A stretch of 64,000 bases of DNA from Massilia sp. Leaf139 (GTDB lineage: Bacteria > Pseudomonadota > Gammaproteobacteria > Burkholderiales > Burkholderiaceae_D), in assembly GCF_001424165.1 (NCBI RefSeq), contig NZ_LMOJ01000026.1, positions 62,001 through 126,000 on the forward strand. Direction: 5' to 3'. The translations under genes were made by a program, and so were the position numbers. Below, one piece after another: positions 1 through 64,000 of the stretch. Position 1 is the first letter of the stretch. The number at the start of each line of letters is the position of its first letter. The notes beneath the pieces are model-generated. The model was not told the origin of the DNA and ran no database searches. It worked only from the letters and a program-made list of their open reading frames with translations.

Positions 1-2
1 GC

Positions 3-77
3 AACAAGTTCCGCATCAGCGACAAGCAGTTCAAGCCGAAAGAAGGCGCATCGCCTTCGGCATCGAGCGGCGAGTAA
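3..77 (+). CDS. 3' end of an unidentified protein (partial)
   Basis: An open frame runs from the window edge to a TAA at 75-77 and encodes a 24-residue hydrophilic tail ending in ASPSASSGE. It is convergent with cysM and followed by a shared bidirectional terminator. The fragment is too short to assign a family. Confidence 0.5.
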   Translation, partial: NKFRISDKQFKPKEGASPSASSGE

Positions 78-148
78 TACTCACGCATTCTCGCGCGGCC
101 ACGGCTGCGCGGGACGTGAACGTGCTTCGGTAGAAACAGGGCACGAAA

Positions 149-175
149 AAAAGGGGCGATGCGATCGCCCCTTTT
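149..175. terminator. Bidirectional rho-independent terminator
   Basis: A perfect 12-bp stem (AAAAGGGGCGAT with its complement) closes a 3-nt loop. A-runs on one side and T-runs on the other give a U-tract on either strand. It lies between the convergent partial gene and cysM and fits termination of both. Confidence 0.9.
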
Positions 176-195
176 GTCATGGTCGTTTCTCTCCC

Positions 196-1098
196 TCAGG
201 CGGGAAACACGCCAGTCGACAGATAACGGTCGCCGCGGTCGCAGACGATGAACACGATCGTCGCGTTCTCCACGGTCTGCGAAATGCGCAGCGCCACTTC
301 GCAGGCACCGGCGGCCGAGATGCCGCAGAAAATCCCCTCTTCCGCCGCCAGCCGGCGCGCCATCTGCTCGGCGGCCGCCTGGCTCACGTTCTCCACCTGA
401 TCCACGCGTGCCTTGTCGTAGATCTTCGGCAGGTAGGCTTGCGGCCATTTGCGGATGCCGGGGATCGACGAGCCCTCTTCAGGCTGGGCGCCGACGATGC
501 GCACGGCCTCGTTCTGTTCCTTCAGGTAGCGCGAGACGCCCATGATGGTGCCGGTCGTGCCCATGGCGCTGACGAAATGGGTGACGCGGCCTTCGGTGTC
601 GCGCCAGATTTCCGGCCCGGTCGTTTCGTAGTGGGCGCGCGGGTTGTCCTGGTTCGCGAACTGGTCGAGGATGATGCCCTTGCCTTCCTTTTGCATCTGG
701 TCGGCCATGTCGCGCGCGTATTCCATACCGCCGGTCTTCGGCGTCAGCACGATCTGGGCGCCGTACGCGGCCATGCTCTGGCGCCGCTCGATCGACAGGT
801 TATCCGGCATCAAGAGGATCATCTTGTAGCCGCGGATCGCGGCGGCCATGGCGAGGGCGATGCCGGTATTGCCGGAGGTCGCCTCGATGATGGTGTCGCC
901 GGGCTTGATCTGGCCGCGCGCCTCGGCGTTCTTCAGCATCGACATCGCGGCGCGATCCTTCACGGAACCGGCGGGATTGTTGCCCTCGAGCTTGCCCAGG
1001 ATGATGTTGTTGCGCGCAGCGGCATCCGCGCCCGGCACGCGCACCAGTTGCACCAGCGGCGTGTTGCCGATCGTATCTTCGATGGTTTTGTAGGCCAT
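196..1098 (-). CDS. cysM: Cysteine synthase B (O-acetylserine sulfhydrylase B)
   Basis: A 300-residue fold-type II PLP enzyme that makes cysteine from O-acetylserine and sulfide or thiosulfate in the cytoplasm. The PLP lysine is K47 in NPAGSVKDRA, and the phosphate/substrate loop TSGNTG is at 74-79. The length is typical of CysM. It is the last gene of the long minus-strand block, after the M28 peptidase, and ends at a strong terminator. The CysM versus CysK choice rests on length and on the GNNPAGSVKDR context common in CysM; specificity is inferred. Confidence 0.92.
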   Translation of the reverse strand: MAYKTIEDTIGNTPLVQLVRVPGADAAARNNIILGKLEGNNPAGSVKDRAAMSMLKNAEARGQIKPGDTIIEATSGNTGIALAMAAAIRGYKMILLMPDNLSIERRQSMAAYGAQIVLTPKTGGMEYARDMADQMQKEGKGIILDQFANQDNPRAHYETTGPEIWRDTEGRVTHFVSAMGTTGTIMGVSRYLKEQNEAVRIVGAQPEEGSSIPGIRKWPQAYLPKIYDKARVDQVENVSQAAAEQMARRLAAEEGIFCGISAAGACEVALRISQTVENATIVFIVCDRGDRYLSTGVFPA

Positions 1099-1190
1099 GC
1101 TTCTCTCTTGCAGTTCTTTAAGCTGCCATTCTAAACCGGGATGGGAGAGCGCGTATGGGGAGGGGCGAGTCGAGACGGTGATGGATCGTA

Positions 1191-1223
1191 GGGGTGGGCG
1201 CTGCCAATGGCATCGCCCACCCC
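1191..1223. repeat. REP-like inverted repeat
   Basis: GGGGTGGGCG at 1191-1200 pairs with CGCCCACCCC at 1214-1223 around a TGCCAATGGCA centre. Outer GTAG/CTAC bases extend the symmetry to about 1188-1236. It lies between the M28 peptidase stop and the cysM start, belongs to the GTAGGGTGGGC family described in the findings, and may terminate or attenuate transcription. Confidence 0.7.
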
Positions 1224-1239
1224 AAACTGCGACTACGAA

Positions 1240-2625
1240 TCAGCGCAGCGGCGCCGGATACGTCGCGACGCTGACGTTGCCGTCCTTGTCCACCGCCTGC
1301 ACGCCGAAGAAGTAGTTATCCTTCGACAGGTTGACCGTGGCTTCGGTCACGTTGCCGACGAACTTCGAACCCTGCCAGCCGGCGGCGGTGGTTTCGCGCC
1401 AGACGATGCGATAGCCGGCGACGTCCGGTTCCGGATTCGCCTGCCACACCAGGGTCGAATCGTTCACCAGCTTGTCGGTGCGCACCTTGACGTCCTTCGG
1501 TGCGGCCGGCGCCAGGGCCAGCGAGGCGAGCGCGGCGGCGTTCACCTTGGCCACCTTGGCGGTGTAGTCGAAGTCGACGAACTCGGTCAGGTCGCCGTAG
1601 ACTTTACCGTTCTCGGTGCGCAGGTTCTGGTGCTGGTGCGAGAAGTCCTCGTTCGGCTCCGTGAAGCGCAGCGCGGCGTAGCCCTGCTCCAGGAAGGGCA
1701 TGTGGTCGCCGCCGCGCAGGTAGCGGTCGTGGCGCTGGATCACGCTGACCTTGAAACCCTTCACGTAGCGCTCGCCCTGCTCCTTGGTATGGCGTGCGAG
1801 CTGGCGCGAGATCGAATCGTTCTCGCCGCCGGTGGCGACCAGCTGGCGCACGGCGTCGCTCATTTCCTTGGTGGCCGGGATGCTTTGCGCGAACAGGCGC
1901 ACCTGCTTGTTGTCGACGCGGCCGTCGTCGGCGCGCGAGCTACCGATGATGTCGTTGGTGAACATGCCGGCGACGTTCAGGTTGTTGGCGCGCGCCTGCT
2001 TGGCCCAGTGGCCGGCGCCCAGCAGGCCCTGCTCCTCGGCGGCGACGGTCATGAAGACGAGGGTCGCATCGAACTTGTGCTTGGCCATCACGCAGGCCAT
2101 TTCCATGACGGCGGCGGTGCCCGAGGCGTCGTCGTTGGCGCCCGGCGCCTTGCCGACCGCATCCATCACATCGGTGTTGCGCGAGTCATAGTGGCCGCTG
2201 ACGACGTACAGGCGCTCCTTCGAGGCGTCCTGGGTGCCCGGCAGCGTGGCAACGACGTTGACGATTTCGGTCGGGCGCGAGATGCGCGCCGAAACGGGGG
2301 CGATGTGGCTGTCGAATGCGACCTGCAGGCTTGTTCCGGCGCCGCAGCGCTCGAGTTCGGCCTTGATCCAGCGGCGCGCGGCACCGATGCCGGTCGTCTC
2401 GGAAGTCGTGTCCGACATCGTGTGGCGAGTCTCGAAGCTGACCAGCTTGCGCACGTAGTTCTCGATGCGCTTCGGCGAAATCTCGGCGACGATCTTGTCG
2501 ATCTGCGGCTGGCGGCGCGAGACGTCGGGCGAAGCAGGTGCGGCCGGTGCGGCGAAAGAGGCGGAAGCGAACAGGCCGGCGACGAGGCCGGCAATGATAG
2601 GGGTAGCGTGACGCAGGCGAGGCAT
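1240..2625 (-). CDS. Secreted M28 family metallopeptidase
   Basis: A 461-residue zinc aminopeptidase-like protein. It has an N-terminal signal peptide (about residues 1-26, ending SFA-AP). Metal-ligand motifs of family M28 are visible: GHYDSR (H145, D147), ANDDASG (D165), AAEEQG (E197/E198) and D225 in FTND. The C-terminal ~90 residues, after APKDVKV, look like a fibronectin type III domain (DVAGYRIVWRET). It probably acts in the periplasm or outside the cell on peptides; the substrate is unknown. It lies between comEA and cysM on the same strand. Confidence 0.85.
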   Translation of the reverse strand: MPRLRHATPIIAGLVAGLFASASFAAPAAPASPDVSRRQPQIDKIVAEISPKRIENYVRKLVSFETRHTMSDTTSETTGIGAARRWIKAELERCGAGTSLQVAFDSHIAPVSARISRPTEIVNVVATLPGTQDASKERLYVVSGHYDSRNTDVMDAVGKAPGANDDASGTAAVMEMACVMAKHKFDATLVFMTVAAEEQGLLGAGHWAKQARANNLNVAGMFTNDIIGSSRADDGRVDNKQVRLFAQSIPATKEMSDAVRQLVATGGENDSISRQLARHTKEQGERYVKGFKVSVIQRHDRYLRGGDHMPFLEQGYAALRFTEPNEDFSHQHQNLRTENGKVYGDLTEFVDFDYTAKVAKVNAAALASLALAPAAPKDVKVRTDKLVNDSTLVWQANPEPDVAGYRIVWRETTAAGWQGSKFVGNVTEATVNLSKDNYFFGVQAVDKDGNVSVATYPAPLR

Positions 2626-2746
2626 GAGTGTCCTTGGAATCGTTGCTTTTCGATTCTCTATCTTCTCATGCCGCCCCCGCTTGTTACAGTCTTTACATGC
2701 AAATATTCCTGGGCGGAACGGCCAACGTCGCCGCCCGCTGTGTTCC

Positions 2747-3118
2747 CTACATTGCGGCCTTGGCGCCCTCGGCCGGCTTGGCCTTGGTTTCCTTCGTTTC
2801 CTTGCTCGCCTTGGCGGTCTTCTCCGGCTTGGCAGCCGCGCTGGCGCCTTCCTTGCCCTGGCCGTTCACCTGCAGGCCGGCTTCGGACAGCTTGGCCGCC
2901 TTCTTGTCGCCGATGCCCTTGACCCGCTTCTGCAGGTCGGCCCAGTCCTTGAACTCGCCCTTGCTGCGCTCGTCCAGGATGGCTTTCGACATGCTCGGCC
3001 CGACGCCCTTCACGCCATCGAGGGCGGCGGCATCGGCCTTGTTGACGTCGACCTGGGCGAACGCGAAGCCGGTCGAAGCGACCAGCGCGGCAATGGCAAG
3101 CATCAGTTTCTTGATCAT
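2747..3118 (-). CDS. ComEA-like helix-hairpin-helix DNA-binding protein
   Basis: A 123-residue protein with a cleavable signal peptide (MIKKLMLAIAALVASTGFAFA) and then two HhH motifs: VNKADAAALDGVKGVG and KRVKGIGDKKAAKL. This is the ComEA layout for periplasmic double-stranded DNA binding during uptake. The tail is Lys/Ala/Glu-rich and low-complexity. The ATG at 3118 is preferred over an upstream start at 3160 because GGAG lies about 9 nt before it and the signal peptide begins there. A ComEA-like gene at this place, before cysM, is common in related bacteria. Confidence 0.82.
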   Translation of the reverse strand: MIKKLMLAIAALVASTGFAFAQVDVNKADAAALDGVKGVGPSMSKAILDERSKGEFKDWADLQKRVKGIGDKKAAKLSEAGLQVNGQGKEGASAAAKPEKTAKASKETKETKAKPAEGAKAAM

Positions 3119-3231
3119 CAAAAGTCTCCATTCGGGTAAGGGACGGCGGGTGCCGGCCATCCGCGCTTAACGCGGCTGGGTGGAGAGTGTTGACGTGGTG
3201 CGGTTGAGGCGGATCAAGTACCGTTGGCGGT

Positions 3232-3332
3232 CGCGTAACGTAGGGCGGGCATGCCCGCGTTGTAGAGTGTGCGGATTACATTCGTCGTTTCGACCGGCGA
3301 CCGCGCGTAACGCGTGGGCATGCCCACCCTAC
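3232..3332. repeat. Inverted pair of REP-like palindromes
   Basis: GCGGGCATGCCCGC (3245-3258) and GTGGGCATGCCCAC (3314-3327) are perfect palindromes. The flanks (cgtaacGTAGGG at one, cgcgtaacgCG...CCCTAC at the other) show that the two copies face each other, as in BIME doublets. They end at the rfaE1 stop codon. Confidence 0.75.
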
Positions 3333-4310
3333 TCAACCCGGAAAGAGCTCGTCGCGCGTAACGGTGGCGGTGCCGAGCTTGCCGACGACGATCCCGCCGG
3401 CCCGATTTGCGGTGGCCAGCGCCACATCCAGCGGCGCGCCCGCGCCCAGCATCGCAGCCATCGTCGCAATGACCGTGTCGCCCGCGCCCGAGACGTCGAA
3501 CACTTCGCGCGCGTCGGCATGCACGTGCAGCACTTCCTGCCCGGTGTACAGGCTCATGCCCTCTTCCGAACGCGTCAGCAGCAGCGACTCCAGTCCCAGC
3601 TCGACCCGCAGCGCCTGCGCCTTTTCGGTGAGCTGCTCCTCGCTCTTCCAGCTGCCGACGATGCGCTTCAGCTCCGATTTGTTCGGCGTGAGCATGCTGG
3701 CGCCGGCGTAGGGCGAGAAATCGTCGCCCTTCGGATCGACCATCACGATCTTGCCGGCTTCGCGCGCGGCGCGGATCATTTCGGCGACGTTGACCAGGCT
3801 GCCCTTGTTGTAGTCGGAGAAGATCAGCACGTCGTAGTCCGGCAGCAGCGCCTTGAACTGGGTGAGCTTGTCGCGCAGGACGGTCTCGGTCGGCGCGTCC
3901 TCGAAGTCGATGCGCACCATCTGCTGCTGGCGGCCGATGACGCGCAGCTTGATGATGGTGGAGATCGCCGCGTCGCGCTGCAGGTAGCTGTGGATGCTGG
4001 AGTCGTTCAGCAGGGTCTCGACCTGGGTGCCGGCTTCATCCTTGCCGACCACGCCGAGCAGGCCGCTGTGGGCGCCCAGCGCGGCGGCGTTGCGCGCCAC
4101 GTTGGCGGCGCCGCCCAGGCGTTCCTCGCGCCGTTCGATACGCACCACCGGCACCGGCGCTTCGGGCGAGATGCGCGAGACGTCGCCGAACCAGTAGCGG
4201 TCGAGCATGACGTCGCCGACGACGAGCATGCGCACGTTGTCCAGGCGCGGGGCGGCGGTATGAAGATAATCAGCGCCATCGAGCAGGCGGCTTGGGGTTG
4301 CATTCGTCAT
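3333..4310 (-). CDS. rfaE1: D-glycero-beta-D-manno-heptose-7-phosphate kinase
   Basis: A 325-residue PfkB-family kinase equal to the N-terminal half of HldE. It phosphorylates heptose-7-phosphate at C1 in the ADP-heptose pathway for LPS core. Visible features are VVGDVMLDRYW (30-40), ERLGGAANVARN (63-74) and the C-terminal anion-hole/base motif SGAGDT (274-279, D278). The cytidylyltransferase half is absent, so it is the split betaproteobacterial form. The start is MTNATPSRLL; upstream reading without a stop is only the antisense-rich GC background. It follows lapB after 62 bp that hold a REP copy. Confidence 0.93.
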   Translation of the reverse strand: MTNATPSRLLDGADYLHTAAPRLDNVRMLVVGDVMLDRYWFGDVSRISPEAPVPVVRIERREERLGGAANVARNAAALGAHSGLLGVVGKDEAGTQVETLLNDSSIHSYLQRDAAISTIIKLRVIGRQQQMVRIDFEDAPTETVLRDKLTQFKALLPDYDVLIFSDYNKGSLVNVAEMIRAAREAGKIVMVDPKGDDFSPYAGASMLTPNKSELKRIVGSWKSEEQLTEKAQALRVELGLESLLLTRSEEGMSLYTGQEVLHVHADAREVFDVSGAGDTVIATMAAMLGAGAPLDVALATANRAGGIVVGKLGTATVTRDELFPG

Positions 4311-4325
4311 CGTCGTTTGCTTGCT

Positions 4326-4347
4326 GTAGGGTGGGCATGCCCACGCG
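4326..4347 (+). repeat. REP-like palindrome
   Basis: One copy of the GTAGGGTGGGC/ATGCCCACGCG element, with a perfect GTGGGCATGCCCAC core, in the short lapB-rfaE1 gap. Confidence 0.75.
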
Positions 4348-4372
4348 GAACGCGGCGTCTTGTTTGCCGTGT

Positions 4373-5548
4373 TCAGTTCATCACATTGAGTTCTTCGGTA
4401 CGCCGCGGCGGGTAGGTCTCCCACCGGCTGCAGCCCGGGCATTGCCAGTAGTACTGGCGCGCCTTGAAGCCGCAATGGCCGCACTGGTAGCGCGCCAGCT
4501 TCGCCGTATAGCCGTGGATCAGGTTCTTCACCATCGACAGCTCTTCCCAGATATGGGCCGGCGCGTCCATCAGGCGCGCTTCCAGCAGTTTGTCCAGGCC
4601 CAGCAAGGTCGGGTTGCGGCGCAGCTCGTCCAGCACCAGCTGCTTGGCGGCGTCGACGCCGTCGAGTTCGATCACGGCCTTGAAGACGACCTCGATCAGG
4701 TCGATCGACGAGGCTTCGGCCAGATACGAGCGCAGCAAGTTGACGCCTTCCTGCGGGCGGCCAACGCGGCGGTAGCCGTCCATCAGGCGGCCCGCGACCA
4801 GCGCCACGTGCGGCACGCTCTGCTGCTCGACCCGCTTCCAGGTGCTGATCGCGCTTTCGACGTCGCCCTGGGCCAGCATGGCATCGCCCAGCAGCATGGT
4901 GGCGCGCACGCTGTTGCGGTCGGCGTGCAGGGCCTTGTCGAGCAGCGCCAATGCGTCGGGCAAATCCGTCCGCACCAGGGCGTCCTGGGCCAGCTCGCAA
5001 TAGAACTGGGCGATTTCCTTCTGGCGCGCGCCGGCGCCCGAGGATTGCAGGCCGGTGGCCGCCTCGATGGCGCGGCTCCACTCCTTTTCGCGCTGGTAGA
5101 TTTCCAGCAGCGCGCGCTGGGCCTGGACGCTGTAGCTGCCGTCGACCAGGCCGTTGAAGGTTTCCTCGGCGCGGTCGAGCAGGCCGGCCTTGAGGTAGTC
5201 CATGCCGAGTTCGTACTGGGCTTGCGTGCGCTGCTCGAGCGGCAGGTCGGGACGCGCCAGCAGATTCTGGTGGACGCGGATAGCGCGCTCGATCTCGCCG
5301 CGGCGGCGGAACAGGTTACCAAGCGCGAAGTGCATGTCGGCCGTTTCCGGGTCGAGCGTGACGATCTCGATGAAAGCGTCGATCGCTTTATCGGGCTGGT
5401 CGTTCAGCAGCAGGTTCAGGCCCTTGAAATAGGCCCGCGGCAGGGTGCGCGATTCGGACAGGATCTGCTTGATGTCGACCCGGGCGGCGATCCAGCCGAG
5501 GCCAAAGAAGACGGGGACGGCGAGGAGCCACCAGGTTTCAAATTCCAT
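4373..5548 (-). CDS. lapB: LPS assembly protein B (LapB/YciM)
   Basis: A 391-residue inner-membrane protein that in E. coli couples LpxC turnover (with FtsH) to LPS transport. It has one N-terminal membrane helix (WWLLAVPVFFGLGWIAARVD), a tetratricopeptide array over about residues 60-330, and a C-terminal rubredoxin-type metal knuckle with C356xxC359 and C370xxC373. The order and length match the family. It follows lapA by 29 bp, and the pair is conserved next to ihfB. Confidence 0.93.
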   Translation of the reverse strand: MEFETWWLLAVPVFFGLGWIAARVDIKQILSESRTLPRAYFKGLNLLLNDQPDKAIDAFIEIVTLDPETADMHFALGNLFRRRGEIERAIRVHQNLLARPDLPLEQRTQAQYELGMDYLKAGLLDRAEETFNGLVDGSYSVQAQRALLEIYQREKEWSRAIEAATGLQSSGAGARQKEIAQFYCELAQDALVRTDLPDALALLDKALHADRNSVRATMLLGDAMLAQGDVESAISTWKRVEQQSVPHVALVAGRLMDGYRRVGRPQEGVNLLRSYLAEASSIDLIEVVFKAVIELDGVDAAKQLVLDELRRNPTLLGLDKLLEARLMDAPAHIWEELSMVKNLIHGYTAKLARYQCGHCGFKARQYYWQCPGCSRWETYPPRRTEELNVMN

Positions 5549-5577
5549 GGATTGTTATTCTTGGTTGAGAGGGGCGC

Positions 5578-5886
5578 TCAGTGCGGCGCGACCGCGACGG
5601 CATCGGCGGCCGGTTGGGCGCTGCCGGTGCCGGCGGCGCTTTGCAGGGCCTGTACGGTGTTCTTGTGCTGCGCGGCTTCGCGCCGGTGGCGGAACACCGT
5701 CGGCGACATCGCCAGGATGCCCAGCGCGGCGCCGGCCACGAAAAACGCCAGCAGCATCAGCACGAGCGGGCCCCGCAGCTCGTAGCCGAGGAAAAAGTTC
5801 AGGTCGACTTCCTGCGTGTTCTTCAGCGCGAAGCCGAAAAACAGGACGAACAGGATGATGCCTGCGATGGTGGAAACGAATTTCAT
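5578..5886 (-). CDS. lapA: LapA family membrane protein (DUF1049)
   Basis: A 102-residue protein with two membrane helices (about 4-22 and 41-62), the NTQEVDLNFFLG segment typical of LapA between them, and a short basic/coiled cytoplasmic tail. It partners LapB in LPS assembly control. It sits between ihfB and lapB, as in many proteobacteria. Confidence 0.88.
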   Translation of the reverse strand: MKFVSTIAGIILFVLFFGFALKNTQEVDLNFFLGYELRGPLVLMLLAFFVAGAALGILAMSPTVFRHRREAAQHKNTVQALQSAAGTGSAQPAADAVAVAPH

Positions 5887-5978
5887 CGGGTGTTCTGCCG
5901 GGGGCGGTCTGCAAAGGCGCAGTGTCGCATATCTGCTCGTTTATTTCAAAATTGATGGGTGTTTTGCGGGCGCTAGAC

Positions 5979-6057
5979 GGGGTGGGCGCCCCGTGCCCAC
6001 GCGTCCAGCCAGCACGAGATCAGCCACGCAGCTGTAGGGTGGGCGCCCCGTGCCCAC
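5979..6057 (+). repeat. Two direct REP-like copies
   Basis: GGGGTGGGCGCCCCGTGCCC at about 5979-5998 (followed by ACGCG) and the matching copy from GTAGGG at 6034 to 6057. Both have the variant core GCGCCCCGT instead of AT and face the same way. They lie in the 245-bp gap between ihfB and lapA. Confidence 0.75.
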
Positions 6058-6076
6058 CATTGCACGCACACCGACA

Positions 6077-6104
6077 TAAAAAAACGGCGTCCGAGGACGC
6101 CGTT
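6077..6104 (-). terminator. Rho-independent terminator after ihfB
   Basis: AACGGCGTCC pairs with GGACGCCGTT across a 2-nt spacer at 6083-6104. On the minus strand it is followed by a run of seven T. It lies 28 bp after the ihfB stop, so rpsA-ihfB may be partly uncoupled from lapA-lapB. Confidence 0.85.
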
Positions 6105-6131
6105 CTCTGTGCCTGCACGTGGCAGACGACT

Positions 6132-6437
6132 TCAGTCTTCGATGATCGGTTGCCCGACCATCGCGTCGACCCGTTCGCGCAACTGCTTGCCCGGCTTGAA
6201 GTGGGGCACCCGTTTTTCGGGCACCATCACCTTGTCGCCGGACTTCGGGTTGCGGCCGATGCGGGGCGGACGGCTGTTCAGCGCAAAGCTGCCGAAACCA
6301 CGGATCTCGATGCGCTGCCCGGTCGCCAGGGCGTTGGTCATCGCATCGAGGATGGTCTTGACTGCGTACTCCGCATCCTTGGCGACCAGCTGAGAATAAC
6401 GCTCAGCCAGTCGTGCAATCAGCTCGGACTTGGTCAT
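6132..6437 (-). CDS. ihfB: Integration host factor beta subunit
   Basis: A 101-residue HU/IHF-family DNA-bending protein that pairs with IHF-alpha. It starts [14 protein letters not shown] and carries the DNA-minor-groove arm motif [21 protein letters not shown]. It directly follows rpsA (21-bp gap), the conserved location for ihfB. Confidence 0.97.
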
Positions 6438-6458
6438 CTGGTCGCCTCAGGCAGGGAC

Positions 6459-8165
6459 TTAGTTCTTATTATCGAACTTGGCCTTGAGCAGTGCGCCCAG
6501 GCTGGTCGTGCCCGATGCGGCGCTGCTGTCGTTCGACAGCTTGCTCATCGCTTCCTGGGTGTCAGCGCTGTCTTTCGCCTTGATCGACAGCTGGATGCTG
6601 CGAGCCTTGCGATCGATGTTGATGACCAGTGCCTCGACCTTGTCGCCCACTTTCAGGTGGGTGCCGGCATCTTCCACGCGGTCGCGCGAGATTTCCGAAG
6701 CGCGCAGGTAGCCTTCGACTTCTTCGTTCAGGGCGATGACGGCGCCTTTCGGCTCAACCGACTTGACCGTACCGGTGACCAGGGAACCCTTGTCGTTCAG
6801 TGCGGCGAAGTTGTTGAATGGGTCGCCTTCGAGCTGCTTGACGCCCAGCGAGACACGCTCGCGCTCGACGTCGATCGCCAGCACGACGGCTTCCAGCTCG
6901 TCGCCCTTCTTGAAGCGGCGGACGGCTTCTTCGCCGGCTTCGGTCCACGACAGATCCGACAGGTGCACCAGACCATCGATGTTGCCTGGCAGGCCGATGA
7001 ACACGCCGAAGTCGGTGATCGACTTGATCGAACCACGGACTTTGTCGCCCTTCTTGTGGGTCATGCCGAAGTCGTCCCATGGGTTCGCCTTGCACTGCTT
7101 CATGCCCAGCGAGATACGGCGACGCTCTTCGTCGATTTCCAGAACCATGACTTCGACTTCGTCGCCCAGCTGGACGACCTTGTTCGGAGCGACGTTCTTG
7201 TTGGTCCAGTCCATCTCCGACACGTGCACCAGGCCTTCGATGCCCTGCTCGACTTCGACGAACGCGCCGTAGTCGGTGAGGTTCGTGACTTTACCGAACA
7301 GGCGGGTGCCTTGCGGGTAACGACGCGACAGGCCGGTCCATGGATCGTCGCCCAGCTGCTTGACGCCCAGCGAGACGCGGTTCTTTTCCTGATCGTACTT
7401 GAGGACCTTGGCGGTGATTTCCTGGCCAACCGACAGCACTTCCGACGGGTGACGCACGCGACGCCATGCCAGGTCGGTGATGTGCAGCAGGCCGTCGATG
7501 CCACCCAGATCCACGAACGCGCCGTAGTCGGTGATGTTCTTGACGACGCCGGTGACGACCGTGCCTTCTTTCAGGGTTTCCATCAGCTTCTGGCGCTCTT
7601 CGCCCATCGAAGCTTCGATGACGGCGCGGCGCGACAGGACGACGTTGTTACGCTTGCGGTCGAGCTTGATGACCTTGAATTCCAGGGTCTTGCCTTCGAA
7701 CGGGGTGGTGTCCTTGACCGGACGGGTGTCGACCAGCGAACCCGGCAGGAATGCGCGGATGCCGTTGGTCAGGACGGTCAGGCCGCCTTTGACTTTACCG
7801 TTGACGGTACCGGTGACGATCTCGCCCGATTCCATTGCTTTTTCCAGAGCCAGCCACGATGCCAGGCGCTTGGCCTTGTCGCGCGACAGGATGGTATCGC
7901 CGAAACCGTTTTCCAGCGATTCGATGGCCACGGAAACGAAGTCGCCAATTTGGACTTCCAGTTCGCCCTGGTCATTCTTGAATTCTTCGACCGGAATGAA
8001 AGCTTCCGACTTCAGGCCGGCGTTGACGATCACGAAGTTGTGATCCAGGCGCACGACTTCAGCGGAGATGACTTCGCCCGAGCGCATGTCTTGACGCGAC
8101 AGCGACTCTTCGAACAGGGCGGCAAAGCTTTCCATGCCGGTATCTTGGTTGGTTGCAGTAGACAT
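6459..8165 (-). CDS. rpsA: 30S ribosomal protein S1
   Basis: A 568-residue mRNA-binding ribosomal protein with six S1/OB-fold repeats, for example [40 protein letters not shown] and [20 protein letters not shown]. The N-terminal [20 protein letters not shown] repeat is the ribosome-docking type. The leader between cmk and rpsA (8166-8286) has only a weak Shine-Dalgarno, which is normal for rpsA and fits its autoregulated translation. Confidence 0.98.
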
Positions 8166-8286
8166 AGGTTATTTACATGTTAGCCAGCAGGACCGTCGAT
8201 GGTGCGATTCTGAACTGGGTCAGGTTGAAACAACGTTCGCGGGCCAATTCGCCATCACGAACACCAAAACAAACTACAGCAGCGCG

Positions 8287-8949
8287 TTACAGCAAATTCT
8301 GCCAGTGGAGCACCTGCTCCACCGCCTCGTCGACCGTCATGTCCGACGTGTCGAGGATGTACGCGCCTTCTGCCGGTACCAGCGGGGCGACGGTGCGATG
8401 GGTATCGCGGTCGTCGCGCGCCTGCAAATCAGCCAGCAGACCTTCCATATTAGCAGAAAATCCTTTGTCAATCAATTGCTTATATCGCCGCTCAGCCCGC
8501 GCTTCGACACTGGCCGTCAGAAACACTTTCAGGCGCGCGTTCGGGAAGATGACGGTGCCCATGTCGCGCCCGTCGGCCACCAGTCCCGGCGCCTTGCGAA
8601 AGCCCAGCTGCAGGGCGTAGAGCGCCTGGCGCACGGCGGGAAAGGCCGCGATCTTCGAGGCGCTGTTGCCGACTTCCTCGGCGCGCAGCAGCGCCCCCAC
8701 CTCCTCGCCATCGAGGAAGATGTCGCCGTCGGCGAAGGTGGCCGGCAGTTCCTGCGCCAGCCGCGCCACCGCCGCTTCGTCGTCGAGCGAGACGCCCGCG
8801 CGCATGGCGGACAGGGCCGTCAGGCGATAGAGCGCGCCCGAATCGAGCAGGTGATAGCCGAGCCGGCCGGCGACGCGCGCCGCGACCGTGCCCTTGCCGG
8901 ATGCGGTCGGGCCGTCGATGGTGATGACGGGGATGTGGGAATTGGGCAT
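8287..8949 (-). CDS. cmk: Cytidylate kinase
   Basis: A 220-residue NMP kinase that converts CMP/dCMP to the diphosphate. The P-loop GPTASGKGT is at 13-21, and the family motif [10 protein letters not shown] and the [13 protein letters not shown] segment follow. AGAGG precedes the ATG. It lies between aroA and rpsA, the conserved order. Confidence 0.97.
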
Positions 8950-8997
8950 TGTTTTTACCTCTTGCTTGCGCCGGGCGCGGTGTTCAAGAATACGTCG

Positions 8998-10335
8998 TTA
9001 AAATAATTCGTTGCGCCCGATGCTGGCGAACGCTTCGAAGTAATCGGGGAAGGTCTTGGCGACGCATTTCGGGTCGTTGATGCGCATGGCGTTGCCGCGG
9101 CGCGCCTTGCCGTCCAGGGCGGCCAGCGAGAAGCACATCGCCATCCGGTGGTCGTCGTAGGTATCGATCGTGGCCGGCAGCAGCTCCTCGGGCGGGGTGA
9201 TGCGGATGTAGTCCGCGCCCTCCTCCACCTCGGCGCCGACCTTGCGCAGCTCGGCCGCCATCGCCGCCAGGCGGTCGGTCTCCTTCACGCGCCAGCTGGC
9301 GATGTTGCGCAGCGTGCTGGGGCCGTCGGCGTACAGCGCGGCCACCGCGATCGTCATCGCCGCATCCGGAATATGGTTGAAGTCGGCGTCGATGGCCTTC
9401 AATACACCGGTTCCGCGCGCTTCGATCCAGTTCTCGCCGCGCGTCACCTGGGCGCCCATGCGTTCGAGCGCGTCGGCGAAGCGCACGTCGCCCTGGATGC
9501 TGTTCAAGCCCACGCCCTCGACCCGCACCGGCCCGCCGCCGATTGCGCCCGCCGCCAGGAAGTAGGACGCCGAGGAAGCGTCGCCCTCGACGTGGATGCT
9601 GCCCGGCGACACATACTTCTGGCCCGGCTGCACGGTGAACGAGGCCCAGCCGTTCTGCTCCACCGACACGCCGAAGCGGCGCATCAGGTTCAGGGTGATC
9701 TCGATATACGGCTTCGAAATCAGTTCGCCGACGACGTCGATCGTCACCGCATGCCCGCGCGCCATCAGCGGTGCGCTCATCAGGAGGGCCGTGAGGAACT
9801 GGCTCGACACGTTGCCGCGCACCGACAGGCGGTTGGCATGGATGTGGCCGCGGCGGATGCGCAGCGGCGGAAAGCCCTGCTCCCCCGTGTACTCGATCTG
9901 GGCGCCGATCTCGTTCAATGCGTCGACCAGGTCGCCGATCGGACGCTCGTGCATGCGCGAGACGCCGTGCAGGGTGTAGTCGCCGCCGATCACGGCCAGG
10001 GCCGCGGTGAGCGGCCGGATCGCGGTGCCCGCATTGCCCATGAACAGATCGGCCTCGTGGTTGGGCAGAGTGCCGCCATTGCCGTGTACGACGACGGTGC
10101 GTTCGTCGACCTCGTCCCATCCAATGCCGAGCGAGCGCAGCGCGCCCAGCATCACCATGGTGTCGTCGGAAGCGAGCAGGTCGTGGATCGTGGTCGTGCC
10201 TTCGGACAGCGCGGCCAGCAGGAGCGTGCGGTTCGAGATGCTTTTCGAACCCGGCAGGCGCACCGTGCCCTCGACGTGCATGACGGGCTCGAGGTCGATG
10301 TGCTGCGGGTAGTGCTTCGGTTTTTGCTGCGTCAT
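8998..10335 (-). CDS. aroA: 3-phosphoshikimate 1-carboxyvinyltransferase (EPSP synthase)
   Basis: A 445-residue enzyme of the shikimate pathway, which adds the enolpyruvyl group of PEP to shikimate-3-phosphate. It has the [20 protein letters not shown] motif near the N-terminus and [17 protein letters not shown] near the C-terminus. The ATG at 10335 overlaps the tyrA stop (ATGA), so translation is probably coupled. The open frame continues upstream, but the family start is [10 protein letters not shown]. Confidence 0.96.
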
Positions 10336-11237
10336 TCTGGCTCTTCCTGAGTCGGGGCTGGAGGCTCGGCTGTCTCGATGGCCTCGCTCCATGCCCGGCG
10401 GGCGCGCTGCGCATTCGTATAGATGGCTTCCAGCCCCGGCCCGTCGTTCGCGGCGAGGCGTGCGCGCAATACTGTCAATTGTGCCAGATATGCATCGAGC
10501 TCGGTGAGGAGCGCGTCGCGGTTGGCCAGGCTGATGTCGCGCCACATTTCGGGCGAGGAGCCGGCGATGCGCGTGAAGTCGCGAAAGCCGCTGGCGGCGT
10601 ACTGGAACAGGCGATCCGCATGCGGCTTGTTGGCGATGTCGTCGACCAGGGCAAAGGCGAGCAGGTGCGGCAGGTGGCTCACCGCCGCGAATACCTGGTC
10701 GTGCTCTTCCGGCGCCAGCGTATGGATCAGCGCGCCGCACAGGCGCCAGGCGGCCGCCACCAGGCCGACGTCGCCCGCCGCGTTCTCCGGCAGCGGCGTG
10801 ACGACGACTTTCTTGCCCTGGTAAAGGTCGCTCAGCGCCGCATCCGGGCCGTTCGATTCGCGCCCGGCGATCGGGTGCGCCGGCACGAACTGCCTGACTT
10901 TGCCGCCCAGCGCCGCGCGCGCGGCGGCCACCACGTCGGCCTTGGTGCTGCCGGCATCGGTGACCACCGTGCCCACGTCCAGGTAGGGCGCCAGCGCAGC
11001 GAGAATGGTTCCGGTCTGTGCCACCGGCGCGGCGACCAGCACCAGGTCGGCGCCGGCCAGCGCATCTTCGAAGGAATCGGTGGTGCTGTCGACGATGCCC
11101 AGTTCCAGCGCGCGTGCCAGCGCCTCCTGCGAGCGCTCCATGCCGACGATCTGGCGCGCCGCGCCGGCCGCCTTCAGGGCCAGCGCGAACGAGCCGCCGA
11201 TCAGCCCGACGCCGACGACGACGACCTTGCCCAGCAT
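10332..11237 (-). CDS. tyrA: Prephenate dehydrogenase
   Basis: A 301-residue NAD(P)-dependent dehydrogenase that makes 4-hydroxyphenylpyruvate (or tyrosine from arogenate). The Rossmann motif GVGLIGGS is at 9-16, and the dimerisation/catalytic helices PAHPIAGRE and [10 protein letters not shown] are present. There is no chorismate mutase domain. The start abuts the hisC stop, and the stop overlaps the aroA start. Confidence 0.94.
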
Positions 11238-12341
11238 TTAAGCCAGCGCCTTCTTGAGCGCCTCGATGAAGGTGGCGTTCTCCTGCGGCAGGCCGATCGA
11301 CACGCGCAGCCACTGCGGCAGGCCATAGGCCGCGACCGGACGCACGATCACGCCCTGCTTGAGCAAGGCGAGATTGACGCGGGCGCCGGCGCCGTCGTCC
11401 TCGCCCACGCGCACCAGCACGAAGTTGCCGAAGGACGGCACGTACTCCAGGCCCAGCTCCTCGAAGGCGGCCGTCATCTGCTTGTAACCCTCGGCATTGT
11501 TGCGGGCGCCCTTTTCCAGGAAGGCCTTGTCGTTCAGCGCCGCGATCGCCGCTGCCTGGGCCAGCGAGTTGACGTTGAAGGGCTGGCGGATGCGGTTCAT
11601 CAGGTCGGTGACGTCCGGCTGGGCGATGGCGAAGCCGACGCGCAGGCCGGCCAGGCCGTAGGCCTTGGAGAAGGTGCGCGAGACGACCAGGTTCGGGTAC
11701 TTGCGCACCCAGTTGGCGGACTCGAACTGGTGCTCGGGCGCCAGGTATTCGTTGTAGGCCTCGTCCAGCACGACGATGACATTGGCGGGCACGCGCTGCA
11801 GGAAGGCTTCGATCTCTTCCGCGCCGATGAAGGTGCCGGTCGGGTTGTTCGGGTTGGCGACATACACCAGGCGGGTGTCGTCTTCGATGGCGGCCGCCAT
11901 CGCGTCCAGGTCGTGGCCATACTTCACGGCCGGGACGACGATCGCACGCCCGCCCACGCCTTGCGTCGCCAGCGCGTACACGGCGAAGGAATACTGCGAG
12001 AAGACGACCGACTCGCCCTTTTGCACGAATGCGTGGGCGGCGATTTCCAGGATGTCGTTGCTGCCGTTGCCCAGCGTGATCCAGTCGGCCGGCACGTCGT
12101 AGCGCGCCGCCAGCGCCGCCTTCAGTTCGAAGCCGTTGGCATCCGGGTAGCGGCCCAGATCCGCGGCGGCTTGCGCCATCGCGGCCTTGCTCGACTCGGG
12201 TACGCCGAAGGGGTTTTCGTTGGAAGCGAGCTTGACGATGTTGGCTTCATCTAAGCCGAACTCGCGGGCGACTTCAGCAATGGGTTTACCTGCCTGGTAA
12301 GGGGCGATGGCGCGAACGTACTCTGGACCGAATTTCGACAT
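11238..12341 (-). CDS. hisC: Histidinol-phosphate / aromatic aminotransferase
   Basis: A 367-residue fold-type I PLP aminotransferase. Visible motifs are [25 protein letters not shown] and [17 protein letters not shown], with PLP lysine K226. Its place between pheA and tyrA suggests it mainly transaminates aromatic keto acids, although its sequence type is HisC. Start [10 protein letters not shown] at 12341. It ends one base before the tyrA ATG. Confidence 0.93.
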
Positions 12342-12364
12342 GGGGCTGTTCTCAGGAATAAAAA

Positions 12365-13435
12365 TTAGAGGCCGACCGGGTAGGAACCCAGCAGCTTGAA
12401 AAAGGCGGCATTCCCGTGGAGTTCTTCCAGCGCCCGCGCGACGGCCGCATCCTGGCGGTGGCCCTCGACGTCGACATAGAAGTAGTACTCCCAGGTGCCG
12501 ATGCGCGCCGGACGCGACTCGAAGCGCGTCATCGACACGCCGTGGGTCGCGAGCGGCGCCAGCAGTTTGTACACGGCGCCGGCGGTGTTCGGCACGGCCA
12601 GCACCAGCGAGGTGCGGTCGCGTCCGGACGGGTTGGTTTGCAGGGTGCCGATGACGACGAAACGCGTGCGGTTGTGCGGGTCGTCCTGGATATGGGCCTG
12701 CACCACGCCCAGGCCATACTGCTGGCCCGCCATCTCGCTGGCGATCGCGGCCACGCTCGGATCCCGGCTGGCCATGACGGCCGCCTCGGCGTTGGAAGCG
12801 ACGGCGCGGCGCTCGACGTGCGGGTGGTGCAGGTTCAGCCAGACCTGGCACTGGGCCAGTGCCTGCGAGTGGGCGCAGACCACGCTCACGCCATCCATGC
12901 TGCCGGTCTTGCTCATCAGGCTGTGGTGCACGGGAATCGAGACTTCGCCGGAGATGACGGTCGTCGTCGCCAGCATCAGGTCGAGGGTGCGGTTGATCGC
13001 GCCCTCGGACGAGTTCTCGACCGGCACCACGCCGAAGTCGGCGGTACCGGCCTCGGTGGCGCGGAAGACCTCGTCGATCGAGGCGCAAGGCAGTCCTGCG
13101 ACGGCGCTGCCGAACTGCGCATAGACGGCCTGCTCGCTGAAGGTACCGGCCGGGCCGAGGTAGGCGACGGTGACGCGCTTTTCGAGTGCGCGGCAGGCCG
13201 ACATCACTTCGCGGAAGATGGTCTGCACGTCCTCGTTCTTCAGCGGGCCGGGATTGCGCTCGGCCACGCCGCGCAGCACCTGCGCTTCGCGCTCGGGGCG
13301 GAACACGGGGGCGTCGGTCTCGGCCTTCACGTGGCCGACTTCCTGGGCGATGCGGCCACGGCGGCTCAGCAGGTCGAGGATTTGGGCGTCGATCGCGTCG
13401 ATCTGTTCGCGCAGGGGGGTGAGTTTGTCTGTCAT
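12365..13435 (-). CDS. pheA: Bifunctional chorismate mutase / prephenate dehydratase (P-protein)
   Basis: A 356-residue fusion that makes phenylpyruvate. Residues 1-85 are an AroQ chorismate mutase (LREQIDAIDAQILDLLSRRG). Residues ~90-270 are prephenate dehydratase (VAYLGPAGTFSEQA; GVVPVENSSEGAINRTLD). The C-terminal ACT domain has the ESRPARIGTWEYYF Phe-binding motif, so feedback control is likely. It lies 23 bp before hisC. Confidence 0.96.
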   Translation of the reverse strand: MTDKLTPLREQIDAIDAQILDLLSRRGRIAQEVGHVKAETDAPVFRPEREAQVLRGVAERNPGPLKNEDVQTIFREVMSACRALEKRVTVAYLGPAGTFSEQAVYAQFGSAVAGLPCASIDEVFRATEAGTADFGVVPVENSSEGAINRTLDLMLATTTVISGEVSIPVHHSLMSKTGSMDGVSVVCAHSQALAQCQVWLNLHHPHVERRAVASNAEAAVMASRDPSVAAIASEMAGQQYGLGVVQAHIQDDPHNRTRFVVIGTLQTNPSGRDRTSLVLAVPNTAGAVYKLLAPLATHGVSMTRFESRPARIGTWEYYFYVDVEGHRQDAAVARALEELHGNAAFFKLLGSYPVGL

Positions 13436-13481
13436 GTTAGCTAATCAATGGCTGCTATTCGTTTGTTGGCGGGTGTGCACC

Positions 13482-13632
13482 GTAGGGTGGGCACCCCGTG
13501 CCCACGCGCAAACGTCGCATGGTGTTGGCCACGTTTTACGAAAAACCCGGTCAACACCATGCGAGCATCAGGCGTGGGCACGGAGTGCCCGGTGAAACCG
13601 TGGGCGAGGCCATTGGCCTCGCCCACCCCTAC
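13482..13632. repeat. REP-like cluster with large inverted structure
   Basis: This fills most of the serC-pheA gap. A GTAGGGTGGGC copy is at 13482-13509. GCATGGTGTTG (from 13517) is mirrored by CAACACCATGC (to 13562). A GCGTGGGCAC copy in the other direction starts at 13572. A perfect 12-bp stem, GTGGGCGAGGCC with its complement, is at 13600-13626, just past the serC stop, and may act as a terminator or RNA stabiliser. Confidence 0.75.
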
Positions 13633-14717
13633 CGCCCCGCAAACTCGTTCAAATAATCGACCAGGGCCTGCACCCCTTCGACCGGCATCGCATTGTAAAT
13701 GGACGCCCGCATACCCCCGACGGACTTGTGGCCCTTCAGCTGCAGCAGCCCGCGCGCCTTCGCGCCGGCCAGGAATTGTTCATTCAATGATTCGTCGCGT
13801 AAATAGAACGGAATATTCATGCGTGAGCGACATGAAACGTCCACGCGGTTGCTGTAGAAATCGTCGGCATCGAGCGCCGCGTAGAGCAGGCGCGCCTTTT
13901 CGATGTTGCGCGCCTCCATGGCCGCGACGCCGCCTTGCGCCTTCAGGTGCGCGAACACCAGGCCGGCGATATAGATCGCATAGGTCGGCGGCGTGTTGAA
14001 CATCGAGTCGTGCTCGGCCACGTTCTTCCAGTGGAAGGCGGACGGGCAAGTCGGCAGCGCGTAGTCGAGCAGGTCTTCGCGCACGATTACCAGCGTCAGG
14101 CCGGCCGGGCCGATATTTTTCTGCGCACCGGCGAAGATCACGCCGTACTGCGACACGTCGATGACACGCGACAGGATGTGCGAGGACATGTCGGCGACGA
14201 CCGGCACGCCGGCCGGCGCCTGCGGCACGAAGTTGTACTCGACGCCGTCGATGGTCTCGTTGGTGCAGACGTGCAGGTAAGCCGCATCGGCACTGAGTTT
14301 CCAGGTGTCGGGCGGCGGCACTGTCGTGAAACCGGCGGCCTCGCTGGAGGCGGCCACGTTCACCTGCGCATAGCGCGCCGCTTCCTTGATCGATTTACCG
14401 GACCATGATCCCGTGTGGATGAAGTCGACCGTCGCGGGCTGGCGCACGCGGCCCAGCAGGTTCAGCGGAATGATTGCATTCTGGCCCAATCCCCCACCCT
14501 GCATGAACAGGATCCTGTAGTTGGCCGGCACGGCCAGCAGTTCGCGCAGGTCGGCTTCGGCCTGTTTATAAATCGAGATGAATTCGGGGCCGCGATGGCT
14601 CATCTCCATCACCGACATGCCGCTGCCGTGCCAGTCGAGCATTTCGCTCGCTGCCTGCTGCAGCACTTCCTTCGGAAGCACCGCCGGGCCGGCCGAGAAA
14701 TTGAATACCTGGGTCAC
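13629..14717 (-). CDS. serC: Phosphoserine aminotransferase
   Basis: A 362-residue class V PLP aminotransferase for serine and pyridoxine synthesis. It starts with GTG ([14 protein letters not shown]) and has PLP lysine K200 in [17 protein letters not shown] lies about 11 nt before the GTG. It sits between gyrA and pheA, the conserved position. Confidence 0.96.
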
Positions 14718-14759
14718 TGGCTTGCCTGCTCCTGTTAATGTTGGCTGTTCCGTTGCGGC

Positions 14760-15323
14760 TTACTTGCGCCGCGCGTCTTTCGGGATGACGGAGGCCAGGC
14801 GCTCCTTCACTTCGTCCTGGATCACCAGATTGACTTCCTGCGTCAGCTGCGGCAGCAGTCCCTGCAGCTTCAGCGCGGCCGGGCTCTTGTAGAAGACCAG
14901 CAGCTCGTCGATCTCGGCCGGCGTGAACTGGCGCGCATACATGGGCACGACGCGCTCCATGATGTCGTCCACCAGCTTCGGATCGGACAGCATGCGCTGG
15001 CCCGCCTGGACGTTCTTCTGGCTGTCGTTGACCGCGATGGCCAGCTCGGCCTTCTTCTGCTCCTGGGTCAGCTTCGTATTGCCGTTGATCCGGAGCGTCT
15101 GCGCCTGCAGCACGGCCTGAGGCATGGCGTTGGCCGTCTGCTGCAGGCGCGCGACCAGATGCTCGCGGTACTTCATGACCGTCAGCAGCTCGCGCACGTG
15201 TTGAAGGTGCTGCGCGGACTGCGCGGATTGCGCGATGGCGGGAGTCCCCGCCGCGGGCGCCTGGGCCAGCGCCGCTGCCGACCAGGCCAGCGCGCACATC
15301 GTTGCAACGAGACGTTTCATCAT
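14760..15323 (-). CDS. DUF2059 domain periplasmic protein
   Basis: About 187 residues with a signal peptide (MKRLVATMCALAWSAAALAQ). The DUF2059 signature is near the C-terminus (TPAEIDELLVFYKSPAALK...). It is entirely helical in appearance. Its function is not established. Two adjacent ATGs (15323 and 15320) follow AAGGTGG; the second has better spacing. It lies between gyrA and serC. Confidence 0.8.
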   Translation of the reverse strand: MMKRLVATMCALAWSAAALAQAPAAGTPAIAQSAQSAQHLQHVRELLTVMKYREHLVARLQQTANAMPQAVLQAQTLRINGNTKLTQEQKKAELAIAVNDSQKNVQAGQRMLSDPKLVDDIMERVVPMYARQFTPAEIDELLVFYKSPAALKLQGLLPQLTQEVNLVIQDEVKERLASVIPKDARRK

Positions 15324-15385
15324 CCACCTTCCGCTTGCCACTTCAAAAAACAAAAGGAGGGCAGCGCCCTCCTTCCTTCCCGCCC

Positions 15386-18001
<2,616 letters not shown>

Positions 18002-18399
18002 TGGGCGGGTCGACTGCTTTCAGGCTAATGGTTATGAGTTCCAACGGATGATTCTACCATGCACCTATACAGTGGGCGACATTTGCCGAAGTGACATCGA
18101 AGTCGTGTTTTCAAGCGATTGTTGATTTGACACATGCCCGTCATAAACTTCCGTCAAGCTAGCAATCTCTTCTAATGAGTTGTTGCGCAGAAACAACATC
18201 GATACTTCATGCACCACGATTGCGCAAACGCGGGTCGTGTGGATGTGGCGTATGTGGCAAAATGGCCGAGAAGTTAATTGCTTGTTTCACAATGCGAAAC
18301 GAACGCGGCAGCAAAAGGTGTTAATATTCTGCCTACGTTGTCGTGAATGGAAAAAGTTTCGCAGCGAAAAGATATAAAAACCCGAAAGGATCAAAAAAT
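18002..18399. other. Divergent intergenic region gyrA / ompA
   Basis: 398 bp without a convincing gene, more AT-rich than its surroundings. It must hold promoters for gyrA (minus) and the OmpA-like gene (plus). A TAGAAT at 18051-18056 on the minus strand and a TTAATATTC near 18319 on the plus strand are plausible -10 elements, but neither has a clear -35. No structured RNA was recognised. Confidence 0.5.
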
Positions 18400-19110
18400 A
18401 TGAAGAAGATTGCAACCCTCATGCTCGCGGTCTCGGCAGCGATGGCTGGCAGCGCGTTCGCACAGAGCGCACCTCCGTACGCGCCGCTGACGACCGACAT
18501 CCAGGCGAACAAGCCGTACAGCGCGTACGTCCAGGACAGCCGCGGCGTGATCGCGCGCGATCCTTTCGGCCTGTGCTGGCGTACCGGCTACTGGACCCCG
18601 GCCGACGCGGTTCCTGGCTGCGACGCGCCGCTGTGCGTCCCGCCTGAAAAACTCGAAAACGGCAAGTGCGTCGCTCCGCCGCCGCCACCTCCGCCTGCAG
18701 CGGCCCCTGCTCCGGCCCCTGCGCCAGCGCCGGCGCCAGTGCCGACCTCGGAAAAGGTGAGCTACTCGGCTGACGCCTTCTTCGATTTCGACAAGGCCGT
18801 CCTCAAGCCTGAAGGCAAAGCCTCGCTCGACGAGCTGACCTCGAAGCTGGGCGACATGAACCTGGAAGTCATCATCGCCGTCGGCCACACCGACTCGATC
18901 GGCACCGATGCCTACAACCAGAAACTGTCGATCCGCCGTGCCGAATCGGTCAAGGCCTACCTGCAGAGCAAGGGCATCGACGCCAACCGCGTCTACACCG
19001 AGGGCAAGGGCGAGAAGCAGCCTGTCGCTGACAACAAGAGCTCGGCTGGCCGCGCGAAGAACCGCCGCGTCGAGATCGAAGTCGTCGGTACCCGTACCCG
19101 CGCACAGTAA
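18400..19110 (+). CDS. Small OmpA family outer-membrane protein
   Basis: A 236-residue protein with a signal peptide (MKKIATLMLAVSAAMAGSAFAQ), a short N-terminal region with two cysteine pairs (FGLCWRTGYW; PGCDAPLCVP), a Pro/Ala-rich linker around residues 108-126, and a C-terminal OmpA peptidoglycan-binding domain (FFDFDKAVLKPEGK ... AKNRRVEIEVVG). It lacks the eight-strand barrel of E. coli OmpA, so it is a tether rather than a porin. GAAAGGA precedes the ATG. A strong terminator follows, so it is monocistronic. Confidence 0.9.
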   Translation: MKKIATLMLAVSAAMAGSAFAQSAPPYAPLTTDIQANKPYSAYVQDSRGVIARDPFGLCWRTGYWTPADAVPGCDAPLCVPPEKLENGKCVAPPPPPPPAAAPAPAPAPAPAPVPTSEKVSYSADAFFDFDKAVLKPEGKASLDELTSKLGDMNLEVIIAVGHTDSIGTDAYNQKLSIRRAESVKAYLQSKGIDANRVYTEGKGEKQPVADNKSSAGRAKNRRVEIEVVGTRTRAQ

Positions 19111-19124
19111 TCTCGTGAGGTAGC

Positions 19125-19153
19125 AAAAACCCCGCTCCGGCGGGGTTTTTTTT
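19125..19153 (+). terminator. Rho-independent terminator after the OmpA-like gene
   Basis: CCCCGC and GCGGGG pair across a TCCG loop, flanked by AAAAA and followed by eight T. It lies 15 bp past the stop. Confidence 0.92.
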
Positions 19154-19218
19154 CGTCCCTACCCATCCCGAGTATTTTGTCCGTCGCTTCCTGATATTTC
19201 CCGCTATTATTCCGACCT

Positions 19219-19920
19219 ATGACTACGAACGCCGACCCTCTCGAAATCAACAAGTTCAGCGAGCTGGCCCACCGCTGGTGGGATCCCACCTCCGAGTTCC
19301 GCCCGCTGCATGAAATCAACCCGTTGCGCCTGGAATGGATCAACGCGCGCGCGCCCCTGGCCGGCAAGCAGGTGATCGACATCGGTTGCGGCGGCGGCGT
19401 GCTGTCCGAATCGATGGCGAAAAAGGGCGCGAAAGTGACCGGCATCGACCTGTCGAAAAAGGCCCTGAAGGTCGCCGACCTGCACGGCCTGGAGTCGGGC
19501 GTCGAGGTGCGCTACAAGATGATCGCCGCCGAGGACATGGCGGCCGAGGAAGCGGGCCAGTACGACGTCGTCACCTGCATGGAGATGCTCGAACACGTGC
19601 CCGATCCGGCCTCGATCGTGCGCGCTGCGGCCGCCCTGGCGAAACCCGGCGGCAAGCTGTTCTTCTCGACCATCAACCGCAATCCGAAAGCCTACCTGCT
19701 GGCGGTGATCGGCGCCGAATACGTGCTGCGCATGCTGCCGCGCGGCACCCACGATTACGGCAAGTTCCTGACGCCGGCCGAACTGTCGCAATTCATGCGC
19801 GCCGCCGGGCTGCAAGTCGACGGCATGAAGGGCCTGACCTACAACCCGCTGACCAAGATCTACTCGCTCAACAACGACACCGATGTGAACTACATGGTGG
19901 CCTGCACCAAGCCTCTGTAG
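19219..19920 (+). CDS. ubiG: Ubiquinone O-methyltransferase
   Basis: A 233-residue SAM-dependent methyltransferase for both O-methylations in ubiquinone synthesis. SAM motif I is [12 protein letters not shown] (53-64), and the N-terminal [20 protein letters not shown] block is diagnostic for UbiG. It is followed at 47 bp by gph, the usual partner. Confidence 0.96.
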
Positions 19921-19967
19921 TCAAGCCTCTGTAAGTGTAATTACGCCTTTTGAAGCCTTCCGATTCG

Positions 19968-20669
19968 ATGACCTCCCCTGCTTCCATCCAGGCACCGCGT
20001 GCCGTCCTGTTCGACCTCGACGGCACGCTGGCCGACACCGCGCCCGACCTTGCCGCCGCCGTCAACTGGCTGCGCACCGAGCGCGGCCTCGCGCCCACGC
20101 CTTACAGCGTGCTGCGCCCGACCGCCTCGGCCGGCGCCCGCGGCATGATCGGCGCCGCCTTCGGCCTGGCGCCGGGCGACGAGGGCTACGAGGAGCTGCG
20201 CGTCCAGTGGTTCGACCGCTACCAGCACCACATGGCGGAAGAGAGCACCCTGTTCGAGGGCATCGACGTCCTCCTGCGCGGCATCGAGGACGCCGGCATG
20301 GCCTGGGGCGTGGTCACCAACAAGCCGGCGCGCTTCACCGATCCGCTGATCCCGCAGATCGGCCTGGCGCACGCCGGCTGCATCGTCTCGGGCGACACCA
20401 TGCCGCACGCGAAACCGCACCCGGCGCCCCTGCTCGAAGGCGCGCGCCGCCTGGACATCTCCCCGGCCGACTGCTGGTATGTCGGCGACGACCTGCGCGA
20501 CATCGAAGCCGGCCGCGCGGCCGGGATGTCGACGGTGGCCTGCGCCTGGGGCTATTGCGGCGCGATCGAGCCGCAGACCTGGGGCGCCGACTTCCTGTGC
20601 GCCACGCCGCTCGACCTGCTCGACCTGCTGCGCAGCGTGGCCAGGACTCCTGTCGCGCTCGGCACCTGA
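19968..20669 (+). CDS. gph: Phosphoglycolate phosphatase (HAD family)
   Basis: A 233-residue HAD hydrolase that removes 2-phosphoglycolate. Motif I is FDLDGTLAD (nucleophile D16, acid D18), VVTNKP is motif II, and WYVGDDLRDIEAG is motif IV. The ATG at 19968 is preferred over a TTG 18 bp upstream. The position after ubiG supports Gph over other HAD phosphatases. Confidence 0.88.
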   Translation: MTSPASIQAPRAVLFDLDGTLADTAPDLAAAVNWLRTERGLAPTPYSVLRPTASAGARGMIGAAFGLAPGDEGYEELRVQWFDRYQHHMAEESTLFEGIDVLLRGIEDAGMAWGVVTNKPARFTDPLIPQIGLAHAGCIVSGDTMPHAKPHPAPLLEGARRLDISPADCWYVGDDLRDIEAGRAAGMSTVACAWGYCGAIEPQTWGADFLCATPLDLLDLLRSVARTPVALGT

Positions 20670-20784
20670 AGCGACAAGCTGCCCTTACATTTCATTACGA
20701 CTGAAACGGATTTCCGTCTACCGTGTAACCGAGGCATTCCGTAATCTGCATCCATCGACAACGCAACAACAGATGGAGCAGACC

Positions 20785-21432
20785 ATGAACACCACCGCCG
20801 CCACCACCCGCATGCATCCCCTGATGGCCACCGCAGCCGTGTCGGTGATCATCGTCAGCCTGACCGGCGCCGCCGCCATCACCGGCATGCTGCCCTCGTC
20901 GCGCAGCGCCCCGGAGCCGCAGGCCGTCATGGCCCCGACGGCCGCCGCGCCGCTGGCCCCGACCCAGCTGCAGGCGGCCATGCAGACCCAGGCGCAATAC
21001 GGCACCCAGCTCGCCGCCGCGCCAGTCCAAGCCGCACCGATGGTGGTCAGCGCCGCTCCCGGCACCACGACCTACGTGCAGACCGCCAACACCCCGGCCG
21101 CACCAGTCGTCATCGTCAAGCAGGAACCGGCCCCGGTCGTGAAGCAGGCCCCGGCACCGAAGCCGCGCGTCGTCGAGCGTGTCGTCGAGCGCCGCGTCGT
21201 CGAACACCGCCCTGCCCCGCAGCCGGTGCGTTACGAGGAACCGACCTACCGCCAGGCACCGGCCCCGGCGCCCGCCCAGCCGAACTATGTCGGCATCGGC
21301 ACCGGCGCCGTCATCGGCGGCCTGATCGGCAATCAGGTCGGCGGCGGCAACGGCAAGAAGCTCGCCACCCTGGCCGGCATCATCGGCGGCGGCTACCTCG
21401 GCAACGAAGTCGCCAAGCGCGCCGGGCAGTAA
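20785..21432 (+). CDS. Glycine-zipper (17 kDa antigen-like) envelope protein
   Basis: 215 residues. It has an N-terminal membrane/signal segment (PLMATAAVSVIIVSLTGAAA), a long Pro/Ala/Gln/Val-rich middle with a basic patch (RVVERVVERRVVEHRP), and a C-terminal double glycine zipper (GAVIGGLIGNQVGGGNGKK ... AGIIGGGYLGNEVAKR) as in Rickettsia 17 kDa antigen and SlyB relatives. It is probably membrane-associated; its role is unknown. GGAG lies 6 nt before the chosen ATG. Confidence 0.75.
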   Translation: MNTTAATTRMHPLMATAAVSVIIVSLTGAAAITGMLPSSRSAPEPQAVMAPTAAAPLAPTQLQAAMQTQAQYGTQLAAAPVQAAPMVVSAAPGTTTYVQTANTPAAPVVIVKQEPAPVVKQAPAPKPRVVERVVERRVVEHRPAPQPVRYEEPTYRQAPAPAPAQPNYVGIGTGAVIGGLIGNQVGGGNGKKLATLAGIIGGGYLGNEVAKRAGQ

Positions 21433-21492
21433 GCCAAGTTGTAATGGTTGCGGATCGCAAAACGTGACCGCAGATGTTGGCGGTTGCGTAAC

Positions 21493-21514
21493 GTAGGGTG
21501 GGCATGCCCACGCG
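21493..21514 (+). repeat. REP-like palindrome
   Basis: GTAGGGTGGGCATGCCCACG plus CG, the canonical form of the family, preceded by gcgtaac as in the 3240 copy. It is upstream of ssrA. Confidence 0.75.
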
Positions 21515-21652
21515 TGACGTGCCGCCGAATATCCCGTACGTTCATTTTGTCGCGCCAATCGCACAGCAGTTTGCAACAGTTCGTAACCCCACGGGCAAGC
21601 CGTACCGTGCCACTGCACACCGCCCGCGATTGGAGTACAATGGAGTTTCGTT

Positions 21653-22011
21653 GGGGGCGACCTGGTTTCGACGTGGGTTGCAAAGCAGCGCAGGGCATAC
21701 CGAGGACTGGTTACCTCGTAAATACATCCAGAAATCAATAACTGCAAACGATAACTCGTACGCACTCGCAGCTTAATTGCTGCTAGCTCTACACTACCTC
21801 GCCTCTGGGGTGGGCCGCAAGGCAAGTAGAGTCATTTACAGAGGCTAGGACTCAACCGGGTTACTTGGTTGCTTCCGAAATTTAAGGTAACTCGCTGGTA
21901 CGCAGGGTGCACATCCCCGTCGTGCCGGTCAAATTAAATGATAGTGCTAAGTATGTAGAACTGTCTGTAGAGTGCTTGCGGACGCGGGTTCGATTCCCGC
22001 CGCCTCCACCA
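21653..22011 (+). ncRNA. ssrA: Transfer-messenger RNA (tmRNA)
   Basis: A 359-nt one-piece tmRNA for ribosome rescue. The 5' end GGGGGCGACCTGGTTTCGAC pairs with CGCCTCC before ACCA at the 3' end. The tag-reading frame is at 21744-21776 and encodes ANDNSYALAA with a TAA stop, the typical betaproteobacterial tag with the AA degron. The T-arm GCGGGTTCGATTCCCGC is near 21984-22000. Small open frames over it (GGGNRTRV-type peptides) are artefacts. Confidence 0.97.
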
Positions 22012-22016
22012 CCGCA

Positions 22017-22065
22017 CAAAAAAAGACACCCCGCTGGCGAAAGCCAGCGGGGTGTCTTTTTTTGT
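22017..22065 (+). terminator. Rho-independent terminator of ssrA
   Basis: An 18-bp perfect stem (AAAAGACACCCCGCTGGC with its complement) closes a GAAA tetraloop and has T-runs after it. It starts 10 nt past the tmRNA CCA end. Confidence 0.95.
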
Positions 22066-22069
22066 GCGT

Positions 22070-22240
22070 TGCGTTCCGGCGTCGGGAATCGAATCCGCGG
22101 ACGGCACGGACGCGGGGCGAGCGGGGGTTTCGAGCGGCGCAGCGGCGAGCCCGCGAGCGACGTTGCGCCTCCGGGCGCAACGGCTCTCCGATTCGCCTGA
22201 CTTAGGAAAATCGCGCAGCGATTTTCTGCAGTGGTGCTCG
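22070..22240. other. Non-coding segment with an inverted T-arm remnant and hairpins
   Basis: On the minus strand, 22079-22097 reads GCGGATTCGATTCCCGACG, nearly identical to the tmRNA T-arm (GCGGGTTCGATTCCCGCCG) but inverted relative to ssrA. Further on are two short hairpins: TTGCGCCTCCGGGCGCAA and GAAAATCGCGCAGCGATTTTC. No coding gene fits. It looks like residue of an attachment-site event or a dispersed repeat at the tmRNA hotspot; this is inference. Confidence 0.4.
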
Positions 22241-22248
22241 CGCACCCG

Positions 22249-25176
22249 TCACACCACCGGCACCCCCACCGCCCGCAAGGCCTCCGCCACCCGCGCCGCC
22301 GCGATCGCATGATTTGCCCGCTTCGTCTCCCCCGCGAAATGCAGCCCGAACACCGGCATCTCCTTCCCGGCCCCGCTGGCCAAAATCGGCGAGCCCGAAG
22401 CCCCGCCGAAAGTGGTCGCATCATGCCCGAACACCCACTCCCGCGTATCGCGCTTGTCCGTCGCCATGGCCTGGGTAAAGCGTCCTGGCGCCAGGCGCTT
22501 GAAGCCGAACAGGTTGCCGAACAGCGTGGCCGTCACGAAGGCCCAGTCGACGCTGGCATTGTCCTCGGACGACCGTGGGCGGCCGGGAAAGCCGATGGTA
22601 TAGACCGAGCTCACGCCGCCGGCGGCGAAGGCGGGCATGGCGTTGACCGTCACCGGGTGTTCGGGCAGCACGCTGTCGTCATCGATCGGTTCGATTCGCA
22701 GCACCGCGGCGTCCAGGAAGCCGAAACCGCGCCCGAAGCCGGCCGGTAGCCGCGCCTCGACCACCTTGAAGCGGTTGCGCGCCAGCCCGCCGGCCTCGCC
22801 GACGAAATCGATCTCCAGCCCGCCGTGGATGGTGAGCGTGGAATCCTGGCGCGTCATCGGGATGCCCAGCTTGGAGCGGGCGTCGTCGAGCACGTGGTAG
22901 TTGGTGAGGACGAAGCGCTGGTCGCGGTCGACCAGCGAACCCGTGCCAAGGAAGTTCGATGCATGGCCGCCCTTTGGCTGGATGCGTCCGATCGCGCGCG
23001 CCGTCTTCCGGATCTGGTCGCGCGCGTCCCGTATCTGCTCTTCCCAGATGCCATAGAAGGGATGGCTTGCGGGCGGCAGGCCGTCGTCGAGCAGGAAGCT
23101 GGGGCGCGAGCCGTCGGCGACGATGATCGCTTCCAGCGCGCCCAGCTCGTCGGTGTCGACGTCGTGCGACGGGTCGCGATCCATCACCAGCAGCTTGCGC
23201 AGGGCGCGGTCGCCGTGCAGGTACAGGGTTTCCAGCGCCTGGCGGAAGGCCTGCGGATCGCCTCGCTCGCGCTCGGGCACTGCGCGGGCGATCTGGTCGA
23301 TCTGCGCCAGCATGGTGTCGGGATCGGGCAGCGGTGCGTCGGGCGGCAGACTGCTCTCCTCCAGCAGCATGCTCTCCAGGCCGCCACGTTCGGCGGCGGG
23401 TGCCAAGGGCAGCTGGCGCGCGGCGAGGATGCGGCGCCTTGCCTGCACCTCGGCCGGCGCGGCCGGCGGCGCTTGCAGCTTGGGCGGCAAGCGCAGTGCC
23501 GGCGCCGCCACGCGCATGGGCTCGGGCGTGGATGTGGGCGCGGGTTCGGCGATGGCCGTTGCCGTCGCCGGCGCACCTGCCGCCGGCGCCAAGGCGGCAG
23601 CCGGCGCCAGGCCCAGTGCCGCGGCCAGCGCCCGCGACGGCGCGTCGTCGGGTGCCTGGGCGCTTTCGAGCAGGGTGCCGCCGCTGCGCACGCGTCCGCG
23701 CAGCACCAGCAGGCTGGCCTCGGCGCCATGGCGCACCCAGTCGATCTGCGCCTCGGGCGGCGCGAACGCGCTCTCGAGGGCGAAGCCGCGGATCGAGCGA
23801 TCCAGCGGACGCCGGCACTCGGCGATCTCCGGCCCCTCGGTGTCGCGCCCGGCATCGAAGCCGGCCTGCAGCAGGGCCAGCGCATCGACGATGCCCGGCC
23901 CCATGCTGTAGACGTCCCAGCCGTCCTGCGGCGTCCGGGCCGTGGCTTGCAGCAGGCGCCGGAACAGGTGCTGCACCGAGGTGCGCTGGGCACGCGCCGC
24001 GGCGACCACGTCGGCGCGGCCGTGGAAGGCGAGCCAGCAGGCGGCCACGCCGGCGGTCAGGGCGACGGCGAAACTGGTGCCCTGCCCCTGGCCGGCCGCT
24101 CCGTCCTGGGCAGTGGCGCGGTAGACGTTCTGCGCCGGCGCCGCGATATCGACGTCGGGCCCGCGGCAGCTGCCGCGCCAGCGCAGGTCGTCGTAGTCGG
24201 TGCCGGCCACAGCGATGCAGTCGTCGAAGCGCGCCGGCCAGACGACGAAGTCGATGCAGTTGCCGGCCGCGGCCAGCACGATGACGTCGGCCGCGACGGC
24301 GCGCTCCACCGCCCGCTGCAGGGCGAACGAATAGATACCGCCGAGCGACATGGTGATCACGTCGGCGCCCTCGTCCACCGCGCGGTCGATGGCCTGCGCC
24401 ACCGTCGTCTGCGACAGGCGCATCACGCTGTGGATGGCGCGGATCGGCAGGTGGCGCGCGCGCGGCGCCGAACCGTGCACCACGCCGGGCGCGCCGCTGA
24501 CGACGACGCTGGCGGTGCCGGTGCCGTGCCCGCGCGTGCCGGGATAATCCATGGGGTCGGTGGCGTCGTTCGGGCGCGCCGGATCCATCAGGTTGATGCC
24601 GCCGCCGGAAAGCACGTCGCGCAGCTCCGGATGGCCGGTCACGCCGGTGTCGGGCTGGGCGATGACGATGCCTTCGCCGCGCGCGGGCCGCGCCATGCTG
24701 TCGGCGTAGTCCCAGGCTTCGCGCGCGCGGATGCGCTTCAAGGCCCAGTCCTTCTCCGCTTCGATGCGCGGTTCCGGATCGGCCCAGCAGCCGGGCATCA
24801 GCTGCGCCGCCGATTCCTCGATATCGGGCGCGACCGGGGCGCCGGGGTCGGCCGGCATCACGGCATGGAAGATTTCCGGTTCCGCGAGCGGCAGCCCGAG
24901 TTCGCTCTCCAAGGCGCGTGCGGCATCAAAAGCCCAGGCCGAGTCGACGATCGTCCGTCCCGGAAAGCTGAGCACCAGGTCGCCCGGCGCCAGCGCCGAC
25001 AGCGGCGCGACCGTGCACGGCAGCGGCGCCAGCGTGGCCGCGATCCTGGCCTTCAGCTCGGCCAGGTTGCGATCCTCGGGCACCGGCAGATAGAACCGCG
25101 CCGGCATGTCTGGCGCCGCGGCGGTCGCCGCTTCGACAGCCATGCGGGCGGACCTCGTCACCACCTGCTGGTTCAT
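22249..25176 (-). CDS. Double protease: subtilisin (S8) domain plus trypsin-like (S1) domain
   Basis: 975 residues. The N-terminal half is an S8 protease with catalytic D176 (QPDTGV), H217 (RGHGTGT), oxyanion N306 (AAGN) and S368 (GTSFAV). A Pro/Ala-rich linker (~520-600) ends in RGGLESMLLEES. The C-terminal third is a trypsin/V8-like protease with H761 (TNYHVLD), D822 (LDAAVLRI) and S927 (GGASGSP). All six catalytic residues are present. There is no recognisable signal peptide, so it is either cytoplasmic or exported by an unknown route. AGGAG precedes the ATG, and the upstream gene stops 12 bp before it. It is the last gene of a three-gene cassette whose proteins share GGLE motifs. Substrates are unknown. 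Confidence 0.85.
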   Translation of the reverse strand: MNQQVVTRSARMAVEAATAAAPDMPARFYLPVPEDRNLAELKARIAATLAPLPCTVAPLSALAPGDLVLSFPGRTIVDSAWAFDAARALESELGLPLAEPEIFHAVMPADPGAPVAPDIEESAAQLMPGCWADPEPRIEAEKDWALKRIRAREAWDYADSMARPARGEGIVIAQPDTGVTGHPELRDVLSGGGINLMDPARPNDATDPMDYPGTRGHGTGTASVVVSGAPGVVHGSAPRARHLPIRAIHSVMRLSQTTVAQAIDRAVDEGADVITMSLGGIYSFALQRAVERAVAADVIVLAAAGNCIDFVVWPARFDDCIAVAGTDYDDLRWRGSCRGPDVDIAAPAQNVYRATAQDGAAGQGQGTSFAVALTAGVAACWLAFHGRADVVAAARAQRTSVQHLFRRLLQATARTPQDGWDVYSMGPGIVDALALLQAGFDAGRDTEGPEIAECRRPLDRSIRGFALESAFAPPEAQIDWVRHGAEASLLVLRGRVRSGGTLLESAQAPDDAPSRALAAALGLAPAAALAPAAGAPATATAIAEPAPTSTPEPMRVAAPALRLPPKLQAPPAAPAEVQARRRILAARQLPLAPAAERGGLESMLLEESSLPPDAPLPDPDTMLAQIDQIARAVPERERGDPQAFRQALETLYLHGDRALRKLLVMDRDPSHDVDTDELGALEAIIVADGSRPSFLLDDGLPPASHPFYGIWEEQIRDARDQIRKTARAIGRIQPKGGHASNFLGTGSLVDRDQRFVLTNYHVLDDARSKLGIPMTRQDSTLTIHGGLEIDFVGEAGGLARNRFKVVEARLPAGFGRGFGFLDAAVLRIEPIDDDSVLPEHPVTVNAMPAFAAGGVSSVYTIGFPGRPRSSEDNASVDWAFVTATLFGNLFGFKRLAPGRFTQAMATDKRDTREWVFGHDATTFGGASGSPILASGAGKEMPVFGLHFAGETKRANHAIAAARVAEALRAVGVPVV

Positions 25177-25188
25177 GCGCTTCTCCTT

Positions 25189-27213
25189 CTAGTCCGTAAA
25201 GACCCGCAAGCCGAGCAAACCGTCCATGGCCGGCGAATGGATGCCGTCGGCCCAGCCGAGCACGCTGGCCTGGCGCCTGACGAGGGCGGCGCGGGTAATC
25301 GGGCCGACCAGCCGCGAATTATCCGGCGCCAGGCCAAGGGCCGCCTGCAGCGCCGCCACGCGCTCGCCTTTGGAGCCGTGCCGCAGGCGGCGCAGCGAGG
25401 CCGGATCGGTGCCCGCGGTGCGCACGCGGGTCGCTGCCGCTGCGTCGAGTCCGGTCAGCAGCATCAGTGAAAACAGCTCGCCGTGATGCGCGCGATCCAG
25501 CCCCGAGGCGGCGCGGAAATCGCGCCAGACGCCGGAATGGCTGCCGCCGGCAAAGCGGCCCGGCAGCGTCAGGCAACCGGCCGACGAGAAGCCCTCGGAT
25601 AACTGCCCCGGATGGATGTTGTCGGCGGGCGTGGCGACCAGGAAGGGATCGAAGCGGTCGTACTGCAGATCGGCGATCGAGCGCAGCACCAGCACCCGCG
25701 AGGCGCCCGTGGCGCTGTTCGAGAGCCGCAGCACGGTCGGAATCTCGCCCGCCTGCCCTGCCCTGTGCGTGCCGACCGCATAGGTGTAGCAGCCGGTCGG
25801 CAGCATGTTGCCGGTCAGGTTGGCGGGCGCCGTGCCCTGGCTGGCCAGCGTGAAGCAGCGGAACACGTAATGGGCATTCGGCACGGTCGATGCCGGGAAG
25901 GCCGACAGGCGCCGCCGGTCGCGGTCGTAGGCGCCCATCACGCAGCGGAAATTGCGGTGATCCGGGCGCTGGTCGGTGACGACGATGGACGCCGCGTCGA
26001 CCTGCGCGCCGCCGGGCAGCGCCGCGCCGCGCAGTGCGAACAGCAGCCGGCCGGACTGGGTGAAGAACGCATTCGCTTCGATCAGCAGGTCGAGGTCGGC
26101 CGGGGTCAGCTCGAAGCTGCTGAAGGCGGCAGTGCGGTCGAGGTGGCGGTAGTCGGGATGCTCGTCGTCGCGCGGGTTCCAGTGCACATTGGCGGCGCTG
26201 AGCGACCCCGATTCGAGTCCGTCGTCGGGCTGGTAAGGCGGCGCGGGCGGCTGGTCTTCCTGCTCGTCGCGCTCGTCCGTTTCATCACTCGGTTCGACCG
26301 GCAGATCCTCGTGCTGTTCCGCGCTGCCGGGCGCACCTTCGAGCACGCTGCCTTCGAGCCCGCCCTCCTGCTGCTCGCGGTTCAGGCTTTCCAGCGTGCC
26401 GCGCTCCTGCAAGCCGCTTTCGAACAGCACGGCCTCGTCCTCGCGACGCCGGGCCAGGCTCGATTCGCTGCCCCAGATCCGTTTCATCGCGCGCAGCAGG
26501 CCGGGCACGCGCGCCAGTTCCCGCGGCTCGCCCGAGCGCACCGCCGCGCCGATGGCGCGCATTTCCGCGAAGCGCTCGCCCTCGGCGCGGAAGGCGGCGC
26601 CGCGGTTGAACAGCAGGCTGAGGAGCGCGGCGCGGCAGTGCGGATGCAGCGCCGCCACCTCGGGCAGCGCCCGGTACAGCTGCCCCAGCAAGCGCGGCAG
26701 CTTGGCGCCCTCGAACTGTTCGATCGCGACCGGCCAGGGCACGACGATGTCGGCCAGGCGCCGCACCAGTTCCTTGGCGCGCCCGACTTTCAGCGCGCGG
26801 TCGGGTGCGACGGTTTTAAAACCGACCACGCCGCCCAGGCGTTCGAGATCGGCCGCCCCGAGCCGGCCGCCCCACTCCTCGAGGAAGGGGCCGCGCTCGT
26901 GGTAGCCGAGGTCGAAGCCGCAGCCGATGGTGATCCCGGAGGCGTAGCCGGGCCAGATCGGCCTGCCCTTGATCACCCCCTCGTAATAGGATCGGCCGCC
27001 GGTTTCCCAGCGCACGATCAGGGTGTAGCCCGCGTTGGAGATCGCGTCGCGCCAGTCGGCCGGGGCCTGGGCGTTCTCAAGCCCGCCAGACTCAAGGACA
27101 GGCGGCGGCAAGGGAGGAGCCGGATCTTCGCGGTAGGCCGCCGATTCCTCGACCATCGCATCGGTGATACCGGCCAGCAGCCGGCACGACAGTACATCGC
27201 TTGGGGTTTGCAT
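25189..27213 (-). CDS. Muramidase-like / L,D-transpeptidase-like fusion protein
   Basis: 674 residues. Residues ~53-250 resemble lysozyme-like muramidases of the GH24/pesticin type (RWETGG with candidate acid E70; ASGITIGCGFDLGY at 91-104). An acidic, repeat-bearing linker (~262-340) carries GGLE and LES motifs. Residues ~370-590 end in an L,D-transpeptidase-like centre, IHPG (H534) followed by FSSAGCLTL (C547). Residues ~605-665 resemble a peptidoglycan-binding domain (LRHGSKGERVAALQAALGL). No signal peptide is seen. The domain calls are from motifs only; cell-wall cutting is inferred. It is the middle gene of the cassette, with gaps of 36 and 12 bp. Confidence 0.65.
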   Translation of the reverse strand: MQTPSDVLSCRLLAGITDAMVEESAAYREDPAPPLPPPVLESGGLENAQAPADWRDAISNAGYTLIVRWETGGRSYYEGVIKGRPIWPGYASGITIGCGFDLGYHERGPFLEEWGGRLGAADLERLGGVVGFKTVAPDRALKVGRAKELVRRLADIVVPWPVAIEQFEGAKLPRLLGQLYRALPEVAALHPHCRAALLSLLFNRGAAFRAEGERFAEMRAIGAAVRSGEPRELARVPGLLRAMKRIWGSESSLARRREDEAVLFESGLQERGTLESLNREQQEGGLEGSVLEGAPGSAEQHEDLPVEPSDETDERDEQEDQPPAPPYQPDDGLESGSLSAANVHWNPRDDEHPDYRHLDRTAAFSSFELTPADLDLLIEANAFFTQSGRLLFALRGAALPGGAQVDAASIVVTDQRPDHRNFRCVMGAYDRDRRRLSAFPASTVPNAHYVFRCFTLASQGTAPANLTGNMLPTGCYTYAVGTHRAGQAGEIPTVLRLSNSATGASRVLVLRSIADLQYDRFDPFLVATPADNIHPGQLSEGFSSAGCLTLPGRFAGGSHSGVWRDFRAASGLDRAHHGELFSLMLLTGLDAAAATRVRTAGTDPASLRRLRHGSKGERVAALQAALGLAPDNSRLVGPITRAALVRRQASVLGWADGIHSPAMDGLLGLRVFTD

Positions 27214-27249
27214 GATCCAGTCTCCGCGCGTGGTGGTTGGGAGGCCGGC

Positions 27250-28062
27250 TCATGCAGGCAAGGCCAGCGGCGGCAGCGTGCGCAGATAGGCTTTCTGGAA
27301 AGCGCCGACGCGTGTCTGGATCTCGGGATGGAGCTGCGCCAACATGTCGGGATCGATGGTGAGCGTCGTCGACAGTTTGCGCAGCGTCGCCTCGGCCAGC
27401 CTGACCTTGACGAACAAGACCTGCGTCAGCTTCGACGTGGCTTCCAGCGCGAAGGCCATCATGGCCAGCGTGCAGCCGGCGCCCGTGTCTTCCTGGGCCA
27501 GCGCGATCTGGAAGCGCCCTGCTTTGGCGTGTTGCTGATCCCGGTTGAACAGGGTAATCCAGCCATTGTCGCTGCCCAGGCCTTTCAAGGCATTGAGTGT
27601 CGCCTTGACGACGGCCAGCGCGGCCGGCGCCGGGCCCAGCAGCACTGCTGCGACGGACAGGATCGCTTCGTGCGCCTCGACGCCGCGTCCGCTCGCCTCG
27701 TGCACGCTGAAACCCCGGTTTTCGATGACCCAGCCCAGGGTCGCGAGCACGTCGAAATAGGCTTTGTACCAGTCGTCGATCCGCTCGTGATCGGGGACGC
27801 TCTGGTTGGCGACCAGCTGCGCCAGCAGCAGCGAATCGGCGATCGCACGGCGCCGCGCCGGATCGACTCCCTTCAGGAAGGAGGTGACCCCGGATCCGAC
27901 CGCCACCGCCTGATCCTGGCCGGGATCGAGAAAGCCGGTAGTGGCCGATTCTTCGAAGGATTCGAGGCCGCCTTCCAATATCGACTCGCTCGGCAGTTCG
28001 ACCTGACGAATGAAGTCGAGCGCGCGCGGCAGCGCCTCGGATTTTGCATCGGGCGTATCCAT
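27250..28062 (-). CDS. Unknown helical protein, first gene of the protease/muramidase cassette
   Basis: 270 residues; I do not recognise the family. It starts MDTPDAKSEALPR, with AAGGAG exactly 6 nt before the ATG. Residues 26-39 hold the motif ESILEGGLESFEES shared with both downstream proteins. The rest is mostly helical with a hydrophobic stretch at ~134-163 (AILSVAAVLLGPAPAALAVV) that could insert in a membrane or form a core. No signal peptide, cysteine cluster or catalytic motif is visible. It could be an immunity/regulatory partner or a structural component. Confidence 0.7.
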   Translation of the reverse strand: MDTPDAKSEALPRALDFIRQVELPSESILEGGLESFEESATTGFLDPGQDQAVAVGSGVTSFLKGVDPARRRAIADSLLLAQLVANQSVPDHERIDDWYKAYFDVLATLGWVIENRGFSVHEASGRGVEAHEAILSVAAVLLGPAPAALAVVKATLNALKGLGSDNGWITLFNRDQQHAKAGRFQIALAQEDTGAGCTLAMMAFALEATSKLTQVLFVKVRLAEATLRKLSTTLTIDPDMLAQLHPEIQTRVGAFQKAYLRTLPPLALPA

Positions 28063-28346
28063 GCCTGTCTCCTTGCACACAGCGGTTGAACACCGAAACC
28101 ATGTTGCGGGGCGCGCATCCGGCCCGGCAAAGCGGCATCTGTGTACCTCGGGACTGCGGCAGGATGAATCGGGTTAGAGCGCCGATCGGCGATATCGTTC
28201 ACACCCGTTGCATCGCTTGTTTGGCGACCCATTGTTTCCGGACACTTCGTCTCAATTCGCTCCGGCCGACTGCGGATCAACCCGCTGTTCGGGACAGCCG
28301 TCACCGGTTATGATGCGGCGTCATCCTGAACGACATTGGAAACCAC

Positions 28347-28694
28347 ATGGACTTTGAATCCGCTAAACAGCTTTGCCGCAGCTTTCCCGGCGTGACCGAA
28401 GACACGAAATGGGATAACGACCTGGTGTTTTCGGTGGGCGAGAAGATGTTCGCCGTGACCAATCTCGGCGCGGCCACCGGCATGAGCTTCAAGGTCGACG
28501 ACGAGCGCTTCCTCGAGCTGACCGACCGCGCGGGCATCATCCCGGCGCCCTACCTGGCGCGTGCGAAATGGGTGTACGTGGAGAGTGCCGATGCGCTCGG
28601 CGACGAGGAAGCGGCGCAGTTGCTGCGCCGCTCGTACGAGCTGGTGTTCGGGAAGCTGACGAAGAAATTGCAAAGGGAGATAGGCGGGGTCTGA
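28347..28694 (+). CDS. MmcQ/YjbR family protein
   Basis: A 115-residue CyaY-like-fold protein with the family patterns FPGVTEDTKW near the N-terminus and YLARAKWVYVE in the middle. The family is annotated as DNA-binding, but its role is poorly known. It is a single gene, divergent from the accessory cassette across a 284-bp gap in which no clear promoter stood out. Confidence 0.85.
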   Translation: MDFESAKQLCRSFPGVTEDTKWDNDLVFSVGEKMFAVTNLGAATGMSFKVDDERFLELTDRAGIIPAPYLARAKWVYVESADALGDEEAAQLLRRSYELVFGKLTKKLQREIGGV

Positions 28695-28722
28695 TACCGC
28701 CTATCGTCACGCGCCCCGCGTT

Positions 28723-29349
28723 TCAGGACGAGGCGCCCATGTCCGCCATGTCCGGCGAAATCATCATCGCCTTGAGCAGGGCGTCGTTGAAGGCCGGGAT
28801 ATCGTCCGGCTTGCGGCTGGTGATGAGCTTTTCGTCGATCACGACTTCCTGGTCGACCCATTCGGCGCCGGCCTGCTTCATGTCGTCCTGAATCTCGGGC
28901 CAGCTCGTCAGGTGTTTCGACTCGGCGATGCCGGCGTCGATCAAGACCCAGGGGGCGTGGCAAATGGCGGCGATCGGCTTGTCCTCGGCATAGAAGTCGC
29001 GGATGAAGGCGATCGATTCCGGGCTTTTGCGCAGTTCCAGCGGATTCTGCTCGCCGCCCGGCAGCAGCAAGGCATCGAAGTCGCCCGGCTTGGCGTCGAC
29101 GATGCCCATTTCGACGGGGAAGGTGTCGCCCTTCTCGTCATGGTTCATGCCCTGCACGCTTTGCCCCACGCCCTTCGGCGAAATCAGGATCACCTGCGCG
29201 CCGTGCTGCTCGAGGAAGCTGCGCGGCTGCGTGTACTCGACCTGCTCGACGCCATCCGTCATCAGGACGGCAACCCGCTTCCCTTCCAGCGCCGGGCGGT
29301 TGGCCTTGATGTGCTCCGGCTCATGCACCTGTACCTGATCCAATTCCAT
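28723..29349 (-). CDS. DJ-1/PfpI family protein (type 1 glutamine amidotransferase-like)
   Basis: 208 residues with the nucleophile elbow AAICHAPW (C130, H131) and a conserved glutamate in VEYTQP (E38). It is closest in pattern to YhbO/PfpI/general stress protein 18, with proposed deglycase/stress roles. AGGAGG sits ideally before the ATG. It is convergent with the MmcQ gene. Confidence 0.88.
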   Translation of the reverse strand: MELDQVQVHEPEHIKANRPALEGKRVAVLMTDGVEQVEYTQPRSFLEQHGAQVILISPKGVGQSVQGMNHDEKGDTFPVEMGIVDAKPGDFDALLLPGGEQNPLELRKSPESIAFIRDFYAEDKPIAAICHAPWVLIDAGIAESKHLTSWPEIQDDMKQAGAEWVDQEVVIDEKLITSRKPDDIPAFNDALLKAMMISPDMADMGASS

Positions 29350-29486
29350 GTGACCTCCTCGATGTGATGGTGTGTGAATAATCTGACACCGATTCTAGGA
29401 GCACGCCCGCAGCCGCGGCGCGCGCTTCATGCGCCGCAACTGCCTAGCCTTGCGCGCGCTTCAGGCGGTGCGCCAGGGCGCCGCTT

Positions 29487-30380
29487 CTATGCCGCGCGCG
29501 GGTTGAACGCGAGATCGCGCGCCATCGCCTGGTAGAGCGCACGCGCCTTGTCGTTGTTGGCCGGCGGCAGCACGACGTCGAGGATCACGTACAGGTCGCC
29601 CGGCGTCTTCGCCGGAATGCCCTTGCCCTTCAGGCGCAGCTTGCGCCCGCTCTGCGAGCCGGCCGGCACGGTGATTTCGACCATGCCGTCGGGCGTCGGT
29701 ACCGACACGCTGCCGCCCAGCGCTGCTTCCCAGGGCGTGACCGGGACGTGTTCCGTCACGTGGGCGCCCTCGACCCGGTAGCGCGGGTCGGCGGCGAACT
29801 GCACCTCGAGATACAGGTCGCCCGCGGGCGCGCCACCGTGGCCCGGATGGCCCTGCCCCGCCAGGCGCAACTGCTGGCCGGGCGTCACGCCGCGCGGGAT
29901 GGTGACGCTGAGCGTCCTGTCCTGCACGCCGCCGCGGCCCGACCCCTGCGGCATGCGCAGGCTGATCGAGCGCGTGGCGCCGTGGTAGGCATCCATCAGG
30001 TCGATGGTGATGGCCGCGTGGATATCGTCGCCGCGCATCTCGAAGCCGCGGCGCGGGCGTCCCGCCTTGGCGAACAGGTCGGCGAAGAAATCGTCGGCGC
30101 CTGCGCCGCCGAACTCGAAATTGCTCCAGTCCGGCGCCGTGCCGTAGCCGCCGTGGGCCGCGCCGAAGCCGCGGCCGCGCGCGTCGTAGGCCGCGCGCTT
30201 GTCGGCATCGCCCAGTACCTCGTAGGCTTCGTTGAGTTCCTTGGTTTTCGCGTCCGCGTCGGCATGCCCGCTGATGTCGGGATGGTATTTGCGCACCAGC
30301 TTGCGGTAAGCCTTCTTGATCTCGTCCGCGGATGCTCCCTTGTCGACGCCAAGGGTCTGGTAATAGTCCTTGTTTTCCAC
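29487..30380 (-). CDS. cbpA: DnaJ-class co-chaperone, CbpA type
   Basis: 297 residues starting at GTG ([16 protein letters not shown]), with AGGAG 8 nt upstream. The J-domain at 1-70 has the HPD motif (KYHPDIS), then a Gly/Phe-rich stretch and two C-terminal substrate-binding domains ([22 protein letters not shown]). The zinc-finger domain of DnaJ is missing, which defines CbpA. It stimulates DnaK ATPase. No cbpM modulator gene follows. Confidence 0.9.
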
Positions 30381-30647
30381 AAGCTTGCTCCTGGATGGGT
30401 TGATTTCTGCTTGTCTGTATATGGAGGCTGGGCGCCGATTTTCAACGCCGCCAAGGCCGCCGTACGGCTGTCGTTTTCCCCTCCTCCGCGCAAGAATGGC
30501 TTGCCGAAAATGCAAGCGCCGTCCTACACTGGCCCTTGCGGCACTGCCTCGTCCGCCAGGCGCGGACAGCGGCCGCAACGCGCCTGTGGCGCGGCGCTTG
30601 TCCGTTGTGTTGTCAAAACATGTCCTTAACATTTCTTGGGAGGCAGC

Positions 30648-31112
30648 ATGGGCACATCAGTCAAGACTCACCTGGATCACTTTGTCGCAAGCAATCACCG
30701 GAACATGGTCGCTTTCGCCGACGCGCTCGCCAGTTTCGATGCGGCGGCGATGCGCTCCGTGATCGACCGCATCGCCGAGAGCAAGCTGGTGACCAGCACT
30801 GCCAACCTGCTCAACACCTCGTCGGCGGCCCTGGGCGAATTCATCGAGCGGTTCAAGGGCGCCAGCGACTTTACGAAAATGATCGCGGGCCTCAGCATGA
30901 CCGGCGGCGGCGCCATGCTGTGGGCCGATGCCGCGGTGATCGTCATGCAGGGCGCGGTGAGTGCGGGAATCGCCGTGCTGTCGATCAAGGTGGTGGCGGC
31001 CCTCCTCATCCTGTACGGCATTTCGATCGCCCTGCCCGCGCTCTGGCGCCTGATCCGGCGCAAGCTGGACGACGAGTTCGACCGTTTCAAGGAAGCGTTG
31101 GAAAACGATTGA
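30648..31112 (+). CDS. Hypothetical membrane protein
   Basis: 154 residues, family not recognised. An amphipathic helical N-terminal half (1-78) is followed by two hydrophobic helices (about 79-104 and 107-132) and a charged tail ([18 protein letters not shown]). GGAGG precedes the ATG at 30648. It is transcribed toward the MATE gene with a 75-bp gap. Confidence 0.65.
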
Positions 31113-31187
31113 GACGGGGACGGCACGGCGCGTTCGCGGACTGATCAGGAAGACAGTAAAATCAGGGGTTTCGGCCCCTGTTTCATC

Positions 31188-32588
31188 ATGACTTCCACCA
31201 CGCTCCCCGTTTCGCCCTCGCCCGTCCGCACTGAAATCGCCACCCTGTGGAAGCTTTCCTGGCCGATGCTGGTCGGCCAGATGGCGACCGTCGGCATGGG
31301 CGTGGCCGACGTCGCCATGACGGGGCACGTGAGCGCCGAGGAACTGGCGGCTGTGTCGCTGGGCGCCTCGGTGTGGTCGATCGTGCTGGTGACGGTGATG
31401 GGCATCATGATGTCGATTAACACCGTGGTCGCGCACGAGATCGGCGGCGGCCGCTACGACAAGATCCCCCATTCGGTGCGCCAGGCGCTGTGGAAGGGCG
31501 CGGGCATCGGCCTGCTCGCCCTGGTCGCGACCAACCTGTGCACCCTGCTGTTCGACCACATCGGCCTCGACCGGCACGTGGCCGAGCGCGCCGCCCTGTT
31601 CCTGCACGTGACCAGCCTCGGCATGCCCGCCTTTGCCTGCTACCGCGCGCTCTACGGCTACACGACCAGCATCAACGAGACCAAGCCGATCATGATCATC
31701 GCGATTCTCGGCCTGCTGTTCGTGGTGGCCAGCAACTGGCTTCTCGTGTTCGGCAACTGGGGCTTTCCACGCATGGGCGCGGTCGGCTGTGCGGTCTCGA
31801 CCGCGGCCGGCATGTGGCTGATGCTGGTGGCGATGGTGGTCTGGGTAAAGGTCTCGCCGGTGTACCGCATGACCTATCCCTTCACCGGCTGGGAAGGCCC
31901 GGACTGGAAAGAGATCCGCGAGATGCTGCGCCTGGGCCTGCCGATCGGCGTCACGTATTTTGCCGAGGTCAGCGCATTCGGCCTGATCAGCCTGCTCGTC
32001 GCGCGTTTCGGCGTGGTGCAGGTGTCGGCGCACCAGATCGCGCTGAACTTCGCTTCGCTGGTGTTCATGGTGCCGCTCAGCTTCGGCATCGGCCTGCTGA
32101 CCCGCGTCGGCCAGGCCATGGGCGAAGGCAATCCGCTGCGCGCGCAGTTCGTGGCGCGTGTCGGCGTGAGCATGTCGGTCGTCTTCGGGGTGCTGTCGGC
32201 CGCCTTCATCGCCCTCTTCCGCTGGGAGATCGCGCGCGCCTACACCTCCGATCCGGCGGTGCAGGAAGCCTGCGTGCATCTGCTGCTGTTCGCGGCCCTG
32301 TTCCAGCTGTCGGATGCGACCCAGGTGGCCACCGCCTCGGCGATCCGCGGCTACCAGGTCACGCGCCCGCCGATGATCATCCAGCTGGTCGCCTTCTGGG
32401 GCTTTTCTCTGCCGCTGGGCTATATCCTCGGCATCGCACCGGGCTGGTTCCCGTATTCGCCGGCGGCGCCGATGGAATCCACCGGCTTCTGGATCGGGCT
32501 CGTGCTGGGGCTGACGATTGCCGCCGTGCTGCTGACCTGGTCGATGGAAAAACTGTCGCGCCAGAAGGTACGGGCGGCAGTGCACTGA
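31188..32588 (+). CDS. MATE family multidrug efflux transporter
   Basis: A 466-residue polytopic protein with about 12 membrane helices and MatE motifs (SWPMLVGQMATVGMGVADVAMTG is the first repeat; GLPIGVTYFAEVSAF opens the second). It is a cation-coupled drug exporter of the NorM/YdhE branch. The start MTSTTLPVSP is the first ATG of the frame before the first helix. Confidence 0.92.
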   Translation: MTSTTLPVSPSPVRTEIATLWKLSWPMLVGQMATVGMGVADVAMTGHVSAEELAAVSLGASVWSIVLVTVMGIMMSINTVVAHEIGGGRYDKIPHSVRQALWKGAGIGLLALVATNLCTLLFDHIGLDRHVAERAALFLHVTSLGMPAFACYRALYGYTTSINETKPIMIIAILGLLFVVASNWLLVFGNWGFPRMGAVGCAVSTAAGMWLMLVAMVVWVKVSPVYRMTYPFTGWEGPDWKEIREMLRLGLPIGVTYFAEVSAFGLISLLVARFGVVQVSAHQIALNFASLVFMVPLSFGIGLLTRVGQAMGEGNPLRAQFVARVGVSMSVVFGVLSAAFIALFRWEIARAYTSDPAVQEACVHLLLFAALFQLSDATQVATASAIRGYQVTRPPMIIQLVAFWGFSLPLGYILGIAPGWFPYSPAAPMESTGFWIGLVLGLTIAAVLLTWSMEKLSRQKVRAAVH

Positions 32589-32695
32589 GATTGTCGTTTT
32601 AACGAAGGCGCCGGGCCAAGTATGTACAGCTTTCAAGGCCCGACTCTGGTATCGTCTCGTCCGTTGCATAAAGCTAACTTTGAACGAGACAATCA

Positions 32696-34915
32696 ATGCG
32701 CCTTCTCCTCTGCCTCCTGGCCGCGCTCGCGGCCGCGCCCGCTTCCGCCGAACGCCTGACGCTCGACCGCATCCACGGCGCAACCTCGCTGGCCGGCCCC
32801 GGCGTGAAAAACCTGCGCGTATCGCCCGACGGCGAACGCGTGACCTTCCTGCGCGGCCGCGACGACAACCAGTTCCAGCAAGACCTCTGGGAATATAACA
32901 TGAAGGACAAGACCACGCGCCGCCTGGTCGACTCCAAGAAACTGGTTCCTAACGAAGAATTGTCGCTCGAGGAAAAGGCGCGCCGCGAACGCGCCCGTAC
33001 CGCCAGCCTGTCGGGCATCATCACCTATAGCTGGTCGCCCGACGGCAAGCAGCTGCTGGTGCCGATCGCCGGCGACCTCTATCTGGTCGACGTGGCCAAT
33101 CCGGACGCCGCGCGCAAGGTCGCGTCGGGCAACGTGCTCGATCCAAAGATTTCGCCGAAGGGCCGCTACGTCTCCTTCGTACGCAACCAGAACCTGGTCG
33201 TGATCGACCTCAAGACCGGCGCCGAGCGCCAGCTGACCCAGGACGGCAAGGGCACCGTACACAATGCGGAAGCCGAATTCGTGGCACAGGAGGAAATGGA
33301 TCAGACGACCGGCTATTACTGGGCACCGGACGATTCCGCCATCGCCTACAAGCGCTACGACGAGGCGCCGGTGCCGGTGGTGCGCCGCTTCGAGATCTTC
33401 GCCGACCGCACCGAGGTGATCGACCAGCACTACCCTGCCGCGGGCGACCCGAACGTGCTGGTCGACTTGTTCATCGTCTCGCCGGAGACCGGCGTCGCAC
33501 GCAAGGTCGACCTGGGTGCGGAAAAAGACATCTACCTGGTACGCGCCGACTGGAGCGCGGACAGCAAGACCCTGGTCTACCAGCGCCAGACGCGCGACCA
33601 GAAGCGCCTGGATCTGGTGGCCGTCAACGCGGCCACCCTGGCCCAGCGCAACCTGCTCAGCGAGACCTCGAAGACCTGGGTCAGCATCCACAACGACCTG
33701 CGTTTCCTGAAGAACCGGCCGGCCTTCATCTGGGCCTCCGAGCGCAGCGGCCGCAACCACCTCTACCTGTACGACCTGAACGGCAAGCTGCTGCACCCGA
33801 TCTCGCGCGGCGAATGGGGTATCGACAACGTGCTGGCTGTGGATGAGGCCGCTGGCAAGGTATATGTCTCGTCGAACAAGGACGCCGTCATCGACAAGCA
33901 GACCTACGCGCTGGCGCTGGACGGCAGCACGGCCGGCAAGCCGGCCCGCATCACGGCCGGCGACGGCTGGCACGAGGCCGCGTTCGCGAACAACGGCAAG
34001 ATTTTCGTCGACACCTATTCGAGCCCGCGCACCCCGCCGCAGGTATCGATCCGCAAGGCCGACGGCGCGATGGTGGAATGGCTCGAGAAAAACGAGCTGA
34101 ACGCGAACCACCCCTTCGCCAAATACCTGCCGGATCTGCTGCCGACCGAATACGGCACCATCAAGGCCAAGGATGGCCAGACCCTGCATTATTCGATGAT
34201 CAAGCCTGCCGATTTCAACCCTGCAAAGCGCTACCCGGTCTTCCTGTTCACTTATGGCGGCCCGCACTCGCAGCGCGTCACCCGCACCTGGGGCAATTAC
34301 TTCAACCAGTACATGGCGCAGCAGGGCTTCGTCGTGTTCACCCTGGACAACCGCGGTTCGAGCCGGCGCGAACGCCAGTTCACCGACGTCATCTATAACA
34401 ACCTGGGCAAGAACGAAGTCGAAGACCAGGTCACCGGCATCGACTGGCTGGCGCAGCAGCGCTTTGTCGATCCGAAACGGGTCGGCGTGTTCGGCTGGAG
34501 CTATGGCGGCTACATGACGCTGCGCCTGCTGGCTGCGGCCTCCGACAAGATCGCGATGGGCGTGTCGGTGGCGCCGGTGACGGACTGGGCGCTGTACGAC
34601 ACCCACTACACCGAGCAGTTCGTGGGCGGTACGCCGAAGTCCGATCCGCAAGCCTATGCCCGCAGCGGCGTGTTCGCCCACCTGGACGGCCTGAAGTCGC
34701 CGCTGCTGCTGGTGCATGGCATGGCCGACGATAATGTGCTGTTCACCAACAGCACGCGCCTGATCGACGAGCTGGTCAAGCGCAACGTGCAGTTCGACCT
34801 GATGACCTATCCGGGCGCCAAGCATGGCATCTCGGGCCGCACCAGTCAGCGCCATGTGTATGGCCTGATCGAATCCTTCTTCAAGAAGAACCTGGGCGGG
34901 ACGCAGCCGAACTAA
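32696..34915 (+). CDS. S9 family prolyl oligopeptidase / dipeptidyl peptidase
   Basis: 739 residues with a signal peptide (MRLLLCLLAALAAAPASA). A DPP-IV-type beta-propeller spans about 60-480, and the C-terminal alpha/beta hydrolase has nucleophile S602 in GWSYGG, then HGMADDNV (acid) and GAKHGI (base). It probably releases dipeptides from oligopeptides in the periplasm. It is followed by its own terminator. Confidence 0.92.
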   Translation: MRLLLCLLAALAAAPASAERLTLDRIHGATSLAGPGVKNLRVSPDGERVTFLRGRDDNQFQQDLWEYNMKDKTTRRLVDSKKLVPNEELSLEEKARRERARTASLSGIITYSWSPDGKQLLVPIAGDLYLVDVANPDAARKVASGNVLDPKISPKGRYVSFVRNQNLVVIDLKTGAERQLTQDGKGTVHNAEAEFVAQEEMDQTTGYYWAPDDSAIAYKRYDEAPVPVVRRFEIFADRTEVIDQHYPAAGDPNVLVDLFIVSPETGVARKVDLGAEKDIYLVRADWSADSKTLVYQRQTRDQKRLDLVAVNAATLAQRNLLSETSKTWVSIHNDLRFLKNRPAFIWASERSGRNHLYLYDLNGKLLHPISRGEWGIDNVLAVDEAAGKVYVSSNKDAVIDKQTYALALDGSTAGKPARITAGDGWHEAAFANNGKIFVDTYSSPRTPPQVSIRKADGAMVEWLEKNELNANHPFAKYLPDLLPTEYGTIKAKDGQTLHYSMIKPADFNPAKRYPVFLFTYGGPHSQRVTRTWGNYFNQYMAQQGFVVFTLDNRGSSRRERQFTDVIYNNLGKNEVEDQVTGIDWLAQQRFVDPKRVGVFGWSYGGYMTLRLLAAASDKIAMGVSVAPVTDWALYDTHYTEQFVGGTPKSDPQAYARSGVFAHLDGLKSPLLLVHGMADDNVLFTNSTRLIDELVKRNVQFDLMTYPGAKHGISGRTSQRHVYGLIESFFKKNLGGTQPN

Positions 34916-34941
34916 GCCACACCGCAAGTCACCGCGCATAC

Positions 34942-34974
34942 AAAACCGGAAGGCTCAAAAAGCCTTCCGGTTTT
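34942..34974 (+). terminator. Rho-independent terminator after the S9 peptidase
   Basis: A perfect 14-bp stem (AAAACCGGAAGGCT with its complement) with loop CAAAA, followed by TTTTGTCTTTTT. Confidence 0.92.
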
Positions 34975-35261
34975 GTCTTTTTAGCTCTACAGTTGCTCCT
35001 ATAGACACATAATTTCTGACAACTCAACAAAAAGTCAACAGTGTCTGTCTCGTTTACGCTACGACATACAAATTTATTTTCGACGATACATTTGCTCCCA
35101 AATGCACATTTTTCCCAGGAGAATTGTGTCCTCTGAGCTCATCAGGTTAAGTTTCCAGTGACAAATTCTGTCCCCACGGAATTAATTCCTCAGGGTATTC
35201 TGCATGTTCCTGATCTAGAGACACGCTCAAGAAGAGCGGTACCCACTGAGGATATTTACAA
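34975..35261 (+). promoter_or_regulatory. AT-rich leader of the beta-helix protein with a 99-bp spaced repeat
   Basis: The 346-bp gap from 34916 holds the terminator and then this unusually AT-rich stretch. TTGCTCC-N6-CACAT occurs at 34993-35010 and again at 35092-35109, exactly 99 bp apart. No certain -10/-35 pair was found. The long leader suggests regulated expression of the secreted protein. Confidence 0.4.
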
Positions 35262-36461
35262 ATGCAAGCCACCCGTATCAGCCTTACCCGCACCACCATC
35301 GCCATTTCCGCCCTGCTCGTCGGCGCAGCGATCGCCGCTCCGGCCTCGGCTGCTACGCTCAGCGTCGGCGCCGGCAAGACTTACGCTACCCCATGCAAGG
35401 CATTCGCCGCCGCCAAGACCGGCGACGTCATCGACATCCAGGCTGCGACCTACTCGGGCGACGTCTGCACCATCTATGCAAGCAACTTGACCATCCGCGG
35501 CGTGAACGGCCGCCCGAAGATCGACGCCGCCGGCAAGAGCGCGCAAGGCAAGGCGATCTGGGTCGTTGCCGGTAACAACATCAATATCAGCAACGTCGAG
35601 ATGTATGGCGCGAAAGTCGCCGACCGCAACGGCGCTGCCCTGCGCCTGGAAGGTACCAACTTCACCCTGCGCAATTCGTTCCTGCACGATAACGAGAACG
35701 GCATCCTGAGCGGCCAGAACCTCAGCAGCACGATCACCCTCGAAAGCAACGAGTTCGGCCACAACGGTTACGGCGACGGCTACAGCCACAACGTCTACAT
35801 CGGCAAGGTCGCCAAGCTCTACTACCGCTACAACTTCTCGCACGACGCCCACGTTGGCCACAACCTGAAGACGCGCGCGGTCTACAACCTGATCACCTAC
35901 AGCCGCTTCTCGAGCCTGCGCGCCGGCGAAACCGGCAGCACCGCCGCCGGCAAGCCGAGCTACGAGATCGACGTGCCGAACGCCGGCACCACCTATATCG
36001 TCGGCAACGTGATCATGCAGCCGTCTTCGCACAACAACCCGACCCTGATCGCCTACGGCGAAGAAGGCGCGATCAACGGCAAGGACGACCTGTACATCGT
36101 GAACAACACCTTCCTGAACGAAGATGCTTCGCGTGGCTACTTCGTGATGGTGGGCTCGGGCGTCGTTACCCCGGCCAAGCTGACCAACAACCTGTTCAGT
36201 GGCACCGGCACCCAGAGCACCCAGACCAAGGCCGTGCTGACGACCAACTTCCAGTCGCTGGCGCCGAGCTTCGTCAACCGCGCGGCCTACGACCTGCGTC
36301 CGCTGGTCAACCCGCTGATCACGAACGCCGGTTCGGTGCCAGGCTACGCACTGGACGGCCTGAACCTGAAGGCCGTGTACAGCTACAAGCACACCGCGTC
36401 GGCCAGCGCCCGCGGCATCCTCGGCACCAAGACCGACATCGGCGCCTACGAAGTCCAGTAA
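35262..36461 (+). CDS. Secreted right-handed beta-helix protein
   Basis: 399 residues with a signal peptide ending PASA-A (about residue 30). The body shows a succession of short Asn/Gly-rich beta turns (SNLTIRGVNG, NNINISNVEMYG, NFTLRNSFLHDNENGIL, SNEFGHNGYGDG), as in pectate-lyase-like/parallel beta-helix folds. It may bind or cut polysaccharide; no catalytic residues could be assigned. GAGG lies 10 nt before the ATG. It is monocistronic, with its own terminator. Confidence 0.75.
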   Translation: MQATRISLTRTTIAISALLVGAAIAAPASAATLSVGAGKTYATPCKAFAAAKTGDVIDIQAATYSGDVCTIYASNLTIRGVNGRPKIDAAGKSAQGKAIWVVAGNNINISNVEMYGAKVADRNGAALRLEGTNFTLRNSFLHDNENGILSGQNLSSTITLESNEFGHNGYGDGYSHNVYIGKVAKLYYRYNFSHDAHVGHNLKTRAVYNLITYSRFSSLRAGETGSTAAGKPSYEIDVPNAGTTYIVGNVIMQPSSHNNPTLIAYGEEGAINGKDDLYIVNNTFLNEDASRGYFVMVGSGVVTPAKLTNNLFSGTGTQSTQTKAVLTTNFQSLAPSFVNRAAYDLRPLVNPLITNAGSVPGYALDGLNLKAVYSYKHTASASARGILGTKTDIGAYEVQ

Positions 36462-36487
36462 GCACCCGTCGTACAGCAGTAAAACGA

Positions 36488-36521
36488 AAGGCTCCGGCGT
36501 CGAAACGCCGGAGCCTTTTTT
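36488..36521 (+). terminator. Rho-independent terminator after the beta-helix gene
   Basis: AAAGGCTCCGGCGT pairs with its complement across CGAA and is followed by TTTTTT. Confidence 0.92.
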
Positions 36522-36566
36522 CATGCCTGCATCCGCCGCGCGGGCGGATGGCCGACGCCGCGTGTT

Positions 36567-36752
36567 TTACGCCTTGTCGATGCTGTCGTGGAGGGCGTCC
36601 TTGGCGTCGCCGTACTTCTCCTGGGTCTTGCCTTCGACCTGATTCTTCAGGCCCTTGACCTGTTGTTCCTGGTTGCCGACCAGCTTGCCGGCCTCTTCCT
36701 GAATCTTGCCGCCGATATCTTGCAGTTTGCCTTCGACTTGGTCTTTGTTCAT
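36567..36752 (-). CDS. CsbD family stress protein (copy 1)
   Basis: A 61-residue, highly charged helical protein with the CsbD pattern (NKDQVEGKLQDIGGKIQEEAG ... QVEGKTQEKYGDAKDAL). The family is linked to general stress in Bacillus; its biochemical role is unknown. AAGGAG precedes the ATG. A second copy lies at 38331-38507. Confidence 0.9.
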   Translation of the reverse strand: MNKDQVEGKLQDIGGKIQEEAGKLVGNQEQQVKGLKNQVEGKTQEKYGDAKDALHDSIDKA

Positions 36753-36967
36753 GATGATCTCCTTGGACGGGTTAATGGCTTGCTTCGTTAAGGCGCGGTC
36801 GGATGACGGCGCGATGGGTACAGATTACGCCCGCCCACGGCCGCGTTCCGTGCGTGCTTTCACATAGCTCGGCAATATGCGCCGCTTGTTCGCGCGAGCT
36901 CATCCATGCGACGGTGCGGCCGAACAAGTGTTACTGTTTGATTATTCTTTTGTTAATGGAATCGATC

Positions 36968-38104
36968 ATGCGCGAATCTGCTCCCGCCCCCATTCCCTCC
37001 CCTGCCGGCTCCTCTGGCCAGCCGCATCCCGAAAGCGGCGCCGACACCGGCGCCGCCGCGCCGCAGCGCCAGCTGATGAAGCGCACCGCCCTCGTCGACG
37101 GCATCAGCGTGCTCTTCATCCTCGGCCTGGCCGCCGTCTGGTTCGCCGCCGACGCCCTGCTGCTGATCTTCGCCTGCATCCTGTGCGCGGTGCTGCTGTA
37201 TGAGCTGTCCGACATGCTGGCGCGCCGCACCAAGCTCAGGCGCCAGTTCGCGCTGGCAGCAGTGGTGCTGCTGCTGTTCGCGGCGATCGGCCTGGGCGGC
37301 TGGGCGATGGCGCCGCAGATCTCCGAACAGTCGACCAAGCTGGCCGAGGCGGTGCCGAAAGCGCTGCAGCAGCTGCAAAGCGTGGTTAACGAGCATCCGC
37401 TGCTGAAAAAGGCGATGGCCGGTTTGCCGCCGCCCGAGCAGATCGTCAAGCAGATGTCGCAGCTGGTGCCGAATGCCGGACTGTTCTTCGGCGGCGTGCT
37501 GGGCGCGATCGGCAACGTCGTGATCATCCTGTTCGTCGGCATCTATTTCGCCGCCTCGCCGCGCCTGTACACGAGCGGCATGATCAGGTTGGTGCCGCAA
37601 TCGAAGCGTCCGCGCGCGCGCCAGGTGCTGCAGAAGATCGGCCATACCCTGGCGAGCTGGCTTCTGGGCAAATCGGTATCGATGCTGATCGTCGGCACGG
37701 TCACCTCGATCGGCCTGTCCGTGCTGGGCGTGCCGCTGGCGCTGATCCTCGGCATCATCGCCGGGCTGCTCGATTTCGTCCCCTATCTCGGCCCGATCAT
37801 GGCGGGTGTGCCGGCAGTGCTGATCGCCTTTTCGATCAGTCCGGAGCTGGCGCTATACACGGTGCTGCTGTTCGCGGGCGTGCAGCTGGTCGAAGGCTAT
37901 GTGCTGCAGCCGCTGATCGAATCGCGCGCCGTGGATCTGCCGCCGGCGCTCACCATCGTCATGCAGCTCGTGTTCGGTACCCTGTTCGGTTTTGCCGGGG
38001 TGGCGCTGGCGACGCCGCTGGCGGCTGCCTTGAAGGTGCTGGTGCAGATGCTGTATGTGGAAGATGTGCTGGGGGATAAGGTGGAGGAATCGGAGAAGGC
38101 GTAG
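36968..38104 (+). CDS. AI-2E family transporter (PerM/TqsA-like permease)
   Basis: About 378 residues (382 if the ATG at 36956 is used; neither has a strong Shine-Dalgarno). The N-terminal ~35 residues are Pro/Ser/Gly-rich. About eight membrane segments follow, with the conserved central and C-terminal blocks GLLDFVPYLGPIMAGVPAVLIAF and VEGYVLQPLIESRAVDLPPAL. The substrate is uncertain; relatives export AI-2 or act as Na/H antiporters. It is flanked by two CsbD genes on the other strand. Confidence 0.88.
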   Translation: MRESAPAPIPSPAGSSGQPHPESGADTGAAAPQRQLMKRTALVDGISVLFILGLAAVWFAADALLLIFACILCAVLLYELSDMLARRTKLRRQFALAAVVLLLFAAIGLGGWAMAPQISEQSTKLAEAVPKALQQLQSVVNEHPLLKKAMAGLPPPEQIVKQMSQLVPNAGLFFGGVLGAIGNVVIILFVGIYFAASPRLYTSGMIRLVPQSKRPRARQVLQKIGHTLASWLLGKSVSMLIVGTVTSIGLSVLGVPLALILGIIAGLLDFVPYLGPIMAGVPAVLIAFSISPELALYTVLLFAGVQLVEGYVLQPLIESRAVDLPPALTIVMQLVFGTLFGFAGVALATPLAAALKVLVQMLYVEDVLGDKVEESEKA

Positions 38105-38141
38105 CCGGCGCGTCGGTCGGTGTGCGTGCTTCGCGTATCAC

Positions 38142-38170
38142 CGCGTGGGCGGCACAGCTGCCCACCCTAC
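38142..38170 (-). repeat. REP-like element
   Basis: CGCGTGGGCGGCACAGCTGC followed by CCACCCTAC: the family ends are present, with the enlarged core GGCACAGCT, on the minus strand. Confidence 0.65.
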
Positions 38171-38191
38171 GTCCTTTGCAATTGACCTGTA

Positions 38192-38236
38192 GCGTGGGCG
38201 GGAAAACAGTCCAGTGGACTGTTTTCCCGCCCACGC
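38192..38236. repeat. 45-nt near-perfect palindrome
   Basis: A 21-bp arm beginning GCGTGGGCGGGAAAACAGTC and its exact complement flank AGT. Its ends are the GCGTGGGC half of the REP family, but the centre (CAGTCCAGTGGACTG) differs. It sits 22 bp from another REP copy. Confidence 0.8.
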
Positions 38237-38281
38237 GGTGATCGTTAGCGTGTGATCGGTCGCGAAAGCACCGATCACCAA

Positions 38282-38318
38282 TAAAAAAAGCCGCGACAAT
38301 GTCGCGGCTAGGTTTTTC
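38282..38318 (-). terminator. Rho-independent terminator of the second csbD gene
   Basis: AGCCGCGAC pairs with GTCGCGGCT around a 3-nt loop, with seven T on the minus strand. It lies 12 bp past the stop of the minus-strand csbD gene. Confidence 0.88.
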
Positions 38319-38330
38319 GTTGCCAGGAAA

Positions 38331-38507
38331 TCAGCGGTTGCCCTTGAAGATATCCTTCACATCGCCCACTTTTTCCTGCACCTTGCCTTCGGCCTGGTTC
38401 GACAGTCCCTCGGACTGCTGCTGGCGGCTGCCGACGGCTTCGCCGACCTTTTCCTGAATCTTGCCGCCGATGTCCTTGGCTTTGCCCTTGATTTGGTCGT
38501 CGTTCAT
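38331..38507 (-). CDS. CsbD family stress protein (copy 2)
   Basis: 58 residues: NDDQIKGKAKDIGGKIQEKV, then a QQQSEGLSNQAEGKVQEK segment and a VKDIFKGNR tail. It is clearly homologous to the copy at 36567-36752. A GGAGG-type site precedes the ATG, and a terminator follows. It is shorter than many automatic length cut-offs and easily missed. Confidence 0.88.
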   Translation of the reverse strand: MNDDQIKGKAKDIGGKIQEKVGEAVGSRQQQSEGLSNQAEGKVQEKVGDVKDIFKGNR

Positions 38508-38540
38508 GATGTGTCCTCCAGTTGAAATCGAAGCCCTACC

Positions 38541-39224
38541 TTAGGCCCGTTCGCCGGTCGATTCTGTACGCTGGATAACATTGGGCCGACGCCACAAACT
38601 TGCCAGCCAGGGCTGCTGCTCGCGCGGCAGGCCGGGGGGACGGTAGTAATGGTGAATCGGCAAGAACCCGGCAGCCACCAGATGGTGCTCCCAGGTCGGG
38701 TAATCGTAGTAGCTGCCGTAGCGGGGGCCGTTCCAGCCCTCCTCGTTGCCTCCGCGCGGGTTCGAACTGAACAGCACGCCACCGGGTTTCAGGCTGCCGT
38801 ACAGGGCTTCCAGCACACCCGCCAGGGCCGCGCTGGGAACGTGGAAGAGCGACGCGTTCGCAAACACGCCGTCGAAGTGCTCCGGCGGCAGGTCGAGATG
38901 CAGGAAGTCCTGGTGCCAGACCTCGCAGCCGCTGTAGCCGCGCGCCATGGCGGCGAACTCGGCGGATCCGTCCAGGCCGATGGCCCGGTGTCCGAGCGTG
39001 CTGAAGGTTTTCAGGTCGCGCCCGGGCCCGCAGCCGAGATCGAGCAGCGTGAACGGCGCCGGGCCCTCGATCGCGTCGAGCAGGGCCGCGATGTTCTGGC
39101 TGACGTCGTGGTCGATGGTGCCGGCAAAGAACTGGCGCGCATGGCGCTCGTAATGCGCGAGCGTGCGTCGGGAGATGGCGTCGAAGTCGTCGGTCATGGC
39201 GGTCAGAAATGATGGAGGCGGCAC
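38541..39224 (-). CDS. Class I SAM-dependent methyltransferase
   Basis: 227 residues with SAM motif I LLDLGCGPGRD and the following acidic FDGVFANASLFHV block, a Methyltransf_11/25-type fold. The substrate is unknown. A GTG at 39224 has an excellent AGGAGGGAGG site 7 nt upstream, only 18 bp after the M13 peptidase stop; an internal ATG at 39197 lacks such a site. It is the last gene of a three-gene minus-strand operon. Confidence 0.82.
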   Translation of the reverse strand: MPPPSFLTAMTDDFDAISRRTLAHYERHARQFFAGTIDHDVSQNIAALLDAIEGPAPFTLLDLGCGPGRDLKTFSTLGHRAIGLDGSAEFAAMARGYSGCEVWHQDFLHLDLPPEHFDGVFANASLFHVPSAALAGVLEALYGSLKPGGVLFSSNPRGGNEEGWNGPRYGSYYDYPTWEHHLVAAGFLPIHHYYRPPGLPREQQPWLASLWRRPNVIQRTESTGERA

Positions 39225-39242
39225 GGCGCCGCCTCCCTCCTT

Positions 39243-41303
39243 TTACCAGATCCTGACGCGATCCTGCGGCGCCAGGTACAGCGCCTGCCCCGGCTTCACG
39301 TCGAAGGCACGGTACCAGGCGTCCAGGTTGCGCACGATGTAGGTGCGGTACTGGGACGGCGCATGGCCGTCGGTCAGCACGGCGCGCCGCAGCGAGGCTT
39401 CGCGCGCCTTGCTGCGCCAGCCCTGGGCGAAGCCGGTGAAGAACTGGCGGTCGGCCTCGACCGTCTTGCCGTTCGGCGTGGTCTTGAAGGCATCGTAGGC
39501 CGCGGCGACGCCGGCCAGGTCGGCCAGGTTTTCGCTCAGCGTGAGCTGGCCGTTGACGGCCAGATCCGGGAAGGGTTTGTAGGCGCCGTACTGGGCGACC
39601 AGCTTGCCGGAGGCCGCCTTGAAATGCGCCAGGTCTTCCTTCGTCCACCAGTCGCGCAGGCGGCCCTGGGCGTCGAACTGGGCGCCCTGGTCGTCGAAGC
39701 TGTGGCTGATCTCGTGGCCGATGATCGAGCCGATCGCGCCGTAGTTGGCGGCGTCCGAGCCTTTCGGGTCGAAGAACGGCGGCTGCAGGATGGCGGCCGG
39801 GAAGTTCATCGCGTTCTGCAGCGGCAGGTTGACGGCATTGACCAGCTGCGGCGGCATGGCCCAGTCGGTGCGCTCCGGCTTGCGGCCGAGCTTGGCGAGT
39901 TCCTGCTGGTAATGGTATTCCTCGGCGCGAACCGTGTTGCCGAAGGCGTCGCCGGCGACGATGCGCAGGCCGTCGTAGGACTTCCAGCGCTCCGGATAGC
40001 CGATGCCGACATACATCGAGGTCACCTTGGCCTTGGCCTGGGCGCGGGTGGCCGGCGCCATCCAGTCGAGCTTGTCGATGCGGCGGCTGAAGGCGTCGAT
40101 GATGTTCGCCACCATGGCCTGCACGCGTGCCTTGTTTTCGGCCGGGAAATAGCGGGCGACATAGATCTTGCCCACGGCCTCGTCCATCGCCGCATTGGTG
40201 GCGCCCAGGGCGCGCTTCCAGCGAACCGACTGCTGCGGCGTGCCGCTGAGGGTCTTGCCGTTGAACTCGAAACGCTGGTCGGCGAAGGCCTTCGGCAGCA
40301 GGCTGGCATATTGGTTCAGCTTGTGGAAGGCCAGGTAGTCGCGCCAGGTGGCCACATCCGCATCGGCCAGCAGCTTGGCCGCGCCGATGACGGCGCTCGG
40401 GTGGTAGACCTGGAAGCGCTCCTGGCCGGACAAGCCAGCCGCCTTGAAAAAGGCGCTCCAGTCGATGCCGGGCGCCTTGGCGGCGAACTCTTTCGCCGTC
40501 CAGACATTGTTCGATCTCTGGATGTTGGCCGAATCCTCGCGCGTGGCATGGGTTTGCGCCAGCGCCAGCTCGAGTTCGAACACGCGCGCGGCGCGTTCGT
40601 CGGACTTGTCCATGCCGGCCAGCTTCAGCATGGCGGCGATGTGCTGCTGGTACTTCGTGCGCAACTCGGCCATGCGCGCATTGTTCTCGAGATAGTAGGC
40701 CCGATCCGGCAGGCCGAGGCCGCCCTGCAGCAGGTAAGGCAGGTTGCACGACGGGTCAAGTAGCCCCTGCGCGACCCACAGGCCGAACAGGTTCTCGGTA
40801 TGGAAATTGGTGGCATTCAGCGGGTCGACGTCGGCGCGGATGGAAGCGCCCAGCGCGCGCACCAGCGCCGCCTTGTCCTTGATGCCGGCGATGCTCGCCA
40901 ACATCGGCTTGATGGGGGCCAGGCCGCGCTTCTCGATGCCGGCCTCGTCCATATAGGCGGCGTAGAAGTCGGCCACCTTGCGCGCTTCGCCGCTCGTCGC
41001 CTTGTCGGCGCCCAGTTCCTCGATCATCTTGGCGATGCGGGCATTCGTCTCCTCGGCCAGCGCGCCCATCGCGCTCCAGGAGCCGCGGTCGGCCGGGATC
41101 TCGGTCTTGGCGAGCCAGTCGCCGTTGGCATAGGTGAAGAAATCCTCGCCCGGCAGCACCGTCATGGCGGGGGTTTTGGTCGCGGCGGGTTTCTCGGCGG
41201 GGCCCTTGACCTGGGCGGCGTCCTGGGCCGAGGCGGCGGGAAGCAGGCCCGCGCACAAGGCAAGCGCGACGGCGGTCTTGGAGAGTGTCCAGCAAGTCTT
41301 CAT
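39243..41303 (-). CDS. M13 family metallopeptidase (neprilysin/PepO-like)
   Basis: 686 residues with a signal peptide (KTAVALALCAGLLPAASA). The zinc site is GHEISHSFDDQG plus ENLADLAG downstream. The C-terminus ends DRVRIW, close to the typical CxxW terminus but without the cysteine. It probably degrades oligopeptides in the periplasm. The ATG at 41303 with AAAGGA is preferred over one at 41324, which would overlap the M1 stop. It is coupled to the M1 gene. Confidence 0.93.
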   Translation of the reverse strand: MKTCWTLSKTAVALALCAGLLPAASAQDAAQVKGPAEKPAATKTPAMTVLPGEDFFTYANGDWLAKTEIPADRGSWSAMGALAEETNARIAKMIEELGADKATSGEARKVADFYAAYMDEAGIEKRGLAPIKPMLASIAGIKDKAALVRALGASIRADVDPLNATNFHTENLFGLWVAQGLLDPSCNLPYLLQGGLGLPDRAYYLENNARMAELRTKYQQHIAAMLKLAGMDKSDERAARVFELELALAQTHATREDSANIQRSNNVWTAKEFAAKAPGIDWSAFFKAAGLSGQERFQVYHPSAVIGAAKLLADADVATWRDYLAFHKLNQYASLLPKAFADQRFEFNGKTLSGTPQQSVRWKRALGATNAAMDEAVGKIYVARYFPAENKARVQAMVANIIDAFSRRIDKLDWMAPATRAQAKAKVTSMYVGIGYPERWKSYDGLRIVAGDAFGNTVRAEEYHYQQELAKLGRKPERTDWAMPPQLVNAVNLPLQNAMNFPAAILQPPFFDPKGSDAANYGAIGSIIGHEISHSFDDQGAQFDAQGRLRDWWTKEDLAHFKAASGKLVAQYGAYKPFPDLAVNGQLTLSENLADLAGVAAAYDAFKTTPNGKTVEADRQFFTGFAQGWRSKAREASLRRAVLTDGHAPSQYRTYIVRNLDAWYRAFDVKPGQALYLAPQDRVRIW

Positions 41304-41323
41304 GCGTTTCCTTTGGTTTTTCA

Positions 41324-43969
41324 TTACTGTTGCGCCGCCTGCAATGCAGCCCGTACCTGCGGCAGCAGGCGCGCCTTTTGCGCTGCGCGCACGCGGATGC
41401 CGTTTCCGACCCGACGTGCTTCGACCAGCGCATCCGGGCCGAAGTTCTGGCCTACGTACTGTTCCATCATATCCGCATGACGCGCGTCAGAGGAGCCGGC
41501 GACGACGGAGGCGAGCGCGCGGTTGCGGCCGACGGCGTCGGTGCTTTTCAGCAGGGTGTCACGGTTGGCGACGGCAAAGGCCCAGGCCTGATCCGGATGC
41601 TCGCGCCCGACGCCGGCCACGATCACGCTCGACAGGTTGGCCGGCATTTCCGGCGAGATCGCCATGCGCAGCGCGTCGGCGGCCAGGGCCGGATCGCGCA
41701 CAAGGGTCATGGCGCCGCCGAAGCGGTTGCGCTCCTCGTCGGTGGCGGCGGCCGCTGCCTGCTTGCCGAGTGCGGCATAGGTGGCGCCGTCGGCATAGCG
41801 GCCCACCGTGTTGACGACGAAGTCGAGCATTTCCGGGCTGATCGAATCCGGATCGGCCTGGAAACGGGCGAAGCGCCGGCGCGCCTCGTCGATGGCCCGC
41901 TCGTCGCCGGAACGCGCCAGGCTGGCCGCCAGCAGCGCGCGCAGCTGGCGATCCTCGGCGGATTCGCCCGCCTTGGGCTCCCAGCCGAGCGCGGCGAAGC
42001 GCGGCGCCAGGAAGCGCAGCACGAACTGGCGGATCAGGGCCTGCTCGGGTTCGCCGCGGGCGAGGTTGTCGAGGCTGCCCAGGTTCGACAGGATCGAGGT
42101 CCATACGGCCAGGCGCGGCTCGTTGCCGTACTTGGCCACCAGGCTCATGTAGGCGTCGAGCGGCATGCGTCCGGCCGTGACCAGGCTCCAGGTGTCGGTC
42201 AAGAGTTTCAGGCGGGTCGGGTCGGGCAGGCGCGCCGCGTCGCGCGCCAGGGCGTCGAAGCTGGCGCGGTCGTACTGGATGCGGAAGAAGCCGACGCTGT
42301 GCGGATCGACCACCAGCGTGCCCTCGCAGCTGCCCTGCACGACCGTGGTGTCGCGCCCTGCCAGCAAGGTGTACCAGGCCTTGCCGTTGACGGTGCCGAC
42401 CTGCAGCGGCACGTTCCACAGGCGGTTCTCCGGCGCCGGTTCGTCGAGGCGGAACTGTTCCTGCGATAAGGTGACCTTGCGCTTGCCGTCCTCGCAGGCC
42501 TGGCGCACCGAGATCAGCGGGTAGCCGGGCTGGGTCGTCCAGTCGGCCGCCAGCTTGCTCACCGGCTTGCCAGAGGCCTTTTCGATCGCCGCCCACAGGT
42601 CGGCCGTGGTCGTGTTCGAGTACTGGTGCTTGGCCATGTAGGCGCGGATGCCCTTGCGGAAGTGATCCTCGCCCACATAGGCTTCCAGCATGCGCAGGAA
42701 GCCCTGCCCTTTCACATAGGTGATGGCATCGAATGCCCCGGCGGCCTGCTCCTCGTTGTCGATGCGGGTCTGGATCGGGTGCGTGGTCTTGCGCGCATCG
42801 AGGTTGAGCACGCCCTCGCGCTCGGCGATGCCGTCGAGATAGGGACGCCATTCCGGGTGGAAGTGCTCGGTGGCCTTGGCCGCCATCCAGGACGCAAAGC
42901 CTTCGTTCAGCCACAGGTTGTCCCACCAGGCCATGGTGACCAGGTTGCCGAACCACTGGTGCGCCACCTCGTGGGCATTGACCTCGAAAGTGAGTTTCTT
43001 GACGTCTTCCGGGCTCCGCTTCGGGTCGTACAAGAGCGTCGATTCGTTGTAGACGATGCCGCCCCAGTTTTCCATCGCCCCGTTGAAACCGCCGGGAATC
43101 GCGATCTGGTCGAGCTTGGCGAGCGGATACGGCACGCCAAAGTAATTATTGTAGTAGCGCAGCAGATCCTTGGTGGCCTGCAGCGGGAACGCGGTCGAGC
43201 CAAGCTTGCCGGCGGTGGTGACGATGCCGATCTCGACGCCGTCCTGACGCGCCGCCACGCGCTCCATCTCGCCCGCCACCAGCACCACCAGGTAGCTCGG
43301 CATCTTCGGCGTCGACGCGAACGAGATGCGCTGCAGGCCGCCGGCGAGCTTTTCCTGCTTCTCGACGGGCGTGTTGGAATAGGCCTTGAAGCTGCCCGGC
43401 ACGTCCACCGTCAACTTGAAACGCGCGCGGAATGCGGGTTCGTCCCAGGTCGGCAGCATGCGCCGCGCATCCGAAGGTTCCATCGTGGTGGCGATCAGCT
43501 TCTTGCTGGCCCCGCCGGCCTTGTAGCCGACCTGGAACAGGCCGCGGCCTTCGCGGTTGATCTGGCCGGAAAAGTTCAGTGCGAGCGTATAGCGGCCGGG
43601 TGCCAGCGGCGCGCCGAGCTCGAAAGCGAGCGTTTCCTGTTCCTTGTCGAGGATCGGGGTCAGGACGCGTTCGGGCATGCCGCGTCCGCTCAGGACGGCG
43701 CGCTCGATATCGAGGTTGGCGGCATTCAGGACGATGCGCCGCGTCGGCTGCAGCACCTCGATCTCGACGCGCTGGCGGCCGCGGAAGGTGTCGGCGGCGA
43801 TGTCGGGCACGAGGTGGGCGTCGTACAGCAGGGGGATAACGTCCTTGGGCAGCTTGCCGGGAGTGGTGGCGAACGCGAACGGGACTTCGGCCTGGGCGGC
43901 GGCGCCGGCCAGCGCCAGCGTCAACGCAACGGCGGTGCCAACGGCGCCCCTTGCTCGGTGGTCTCTCAT
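41324..43969 (-). CDS. M1 family aminopeptidase
   Basis: 881 residues with a signal peptide (GTAVALTLALAGAAAQA). It has the exopeptidase motif NGAMENWG and the zinc motif HEVAHQWFGNLVTM with a downstream WLNEGFA glutamate, plus the ERAP1-like C-terminal domain. It trims N-terminal residues of peptides. AGAGGA precedes the ATG. It is the first gene of the M1-M13-methyltransferase operon. Confidence 0.94.
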   Translation of the reverse strand: MRDHRARGAVGTAVALTLALAGAAAQAEVPFAFATTPGKLPKDVIPLLYDAHLVPDIAADTFRGRQRVEIEVLQPTRRIVLNAANLDIERAVLSGRGMPERVLTPILDKEQETLAFELGAPLAPGRYTLALNFSGQINREGRGLFQVGYKAGGASKKLIATTMEPSDARRMLPTWDEPAFRARFKLTVDVPGSFKAYSNTPVEKQEKLAGGLQRISFASTPKMPSYLVVLVAGEMERVAARQDGVEIGIVTTAGKLGSTAFPLQATKDLLRYYNNYFGVPYPLAKLDQIAIPGGFNGAMENWGGIVYNESTLLYDPKRSPEDVKKLTFEVNAHEVAHQWFGNLVTMAWWDNLWLNEGFASWMAAKATEHFHPEWRPYLDGIAEREGVLNLDARKTTHPIQTRIDNEEQAAGAFDAITYVKGQGFLRMLEAYVGEDHFRKGIRAYMAKHQYSNTTTADLWAAIEKASGKPVSKLAADWTTQPGYPLISVRQACEDGKRKVTLSQEQFRLDEPAPENRLWNVPLQVGTVNGKAWYTLLAGRDTTVVQGSCEGTLVVDPHSVGFFRIQYDRASFDALARDAARLPDPTRLKLLTDTWSLVTAGRMPLDAYMSLVAKYGNEPRLAVWTSILSNLGSLDNLARGEPEQALIRQFVLRFLAPRFAALGWEPKAGESAEDRQLRALLAASLARSGDERAIDEARRRFARFQADPDSISPEMLDFVVNTVGRYADGATYAALGKQAAAAATDEERNRFGGAMTLVRDPALAADALRMAISPEMPANLSSVIVAGVGREHPDQAWAFAVANRDTLLKSTDAVGRNRALASVVAGSSDARHADMMEQYVGQNFGPDALVEARRVGNGIRVRAAQKARLLPQVRAALQAAQQ

Positions 43970-44241
43970 GATTTCCTCTTTACTTTTATTATATTGGCGC
44001 CGCGCCTGGCGCAGCGACCCAGCACGCACTCTAAGGGAAGCGGCGCGGCGCCGGTCGAGGAATGCGACAGACGGCAAAAACAGCCGCTGGAATGCAAAAA
44101 AACGGCACTGCGACGCAGGGCAAACGGGGAAGAGAAAAATTTTCAATTATTTTTGCAAACAACCCTAAAGTTCCAGCGGACTCTGCCGTAAAAGGAGGAC
44201 AACCGGCAATCCGGCCGGAAAATCATTGCAGTGGTGTCAAC

Positions 44242-44523
44242 ATGACCTCCAACGAAGTCCTCGCTATGTACGAAAATATCGCCGGCCTGACGGGCAAGAT
44301 GGCCGCGGCGGCGCAAGCGGGCGACTGGAACGGTTTCGATAACCTGCAGGCGCAATGCGCCACCCAGGCGAGCGCGACTGCCACCGGCGTTCCTGCCCTG
44401 GACGGCGCCAAGCGCCTGCGCAAGATCGACCTGCTCAAGCAGATCATGGCCAACGACCGCGCCGTGCGCGACGTGACCGAACCGTGGATGGGCCAGCTGG
44501 ATCGCGCGATGCGCGCGCACTGA
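44242..44523 (+). CDS. FliT-like protein
   Basis: 93 residues, all helical: YENIAGLTGKMAAAAQAGDW near the N-terminus and RKIDLLKQIMANDRAVRDVTEPWM near the end. This resembles FliT-type flagellar export chaperones (the ILxNDxxIRxLTEPWM pattern). No flagellar gene is near. The start is uncertain: the best Shine-Dalgarno (AAAGGAGG at 44193) lies 40 bp upstream of this ATG. Confidence 0.6.
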   Translation: MTSNEVLAMYENIAGLTGKMAAAAQAGDWNGFDNLQAQCATQASATATGVPALDGAKRLRKIDLLKQIMANDRAVRDVTEPWMGQLDRAMRAH

Positions 44524-44539
44524 GTTTCCGTCCCTTTGT

Positions 44540-44569
44540 AAAAAAAAGCGCCTGCGGGCGCTTTTTTTT
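44540..44569 (+). terminator. Rho-independent terminator after the FliT-like gene
   Basis: AAAAAAAGCGCC pairs with GGGCGCTTTTTTT around a TGC loop, giving a long U-tract. The symmetric A-run allows some function on both strands. Confidence 0.9.
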
Positions 44570-44601
44570 ATTGCTCACATCCGCCATTAAATCGACAGGC
44601 A

Positions 44602-44838
44602 ACAAAAAGGCGCCCGAAGGCGCCTGTCTGCTACGGGAGACCCGTATGAATTCGGAGAGCAACACCAGGTAATCCGGGTGCTGCCTCTTTGCCGGTTGCA
44701 TCCGGCGTCCTCTGCCGCTGTTGGCAGCATGACCGCTTCCGGAAACAGGCGCCTTGCGGCGTACATCCGGTACCCGCGCCACGCTATCGGTGGTGGCTGC
44801 GCCGGACTCTGTTCCGTTTTGTGGTTTTGATAACCAAC
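44602..44838 (-). ncRNA. Candidate structured small RNA
   Basis: The 366-bp gap 44524-44889 holds no gene. On the minus strand a promoter (TACACA, 16 bp, TATACT) is followed by ~237 nt with successive hairpins: CCGGA...TCCGG with inner GCC-GCAA-GGC, CTGCC-N6-GGCAG, GCCGG-ATGCAA-CCGGC, CACC...GGTG and TACGGG-TCT-CCCGTA. It ends in AGGCGCC-TTCG-GGCGCCT plus T-run. I could not match it to 6S, RNase P, SRP RNA or a known riboswitch. Confidence 0.45.
44608..44625 (-). terminator. UUCG-loop rho-independent terminator
   Basis: A 7-bp stem, AGGCGCC with its complement, has a C(UUCG)G tetraloop on the minus strand and is followed by TTTTTGTTG. It ends the candidate RNA, or read-through from the FimV-like gene. 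Confidence 0.8.
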
Positions 44839-44844
44839 AAATCC

Positions 44845-44872
44845 AGTATAGCGCAAATTTTGCAGTTGTGTA
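44845..44872 (-). promoter_or_regulatory. Sigma-70-like promoter for the candidate RNA
   Basis: On the minus strand, TACACA (44872-44867), a 16-bp spacer and TATACT (44850-44845) match consensus at 4/6 and 5/6, in an AT-rich patch of a GC-rich genome. The expected start is near 44838. Confidence 0.5.
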
Positions 44873-44889
44873 GACGATTCGTGCGCGCC

Positions 44890-46113
44890 TCATTCCGGCT
44901 GCGCTACCGCCTCTTCAAGCACCGGTTCGGCGGCCTCTGGCGCCCGGGCGGGCTTGGCACGGTTCGGCATCAGGCGCGCCTTCACGGCCGCCATGAAGTG
45001 CGGTTTCGGCTCGCCCTCGCCCGCCGCTCCGGCCTTCGGCACCCGCGCCGGCTTGTGCGCCGCCTGGATCTTGCCGACGCCCGCCTGCTTGCGGCGTTTC
45101 AGCAGCACCAGCAGCAGGGCGGCGAGCGCGGCCACGATGCCGGCGCCGGTGCCGATCAGCAGCCATGGCGTTTCCGCGGCCGGCGGCTCGGGCTTTTTCG
45201 GTTTGCGGTGGATGCGCGGTGCGCCTTTCGGATGATCCTGCTGGGCTTCGGCCTTGGCGGGCGCCGGAGCCGGGATCGCGGGCGCAGTGGCGGACGCGCC
45301 TTGCAGCACTTGCACCTTTTCTTCGAGCTTGCCCAGCTGCTGGTGCAGGGCCGCGTTCTTTTCGCCGAGCGCGACGCAGGCGTTCAGGGGAGCACTGGCC
45401 GGCTGCGGGGCGCAGCTGGGGGCGTTGGCGGGCACAGCGAGAGCTGGCGCTTCCACCTTCTTCGGCGGCGCGGGCTTCGGTTGTACGGGCTTCGGTTGTA
45501 CGGGCTTGAGTTGCACCGGCTTCGGCGGCGCCTTGGGCGCGGCCTTGCGCGGCGCGGATGCGGCCGGCTGGCCGTTCGCTTCCACATATTCCTCGCCCGC
45601 GTGCAGGGCGGCGGCCGGGCGCGGTACCGGTGCCGGGCTGCGGAGCGATGCAGCCGGCAGCACGGCCGGCTGCGGAGCCACGGCCTCGCGCACGGGCATC
45701 GGCGCCGGTGCAGGCGCCGGATTCGGATCCGGCGTCAGCCACAGCGTGACGAGACGGACATTGCGCCCGCCGCCGTCGGTCAGCTCCAGATAGACGTGCA
45801 GGTGGCGGCTCTCCACCGGTTTGAGCGAGGTCAGGTGCAGGAACTGACGGCCGTCGCGGCGCGTCACACTCATGTTCAAGCTCGAGAGTACCGGCGGCAT
45901 CGCGATGTTCGCGCCGCGGTAGACGTCCGGGTGGGCCAGGCGCACCTTGACCGGCGTAGCAGGATCCTCGATCAGGTTCAGCTCGACGTCGGCCACCAGT
46001 GCCTGGCCGATGTGGCTGCGCACCTGGGCGTCGCCCAGTTCGGCGGCGTGGGCGGACGCCATGGCGCCTGCGGCAAGCAATGCGGGAAGGAGGAAAAATG
46101 AGCGACGCGCCAT
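44890..46113 (-). CDS. FimV-like protein
   Basis: 407 residues. It has a signal peptide (FFLLPALLAAGAMASAHA), then a FimV-core-like N-terminal domain (LGDAQVRSHIGQALVADVELNLIED at its start). A long Pro/Ala/Lys-rich region follows with PKPVQ repeats (~195-215), then a short coiled coil (ALGEKNAALHQQLGKLEEKV), one membrane helix (~325-347) and a basic tail. FimV organises pili and polar complexes by binding peptidoglycan; no clear LysM motif is seen here, so the role is inferred. It is divergent from fumC. Confidence 0.72.
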   Translation of the reverse strand: MARRSFFLLPALLAAGAMASAHAAELGDAQVRSHIGQALVADVELNLIEDPATPVKVRLAHPDVYRGANIAMPPVLSSLNMSVTRRDGRQFLHLTSLKPVESRHLHVYLELTDGGGRNVRLVTLWLTPDPNPAPAPAPMPVREAVAPQPAVLPAASLRSPAPVPRPAAALHAGEEYVEANGQPAASAPRKAAPKAPPKPVQLKPVQPKPVQPKPAPPKKVEAPALAVPANAPSCAPQPASAPLNACVALGEKNAALHQQLGKLEEKVQVLQGASATAPAIPAPAPAKAEAQQDHPKGAPRIHRKPKKPEPPAAETPWLLIGTGAGIVAALAALLLVLLKRRKQAGVGKIQAAHKPARVPKAGAAGEGEPKPHFMAAVKARLMPNRAKPARAPEAAEPVLEEAVAQPE

Positions 46114-46204
46114 GGGATGGAAGAATTTGTAGCCTAAGCGTAATTAACGGGTGTTCGGATACACTCTTTAGCTCCCGCTTCGAAATAAATAACAGGACAA
46201 GTTC

Positions 46205-47599
<1,395 letters not shown>

Positions 47600-47680
47600 G
47601 CGCCGCGGCGGCACGCTCCGGCGCCCTCCCCCCTTGCGCCGGGCCCAAGCGTGCGCCCTACAATTTTTCCTGAGGATAGT

Positions 47681-47893
47681 ATGCAAAAGACAACATTCGA
47701 ACTGACATCCGAGTTCGTCGAACTCAACCAGCTGCTGAAACTGGTCGGCCTGTGCGACAGCGGCGGCGCCGGCAAGAACATGGTGGCCAGTGGCGTGGTG
47801 TCGGTCGATGGCAAGAAAGAGCTGCGCAAGACTGCAAAGATCCGCACCGGCCAGACCGTGACCGTGGGCGACGTGCGGATCTCCGTGCAGTAG
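47681..47893 (+). CDS. S4-domain RNA-binding protein (YbcJ-like)
   Basis: 70 residues forming a single S4 RNA-binding fold (FVELNQLLKLVGLCDSGGAG ... SVDGKKELRKTAKI ... GQTVTVGDVRI). E. coli YbcJ is the nearest known type; it is probably ribosome- or RNA-associated. TGAGGA lies 5-10 nt before the ATG. Confidence 0.88.
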   Translation: MQKTTFELTSEFVELNQLLKLVGLCDSGGAGKNMVASGVVSVDGKKELRKTAKIRTGQTVTVGDVRISVQ

Positions 47894-47993
47894 GACTACC
47901 GGACTCGACGGCGCACGTTTGCGCGCAGACAAACGCGACCGGTAGCCCTTGTGTAAATTTTAAGACGTGATCAACCGGCTTAAGGTGAAGGCA

Positions 47994-48278
47994 ATGGAAA
48001 CCCCGGAAGAAAACCCGCAAACGCAGGAAAGGCTGATCGGCGACCTGCGCCTCGTCATCGAGAACGCGCAAGAGCTGCTGAAAAACACCGATCAGTACAC
48101 GAGCGTCCTTTACCAGAACGCGCGTGCCAAGCTGGCGATGGCGCTCAACGCCGCCAACGAAGAACTGGAACGCTTCGAAGACGCGCAGTTGACCCGCATG
48201 ATGGAAGCGACCCGCCTGGCTACCGAGGGCTGCGCCGGCCTGAGCGGCGAAGAGCGCATCCTGCGCGCTTTCCATTGA
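47994..48278 (+). CDS. DUF883 (ElaB/YqjD-like) protein lacking a membrane anchor
   Basis: 94 residues, helical, with the N-terminal DUF883 pattern (RLIGDLRLVIENAQELLKNT). E. coli ElaB/YqjD bind ribosomes and sit in the membrane through a C-terminal helix; here the C-terminus is hydrophilic, so the anchor is absent. AAGGTG lies 7 nt before the ATG at 47994. Confidence 0.65.
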   Translation: METPEENPQTQERLIGDLRLVIENAQELLKNTDQYTSVLYQNARAKLAMALNAANEELERFEDAQLTRMMEATRLATEGCAGLSGEERILRAFH

Positions 48279-48382
48279 GTTCACGCGGCGCCGCCCTGGC
48301 GCCGCGGCTTTCCTTCGAGCGCATGCCAGCGTCTCGAACGGCCTTGCCTGATTCCACTTCCCTGCTCGGCACCTCTGAACGC

Positions 48383-48410
48383 AAAAAACCCGCACGCGGC
48401 GCGTCACGGG
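48383..48410 (-). terminator. Rho-independent terminator of the GspAB-MobB-YjfB operon
   Basis: On the minus strand, CCCGTGACGC-GCC-GCGTGCGGG forms an imperfect stem followed by TTTTTT. Confidence 0.75.
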
Positions 48411-48420
48411 TTCGTAGGGG

Positions 48421-48444
48421 TCATTGAGGCAATGGCCTCAATGA
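48421..48444. repeat. Hairpin TCATTGAGGC-AATG-GCCTCAATGA
   Basis: A perfect 10-bp inverted repeat with a 4-nt loop and no T-run, between the YjfB-like stop and the terminator. It may stabilise the mRNA 3' end. Confidence 0.7.
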
Positions 48445-48520
48445 CGGGTTCACCGGACTCCCGAGTCCACGCGGTACACCAGCCGAACATCAGCCGGTGA
48501 CGGGAAACGCTACAGCCGAA

Positions 48521-48721
48521 TCAGGCCGTCGTATTGATCTTGCTGCCCAGGTGCGCCGGCAGGTTCTGCACCGGCTGCGGCGGCTGCAGGCCGTCGAGGA
48601 TCTGGGTCATGGCCGACTTCTGCATGTCCTGCTGCTTCTTCAGCATGGTCACCGCGACCTCTTCCTTGCGGCCGGTCTCGGCGATGGTGGTAGACAACTT
48701 GGCGATGCTGGTGACGTCCAT
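48521..48721 (-). CDS. YjfB-like putative motility protein
   Basis: 66 residues: MDVTSIAKLSTTIAETGRKE, then AVTMLKKQQDMQKSAMTQIL and an HLGSKINTTA tail. It fits the small YjfB family (MDV..IA.L...LKKA.D...L......LG..ID). Its function is unproven. AGGAG precedes the ATG. It follows mobB by 19 bp and is likely co-transcribed. Confidence 0.72.
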   Translation of the reverse strand: MDVTSIAKLSTTIAETGRKEEVAVTMLKKQQDMQKSAMTQILDGLQPPQPVQNLPAHLGSKINTTA

Positions 48722-48740
48722 GACGGTCTCCTGATGAGGG

Positions 48741-49304
48741 TTATCCTCTGTTATCGGCTTGTTTTTCGGAAACTTTAGGATTTGCCAGCATCCATTCGCT
48801 GAGCCAGCCCAGGACGTCCTGCGGGCGGTTCAGGTCGAGCCAGGCTGCAGCCACGCCGTCGGGCGCCGCCGCGTCCGAAGCGACGGCGACGACCAGCGGA
48901 TCGTGGGGATACAAGGGCGCACGTCCCAGCGCCGGCCGGAAGACTTCGAGTTTCGGCAACGGCTCCCATTTGTAGCCCTCGACCAGGGTCAGGTCGGCCG
49001 GCGCCAGGCGCGCCAGCTGTTCCGCCAGCGGCGGCTCTTCCATCCCGCGCAGTTCGCGCAGGATGGCGTAGCGGTAGGGCGAGGCGATCATCACCTCGGC
49101 CGCCCCGGCCATGCGCAGGCGCGCGCTGTCCTTGTGCGGCGGTTCGAGTTCGATGTCGTGGTGGCTGTGCTTGACGACGTTCACGCGCAGGCCGCGCGCG
49201 GCCAGTTGCGCCACGAGGAATTCGAGCAGCGTGGTCTTGCCGCTGCCCGACCAGCCGACCACGGCCAGCACGGCGGGCGCGGGAGCGGGATCAATAACCG
49301 ACAC
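48741..49304 (-). CDS. mobB: Molybdopterin-guanine dinucleotide biosynthesis protein B
   Basis: A 187-residue GTP-binding adaptor for molybdenum cofactor maturation. The P-loop GWSGSGKT is at 17-24, followed by [20 protein letters not shown] and [16 protein letters not shown], all MobB hallmarks. It starts with GTG inside the last 14 bases of gspB, an unusual functional neighbour. mobA is not in the window. Confidence 0.9.
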
Positions 49305-50097
49305 GGTAGCGGGTGCCCCGGTAATTCATCACGGCATATTTCGGCATCAGGCGTTCCAGCACCAGGCCGGGCGCGACCTCCTCGCCTTCGCGGCGCAGCG
49401 TCTTGTCGATCAGCAGCAGGCGGTCGGCGGGATTCGGCGAATAGATGTAGCCGCCGACGGCGACTTTCGGCACCTCGCGCTGGATGGCCTCGGGCAGCTG
49501 CTGCAGGGTGCGCAGGTTTTCTTCGGGTGCCGGCTCCGGGGCGCGGACGGGCGCAGGCTCGGGCGTGCGTTGCGGCGTGGGCGCCGGCAGGTAGACCGCT
49601 TCCGGCACGGCGTCGCGCGCGGACGCCGGCGCCGGCGCCGGGGCAGGCTTCGGCGTCGCGGTGCGCGGCGTCTCGACAGGCCTGACGGCCGGCGGCGGTG
49701 CGGGCGGCGCGCTGGCACCTGGCGCCTTGCTGGCGGGCGGCGCGGGCGGCTCTACCGCGAGCGTGGGCGCCTCGGTGACAGCCGGACTCGGCGGCGCAGC
49801 CGAAGCAGGCGCCGGCGCGGCAACCGTGGCCGTCACGGGCGGAGCGCTCGGGCTGACCGGCACGTCCGCGCGCGCCAGCACGGCAGGCTGCGCAGCCGGC
49901 GTATTCGCCCGCCACACGATGCCTGCCACCGCAGCCGCGGCGACGACGCCCGCGCCCAGGCCGATCAGCAGCAGCTTGCGGTCGACCGCCGCGGCGGCGG
50001 CCGGCACGGGCACCGCCGCCGGGGTATGGATATCAGGCGCATGGCCCAGCTGGCGTTCGGCTTGCGCCTTCTTGAGTGCTTCGAGGATGTACGACAT
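49291..50097 (-). CDS. gspB: General secretion pathway protein GspB
   Basis: 268 residues. [18 protein letters not shown] is the cytoplasmic GspB/ExeB signature. One membrane helix (~42-62) is followed by a Pro/Ala-rich periplasmic linker and a C-terminal globular domain ([19 protein letters not shown] ... [15 protein letters not shown]). With ExeA/GspA it helps place the type II secretin. It follows the ATPase gene by 3 bp. Confidence 0.9.
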
Positions 50098-50100
50098 CGA

Positions 50101-51696
50101 TTAACTTCCCGTCCCGGCAGCGGCGAGCAGGCGCGGCTCGGCGACCCCGGTCAGCTGGTTGAGGCGCATGTAGGTGCGCGGCCCGGCGACGCCGTCCGCC
50201 TTCAGATTGTGTTTGGCCTGGAAGCTGCGCAGCAATTCCTGGGTGCGCGCGTTGAAGGGCTGCTGCGGCGCCGGCGCGGCCGCGCCCCCGAGCTGCGCCA
50301 CCCGCGCCGCCAGCCAGTCGACGTCCGGCCCCTGGTCGCCTGTCGTCAGATGGTCGCGGAAGGCGCGCGGCATCTTCCAGAAGGTCGTGTATTCGCCCGT
50401 GAAACGCAGCGCCAACGCAGCCAGGTCGACCCGCTCGCGCTTGCCGCCCTTGCCGGCGGTAAGCACGGTCGCGCTGCGCTCGTCCATGCCGACCAGGACG
50501 GCATGCGTGGTGGCGCGTTCGTCGCGCAGCGTGATGACGGCCGGACGATCGAGCTGGCGCAATTCGTAGATGCCGCCGCGCCCGGCGTGGCAGCGCAAAT
50601 CGAGCCGGAAGGCGACCTGGCACGGGTCGCCTTCCGGCAGCGAGGCGCCCCAGAGCACGGCCAGGGCGCGCAGGGCCGATGCCTCGTCGGCATGCGCGCG
50701 CGGCAAGACGGCGACCACAGCCGGCGCCTGGACTTGTCCAGGTAGCTGTACAACTTCGGCCTTCGTAGGTGAGGCACGCTGCGGCAGCACCTGCCAGGCC
50801 GCGGCCGCGGAGAGCGCCGCCCCCGCCAACAGGCCGCCCGTCACCAGCGGCCAGCGCGGTTTGCGCGCAGGCTGGGCGCTCTCGCCGGCGAATACCTCGT
50901 CGGCCGCGCGGCGCAGGATGGTGCGCGTCACCTCGCGGCTGTTCTCGACATAGGCGCCCAGCAGCGCGCGGTCGCACAGCAGGTTGATGCGGCGCGGCAC
51001 GCCGCCGGTGATGGCATGCACGAGCGGCACGACGGCGGCCGGGAACACGGGCGCGCCCACGCTGCCCGCGACCGCCATCCGGTGCGCGATATAGGCGCCC
51101 GTCTCCGGCTCGGACAAGGGCCCCAGGTGGTAGCGCGCGATCACGCGCTGCGCCAGCTGTTCCAGTTCCGGTCGCGCCAGCATGGTGCGCAGTTCCGGCT
51201 GGCCGATCAGGATGATCTGCAGCAGCTTGCGCTCGCTCGTCTCCAGGTTGGTCAGCAGGCGCAGTTGCTCGAGCACGTCCGGCGCCAGGTTCTGGGCCTC
51301 GTCGATGACGAGCACGTTGTTACGTCCCTGCGCGTGCGACGCCAGCAGGTAGGCATTGATGGCGTCGACATAGCCTTTGACGCCGCCAACCTCCCCGCCC
51401 GGCGCGTCGATGCGGAACTCCTCGCACACCGATTGCAGCAGTTCGCCCACGCTCAGCTTCGGGTTGAAGATATAGGCGAAGCGGCAGTTGTCGGGAATCT
51501 GCTCGATGAAGCAGCGGCAGACGGTCGTCTTGCCGGCGCCGATCTCGCCGGTCAGCAGCACGAAGCCGCCGCCGCTGTTGATGCCGTACAGCAGATGCGC
51601 CAGCGCTTCGCGGTGGCGTTCGCTCATGAACAGGTAGCGCGGATCCGGGGCGATCGAGAACGGCGCCTGCTTCAGGTTGAAGAAATTGGTGTACAT
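50101..51696 (-). CDS. gspA: ExeA/GspA-like AAA ATPase with peptidoglycan-binding domain
   Basis: 531 residues. The N-terminal MYTNFFNLKQAPFSIAPDPR is the ExeA-type start. Walker A is GEIGAGKT (50-57) and Walker B VLVIDEAQ (128-135), followed by an RNLLCDR-type sensor (RINLLCDRALLGA). One membrane helix is near 285-305, then a periplasmic part ending in a PG_binding_1-like segment (LKADGVAGPRTYMRLNQL). It remodels peptidoglycan for secretin assembly. No other gsp genes are near. Confidence 0.9.
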   Translation of the reverse strand: MYTNFFNLKQAPFSIAPDPRYLFMSERHREALAHLLYGINSGGGFVLLTGEIGAGKTTVCRCFIEQIPDNCRFAYIFNPKLSVGELLQSVCEEFRIDAPGGEVGGVKGYVDAINAYLLASHAQGRNNVLVIDEAQNLAPDVLEQLRLLTNLETSERKLLQIILIGQPELRTMLARPELEQLAQRVIARYHLGPLSEPETGAYIAHRMAVAGSVGAPVFPAAVVPLVHAITGGVPRRINLLCDRALLGAYVENSREVTRTILRRAADEVFAGESAQPARKPRWPLVTGGLLAGAALSAAAAWQVLPQRASPTKAEVVQLPGQVQAPAVVAVLPRAHADEASALRALAVLWGASLPEGDPCQVAFRLDLRCHAGRGGIYELRQLDRPAVITLRDERATTHAVLVGMDERSATVLTAGKGGKRERVDLAALALRFTGEYTTFWKMPRAFRDHLTTGDQGPDVDWLAARVAQLGGAAAPAPQQPFNARTQELLRSFQAKHNLKADGVAGPRTYMRLNQLTGVAEPRLLAAAGTGS

Positions 51697-51700
51697 GAAA

Positions 51701-52165
51701 CTAGCGGCCCGGCGGGAGAGGTTTATACCTCGCGCAGTATATTTTGGATTTGCCGTTCTGATAAGCGATGACGCTGCCGGCGTTCGACACACGCAGCGGA
51801 TACTGCGCGGCGTCAAGCGTCCTGTGCTGTACGCCGACCTGGGCGCGGATCGCTTCTTCCAGCGCTTCCGGCGTGCTGTCGAGCACGGCGGCGATGAAGA
51901 CCATGGGGTGGGTGTCGTCGCTGACCATCAGGTCGAGCACCTGCTTGCCCCAGAGGGTGGCCTCGCCCTTGAACCAGAGCGCCCCGCCCTCCTGCTTCTT
52001 GGCCGGGCCGAAGGCGGTCGTCAGGTAGCTGTGGAAATAGACGTTCTCGAGCTGGCTGCGGCAGAGCAGCGCGCTGCCGATCACGGGGCCGAAGGTCGAG
52101 GGCAGCGCCCAGGCGCCGGTGCAGGCGAGCGCCAGCAGCGCGCCGGCCGCAGCGCGGCGCGACAT
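51701..52165 (-). CDS. Hypothetical exported protein
   Basis: 154 residues with a signal peptide (RRAAAGALLALACTGAWA-LP). The mature part (CRSQLENVYFHSYLTTAFGP ... GKSKIYCARYKPLPP) has two cysteines that could pair. Family not recognised. It ends 4 bp before gspA, and its ATG overlaps the upstream stop (TGATG), so it belongs to the GspAB operon and may serve secretion. Confidence 0.7.
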   Translation of the reverse strand: MSRRAAAGALLALACTGAWALPSTFGPVIGSALLCRSQLENVYFHSYLTTAFGPAKKQEGGALWFKGEATLWGKQVLDLMVSDDTHPMVFIAAVLDSTPEALEEAIRAQVGVQHRTLDAAQYPLRVSNAGSVIAYQNGKSKIYCARYKPLPPGR

Positions 52166-52350
52166 CACAGCTTCGACAGCCAGTTGCGGTTGGCGGCGAT
52201 TTTCGCCTTGGCCGAGGCCGGCAAGGCTTCGTAGCAGCCGGGATGCTGCTTGAGCGCCGCCTCGCGCACCTCTTTCTCGAGGCCGTTCACGATGAACACA
52301 TAGACGGTGGCCCCTTCGCTGTTCTTGCGGGTGCCCATGTAACGAATCAC
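52165..52350 (-). CDS. Small hypothetical protein
   Basis: 61 residues starting with GTG (IRYMGTRKNSEGATVYVFIVNGL), with GAGGAG 7 nt upstream; an ATG four codons in is the alternative. No family recognised. It has no signal peptide. It is coupled to the next gene through a TGATG overlap. Confidence 0.6.
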   Translation of the reverse strand: MIRYMGTRKNSEGATVYVFIVNGLEKEVREAALKQHPGCYEALPASAKAKIAANRNWLSKL

Positions 52351-52415
52351 TGGTTTCTCCTCTATCGACACCGCATTATGACACCTGCCGCGCCTGTGGG
52401 CAGCGCCGCAGCGGT

Positions 52416-53240
52416 TCAGGACGCCGCGGCACGCACCGGCCGCCAGGCCGTATTGTTGTGCTCGAGCCACGCATCGACCAGGGCGCGATTGTCGTGCTGC
52501 CAGGGATGGAAGGACGGCTTGAAGTAATCCAGCGCCGGTTTCGGCAGGTGCCAGGCCAGTCCATGACGGCCAAACCAGATTTTCAGCGCATGGCCCCAGG
52601 TGCGCGGCTTGAACAGCTGGCCGTCGCGGTGCAGGTTGAAGGCCGTCTGCAGGAAGGTCTCGAAGGCGAACATCGCGCTCACGTGCACGAACCACAGCAC
52701 GCGGCGCCAGTAGCCGCCGCCGGCGGCGCGGTAGGCGTCGAAAGCCACGCCCTTGTGTTCGGTTTCCTCGACCGCATGCCAGCTCCAGACGGTGCGCATC
52801 GGTTCTTCGGCGCCGTCGAGCCACTCGGGATAGCGCAGCACGCCGTCGGCCAGCATGGCCGTGTGATGTTCGAGCGCGCAGGTGATCGCCAGGCGGTTGA
52901 GCACGCCCATGCGGTCGATGCGGCGCATGCGCTTGCGCGTGGCCGCCTCGCGCGTGTAGGGCAGTCCCTGGCGTTCGAGCTCGCGGTTGTACTGGACGTG
53001 GATGTGGCGGTGGGTCGCTTCCTGTCCGATGAAATCCTTCACTTCGGCACGCAGCTTGGGGTCGGTGAGGCATTCCTGCGGCACGGCGCGCACGGCGTCG
53101 ATGAAGAGCTGCTCGCCGAGGGGGAAACTCATCGACAGGGCATTGAACAGCTGGGTGCGGTAGGCGTCGCCGCCATTCCAGTGGCGGCCGAAGCCCTGCG
53201 ACAGGTCGACGGCGATTTTTCGGACAGTCAGCGTGGACAT
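52416..53240 (-). CDS. Predicted metal-dependent hydrolase (PF10118-type)
   Basis: 274 residues. A ferritin-like set of metal ligands is visible: GQEATHRHIH, LEHHTAM and HAVEETEHKGVAFD. This matches the poorly characterised metal-dependent hydrolase family, whose true reaction is unknown. AGGA with GAGG precedes the ATG at 53240. It is 65 bp upstream of the 61-residue gene on the same strand. Confidence 0.82.
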   Translation of the reverse strand: MSTLTVRKIAVDLSQGFGRHWNGGDAYRTQLFNALSMSFPLGEQLFIDAVRAVPQECLTDPKLRAEVKDFIGQEATHRHIHVQYNRELERQGLPYTREAATRKRMRRIDRMGVLNRLAITCALEHHTAMLADGVLRYPEWLDGAEEPMRTVWSWHAVEETEHKGVAFDAYRAAGGGYWRRVLWFVHVSAMFAFETFLQTAFNLHRDGQLFKPRTWGHALKIWFGRHGLAWHLPKPALDYFKPSFHPWQHDNRALVDAWLEHNNTAWRPVRAAAS

Positions 53241-53392
53241 GGTGGTTCCTCTTCCTGGGCTGGGCGCGCCGTTCGGCGCCGGATTTTGAACGTTTATACC
53301 GCGATTTTGCACGTCTATCGGTTGGGCTGCACGCACCAGCCCGGTTTGACCTATCGTGGGGGCTCTGCCTCACAAAAACAACAGGGACACCC

Positions 53393-54733
53393 ATGCATAC
53401 CCGTACCAAGCACACCGCCCTCGCCGCCCTCTGCCTGTGCGCCGGTTTCGCCGGCATGCAGCCAAGCGCGGCCGACGAGCGCCGCCCGGTCGCCGTCGAC
53501 AAGCGCCCCGTGGCTGCCTTCAATGCGATCGAACTGGCCGGGCCCTTCCGCGTCATCGTCACCGAGGGCGCGCCGCGCCTGGAATTGTCGGGCGATCCTC
53601 AAGCGCTGGCCGAGATCGAGACCGAGGTACGGGGCGGCACCCTGGTCGTGCGCCAGCGCTCGCGCACCAGCTTCGGCATCCATTTCGGCAAGCGCGAGCG
53701 GCCGGAGACGGTGGTGCGGATCGGCGCTTCCGGCCTGGCAAGCCTGGTCAACAAGGGCAGCGGCGAGGTCGAACTCGAGGCGCTCAAAGGCGAGCGTTTC
53801 GTGCTCGGTTCGCACGGGCCAGGCGACATCCGCGCCCGCGGCGGCGTGCGCAGCTTCGAGGTCAACAGCAGCGGCAGCGGCGACCTCGACCTGCGCCAGG
53901 TAAAGGCGAACACGGTCGCCTTGACGATGTCCGGCCCCGGCGACGTGCGCCTGGGCCCGGTCGAGAACGACCTGACGGCGCGCGTGGGCGGCTCGGGCGA
54001 CCTGGAGGCGCTCGAATTGCGGCTGGCCCAGGCCGTGGCCAGGGTCAGCGGCCCCGGCAACGTCCGCCTGCACGGTACGACGCGCGACCTGCAGGCCGAA
54101 GTCACGGGGTCGGGCGATCTCGACGCCTGCGACCTGCAGGCGGAAAAGGTGACGAGCCTGCAGCGCGGGCCGGGCAACGCCTGCGTTGCCGGCAATATCC
54201 GCCAGTTCGAGGCCGAAGTGCACGGCTCGGGCGACCTGGAAGCGCGCGGCCTGCAGGCGCGCCGCGCCGTGCTGCGCATGAACGGCCCCGGCAACGCCAC
54301 GCTCACCGGCAGCGCCGACGAGCTGCGCGCGAACCTCGACGGCTCGGGAGAACTCGACGCCGGCGGCCTGACGGTGCGCAGCGCCACGATCCACAGCGGC
54401 GGCCCCGGCGACGTGGCGCTGGCGCGCGTCACCGAGTCGCTCGACGCCGCCCTGCAGGGCTCGGGCGACCTGCGCGCCAGCGTCGACGGCAAGCGCGTGG
54501 CGCTCAGCATGCGCGGCCCCGGCAACGTCGAACTCGACGGCCGCGCCGAGCGCATCGTCGCCGAACTCTCCGGTTCGGGCGCGCTCCACGCGCGCCGCCT
54601 GACGGTGCGCCAGTCCGACATCCAGGTGCGCGGCCCGGGCAGCGCGGCCGTCAACCAGGTGCGCGAGTCCGGCGGCGAGCGGCGCGAGGAGCTGGTGCAG
54701 GTCGAGCGCGGCGGCGGCCGCCGGCGCGACTGA
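53393..54733 (+). CDS. DUF2807 repeat protein (GIN-domain adhesin-like)
   Basis: 446 residues with a signal peptide (KHTALAALCLCAGFAGMQPSAA). The DUF2807 head is FNAIELAGPFRVIVTEGAPRL. From about residue 123 to 430, GSG and GPG turns alternate strictly, eight of each (GSGDL / GPGNV types), about 20 residues apart. This points to a long parallel beta-helix. The tail is Arg/Glu-rich. It is probably an envelope or secreted adhesive protein; function not established. Confidence 0.8.
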   Translation: MHTRTKHTALAALCLCAGFAGMQPSAADERRPVAVDKRPVAAFNAIELAGPFRVIVTEGAPRLELSGDPQALAEIETEVRGGTLVVRQRSRTSFGIHFGKRERPETVVRIGASGLASLVNKGSGEVELEALKGERFVLGSHGPGDIRARGGVRSFEVNSSGSGDLDLRQVKANTVALTMSGPGDVRLGPVENDLTARVGGSGDLEALELRLAQAVARVSGPGNVRLHGTTRDLQAEVTGSGDLDACDLQAEKVTSLQRGPGNACVAGNIRQFEAEVHGSGDLEARGLQARRAVLRMNGPGNATLTGSADELRANLDGSGELDAGGLTVRSATIHSGGPGDVALARVTESLDAALQGSGDLRASVDGKRVALSMRGPGNVELDGRAERIVAELSGSGALHARRLTVRQSDIQVRGPGSAAVNQVRESGGERREELVQVERGGGRRRD

Positions 54734-54865
54734 CGCCTCCGCGGAGGCCGCCAGGGCGGCGTTGCAAGGCCTTGCTTGTACCCTCGTACTCTCGTACTGT
54801 CTTCGGCCTTGCGCCTTGCCCTGACGACCCCGGCGAACGCGTCTGATCCTCTGATCCTGGATGCT

Positions 54866-56318
54866 TCACCGCGGCGGCGCCGTCCACAGCGCGCGATAGG
54901 TCTCGGAGCGGTTGAGCACCGAGGCGTGCAGCTCGTCCAGCCGGTGCGGCGGCGGCCCCGTGGCGTGCCGGTTGAAGCCGCTGTAGCCCAGGCCCAGCCG
55001 TCCGCCCTCGACCGTGAACCCGTTGAACTCGAGGATGCTCGGCAGGAAATCGAAATGCACCAGCTGCCTGCGGTTGGGCGCCGGCGCGTTTTCACCGACG
55101 AAGGCGTTGAACAGCAAACGCTCGGGCAGGCGCTCGAGCTGGTTCGAGAGCGGATTGTGGCGCGCCAGGTGGTCGCCCAGGATCACGATCGTCGTGTCGC
55201 GCAGGTAGCCGCGCGCGGCGACATCGTCGACAAAGGCGGCGATGTCGGCGGCGGCGCAGCGGATCACCCCCGCGAAGCCCGCATGGCCGCGCCGCGCGCA
55301 GGCGGGCGACAGGTGGCCGCCCGGCTCGTGGCTGTCGACGGTGAGCAGGGTCAGGTTGAAGGGCCGGCCGGCTGCGTGCAGCTGGCCGAGCTTGTCGCGC
55401 GCACGGTGCAGCAGGTCGCCGTCGAACAGGCCCCAGCCATTCATGGCCCGTTCCGGCACACCCTGCCCCAGCCAGTCCTCCCGCCCCAGCACCTCGTGGT
55501 AGCTGTGCGCGCGCAGGAATTTTCCTTTGCCGGCAAACAGGGGCGAGCCGCCGCCCATGAACACGTTGCGGTAGCCGTGCCCGGCCAGGATGTCGCCGAG
55601 ACAGGTCGCCCTGGGCAGGAAGGACTGCACCAGCTCGCCTTGCGTGTTCTCGTCGAAGACGGTGACGCGCTTGAGCGGCAGCGCGCACTGGGTTGCGACG
55701 ATGGCGGCGATCGTCCAGCCCGTGCCCGGCACTTGCGGAAAGGCCTCGAAGCGGCTGGCCTCCAGCGCCGTCAAGGGCGCGATCAGGTCGCCGCCGAAGA
55801 CCCGGGAATCGGCATAGCCCGCCTCCAGGCTTTCGACATAGATGAGGACGAGATTCTTCGGCCGCACGGCGTGGATGGCGACGTTGGATGGCGCCACGTA
55901 ATGGCGGCCGAAATAGTCCGGCCCGGCGTTCGAGGCGAGGTAATCGACGATCGACAGCTGGTTAGAGCCAGAGGGTGCTGGCCGTCAGCAGCGCCGCCGC
56001 CGGCAGGATGGCGCGCATGCGAAAGGAAAAACGCCTGCGGCCGGACACCGCCCAGCGCTCGGCCGCCAGCACCAGCGGCAACAGCAGCAGCGGCGCCAGC
56101 ACGCACCAGCGCACGAAACGGCGCAGCACAGCTGGATCCGAGGAGGCCAGCCCTTCCGCGCCGAACTGCAGGTGATAACTGATCTGGTCGATGTCGGGCT
56201 TGCCGAAATAGCGGTTGATCCAGTAGTTCGAACAGAACAGCAAGATGGCGACGAGATAGCTGCCCGTCCGGATCAGCAGGAAGGCCCGGTGTGTCGGGGA
56301 GCCGGTAAGAATCTTCAT
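54866..56318 (-). pseudogene. opgB/mdoB-like phosphoglycerol transferase, frameshifted
   Basis: The N-terminal frame (ATG at 56318) encodes about three membrane helices and the OpgB-like segment DIDQISYHLQFGAEGL, then meets TAA at 55962-55964. One base over (+1), the frame continues LSIVDYLASNAGPDYFGRHY and then NLVLIYVESLEAGY, GTGWTIAAIVATQ (nucleophile Thr), SHEPGGH and ILGDH, the alkaline-phosphatase/sulfatase core. Together they form one ~480-residue protein of the osmoregulated-glucan phosphoglycerol transferase type. Removing a single base near 55961 restores it. It is either a real disruption or a sequencing error. Confidence 0.7.
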
Positions 56319-56487
56319 CGCTGGCCTGGTTTCGATAACCGAGCAATTTTCGATGGGCAACCATTTAAACGGGGTTCAAGGAAGTAAATCCGTGTTAGTC
56401 AGTTGTAAGCGTATTGATGACTTGCGCGCATGCGTGGCGTCACCGGACACGGCGGAACCAAATCGTGCGCGCGCCGTCGCAGGCAAT

Positions 56488-56525
56488 AAAAAAGCACGCT
56501 GTCCGTGAAGACAGCGTGCTTTTTT
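56488..56525. terminator. Bidirectional rho-independent terminator
   Basis: A 16-bp perfect stem, AAAAAAGCACGCTGTC with its complement, loop CGTGAA. It follows the MFS gene on the minus strand. Confidence 0.92.
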
Positions 56526-56577
56526 GTACTCGGAGGGAGCTGCGCTAGCCGCTCGGGGCCGGCTCGGCGCTACGAAC

Positions 56578-57834
56578 TCATCCCCGCACCGGCATCGAGG
56601 GCGCCATCAAGGTAAACCCCTTCAGCGGCAAGCGCATCGACACGGCCGCTGCCGCCAGCAGCAAGAAACCCGCGCTGCCGAAGGCGATCCAGTGCGTACC
56701 GAAGCGTTCGAAGGCCCAGCCGCCGAGCCAGGAGCTGAGCATGGCGCCGACCTGGTGGCCGAGATAGGCCGTGCCGTACATCACGCCCACCAGGCGCACG
56801 CCGTAGATATCGGCCAGCATGGCCGAGGAAGTGGCGATGCTGCCGGCCCAGACCAGGCCGCCGATGGCCGCGGCGATATACAGCTCCCAATGGGTGCCGA
56901 CCACCAGCAGCGCGAAGAAGCCGAGGCCGCGCACGAAATAGATGGCGGCGAGGATGTTGCGGCGCGGCGTGCGGTCGGCCAGCCGGCCCAGCACCAGGGT
57001 GCCGAGGATGGCGACCAGGCCGATCAGCCCGACCCCGTAGGAACTGGTCATGGCGTCGAAGCCGTGATCCATCAGCATCGGCACGCCATGGGTGCCCAGC
57101 AGGTTCATGCTGAAGCCGCAGGCGAACAGGCCGAACACGATTTTCCAGAACGGCGCGGTACACATGGCGGCGCCCAGGCCCAGGCTGGCCTGTGGGATCG
57201 GCACAGCGGGCTTCGGCCCGGGCGGCGTTTGCTGCGGCACCAGATCCGTGTGCGGCGGCGCGTCCTCGCGGATGACGAACAGCGCCGCCGGCAGCGTGAC
57301 CAGTGCAAATACGACGGCGAAACCGATCAGCGTCTGCTGCCAGCCCACGGCGGCAATCGCATAGGTGAGCACCGGGGTCAGCACCGCCATACCCGCCATC
57401 GAGCCGGTCGACAGGAAGAACAGCGCCATGCCGCGCTGGCGCGTGAACCAGCGGCTGATCACCGGCGTCAGCGCCACGGGACTGGTGAAGCCAAGGCCGA
57501 AGGAAAGGCAGATGCCGAAGGCGAACAGGAAGGACAAGGGCGTGCGCGCCGTCACCGACCAGACGGTGGAGAGGATCACGATCGCCGTCCCGAGCAGGAG
57601 CACGGCGCGCGTGCCGTAGCGCCCGACCAGGTAGCCGGCCAGCGGCATCGCCAGGCCGTAGCAGAGCATGCCGGCGCCGATGATCGAAGCCAGCAGGCTG
57701 CGGCTGAAGCCCAGATCCTGCGCCATCGGCAGGAAGAAGGGGCCGATCCCGAGGCGCATGCCCACGGTCAGCATGGTGAGCAAGGTGGCGGCGGCGACGA
57801 TGTTCCAGCCGAAGTACCAGGGCAAACGGTTCAT
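56578..57834 (-). CDS. MFS transporter
   Basis: 418 residues with 12 predicted membrane helices. The inter-helix 2-3 motif is GYLVGRYGTRAVL, and GRLADRTPRR is the repeat in the second half. It resembles oxalate/formate- or monocarboxylate-type MFS carriers (YFGWNIVAAATLLTML start); the substrate is unknown. Its ATG overlaps the PaiB stop by 4 bp. Confidence 0.88.
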   Translation of the reverse strand: MNRLPWYFGWNIVAAATLLTMLTVGMRLGIGPFFLPMAQDLGFSRSLLASIIGAGMLCYGLAMPLAGYLVGRYGTRAVLLLGTAIVILSTVWSVTARTPLSFLFAFGICLSFGLGFTSPVALTPVISRWFTRQRGMALFFLSTGSMAGMAVLTPVLTYAIAAVGWQQTLIGFAVVFALVTLPAALFVIREDAPPHTDLVPQQTPPGPKPAVPIPQASLGLGAAMCTAPFWKIVFGLFACGFSMNLLGTHGVPMLMDHGFDAMTSSYGVGLIGLVAILGTLVLGRLADRTPRRNILAAIYFVRGLGFFALLVVGTHWELYIAAAIGGLVWAGSIATSSAMLADIYGVRLVGVMYGTAYLGHQVGAMLSSWLGGWAFERFGTHWIAFGSAGFLLLAAAAVSMRLPLKGFTLMAPSMPVRG

Positions 57835-58472
57835 GGTGCGGTGTCGGGGCGAAGGCGGGCGAGCATGGCGGCGCCGATGGCGTGCTCGCCTGCGGCATCC
57901 AGCATGGCGGCGGCGCCGGCGACGTCGCGCGCTTCCCTGTTCTGGCTGAGCTTGAACTTGCCGTAGAGGCGCGTGATCTCGATCTCGATGCCGACGATGG
58001 CCTCCAGCAGCCCGTCGATGAAGCCGGCGGGCGCGTCGCCCATCTTCCAGGGCACCGGCTGGCCCGCTTCGTGGGTGCGCGTCAGGCGCGCGAGGACGCT
58101 GCGCACAAAGCGCTCGTCGTCGCGCACCCGGATGCGGCCATAGGCGTGGACGACCATGTAGTTCCAGGTCGGCACGTGCTTGTGGGTCTCGTGCTTGCTC
58201 GGATACCAGCTGGGCGAGATGTAGGCGTCGCCGGCGCGGAAGATGGCCAGCACCTCGTCGCCATCGGACACGTCCGCCCACATCGGGTTGGCGCGCGCCA
58301 TGTGTGCGCTCAGCACGCCCCGCGCGCCGCTCGCGGCGTCGAGCTCGAACGGCATGTGGTTGGCGTCGAGGCCGGCCGCGCCGTGCGTGACCAGCGTGGC
58401 GAAGGGGTGCTCGCGCATGAACGCGTGCAGCACGTCGACGCGCTCCTCGTTGAAGTGGGCTGGTACGTACAT
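57831..58472 (-). CDS. PaiB family FMN-binding protein
   Basis: 213 residues with the PaiB start MYVPAHFNEERVDVLHAFMR, the HMPFELD flavin-site segment and ISPSWYPSKHETHKHVPTWN. PaiB is annotated as a negative regulator of sporulation/protease genes in Bacillus; in proteobacteria it is better viewed as a flavin-binding split-barrel protein. GGGAG precedes the ATG at 58472. It is coupled to the MFS gene. Confidence 0.9.
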   Translation of the reverse strand: MYVPAHFNEERVDVLHAFMREHPFATLVTHGAAGLDANHMPFELDAASGARGVLSAHMARANPMWADVSDGDEVLAIFRAGDAYISPSWYPSKHETHKHVPTWNYMVVHAYGRIRVRDDERFVRSVLARLTRTHEAGQPVPWKMGDAPAGFIDGLLEAIVGIEIEITRLYGKFKLSQNREARDVAGAAAMLDAAGEHAIGAAMLARLRPDTAP

Positions 58473-58554
58473 CCCGGACTCCCTGTCTCGTTCTGGTTCT
58501 TGTTGAACTGCCATTATGCAGAAGATCGGGACGGTCGGCCCGGTTCTCCCCTTT

Positions 58555-58791
58555 TTACATGTCCGCGCCGTCGTCGCCCTGGGCCTCGCCCGGCACGTAG
58601 CGCAGGATGTCGCCGGGCTGGCAGTCGAGGCGTTCGCAGATCTTTTCCAGCGTCGAAAAGCGCACCCCTTTCACCTTCCGCGATTTCAGCAGGCTCAGGT
58701 TCTGCTCGGTGATGCCGACATAGGCGGCCAGCTCCTTCGATTTCACCTTGCGCTGGGCCAGCAGCACGTCGAGCTCGATCACGATGGCCAT
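58555..58791 (-). CDS. XRE-type transcriptional regulator (YozG-like)
   Basis: 78 residues with a helix-turn-helix at ~20-60 (SKELAAYVGITEQNLSLLKS, then FSTLEKICERLDCQPGDIL). It is the small HTH_26/Cro-CI class that partners DUF2975 membrane proteins. Its ATG overlaps the DUF2975 stop (TGATG). It probably controls the shared promoter. Confidence 0.9.
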   Translation of the reverse strand: MAIVIELDVLLAQRKVKSKELAAYVGITEQNLSLLKSRKVKGVRFSTLEKICERLDCQPGDILRYVPGEAQGDDGADM

Positions 58792-59342
58792 CAGACGAAA
58801 CCCTCGTTGTCTTCGGCCAGCCGGCGCGCCGCATGCATCATCGCGGCGACGACGAAGAACAGGGCGCAAATCAGCACCAGCATCAGCTCCTCCGATGACA
58901 CGCCGACCTTCACCTGCCGGGTGCCGGCGCCGAGCCCGAAGCGCCACACGAGCGCGCGCAGCGCCGGTTCGATCACCGTCAGCACCAGGGCGCCCAGGAG
59001 CGAAGCCGCGAAGGCCTTCATGTGGCCGACGGTGGCCAGCGCGAACATCCGCCCGCCGGTGCAGGCGCGCAGCATGCGGTCGATGCGCAGCAGCGCATGG
59101 CCGAGCAGCAGCAAGGCCGGCAAGGCGCAGACGGCGCCGGCCCAGCGCAGCCCGGGCGCCAGGCCCGCTACGGCGCCAGGTTCCATGCCGCGCGGCCAGA
59201 AGGCAACCGCGACCGCGCCCAGCTGCGTCGATTCGGGCAGGATCCAGGAGAAGAGGAAGTACATGAGCTGGAACAGCGCAAGTACGGCTGCCAGCACCCG
59301 CACCAGCCAGATATACCGGGTCATTGACTTATCGTTATTCAT
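58791..59342 (-). CDS. DUF2975 membrane protein (YoaS-like)
   Basis: 183 residues with about four membrane helices (9-29, 60-80, 105-130, 150-168) and the DUF2975 mid-motif FALATVGHMKAFAASLLG. Unknown function; it is nearly always paired with an XRE regulator. The start is MNNDKSMTRY, or the internal ATG at 59324; neither has a clear Shine-Dalgarno. Confidence 0.82.
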   Translation of the reverse strand: MNNDKSMTRYIWLVRVLAAVLALFQLMYFLFSWILPESTQLGAVAVAFWPRGMEPGAVAGLAPGLRWAGAVCALPALLLLGHALLRIDRMLRACTGGRMFALATVGHMKAFAASLLGALVLTVIEPALRALVWRFGLGAGTRQVKVGVSSEELMLVLICALFFVVAAMMHAARRLAEDNEGFV

Positions 59343-59403
59343 TAACTTATTATCGTTTTATAGTAATATTTTAATCAACTACAATCATTATAGCGGAGAC
59401 TCC
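59325..59403. promoter_or_regulatory. AT-rich divergent control region with direct repeats
   Basis: TTATCGTT occurs at 59329-59336 and 59350-59357, 21 bp (two helical turns) apart. On the minus strand TTGATT and GATAAT-like elements end just before the 59342 ATG. The region separates the DUF2975/XRE pair from the lipoprotein hydrolase and is a likely operator for the XRE protein (inference). Confidence 0.45.
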
Positions 59404-60228
59404 ATGCGTACCTGGCTGCTGGCGGCAAGTCTGACCTCATGTGTGGTGCTGGCCGGATGCGCGCAGGTGCGCGTCACCGAGCGCCAGTTCTTTCGGCCCG
59501 ATGCGCCGGGTGCCGTCAAGGAGCGCCTGGCCAACCCGGCCGTGCGCGCGCTGGCGGTGCCCGGCCAGGACGGCACGATGCTGAACGGCGTCCTGCTCGA
59601 GCAGCCCGGCGCGCACAACACCGTGCTCTACTTCGGCGGCAACATGTTCCATCTCGACCGCCACGGCGACCAGCTCCTGGCCATGCTGGCCCCCTGCGGC
59701 AGCAACCTGGCCGTGTTCGACTACCGCGGCTATGGGCGCAATGGCGGCAAGCCCAGCGTCGAGCACCTGCGTACCGACGCGCTGGCCCTGTTCGACGCCG
59801 TCAACGCGCGCCATCCCGGCCGCGTCGTCGTGCACGGCCAGTCGTTGGGCAGCTTCATGGCGGCCTATGTCGCGGCCATGCGGCCGGTGCTGGGGACGGT
59901 GCTGGAAACCACCGCCACCAGCGCCGAAGACCTGGTCGCCTCGAACATTCCCTGGTACGCCCGGCCTTTCGTGCGCATCGACCTGGAAGCCTCGCTGCGC
60001 CAGGTCGACAACCGGGTTGCCGCCGCCCGCTTCCAGGCCGCGAGCCTGGTCATCGTGGCCGGCCAGGACAAGATGACGCCGCCGCGCCTGGGCAAGCAGG
60101 TATTCCACGCCATCCCGCGCTCCGACAAGCAGTTGCTCCTGCTGGAGCAGGCCGGCCACAACGACGCCCTGCGCACGGACGCCGCGCGCAATGCCTACTG
60201 CGGCTTCGTGCGCGGACGTCAGCCATAA
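59404..60228 (+). CDS. Alpha/beta hydrolase lipoprotein
   Basis: 274 residues. The lipobox VLAGC puts the lipidated cysteine at C19. The hydrolase core has VLYFGGN (oxyanion strand), nucleophile S147 in HGQSLGS, acid D222 (AGQDKMT) and base H252 (AGHNDAL). It is a membrane-anchored esterase/peptidase of unknown substrate. It is divergent from the DUF2975 gene across a 61-bp AT-rich promoter region. Confidence 0.88.
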   Translation: MRTWLLAASLTSCVVLAGCAQVRVTERQFFRPDAPGAVKERLANPAVRALAVPGQDGTMLNGVLLEQPGAHNTVLYFGGNMFHLDRHGDQLLAMLAPCGSNLAVFDYRGYGRNGGKPSVEHLRTDALALFDAVNARHPGRVVVHGQSLGSFMAAYVAAMRPVLGTVLETTATSAEDLVASNIPWYARPFVRIDLEASLRQVDNRVAAARFQAASLVIVAGQDKMTPPRLGKQVFHAIPRSDKQLLLLEQAGHNDALRTDAARNAYCGFVRGRQP

Positions 60229-60336
60229 AAAACTGCTGCTCAACCATACCAGTTGCTAGCCAGCGCCGGCAGCACCTTCCCATAGCAGAAAAGACGCGCG
60301 GAAGGCGCCGCCAAGCGGGGCCCGCACGATAAAAAC

Positions 60337-60384
60337 AATACCAATTAAATACCTGTTGACAGGCTCAACCCGCTTCCCTATAGT
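60337..60384 (+). promoter_or_regulatory. Strong sigma-70 promoter of the nag operon with upstream repeats
   Basis: TTGACA (60356-60361), a 17-bp spacer and TATAGT (60379-60384) are close to consensus. Just upstream, AATACC is repeated at 60337-60342 and 60348-60353, one helical turn apart, a plausible operator for a GntR-type NagR/NagQ regulator (inference). The nagK ATG is at 60416. Confidence 0.75.
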
Positions 60385-60415
60385 GCCCTGACCTCCCCCG
60401 GCACTCATATTTCCC

Positions 60416-61291
60416 ATGATCGAATACCTCATCGGCGTCGATGGCGGCGGCACCGGCACCCGTGTGCGCCTGGCCGATCCCAACGGCGCCGAACTGGCGC
60501 AAGCATCCGGCGGCCCCTCCGGCCTCTCCCACGGCATCGACAAGGCCTGGGTCACCATTCTGGCCGCCATCGGCGAAGCCTGCGCCGTGGCCGACATCGG
60601 CTCCCCTCCCCTGTCCTCGATGGCGATCGGGCTGGGCCTGGCTGGCGTGCACAACAAGGACTGGGCGGCGCAATTCGTCGCCGCCGATCCGGGTTTCGCC
60701 GCACTCGTGCTCGACACCGACGGCTTCAGCACCCTGATGGGCGCCCATGGCGGCCAGCCAGGCGCGATCGTCGCGATCGGCACCGGCAGCGTCGGCGAAG
60801 CGATGCGGCTCGACGGCGCCAAGGTCGAAGTCGGCGGCTGGGGATTCCCGGCGGGCGACGAGGCGAGCGGCGCCTGGATGGGCCTGCGCGCGCTGAATCA
60901 CATCGAACAGGTACTCGACGGCCGCGTGGCCGACGGGCCGCTGGCGCGCGACGTGATCGCGGCCTGCGGCGGCAACCGCGACGCGGTGCAGATCTGGCTC
61001 GGGCGCGCCAACCAGACCGCGTATGCGGGCCTCGCGCGCTTCGTCGTCCAGCATGGCGACACCGACCCGGTCGCGCGCGCCATCCTCGAACACGCCGGCC
61101 GCGAAGTGGCCAGCATCGCCGACGCGCTCGACCCGGGCCACACGCTGCCGCTGGCCTTGTGCGGGGGCCTGGGCGAAGTGCTGCTGGCCTGGCTGCCGCC
61201 CGACACCCGCGCACGCTGCCTGCCGCCGCAGGGCGATTCCGCGCGCGGCGCCCTGCTCATGATCGAACGCCACCTGGAGCGCACCCGATGA
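60416..61291 (+). CDS. N-acetylglucosamine kinase (BadF/BadG/BcrA/BcrD ATPase family)
   Basis: 291 residues with the actin-fold phosphate-1 motif GVDGGGTGTR (7-16) and GTGSVGEAMR as phosphate-2. It probably phosphorylates GlcNAc at C6. The gene order kinase-nagA-SIS deaminase supports this over BadF-type functions. Its stop overlaps the nagA ATG (ATGA). Confidence 0.86.
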   Translation: MIEYLIGVDGGGTGTRVRLADPNGAELAQASGGPSGLSHGIDKAWVTILAAIGEACAVADIGSPPLSSMAIGLGLAGVHNKDWAAQFVAADPGFAALVLDTDGFSTLMGAHGGQPGAIVAIGTGSVGEAMRLDGAKVEVGGWGFPAGDEASGAWMGLRALNHIEQVLDGRVADGPLARDVIAACGGNRDAVQIWLGRANQTAYAGLARFVVQHGDTDPVARAILEHAGREVASIADALDPGHTLPLALCGGLGEVLLAWLPPDTRARCLPPQGDSARGALLMIERHLERTR

Positions 61292-62373
61292 AAGGCAATA
61301 TTCTCACGCCCGATGGCTGGATCCACGGCGAACTGCACTTTGGTGCGCGCATCGAGGCCATCGACGGCCAGCCGGCCGATCCCGAGGCCAACGGCGACGT
61401 CTTCATCCTGCCCGGCTTCATCGACGTCCACGTGCACGGCGGCGCCGGGCGCGACATGATGGAAGGCGGCGACGCGCCCCACGTGATCGCTGCCCTGCAC
61501 GCCAAGCACGGCACCACCAGCCTGCTGGCCACGACCATGACGGCGCCCCCGGAAGACATCGAACGGGCATTGACTGCCATCGGCGCGGCCTGCAAGGAGC
61601 GCGGCCGCAATGAAGCGCGTATCCTCGGCGTGCACCTGGAAGGCCCCTACATCAACGCCGCCAAGCTGGGCGCCCAGCCGCCCTTCGCCAAGGAAGCGAC
61701 GCTGGCCGAGATCGAAGCCTATGAGGCCCTGGCGCCGATGCGCGTGATCACGGTCGCGCCCGAGATCCACGGCCACCTGGAACTGGTGCGCCTGCTGGCC
61801 GACCAGGGCGTGCGCGTGCAGATCGGCCACACCAGCGGCTCCTACGAAGACGGCGTGGCCGCGCTCGCGCATGGCGCGGCCGGCTTCACCCACCTGTTCA
61901 ATGCCATGCCGGGCCTGCACCACCGCGAGCCGGGCATGGTGGGCGCAGCGCTGGCGCATGCGCAGTACGCCGAGATCATTCCGGATCTGCTGCACGTGCA
62001 TCCGGGCGCGATCAAGGTCGCCTTGCGTTCGATTCCCCACCTGTTCTGCGTGACCGATTCCACGGCGGCCGCCGGCATGCCCGACGGCGAATACATGCTG
62101 GGACGCCAGGTCGTCCACAAATGCATGGGCGGCGTGCGCCTGGCCGACGGCACCCTGGCCGGCTCGACCCTCACCATGGACGGCGCGCTGCGCAACCTGG
62201 TCAAGATCGGCCTGCCGCTGGCGGAAGCTTCGCGCCGCGTCTCGACCAATGCCGCCGACTACCTCGGCGAAACGCAGCGCGGCCGCCTCGCGCCCGGCTG
62301 CCATGCCGACTTCGTCGTGCTCGACCGCGACCTCAACATCAACGCCGTGTATATCGAAGGAGAAGCGCTGTGA
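61288..62373 (+). CDS. nagA: N-acetylglucosamine-6-phosphate deacetylase
   Basis: 361-residue amidohydrolase. HVHGG is the metal motif in the barrel, HLEGPYINAAKLGAQ carries the metal glutamate, and GHTSGSYED, THLFNAMPGLHHREPG and VTDSTAAAG are NagA signatures. It releases acetate from GlcNAc-6-P to give GlcN-6-P. It is coupled on both sides by short overlaps. Confidence 0.95.
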   Translation: MKGNILTPDGWIHGELHFGARIEAIDGQPADPEANGDVFILPGFIDVHVHGGAGRDMMEGGDAPHVIAALHAKHGTTSLLATTMTAPPEDIERALTAIGAACKERGRNEARILGVHLEGPYINAAKLGAQPPFAKEATLAEIEAYEALAPMRVITVAPEIHGHLELVRLLADQGVRVQIGHTSGSYEDGVAALAHGAAGFTHLFNAMPGLHHREPGMVGAALAHAQYAEIIPDLLHVHPGAIKVALRSIPHLFCVTDSTAAAGMPDGEYMLGRQVVHKCMGGVRLADGTLAGSTLTMDGALRNLVKIGLPLAEASRRVSTNAADYLGETQRGRLAPGCHADFVVLDRDLNINAVYIEGEAL

Positions 62374-63404
62374 CCGCCCCCGAAACCTCACTCATGCTGC
62401 AGGAAGCCATGTCCGCCGGCGACTGCGTGGCCCTGCAACTATCGCAGGACGGCGAGCGCTATGCCGAACTGGGACGCACCCTGCGTTCGACGCACTTCCA
62501 CAGCGCCGTCACGGTGGCGCGCGGCAGCTCGGATCACGCTTCCAGCTATGTCGCCTACCTGATCATGTCGCGCATGGGACGCCTGGTCACCTCGCTGCCG
62601 ATGTCGCTCGTCACGCTCTATAAGTCGCCGCTGGCGACGGCGGACACCCTGGCGATCTCGATCTCGCAATCGGGCCAGAGTCCGGACGTGGTCGAGCCGA
62701 TCAAGTATTTCCGCGACGGCGGCGCCACCACGGTGGCGCTGGTGAACGACGCCGACTCGCCCCTGGCCCAGACCGCCGCCTGGACGATGCCCCTGCATGC
62801 CGGCAAAGAGCAGAGCGTGGCCGCGACCAAGAGTTTCATCACGAGCCTGGTCGCCGGCGCGCGCCTGGTGGCCGAATGGCAGGACGACGCCGAACTGCGC
62901 GCGGGCCTGGCCGCCCTGCCGGATGCCCTGCGCGCCGCATCCCAGGTGGACTGGTCGGCGGCCATTGAGGTGCTGGCGCCGGCGCGCAACATCATGGTGG
63001 TCGGTCGCGGCATCAGCTTCCCGGTCGCGCTGGAAGCGGCCCTGAAATTCAAGGAAACCTCGGCCCTGCAGGCCGAAGCCTTTTCCGGCGCCGAGATCAA
63101 GCACGGCCCGATGGCGCTGATCGAGGACGGCTACCCGCTGCTGATCTTCGCCACCCGCGGCCCGGCGCAGGCCGGCCTGGTGGCCCTGGCCGCGGAGATG
63201 CGCGGACGCGGCGCGCGCGTGCTGCTGGCCGCGCCCGAGGACATCGCCGAGCGCGACCTGATTCTGCCCGTCGCGGCCACGCCCGACCTCGACCCGATCG
63301 TCGCGATCCAGGCCTTCTATGTGATGGCCGCCCGCCTGTCCAAGGCGCGCGGCATGGATCCGGATCGCCCGCGCCACCTGAGCAAAGTCACGAAGACCAA
63401 CTAA
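62370..63404 (+). CDS. SIS-domain glucosamine-6-phosphate deaminase (NagB-II type)
   Basis: 344 residues starting at GTG ([16 protein letters not shown]), with AAGGAG 7 nt upstream, overlapping the nagA stop. Two SIS domains are visible ([58 protein letters not shown]). There is no glutaminase domain, so it is a deaminase rather than GlmS. It converts GlcN-6-P to fructose-6-P and replaces classical NagB, as in Shewanella. Confidence 0.88.
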
Positions 63405-63426
63405 GGCAACCAAGCAAACCAAGAAG

Positions 63427-64000
63427 ATGCAGACTACCGACGAACTGAGGAAACTGGCCGGACAGCTGATCATGGTGCGCCTGTTCGGCACCGAACTGGA
63501 CGCCGAGACCGCCGCCTTCCTGGCCCGGAACCGGGTGCGCGGCGCGTGCCTGTTCCGCCAGAACATGGTCGACGCAAGCCAGCTGACGCGCTTCACTGCC
63601 GGCCTGCGCGAAGTGATGGGCGGCGAAGCCCTGATCGCGCTGGATCAGGAAGGCGGCGCCGTGGTGCGCTCGACCTGGGTGCCGGCGCCGCCTTCGGCGA
63701 TGGCGCTCGGCGCCGCGGACGATCCGATTCTTGCGCGCGAAGTCGGCGCCGCCGTGGCGCGCGCGGTGCGTTCGCTCGGCTTCAACTGGAACTTCGCACC
63801 GGTGCTGGACTTGAACAACAACCCGCACAACCCCGTCATCGCCGAACGCTCCTTCGGCGCCGACCCGGCCACGGCGACGCGCATTGCGCTGGCCTGGATG
63901 GAAGGCAGCGAATCCGAGGGCGTGGCCTGCTGCGTCAAGCACTTCCCCGGGCACGGCGACACCCACGTCGACTCGCACCGCGACCTGCCGACCGTCGACA
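63427..64000 (+). CDS. Beta-N-acetylhexosaminidase, GH3 (NagZ-like), 3' end outside window
   Basis: The first 191 residues are in the window. It is a GH3 barrel with [25 protein letters not shown] and [18 protein letters not shown], the His/Asp dyad loop of NagZ-type enzymes. No signal peptide is visible, so it is cytoplasmic and likely releases GlcNAc from anhydro-muropeptides or chitobiose to feed the operon. It is 22 bp after the deaminase gene. Confidence 0.9.

Follow-up and report, generated by a model that had tools for sequence, protein, structure and literature searches.

The closest described system to the locus analysed here is the NucA-trypsin(-S8) arrangement called 'System 3' (Kaur et al. 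2020, eLife, PMC7159879). According to the parts of that paper used here, System 3 couples trypsin-like and S8 peptidases, has lysozyme- and papain-like effectors that act on peptidoglycan, and is proposed to operate through a proteolytic cascade. Those parts name no cleavage motif or glutamate specificity for System 3. The relevant excerpts of Tuck et al. 2025 (PMC12799240) describe HamMAB (Hachiman) and AVAST as systems in which a nuclease proenzyme is activated by a trypsin-like partner protease; the effector is inactive until cut at set sites in disordered insertions. For CARD-NLR/LypABC, cytoplasmic trypsin-type protease activity is needed for cell lysis, and no peptidoglycan hydrolase is among the domains described in the sections drawn on (Banks et al. 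2026, PMC13236601).

Here, we describe a cassette of three genes, P1, P2 and P3, in the window (the whole 64,000-nucleotide stretch of Massilia DNA that was analysed). Like System 3, it encodes a trypsin-like peptidase, an S8 peptidase and an effector that attacks peptidoglycan, the P2 muramidase; the last two are optional in System 3, as are EAD1 and STAND components. Unlike System 3, as portrayed in the parts of PMC7159879 used, it is without NucA, EAD1 and STAND genes. Pfam scans of P1 to P3 gave no NucA/Endonuclease_NS match, no EAD1 or STAND component and no ATPase domain. The P3 family, which is not in Pfam, is a further part of the cassette unlike System 3. Elsewhere in the same genome, there is an operon of EAD1-trypsin/EAD1-AAA/ATPase. 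While HamMAB and AVAST have an MBL nuclease effector, with HamM cleaved after Ile (PMC12799240, same excerpts), the cassette has a muramidase and P3, with a predicted cut after Glu. No MBL-fold nuclease gene was recognised upstream of P1, where P2 and P3 are without Pfam match. Compared with LypABC (PMC13236601, same sections), the cassette has no CARD and no NLR-type ATPase by Pfam analysis of P1 to P3. We propose that a motif common to the three proteins, GGLE|S, is probably where a glutamate-specific protease of the cassette itself makes processing cuts, which would drive lysis or abortive death.

Layout and setting of the cassette

The locus comprises the following features.

21653..22011, + strand: ssrA (tmRNA), which the cassette adjoins
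22078..22099, no strand assigned: inverted copy of the tmRNA 3' end, 91% (inverted-repeat pair I3)
22249..25176, - strand: P1, 975 aa, Peptidase_S8 (residues 167-413) and glutamyl-endopeptidase-like trypsin domain (about 698-975), from Pfam and motifs
25189..27213, - strand: P2, 674 aa, muramidase fusion, from tblastn, with a full-length relative in locus L105
27250..28062, - strand: P3, 270 aa (276 aa, to 28080, with an upstream GTG), N-terminal peptide ALDFIRQVELP followed by a linker and a core

The open reading frames are neighbours, separated by 36 bp (P3/P2) and 12 bp (P2/P1), and their coordinates agree with the arrangement and spacing given in a first-pass annotation. The inverted copy of the tmRNA 3' end beside the cassette may be a trace of integration.

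Co-occurrence of the three genes elsewhere, which the same annotation made a check of its proposal, stood in part. Among the loci examined, the exact trio was found only in the Massilia cassette, which is rare within its family and modular in its recurrence. On Sinorhizobium plasmids, gene kinds follow one another as in the cassette (P3 family, peptidoglycan enzyme, trypsin-type protease), with middle and last genes that differ from those of the cassette. The P2 and P1 pair, without P3, occurs in one distant genome (L105). Relatives of P3 recur near other proteases or CHAT proteins, that is, near subtilase, CHAT or trypsin genes.

The cassette proteins share a glutamate-containing motif

The copies relevant to our proposal are as follows.

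27958..27972, - strand: P3 GGLES site, residues 37-41 (276-aa numbering), in the linker after the N-terminal peptide
27073..27087, - strand: P2 GGLEN site, residues 43-47, before the muramidase domain
26350..26364, - strand: P2 GGLEG site, residues 284-288, in the acidic linker after the muramidase
26206..26220, - strand: P2 GLESG site, residues 332-336, at the beginning of the C-terminal module (the L105 relative retains GLES)
23371..23385, - strand: P1 GGLES site, residues 598-602, in the linker that joins the S8 and trypsin domains
23125..23136, - strand: P1 LEAI, in the pro-segment just before the trypsin fold (alignment)

Every motif context quoted earlier is present: SILEGGLESFEES in P3 (GGLE starts at residue 37), LESGGLENAQ (43) and QQEGGLEGS (284) in P2, and ERGGLESMLLEES (598) in P1. 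P2 has further copies, GLES at 332 (QPDDGLESGS) and TLES at 273, and P1 has LES at 466 and 502. A fifth GGLE, at P1 residue 785 (IHGGLEIDF), belongs to the trypsin fold rather than to a linker. Note that GGLE and LES were chosen post hoc, after inspecting the sequences; with that caveat, the cassette (1,925 aa) has 5 GGLE where 0.056 are expected from the 3 in 102,296 aa of genome background, and 8 LES where 0.45 are expected from the 24 in the same background. Equal frequency of GGLE in random proteins of the genome, named at the outset as evidence against a shared function, was not what we found. The background was all but the cassette in a sample of the window and 17 genome stretches (approximately 365 kb of 5.39 Mb), from which a crude GC-frame script took open reading frames of at least 100 aa, excluding those with second-position GC >0.62. 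As a less biased measure, we counted tetrapeptides common to P1, P2 and P3. There are four (GGLE, GLES, EESA and ARRR), and when 5,000 length-matched triplets were drawn at random, 76 shared at least four, some perhaps because their segments overlapped.

The motif is encoded differently in each copy (GGC GGC CTG GAG AGC; GGC GGG CTT GAG AAC; GGC GGG CTC GAA GGC; GGC GGC CTC GAA TCC). Since the codons differ, the copies do not appear to be recent DNA duplicates, and recent duplication of linker DNA was rejected as the origin of the motif. Genome-wide, a nucleotide pattern encoding GGLExxEE, with Leu restricted to CTN, matched once, at the P3 copy.

We also considered double-glycine signals of the leader type, which a C39 peptidase/ABC exporter would cut, as four linker copies have GG in front of the site. 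However, GG is not kept in relatives (GVGLEA, EGLES, NGLESV), whereas Glu is kept. Furthermore, the copies are internal and P1 to P3 contain no C39 or ABC domain. We consider this explanation extremely improbable, and rejected it because Glu, not GG, is conserved. The earlier suggestion of an export signal found no support: the copies are internal, no signal peptide was seen by eye in the three proteins, and P1 to P3 have no transporter domain.

P1 contains a putative glutamate-specific protease

The domains of P1 are as follows.

23857..24756, - strand: subtilisin-like S8 domain, residues 141-440 (borders set by us; PF00082, 1.2e-27, residues 167-413)
22252..23085, - strand: GluC-like trypsin domain, residues 698-975 (Pfam Trypsin_2 and PDB profile search)

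Glutamyl endopeptidases form family S1B. In P1, we located the S8 motifs QPDTGV/GHGT/GTSFA and the trypsin motifs TNYHV/GGASGS/GLHF, and the second protease domain matches PF13365 (1.5e-8). For a profile of this domain and seven relatives, the best PDB matches were glutamyl endopeptidases (E 2e-14). In such enzymes, His213 and Ser/Thr190 are mandatory elements of the S1 pocket (PMC5508998, in the parts used). P1 has both: in two alignments, the GLHF His aligns with the GluC His and the Thr of ATT.GG.SGS with the GluC Thr. Across 12 aligned proteins, His213 is present in all and Thr190, a position that we counted back from the catalytic Ser, in 11. The pro-segment Glu, within [LVIMT]E[AS], is invariant (12/12), and its sequence type resembles the linker sites. 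Counting against this, a landmark script located the pro-segment Glu clearly in 5 of 11 new open reading frames, and doubtfully in one; the script missed several proteins (e.g. G459, Smel, G396T) whose landmarks the alignment shows.

P1 resembles V8/SspA and GluC in profile and in its His213, Thr190 and Gly216 pattern. It differs in that no signal peptide was seen, and in that its trypsin domain follows an S8 protease and a helical-looking pro-segment in one chain. Its specificity cannot be read with certainty because His213 and Thr190 are common also to Gln-specific 3C proteases (PMC5508998, same parts) and the trypsin of HamA cleaves after Ile (PMC12799240, same excerpts). On sequence grounds, the trypsin half of P1 is a putative Glu-specific protease, predicted to cut after Glu.

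Similar sites recur in relatives of P1

The linkers of double-protease relatives contain GGSLES, GVGLEA, GGGVES, GGTTES and STLESA. GGGGLES is found in one trypsin that stands alone, and EREGGLEALM in a trypsin-nuclease protein whose neighbouring muramidase carries EGMETLEPYLEG. Before fetching new sequences, we fixed the regular expression G[GST]?[LMV]E[SAGN]. It matched 9 times in the new trypsin open reading frames (8 of 11; 9,340 aa) and 6 times in 90 control frames of the same loci (28,642 aa). Shuffling within each frame of the new set gave a mean of 3.06, and at least 9 in 6 of 1,000 cases. The position is before the fold in 7 of the 10 new frames with a recognisable core; among the 9 matches, that of L106 (346) is inside the trypsin domain and that of L112 (712) behind it. 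Note that the expression is not rare, with 20 matches in the 102,296 aa background. Taking all 25 relatives, discovery set included, the stretch before the fold has a match in 16, compared with 1.41 after shuffling, and some of the 16 are the pro-segment itself. The nine without include L042, one of two same-genus relatives. Both landmarks, the site (by a widened expression) and the pro-segment Glu, are present in 13 proteins, and in 6 of these the site is 75-84 residues before the Glu. Another order-wide search, centred on G692, covered the same order as the first and gave only one new frame (G692N), which has no match. We conclude that G(G)[LV]E[SA]-like sites recur in linkers before the protease domain of relatives, though not all.

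Two other explanations bear on this recurrence. The sites could be functionless copies in acidic, Gly/Ser-rich disordered linkers of shared origin, moved with shuffled domains. Consistent with this, the linker copies of the cassette are in low-complexity, mostly acidic stretches, and the expression is found in 16 relatives rather than all 25. We nevertheless think it decidedly improbable, given the excess over shuffled sequences in both sets (16 against 1.41; 9 against 3.06), the differing codons, and survival of GLES in an L105 P2 linker that is otherwise 40% identical. Alternatively, GGLE could be a docking or assembly tag, remaining uncut and gathering P1, P2, P3 and relatives on one partner. 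This would fit the recurrence of similar sites among proteins of a single operon and among relatives, and EAD1 domains are evidence that systems of this type employ shared adaptors (PMC7159879, parts used). However, conservation in the core is limited to Leu/Val-Glu-small, which suits the needs of a GluC site and offers little to a docking partner, several copies are in P2 alone, the adjacent protease profiles to the Glu-specific branch, and no candidate tag-binding domain was seen. Docking is hence unlikely. Of the functions floated in the first-pass annotation, a common processing site in a self-processing lytic system is the best supported, by the GluC-branch profile and the Glu sites in linkers of related proteases.

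GluC-branch proteases are repeatedly near peptidoglycan enzymes: in L105, in G692 (Hydrolase_2, 7e-17; CHAP below cut-off), in G396 (Pesticin match below cut-off) and in S. fredii (Amidase_3 and M15; trypsin judged GluC-like by eye). Some P1 relatives are in operons of the System 3 kind, with Endonuclease_NS and ATPase genes, Endonuclease_NS being in the G396 operon. The neighbourhoods of relatives also contain ATPase/STAND, CHAT, caspase and TIR genes.

P2 places a muramidase between acidic linkers

The modules of P2 are as follows.

26410..27057, - strand: T4-lysozyme/pesticin-like muramidase domain, residues 53-268, with RWETGG and GITIGCGFD motifs
25414..26178, - strand: C-terminal module, residues 346-600, without family match
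25192..25401, - strand: possible peptidoglycan-binding end, residues 605-674 (by eye; weak PHROG endolysin match, E 0.47)

In tblastn searches, P2 matched phage genes annotated as peptidoglycan-binding protein or endolysin, and over residues 58-276 it is 36.8% identical to a gene of a Bradyrhizobium phage. It also matched an annotated pesticin-like gene (33.0%); P2 itself is without Pfam match, and a relative in G396 has a PF16754 match below the cut-off. A profile of P2 and the L105 relative found no meaningful match in the PDB. In the C-terminal module, NIHPGQ...SSAGCL looks like a candidate L,D-transpeptidase active site. P2 appears to be like pesticin C-terminal and T4-type muramidases, and phage endolysins, in its muramidase domain. 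Unlike in those enzymes, that domain is between acidic GLE-site linkers and is joined to a module without family match. In the L105 relative, modules are 65% and 63% identical and the middle linker 27/68. This diverged linker keeps GLES, and the N-terminal site has LE; the P2 GGLEG is not kept in place, and the P1 site of the L105 pair is not at the aligned place.

The relation of P2 to phage endolysins and pesticin-like muramidases, and the presence of several hydrolases in one cassette, could indicate an antibacterial weapon. P2 and P3 would then be delivered into rivals, with the proteases as effectors or maturation enzymes. We judge this very unlikely, since no secretion, immunity or delivery genes were recognised by eye among the cassette neighbours, and relatives lie beside ATPase/STAND, CHAT, caspase and TIR genes, in intracellular conflict systems.

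The P3 family and its partner proteases

P3 had no match in Pfam, NCBIfam or PADLOC at E up to 1, and one in PHROG (E 0.12). Its profile (7 rows) found a single PDB chain (E 1.6), and a Pfam search with the family rows gave weak matches to assorted families (best E 0.02). A gasdermin fold was considered for P3 as the small effector, for which neither Pfam nor PDB profiles gave a match. The strongest hydrophobic window, ILSVAAVLLGPAPAALAVV, has a mean of 2.26, which is near transmembrane level and is not proof. GGLE is absent from the 14 P3 relatives looked at, which counts against our proposal.

We tallied P3 neighbours at 13 loci besides the window (L004-L007, L036-L041, L082-L084), the plasmid loci covering 4 of 38 plasmid records. 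A protease or CHAT gene is at most two genes from P3 in eight (L004, L005, L007, L036, L038-L041), counting L007 with a broken protease gene, L036 with the gene on the other strand, and L040 by likeness to L039. The other five are L006, L037, L082 and L083/L084 (P3 near the contig end). In the window, where the partner is GluC-like, the P3 linker is Glu-rich with GGLES. The S. fredii relative, beside a trypsin that by our reading has the same His/Thr, has SELERAE. Beside CHAT, linkers contain RRPATRRRGG (L036), PRSARG (L041) and TRGAETRG (L005). Those beside subtilase (L038, L039/L040) show neither pattern clearly, and L037, without recognised partner, has Arg in its linker too. These data are suggestive of linker composition tracking partner protease type, in about seven independent cases and as a post hoc idea, with rough script-drawn borders that ran too far for the window's P3 and L005.

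Discussion

We propose that P1 is an intracellular protease pair, formed by a subtilase and a V8/GluC-like trypsin domain. A trigger, detected either by P1 or by a partner encoded elsewhere, would render the GluC-like domain active. This would cut after the Glu of G-G-L-E, before Ser, Asn or Gly. Cleavage of its own linker would separate the two proteases, cleavage of the P2 linkers would free the muramidase and second module, and cleavage of the P3 N-terminal linker would remove approximately 40 residues. The resulting attack on the cell's own wall would end in lysis or abortive death, a response most likely directed at phage. Precedents are the activation of a nuclease proenzyme by its protease partner in Hachiman and AVAST (PMC12799240) and the protease-dependent lysis of LypABC (PMC13236601). 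Counting against this, no sensor was recognised in the cassette. The likely role of the cassette is protease-triggered lysis or abortive defence.

A wider reading, possible though doubtful, joins three ideas. First, any protein gaining a [G]-[LV]-E-[SA] linker would join the switch of a GluC-like immune protease, a plug-in code that can be likened to the caspase sites of animals. Second, P3 would be a new class of protease-activated killer, perhaps membrane-acting, with an N-terminal linker matched to its partner (Glu-rich for GluC-type, Arg-containing for CHAT). Third, P3 and the freed muramidase would be a proteolysis-triggered pair akin to holin and endolysin.

A cascade has already been proposed for trypsin/S8/STAND systems, with no cutting site named in the parts of that paper used (Kaur et al. 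2020, PMC7159879). If the GLE site is the cut, it would be a readable code: sequence alone would suffice to find protease substrates and effectors, and direct tests of specificity, activation and the order in which events occur would become possible. If true, the release of a linker-restrained muramidase by an immune protease would also bring cell-wall lysis into the range of death programmes that proteolysis triggers.

GGLE is enriched in a cassette of two proteases, a muramidase and a small protein

The first-pass annotation had claimed a three-gene cassette sharing a GGLE motif. The gaps between the genes are indeed 36 and 12 bp, and the cassette is placed as follows.

22249-28062, minus strand: cassette encoding P1 (double protease), P2 (muramidase fusion) and P3 (small protein)

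P1, of 975 amino acids, fuses a subtilase to a trypsin-like protease (PF00082, 1.2e-27; PF13365, 1.5e-8). A Pfam search found no match for P2 (674 amino acids). Residues 58-276 match, at 36.8%, a phage gene annotated as a peptidoglycan-binding protein, and residues 58-270 match an annotated pesticin-like muramidase at 33.0%. For P3 (270 amino acids), family searches gave nothing of note. With the PADLOC model PDLC03010, named 'nacht', the trypsin half scores 357 bits. Pfam detects no NACHT domain in it, and the model seems to describe the protease family of P1.

The cassette has 5 copies of GGLE in 1,925 residues, against 3 in 102,296 for the remainder of the genome sample, a roughly 90-fold excess. 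Codons differ among the copies. Four of the five are in linkers, as claimed: one either side of the muramidase, one between the two P1 proteases, and one following the N-terminal peptide in P3. Another, at P1 position 785, falls within the trypsin fold; relatives carry WLEIDF, GLEIDF or GLEVDF here.

The trypsin half of P1 resembles glutamyl endopeptidases

We propose that GGLE may be a processing site for a Glu-specific protease, as predicted for P1. For a profile of the trypsin half, built from P1 and seven relatives, the best solved structures are the glutamyl endopeptidases 6tya, 6u1b, 4jcn and 1qy6 (E from 2e-14 to 5e-14). According to a review (PMC5508998), His213 and Ser/Thr190 are mandatory in such enzymes, His213 is common also to Gln-specific 3C proteases, and self-processing after Glu occurs in a glutamyl endopeptidase from a streptomycete. 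With numbering that we transferred, His213 is present in 12 of 12 aligned proteins and Thr190 in 11; P1 has both. Directly ahead of the trypsin fold, all 12 have an invariant Glu in a pro-segment of the form [LVIMT]E[AS] (LEAI in P1). This Glu is a possible activation site. Among 11 ORFs fetched later, scored by script, it is clear in five and doubtful in one.

Similar sites precede the trypsin fold in many relatives of P1

Linker sites in the first relatives read GGSLES, GVGLEA, GGGVES, GGTTES, STLESA, GGGGLES and EREGGLEA. Once these had been viewed, and before new loci were fetched, we fixed the pattern G[GST]?[LMV]E[SAGN]. ORFs in relatives' genomes were called by a GC-frame script written for this analysis. 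The pattern occurs in 8 of 11 new trypsin ORFs (9 hits in 9,340 residues) and in 6 of 90 control ORFs from the same loci (6 hits in 28,642 residues). Shuffled trypsin ORFs average 3.06 hits, with 6 of 1,000 shuffles reaching 9. The background in the cassette's own genome is 20 hits in 102,296 residues, spread over 17 of 273 ORFs.

Two of the nine new hits are inside or behind the trypsin domain. Of the 10 new ORFs whose core could be recognised, 7 have the pattern ahead of the fold. For old and new core-bearing proteins together, the figure is 16 of 25, where shuffling predicts 1.41; a few of these 16 hits are the pro-segment itself, and the other nine proteins have no such site ahead of the fold. 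With a widened pattern, both landmarks were found in 13 proteins; in six of them, 75-84 residues separate the site from the pro-segment Glu that follows it. The spacing is 26-46 in the ORFs G540N, G459N, L107 and L108, and outside the 75-84 range in L105 (160) and L111 (115). In G396N, the site is the pro-segment.

A distant genome pairs relatives of P2 and P1

At locus L105 (genome G1252), a 681-residue ORF is related to P2 over its full length, with 60% identity, and the adjacent gene encodes a P1 relative. The P2 modules are identical at 141 of 216 and 161 of 255 positions, and the middle linker at 27 of 68. Within that linker, GLES occupies the same place in both proteins; at the N-terminal site, LE is kept. 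GLEA and TLES occur in the linker of the P1 relative, but not at the position aligned with the P1 site. Beyond this gene are genes for a caspase-domain protein and another subtilase. A search of G1252 for P3 did not find it.

P3 relatives often lie near hydrolase genes

Relatives of P3 were found in 38 rhizobial plasmid records, at six loci in other genomes, and at three more in two genomes of the class. In S. fredii the neighbours are a GDSL-amidase-M15 protein, then a trypsin-type protease. In R. leguminosarum they are CHAT plus GH108 lysozyme and TIR genes. Elsewhere we see lipase-S8 (L038), TPR-S-S8 (L039) and lipase-CHAT-TPR-S (L036, L041). A protease or CHAT gene is within two genes of P3 at 8 of 13 loci outside the window, so the P3 family often accompanies large hydrolase effectors as their small partner.

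Aligned P3 sequences share an N-terminal peptide ending [LI]P, a variable linker, and a core marked by LF...TQVLF. Two S. meliloti paralogs, P0012 and P0013, diverge more. Among the P3 sequences viewed, only the window's has GGLE in the linker; 14 of 14 relatives are without it. At the S. meliloti locus L007:15333-18040 (plasmid p_1), a break divides the trypsin gene, which is annotated as two pieces, and P3 falls short of the length of its relatives. At L006:11989-13657, on an S. meliloti plasmid, there are two tandem P3 paralogs and no adjoining annotated protease.

The cassette lies beside ssrA

A gap of 237 bp separates the cassette from the tmRNA gene. Features on this side are as follows.

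21653-22011: ssrA (tmRNA gene)
22078-22099: 22 nt that copy the tmRNA 3' end at 91%, in inverted orientation, directly behind ssrA

We searched for ssrA in 31 genomes of the genus and fetched the neighbourhood for 11 relatives. In all 11, one of which (L120) stops at a contig end, alignment to the window on the ssrA side stops by about 22232. Since no fetched relative aligns further, this is probably a hot spot for insertions. Several relatives retain the DNA to about 22229 and diverge after that.

In the family, P3 has one further weak match (294 genomes searched) and P2 one short match (195 genomes); among the matches listed, the trypsin half of P1 is matched in 2 of 101 genomes. With so few matches in the genomes searched, the cassette is accessory DNA.

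Relation to known systems

Kaur et al. 2020 (PMC7159879) describe systems that combine trypsin and S8 peptidases with EAD1, NucA nucleases, STAND ATPases and lysozyme- and papain-like peptidoglycan effectors, and propose a proteolytic cascade for them. P1 relatives occur in operons of this appearance at L076, L078 and L079, with nuclease-type or ATPase-type partners (that of L078 judged by eye), and at L085, with an annotated AAA ATPase.

Other arrangements were noted. The L079 cluster (L079:7525-18344) encodes a trypsin-Endonuclease_NS protein, a pesticin-like muramidase, the trypsin with GGGGLES, one more trypsin-like protein, and an ATPase resembling AAA_16 (below cut-off); an opposite-strand gene looks CHAP/NlpC-like by eye. 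In the window's genus, L042:6685-9576 and L043:6697-9657 encode a trypsin with a VEAIVL pro-segment and GLHF, fused to parts that by eye resemble a GDSL hydrolase and an M15-type peptidase. In S. fredii, GDSL and M15-type domains and trypsin are split over two neighbouring genes. Another contig of the cassette's own genome has a three-gene row on the minus strand (G000:C1, about 329477-334735; L130:8478-13736). It encodes a 383-residue EAD1-trypsin, GluC-like with ...SSGSPVF...ALHF, a 371-residue EAD1-AAA_16 protein (AAA_16 below cut-off) and a 1,060-residue ATPase (NPHP3_N). This CARD-NLR/System-3-like operon might supply a sensor for the cassette.

Tuck et al. 2025 report a proenzyme that a partner trypsin-like protease cuts in disordered insertions, after Ile (PMC12799240), which is a mechanistic precedent for the cassette. 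Banks et al. 2026 report that lysis requires the LypABC trypsin-type proteases (PMC13236601). Among the papers listed, from a literature that excluded most subscription papers, none dealt with GLE as a cleavage code for such systems. Unlike the Kaur et al. systems, the cassette has no nuclease, EAD1 or STAND component, and it is best filed as a variant of that kind. Cleavage, Glu specificity and a role in defence are predictions from the sequence.
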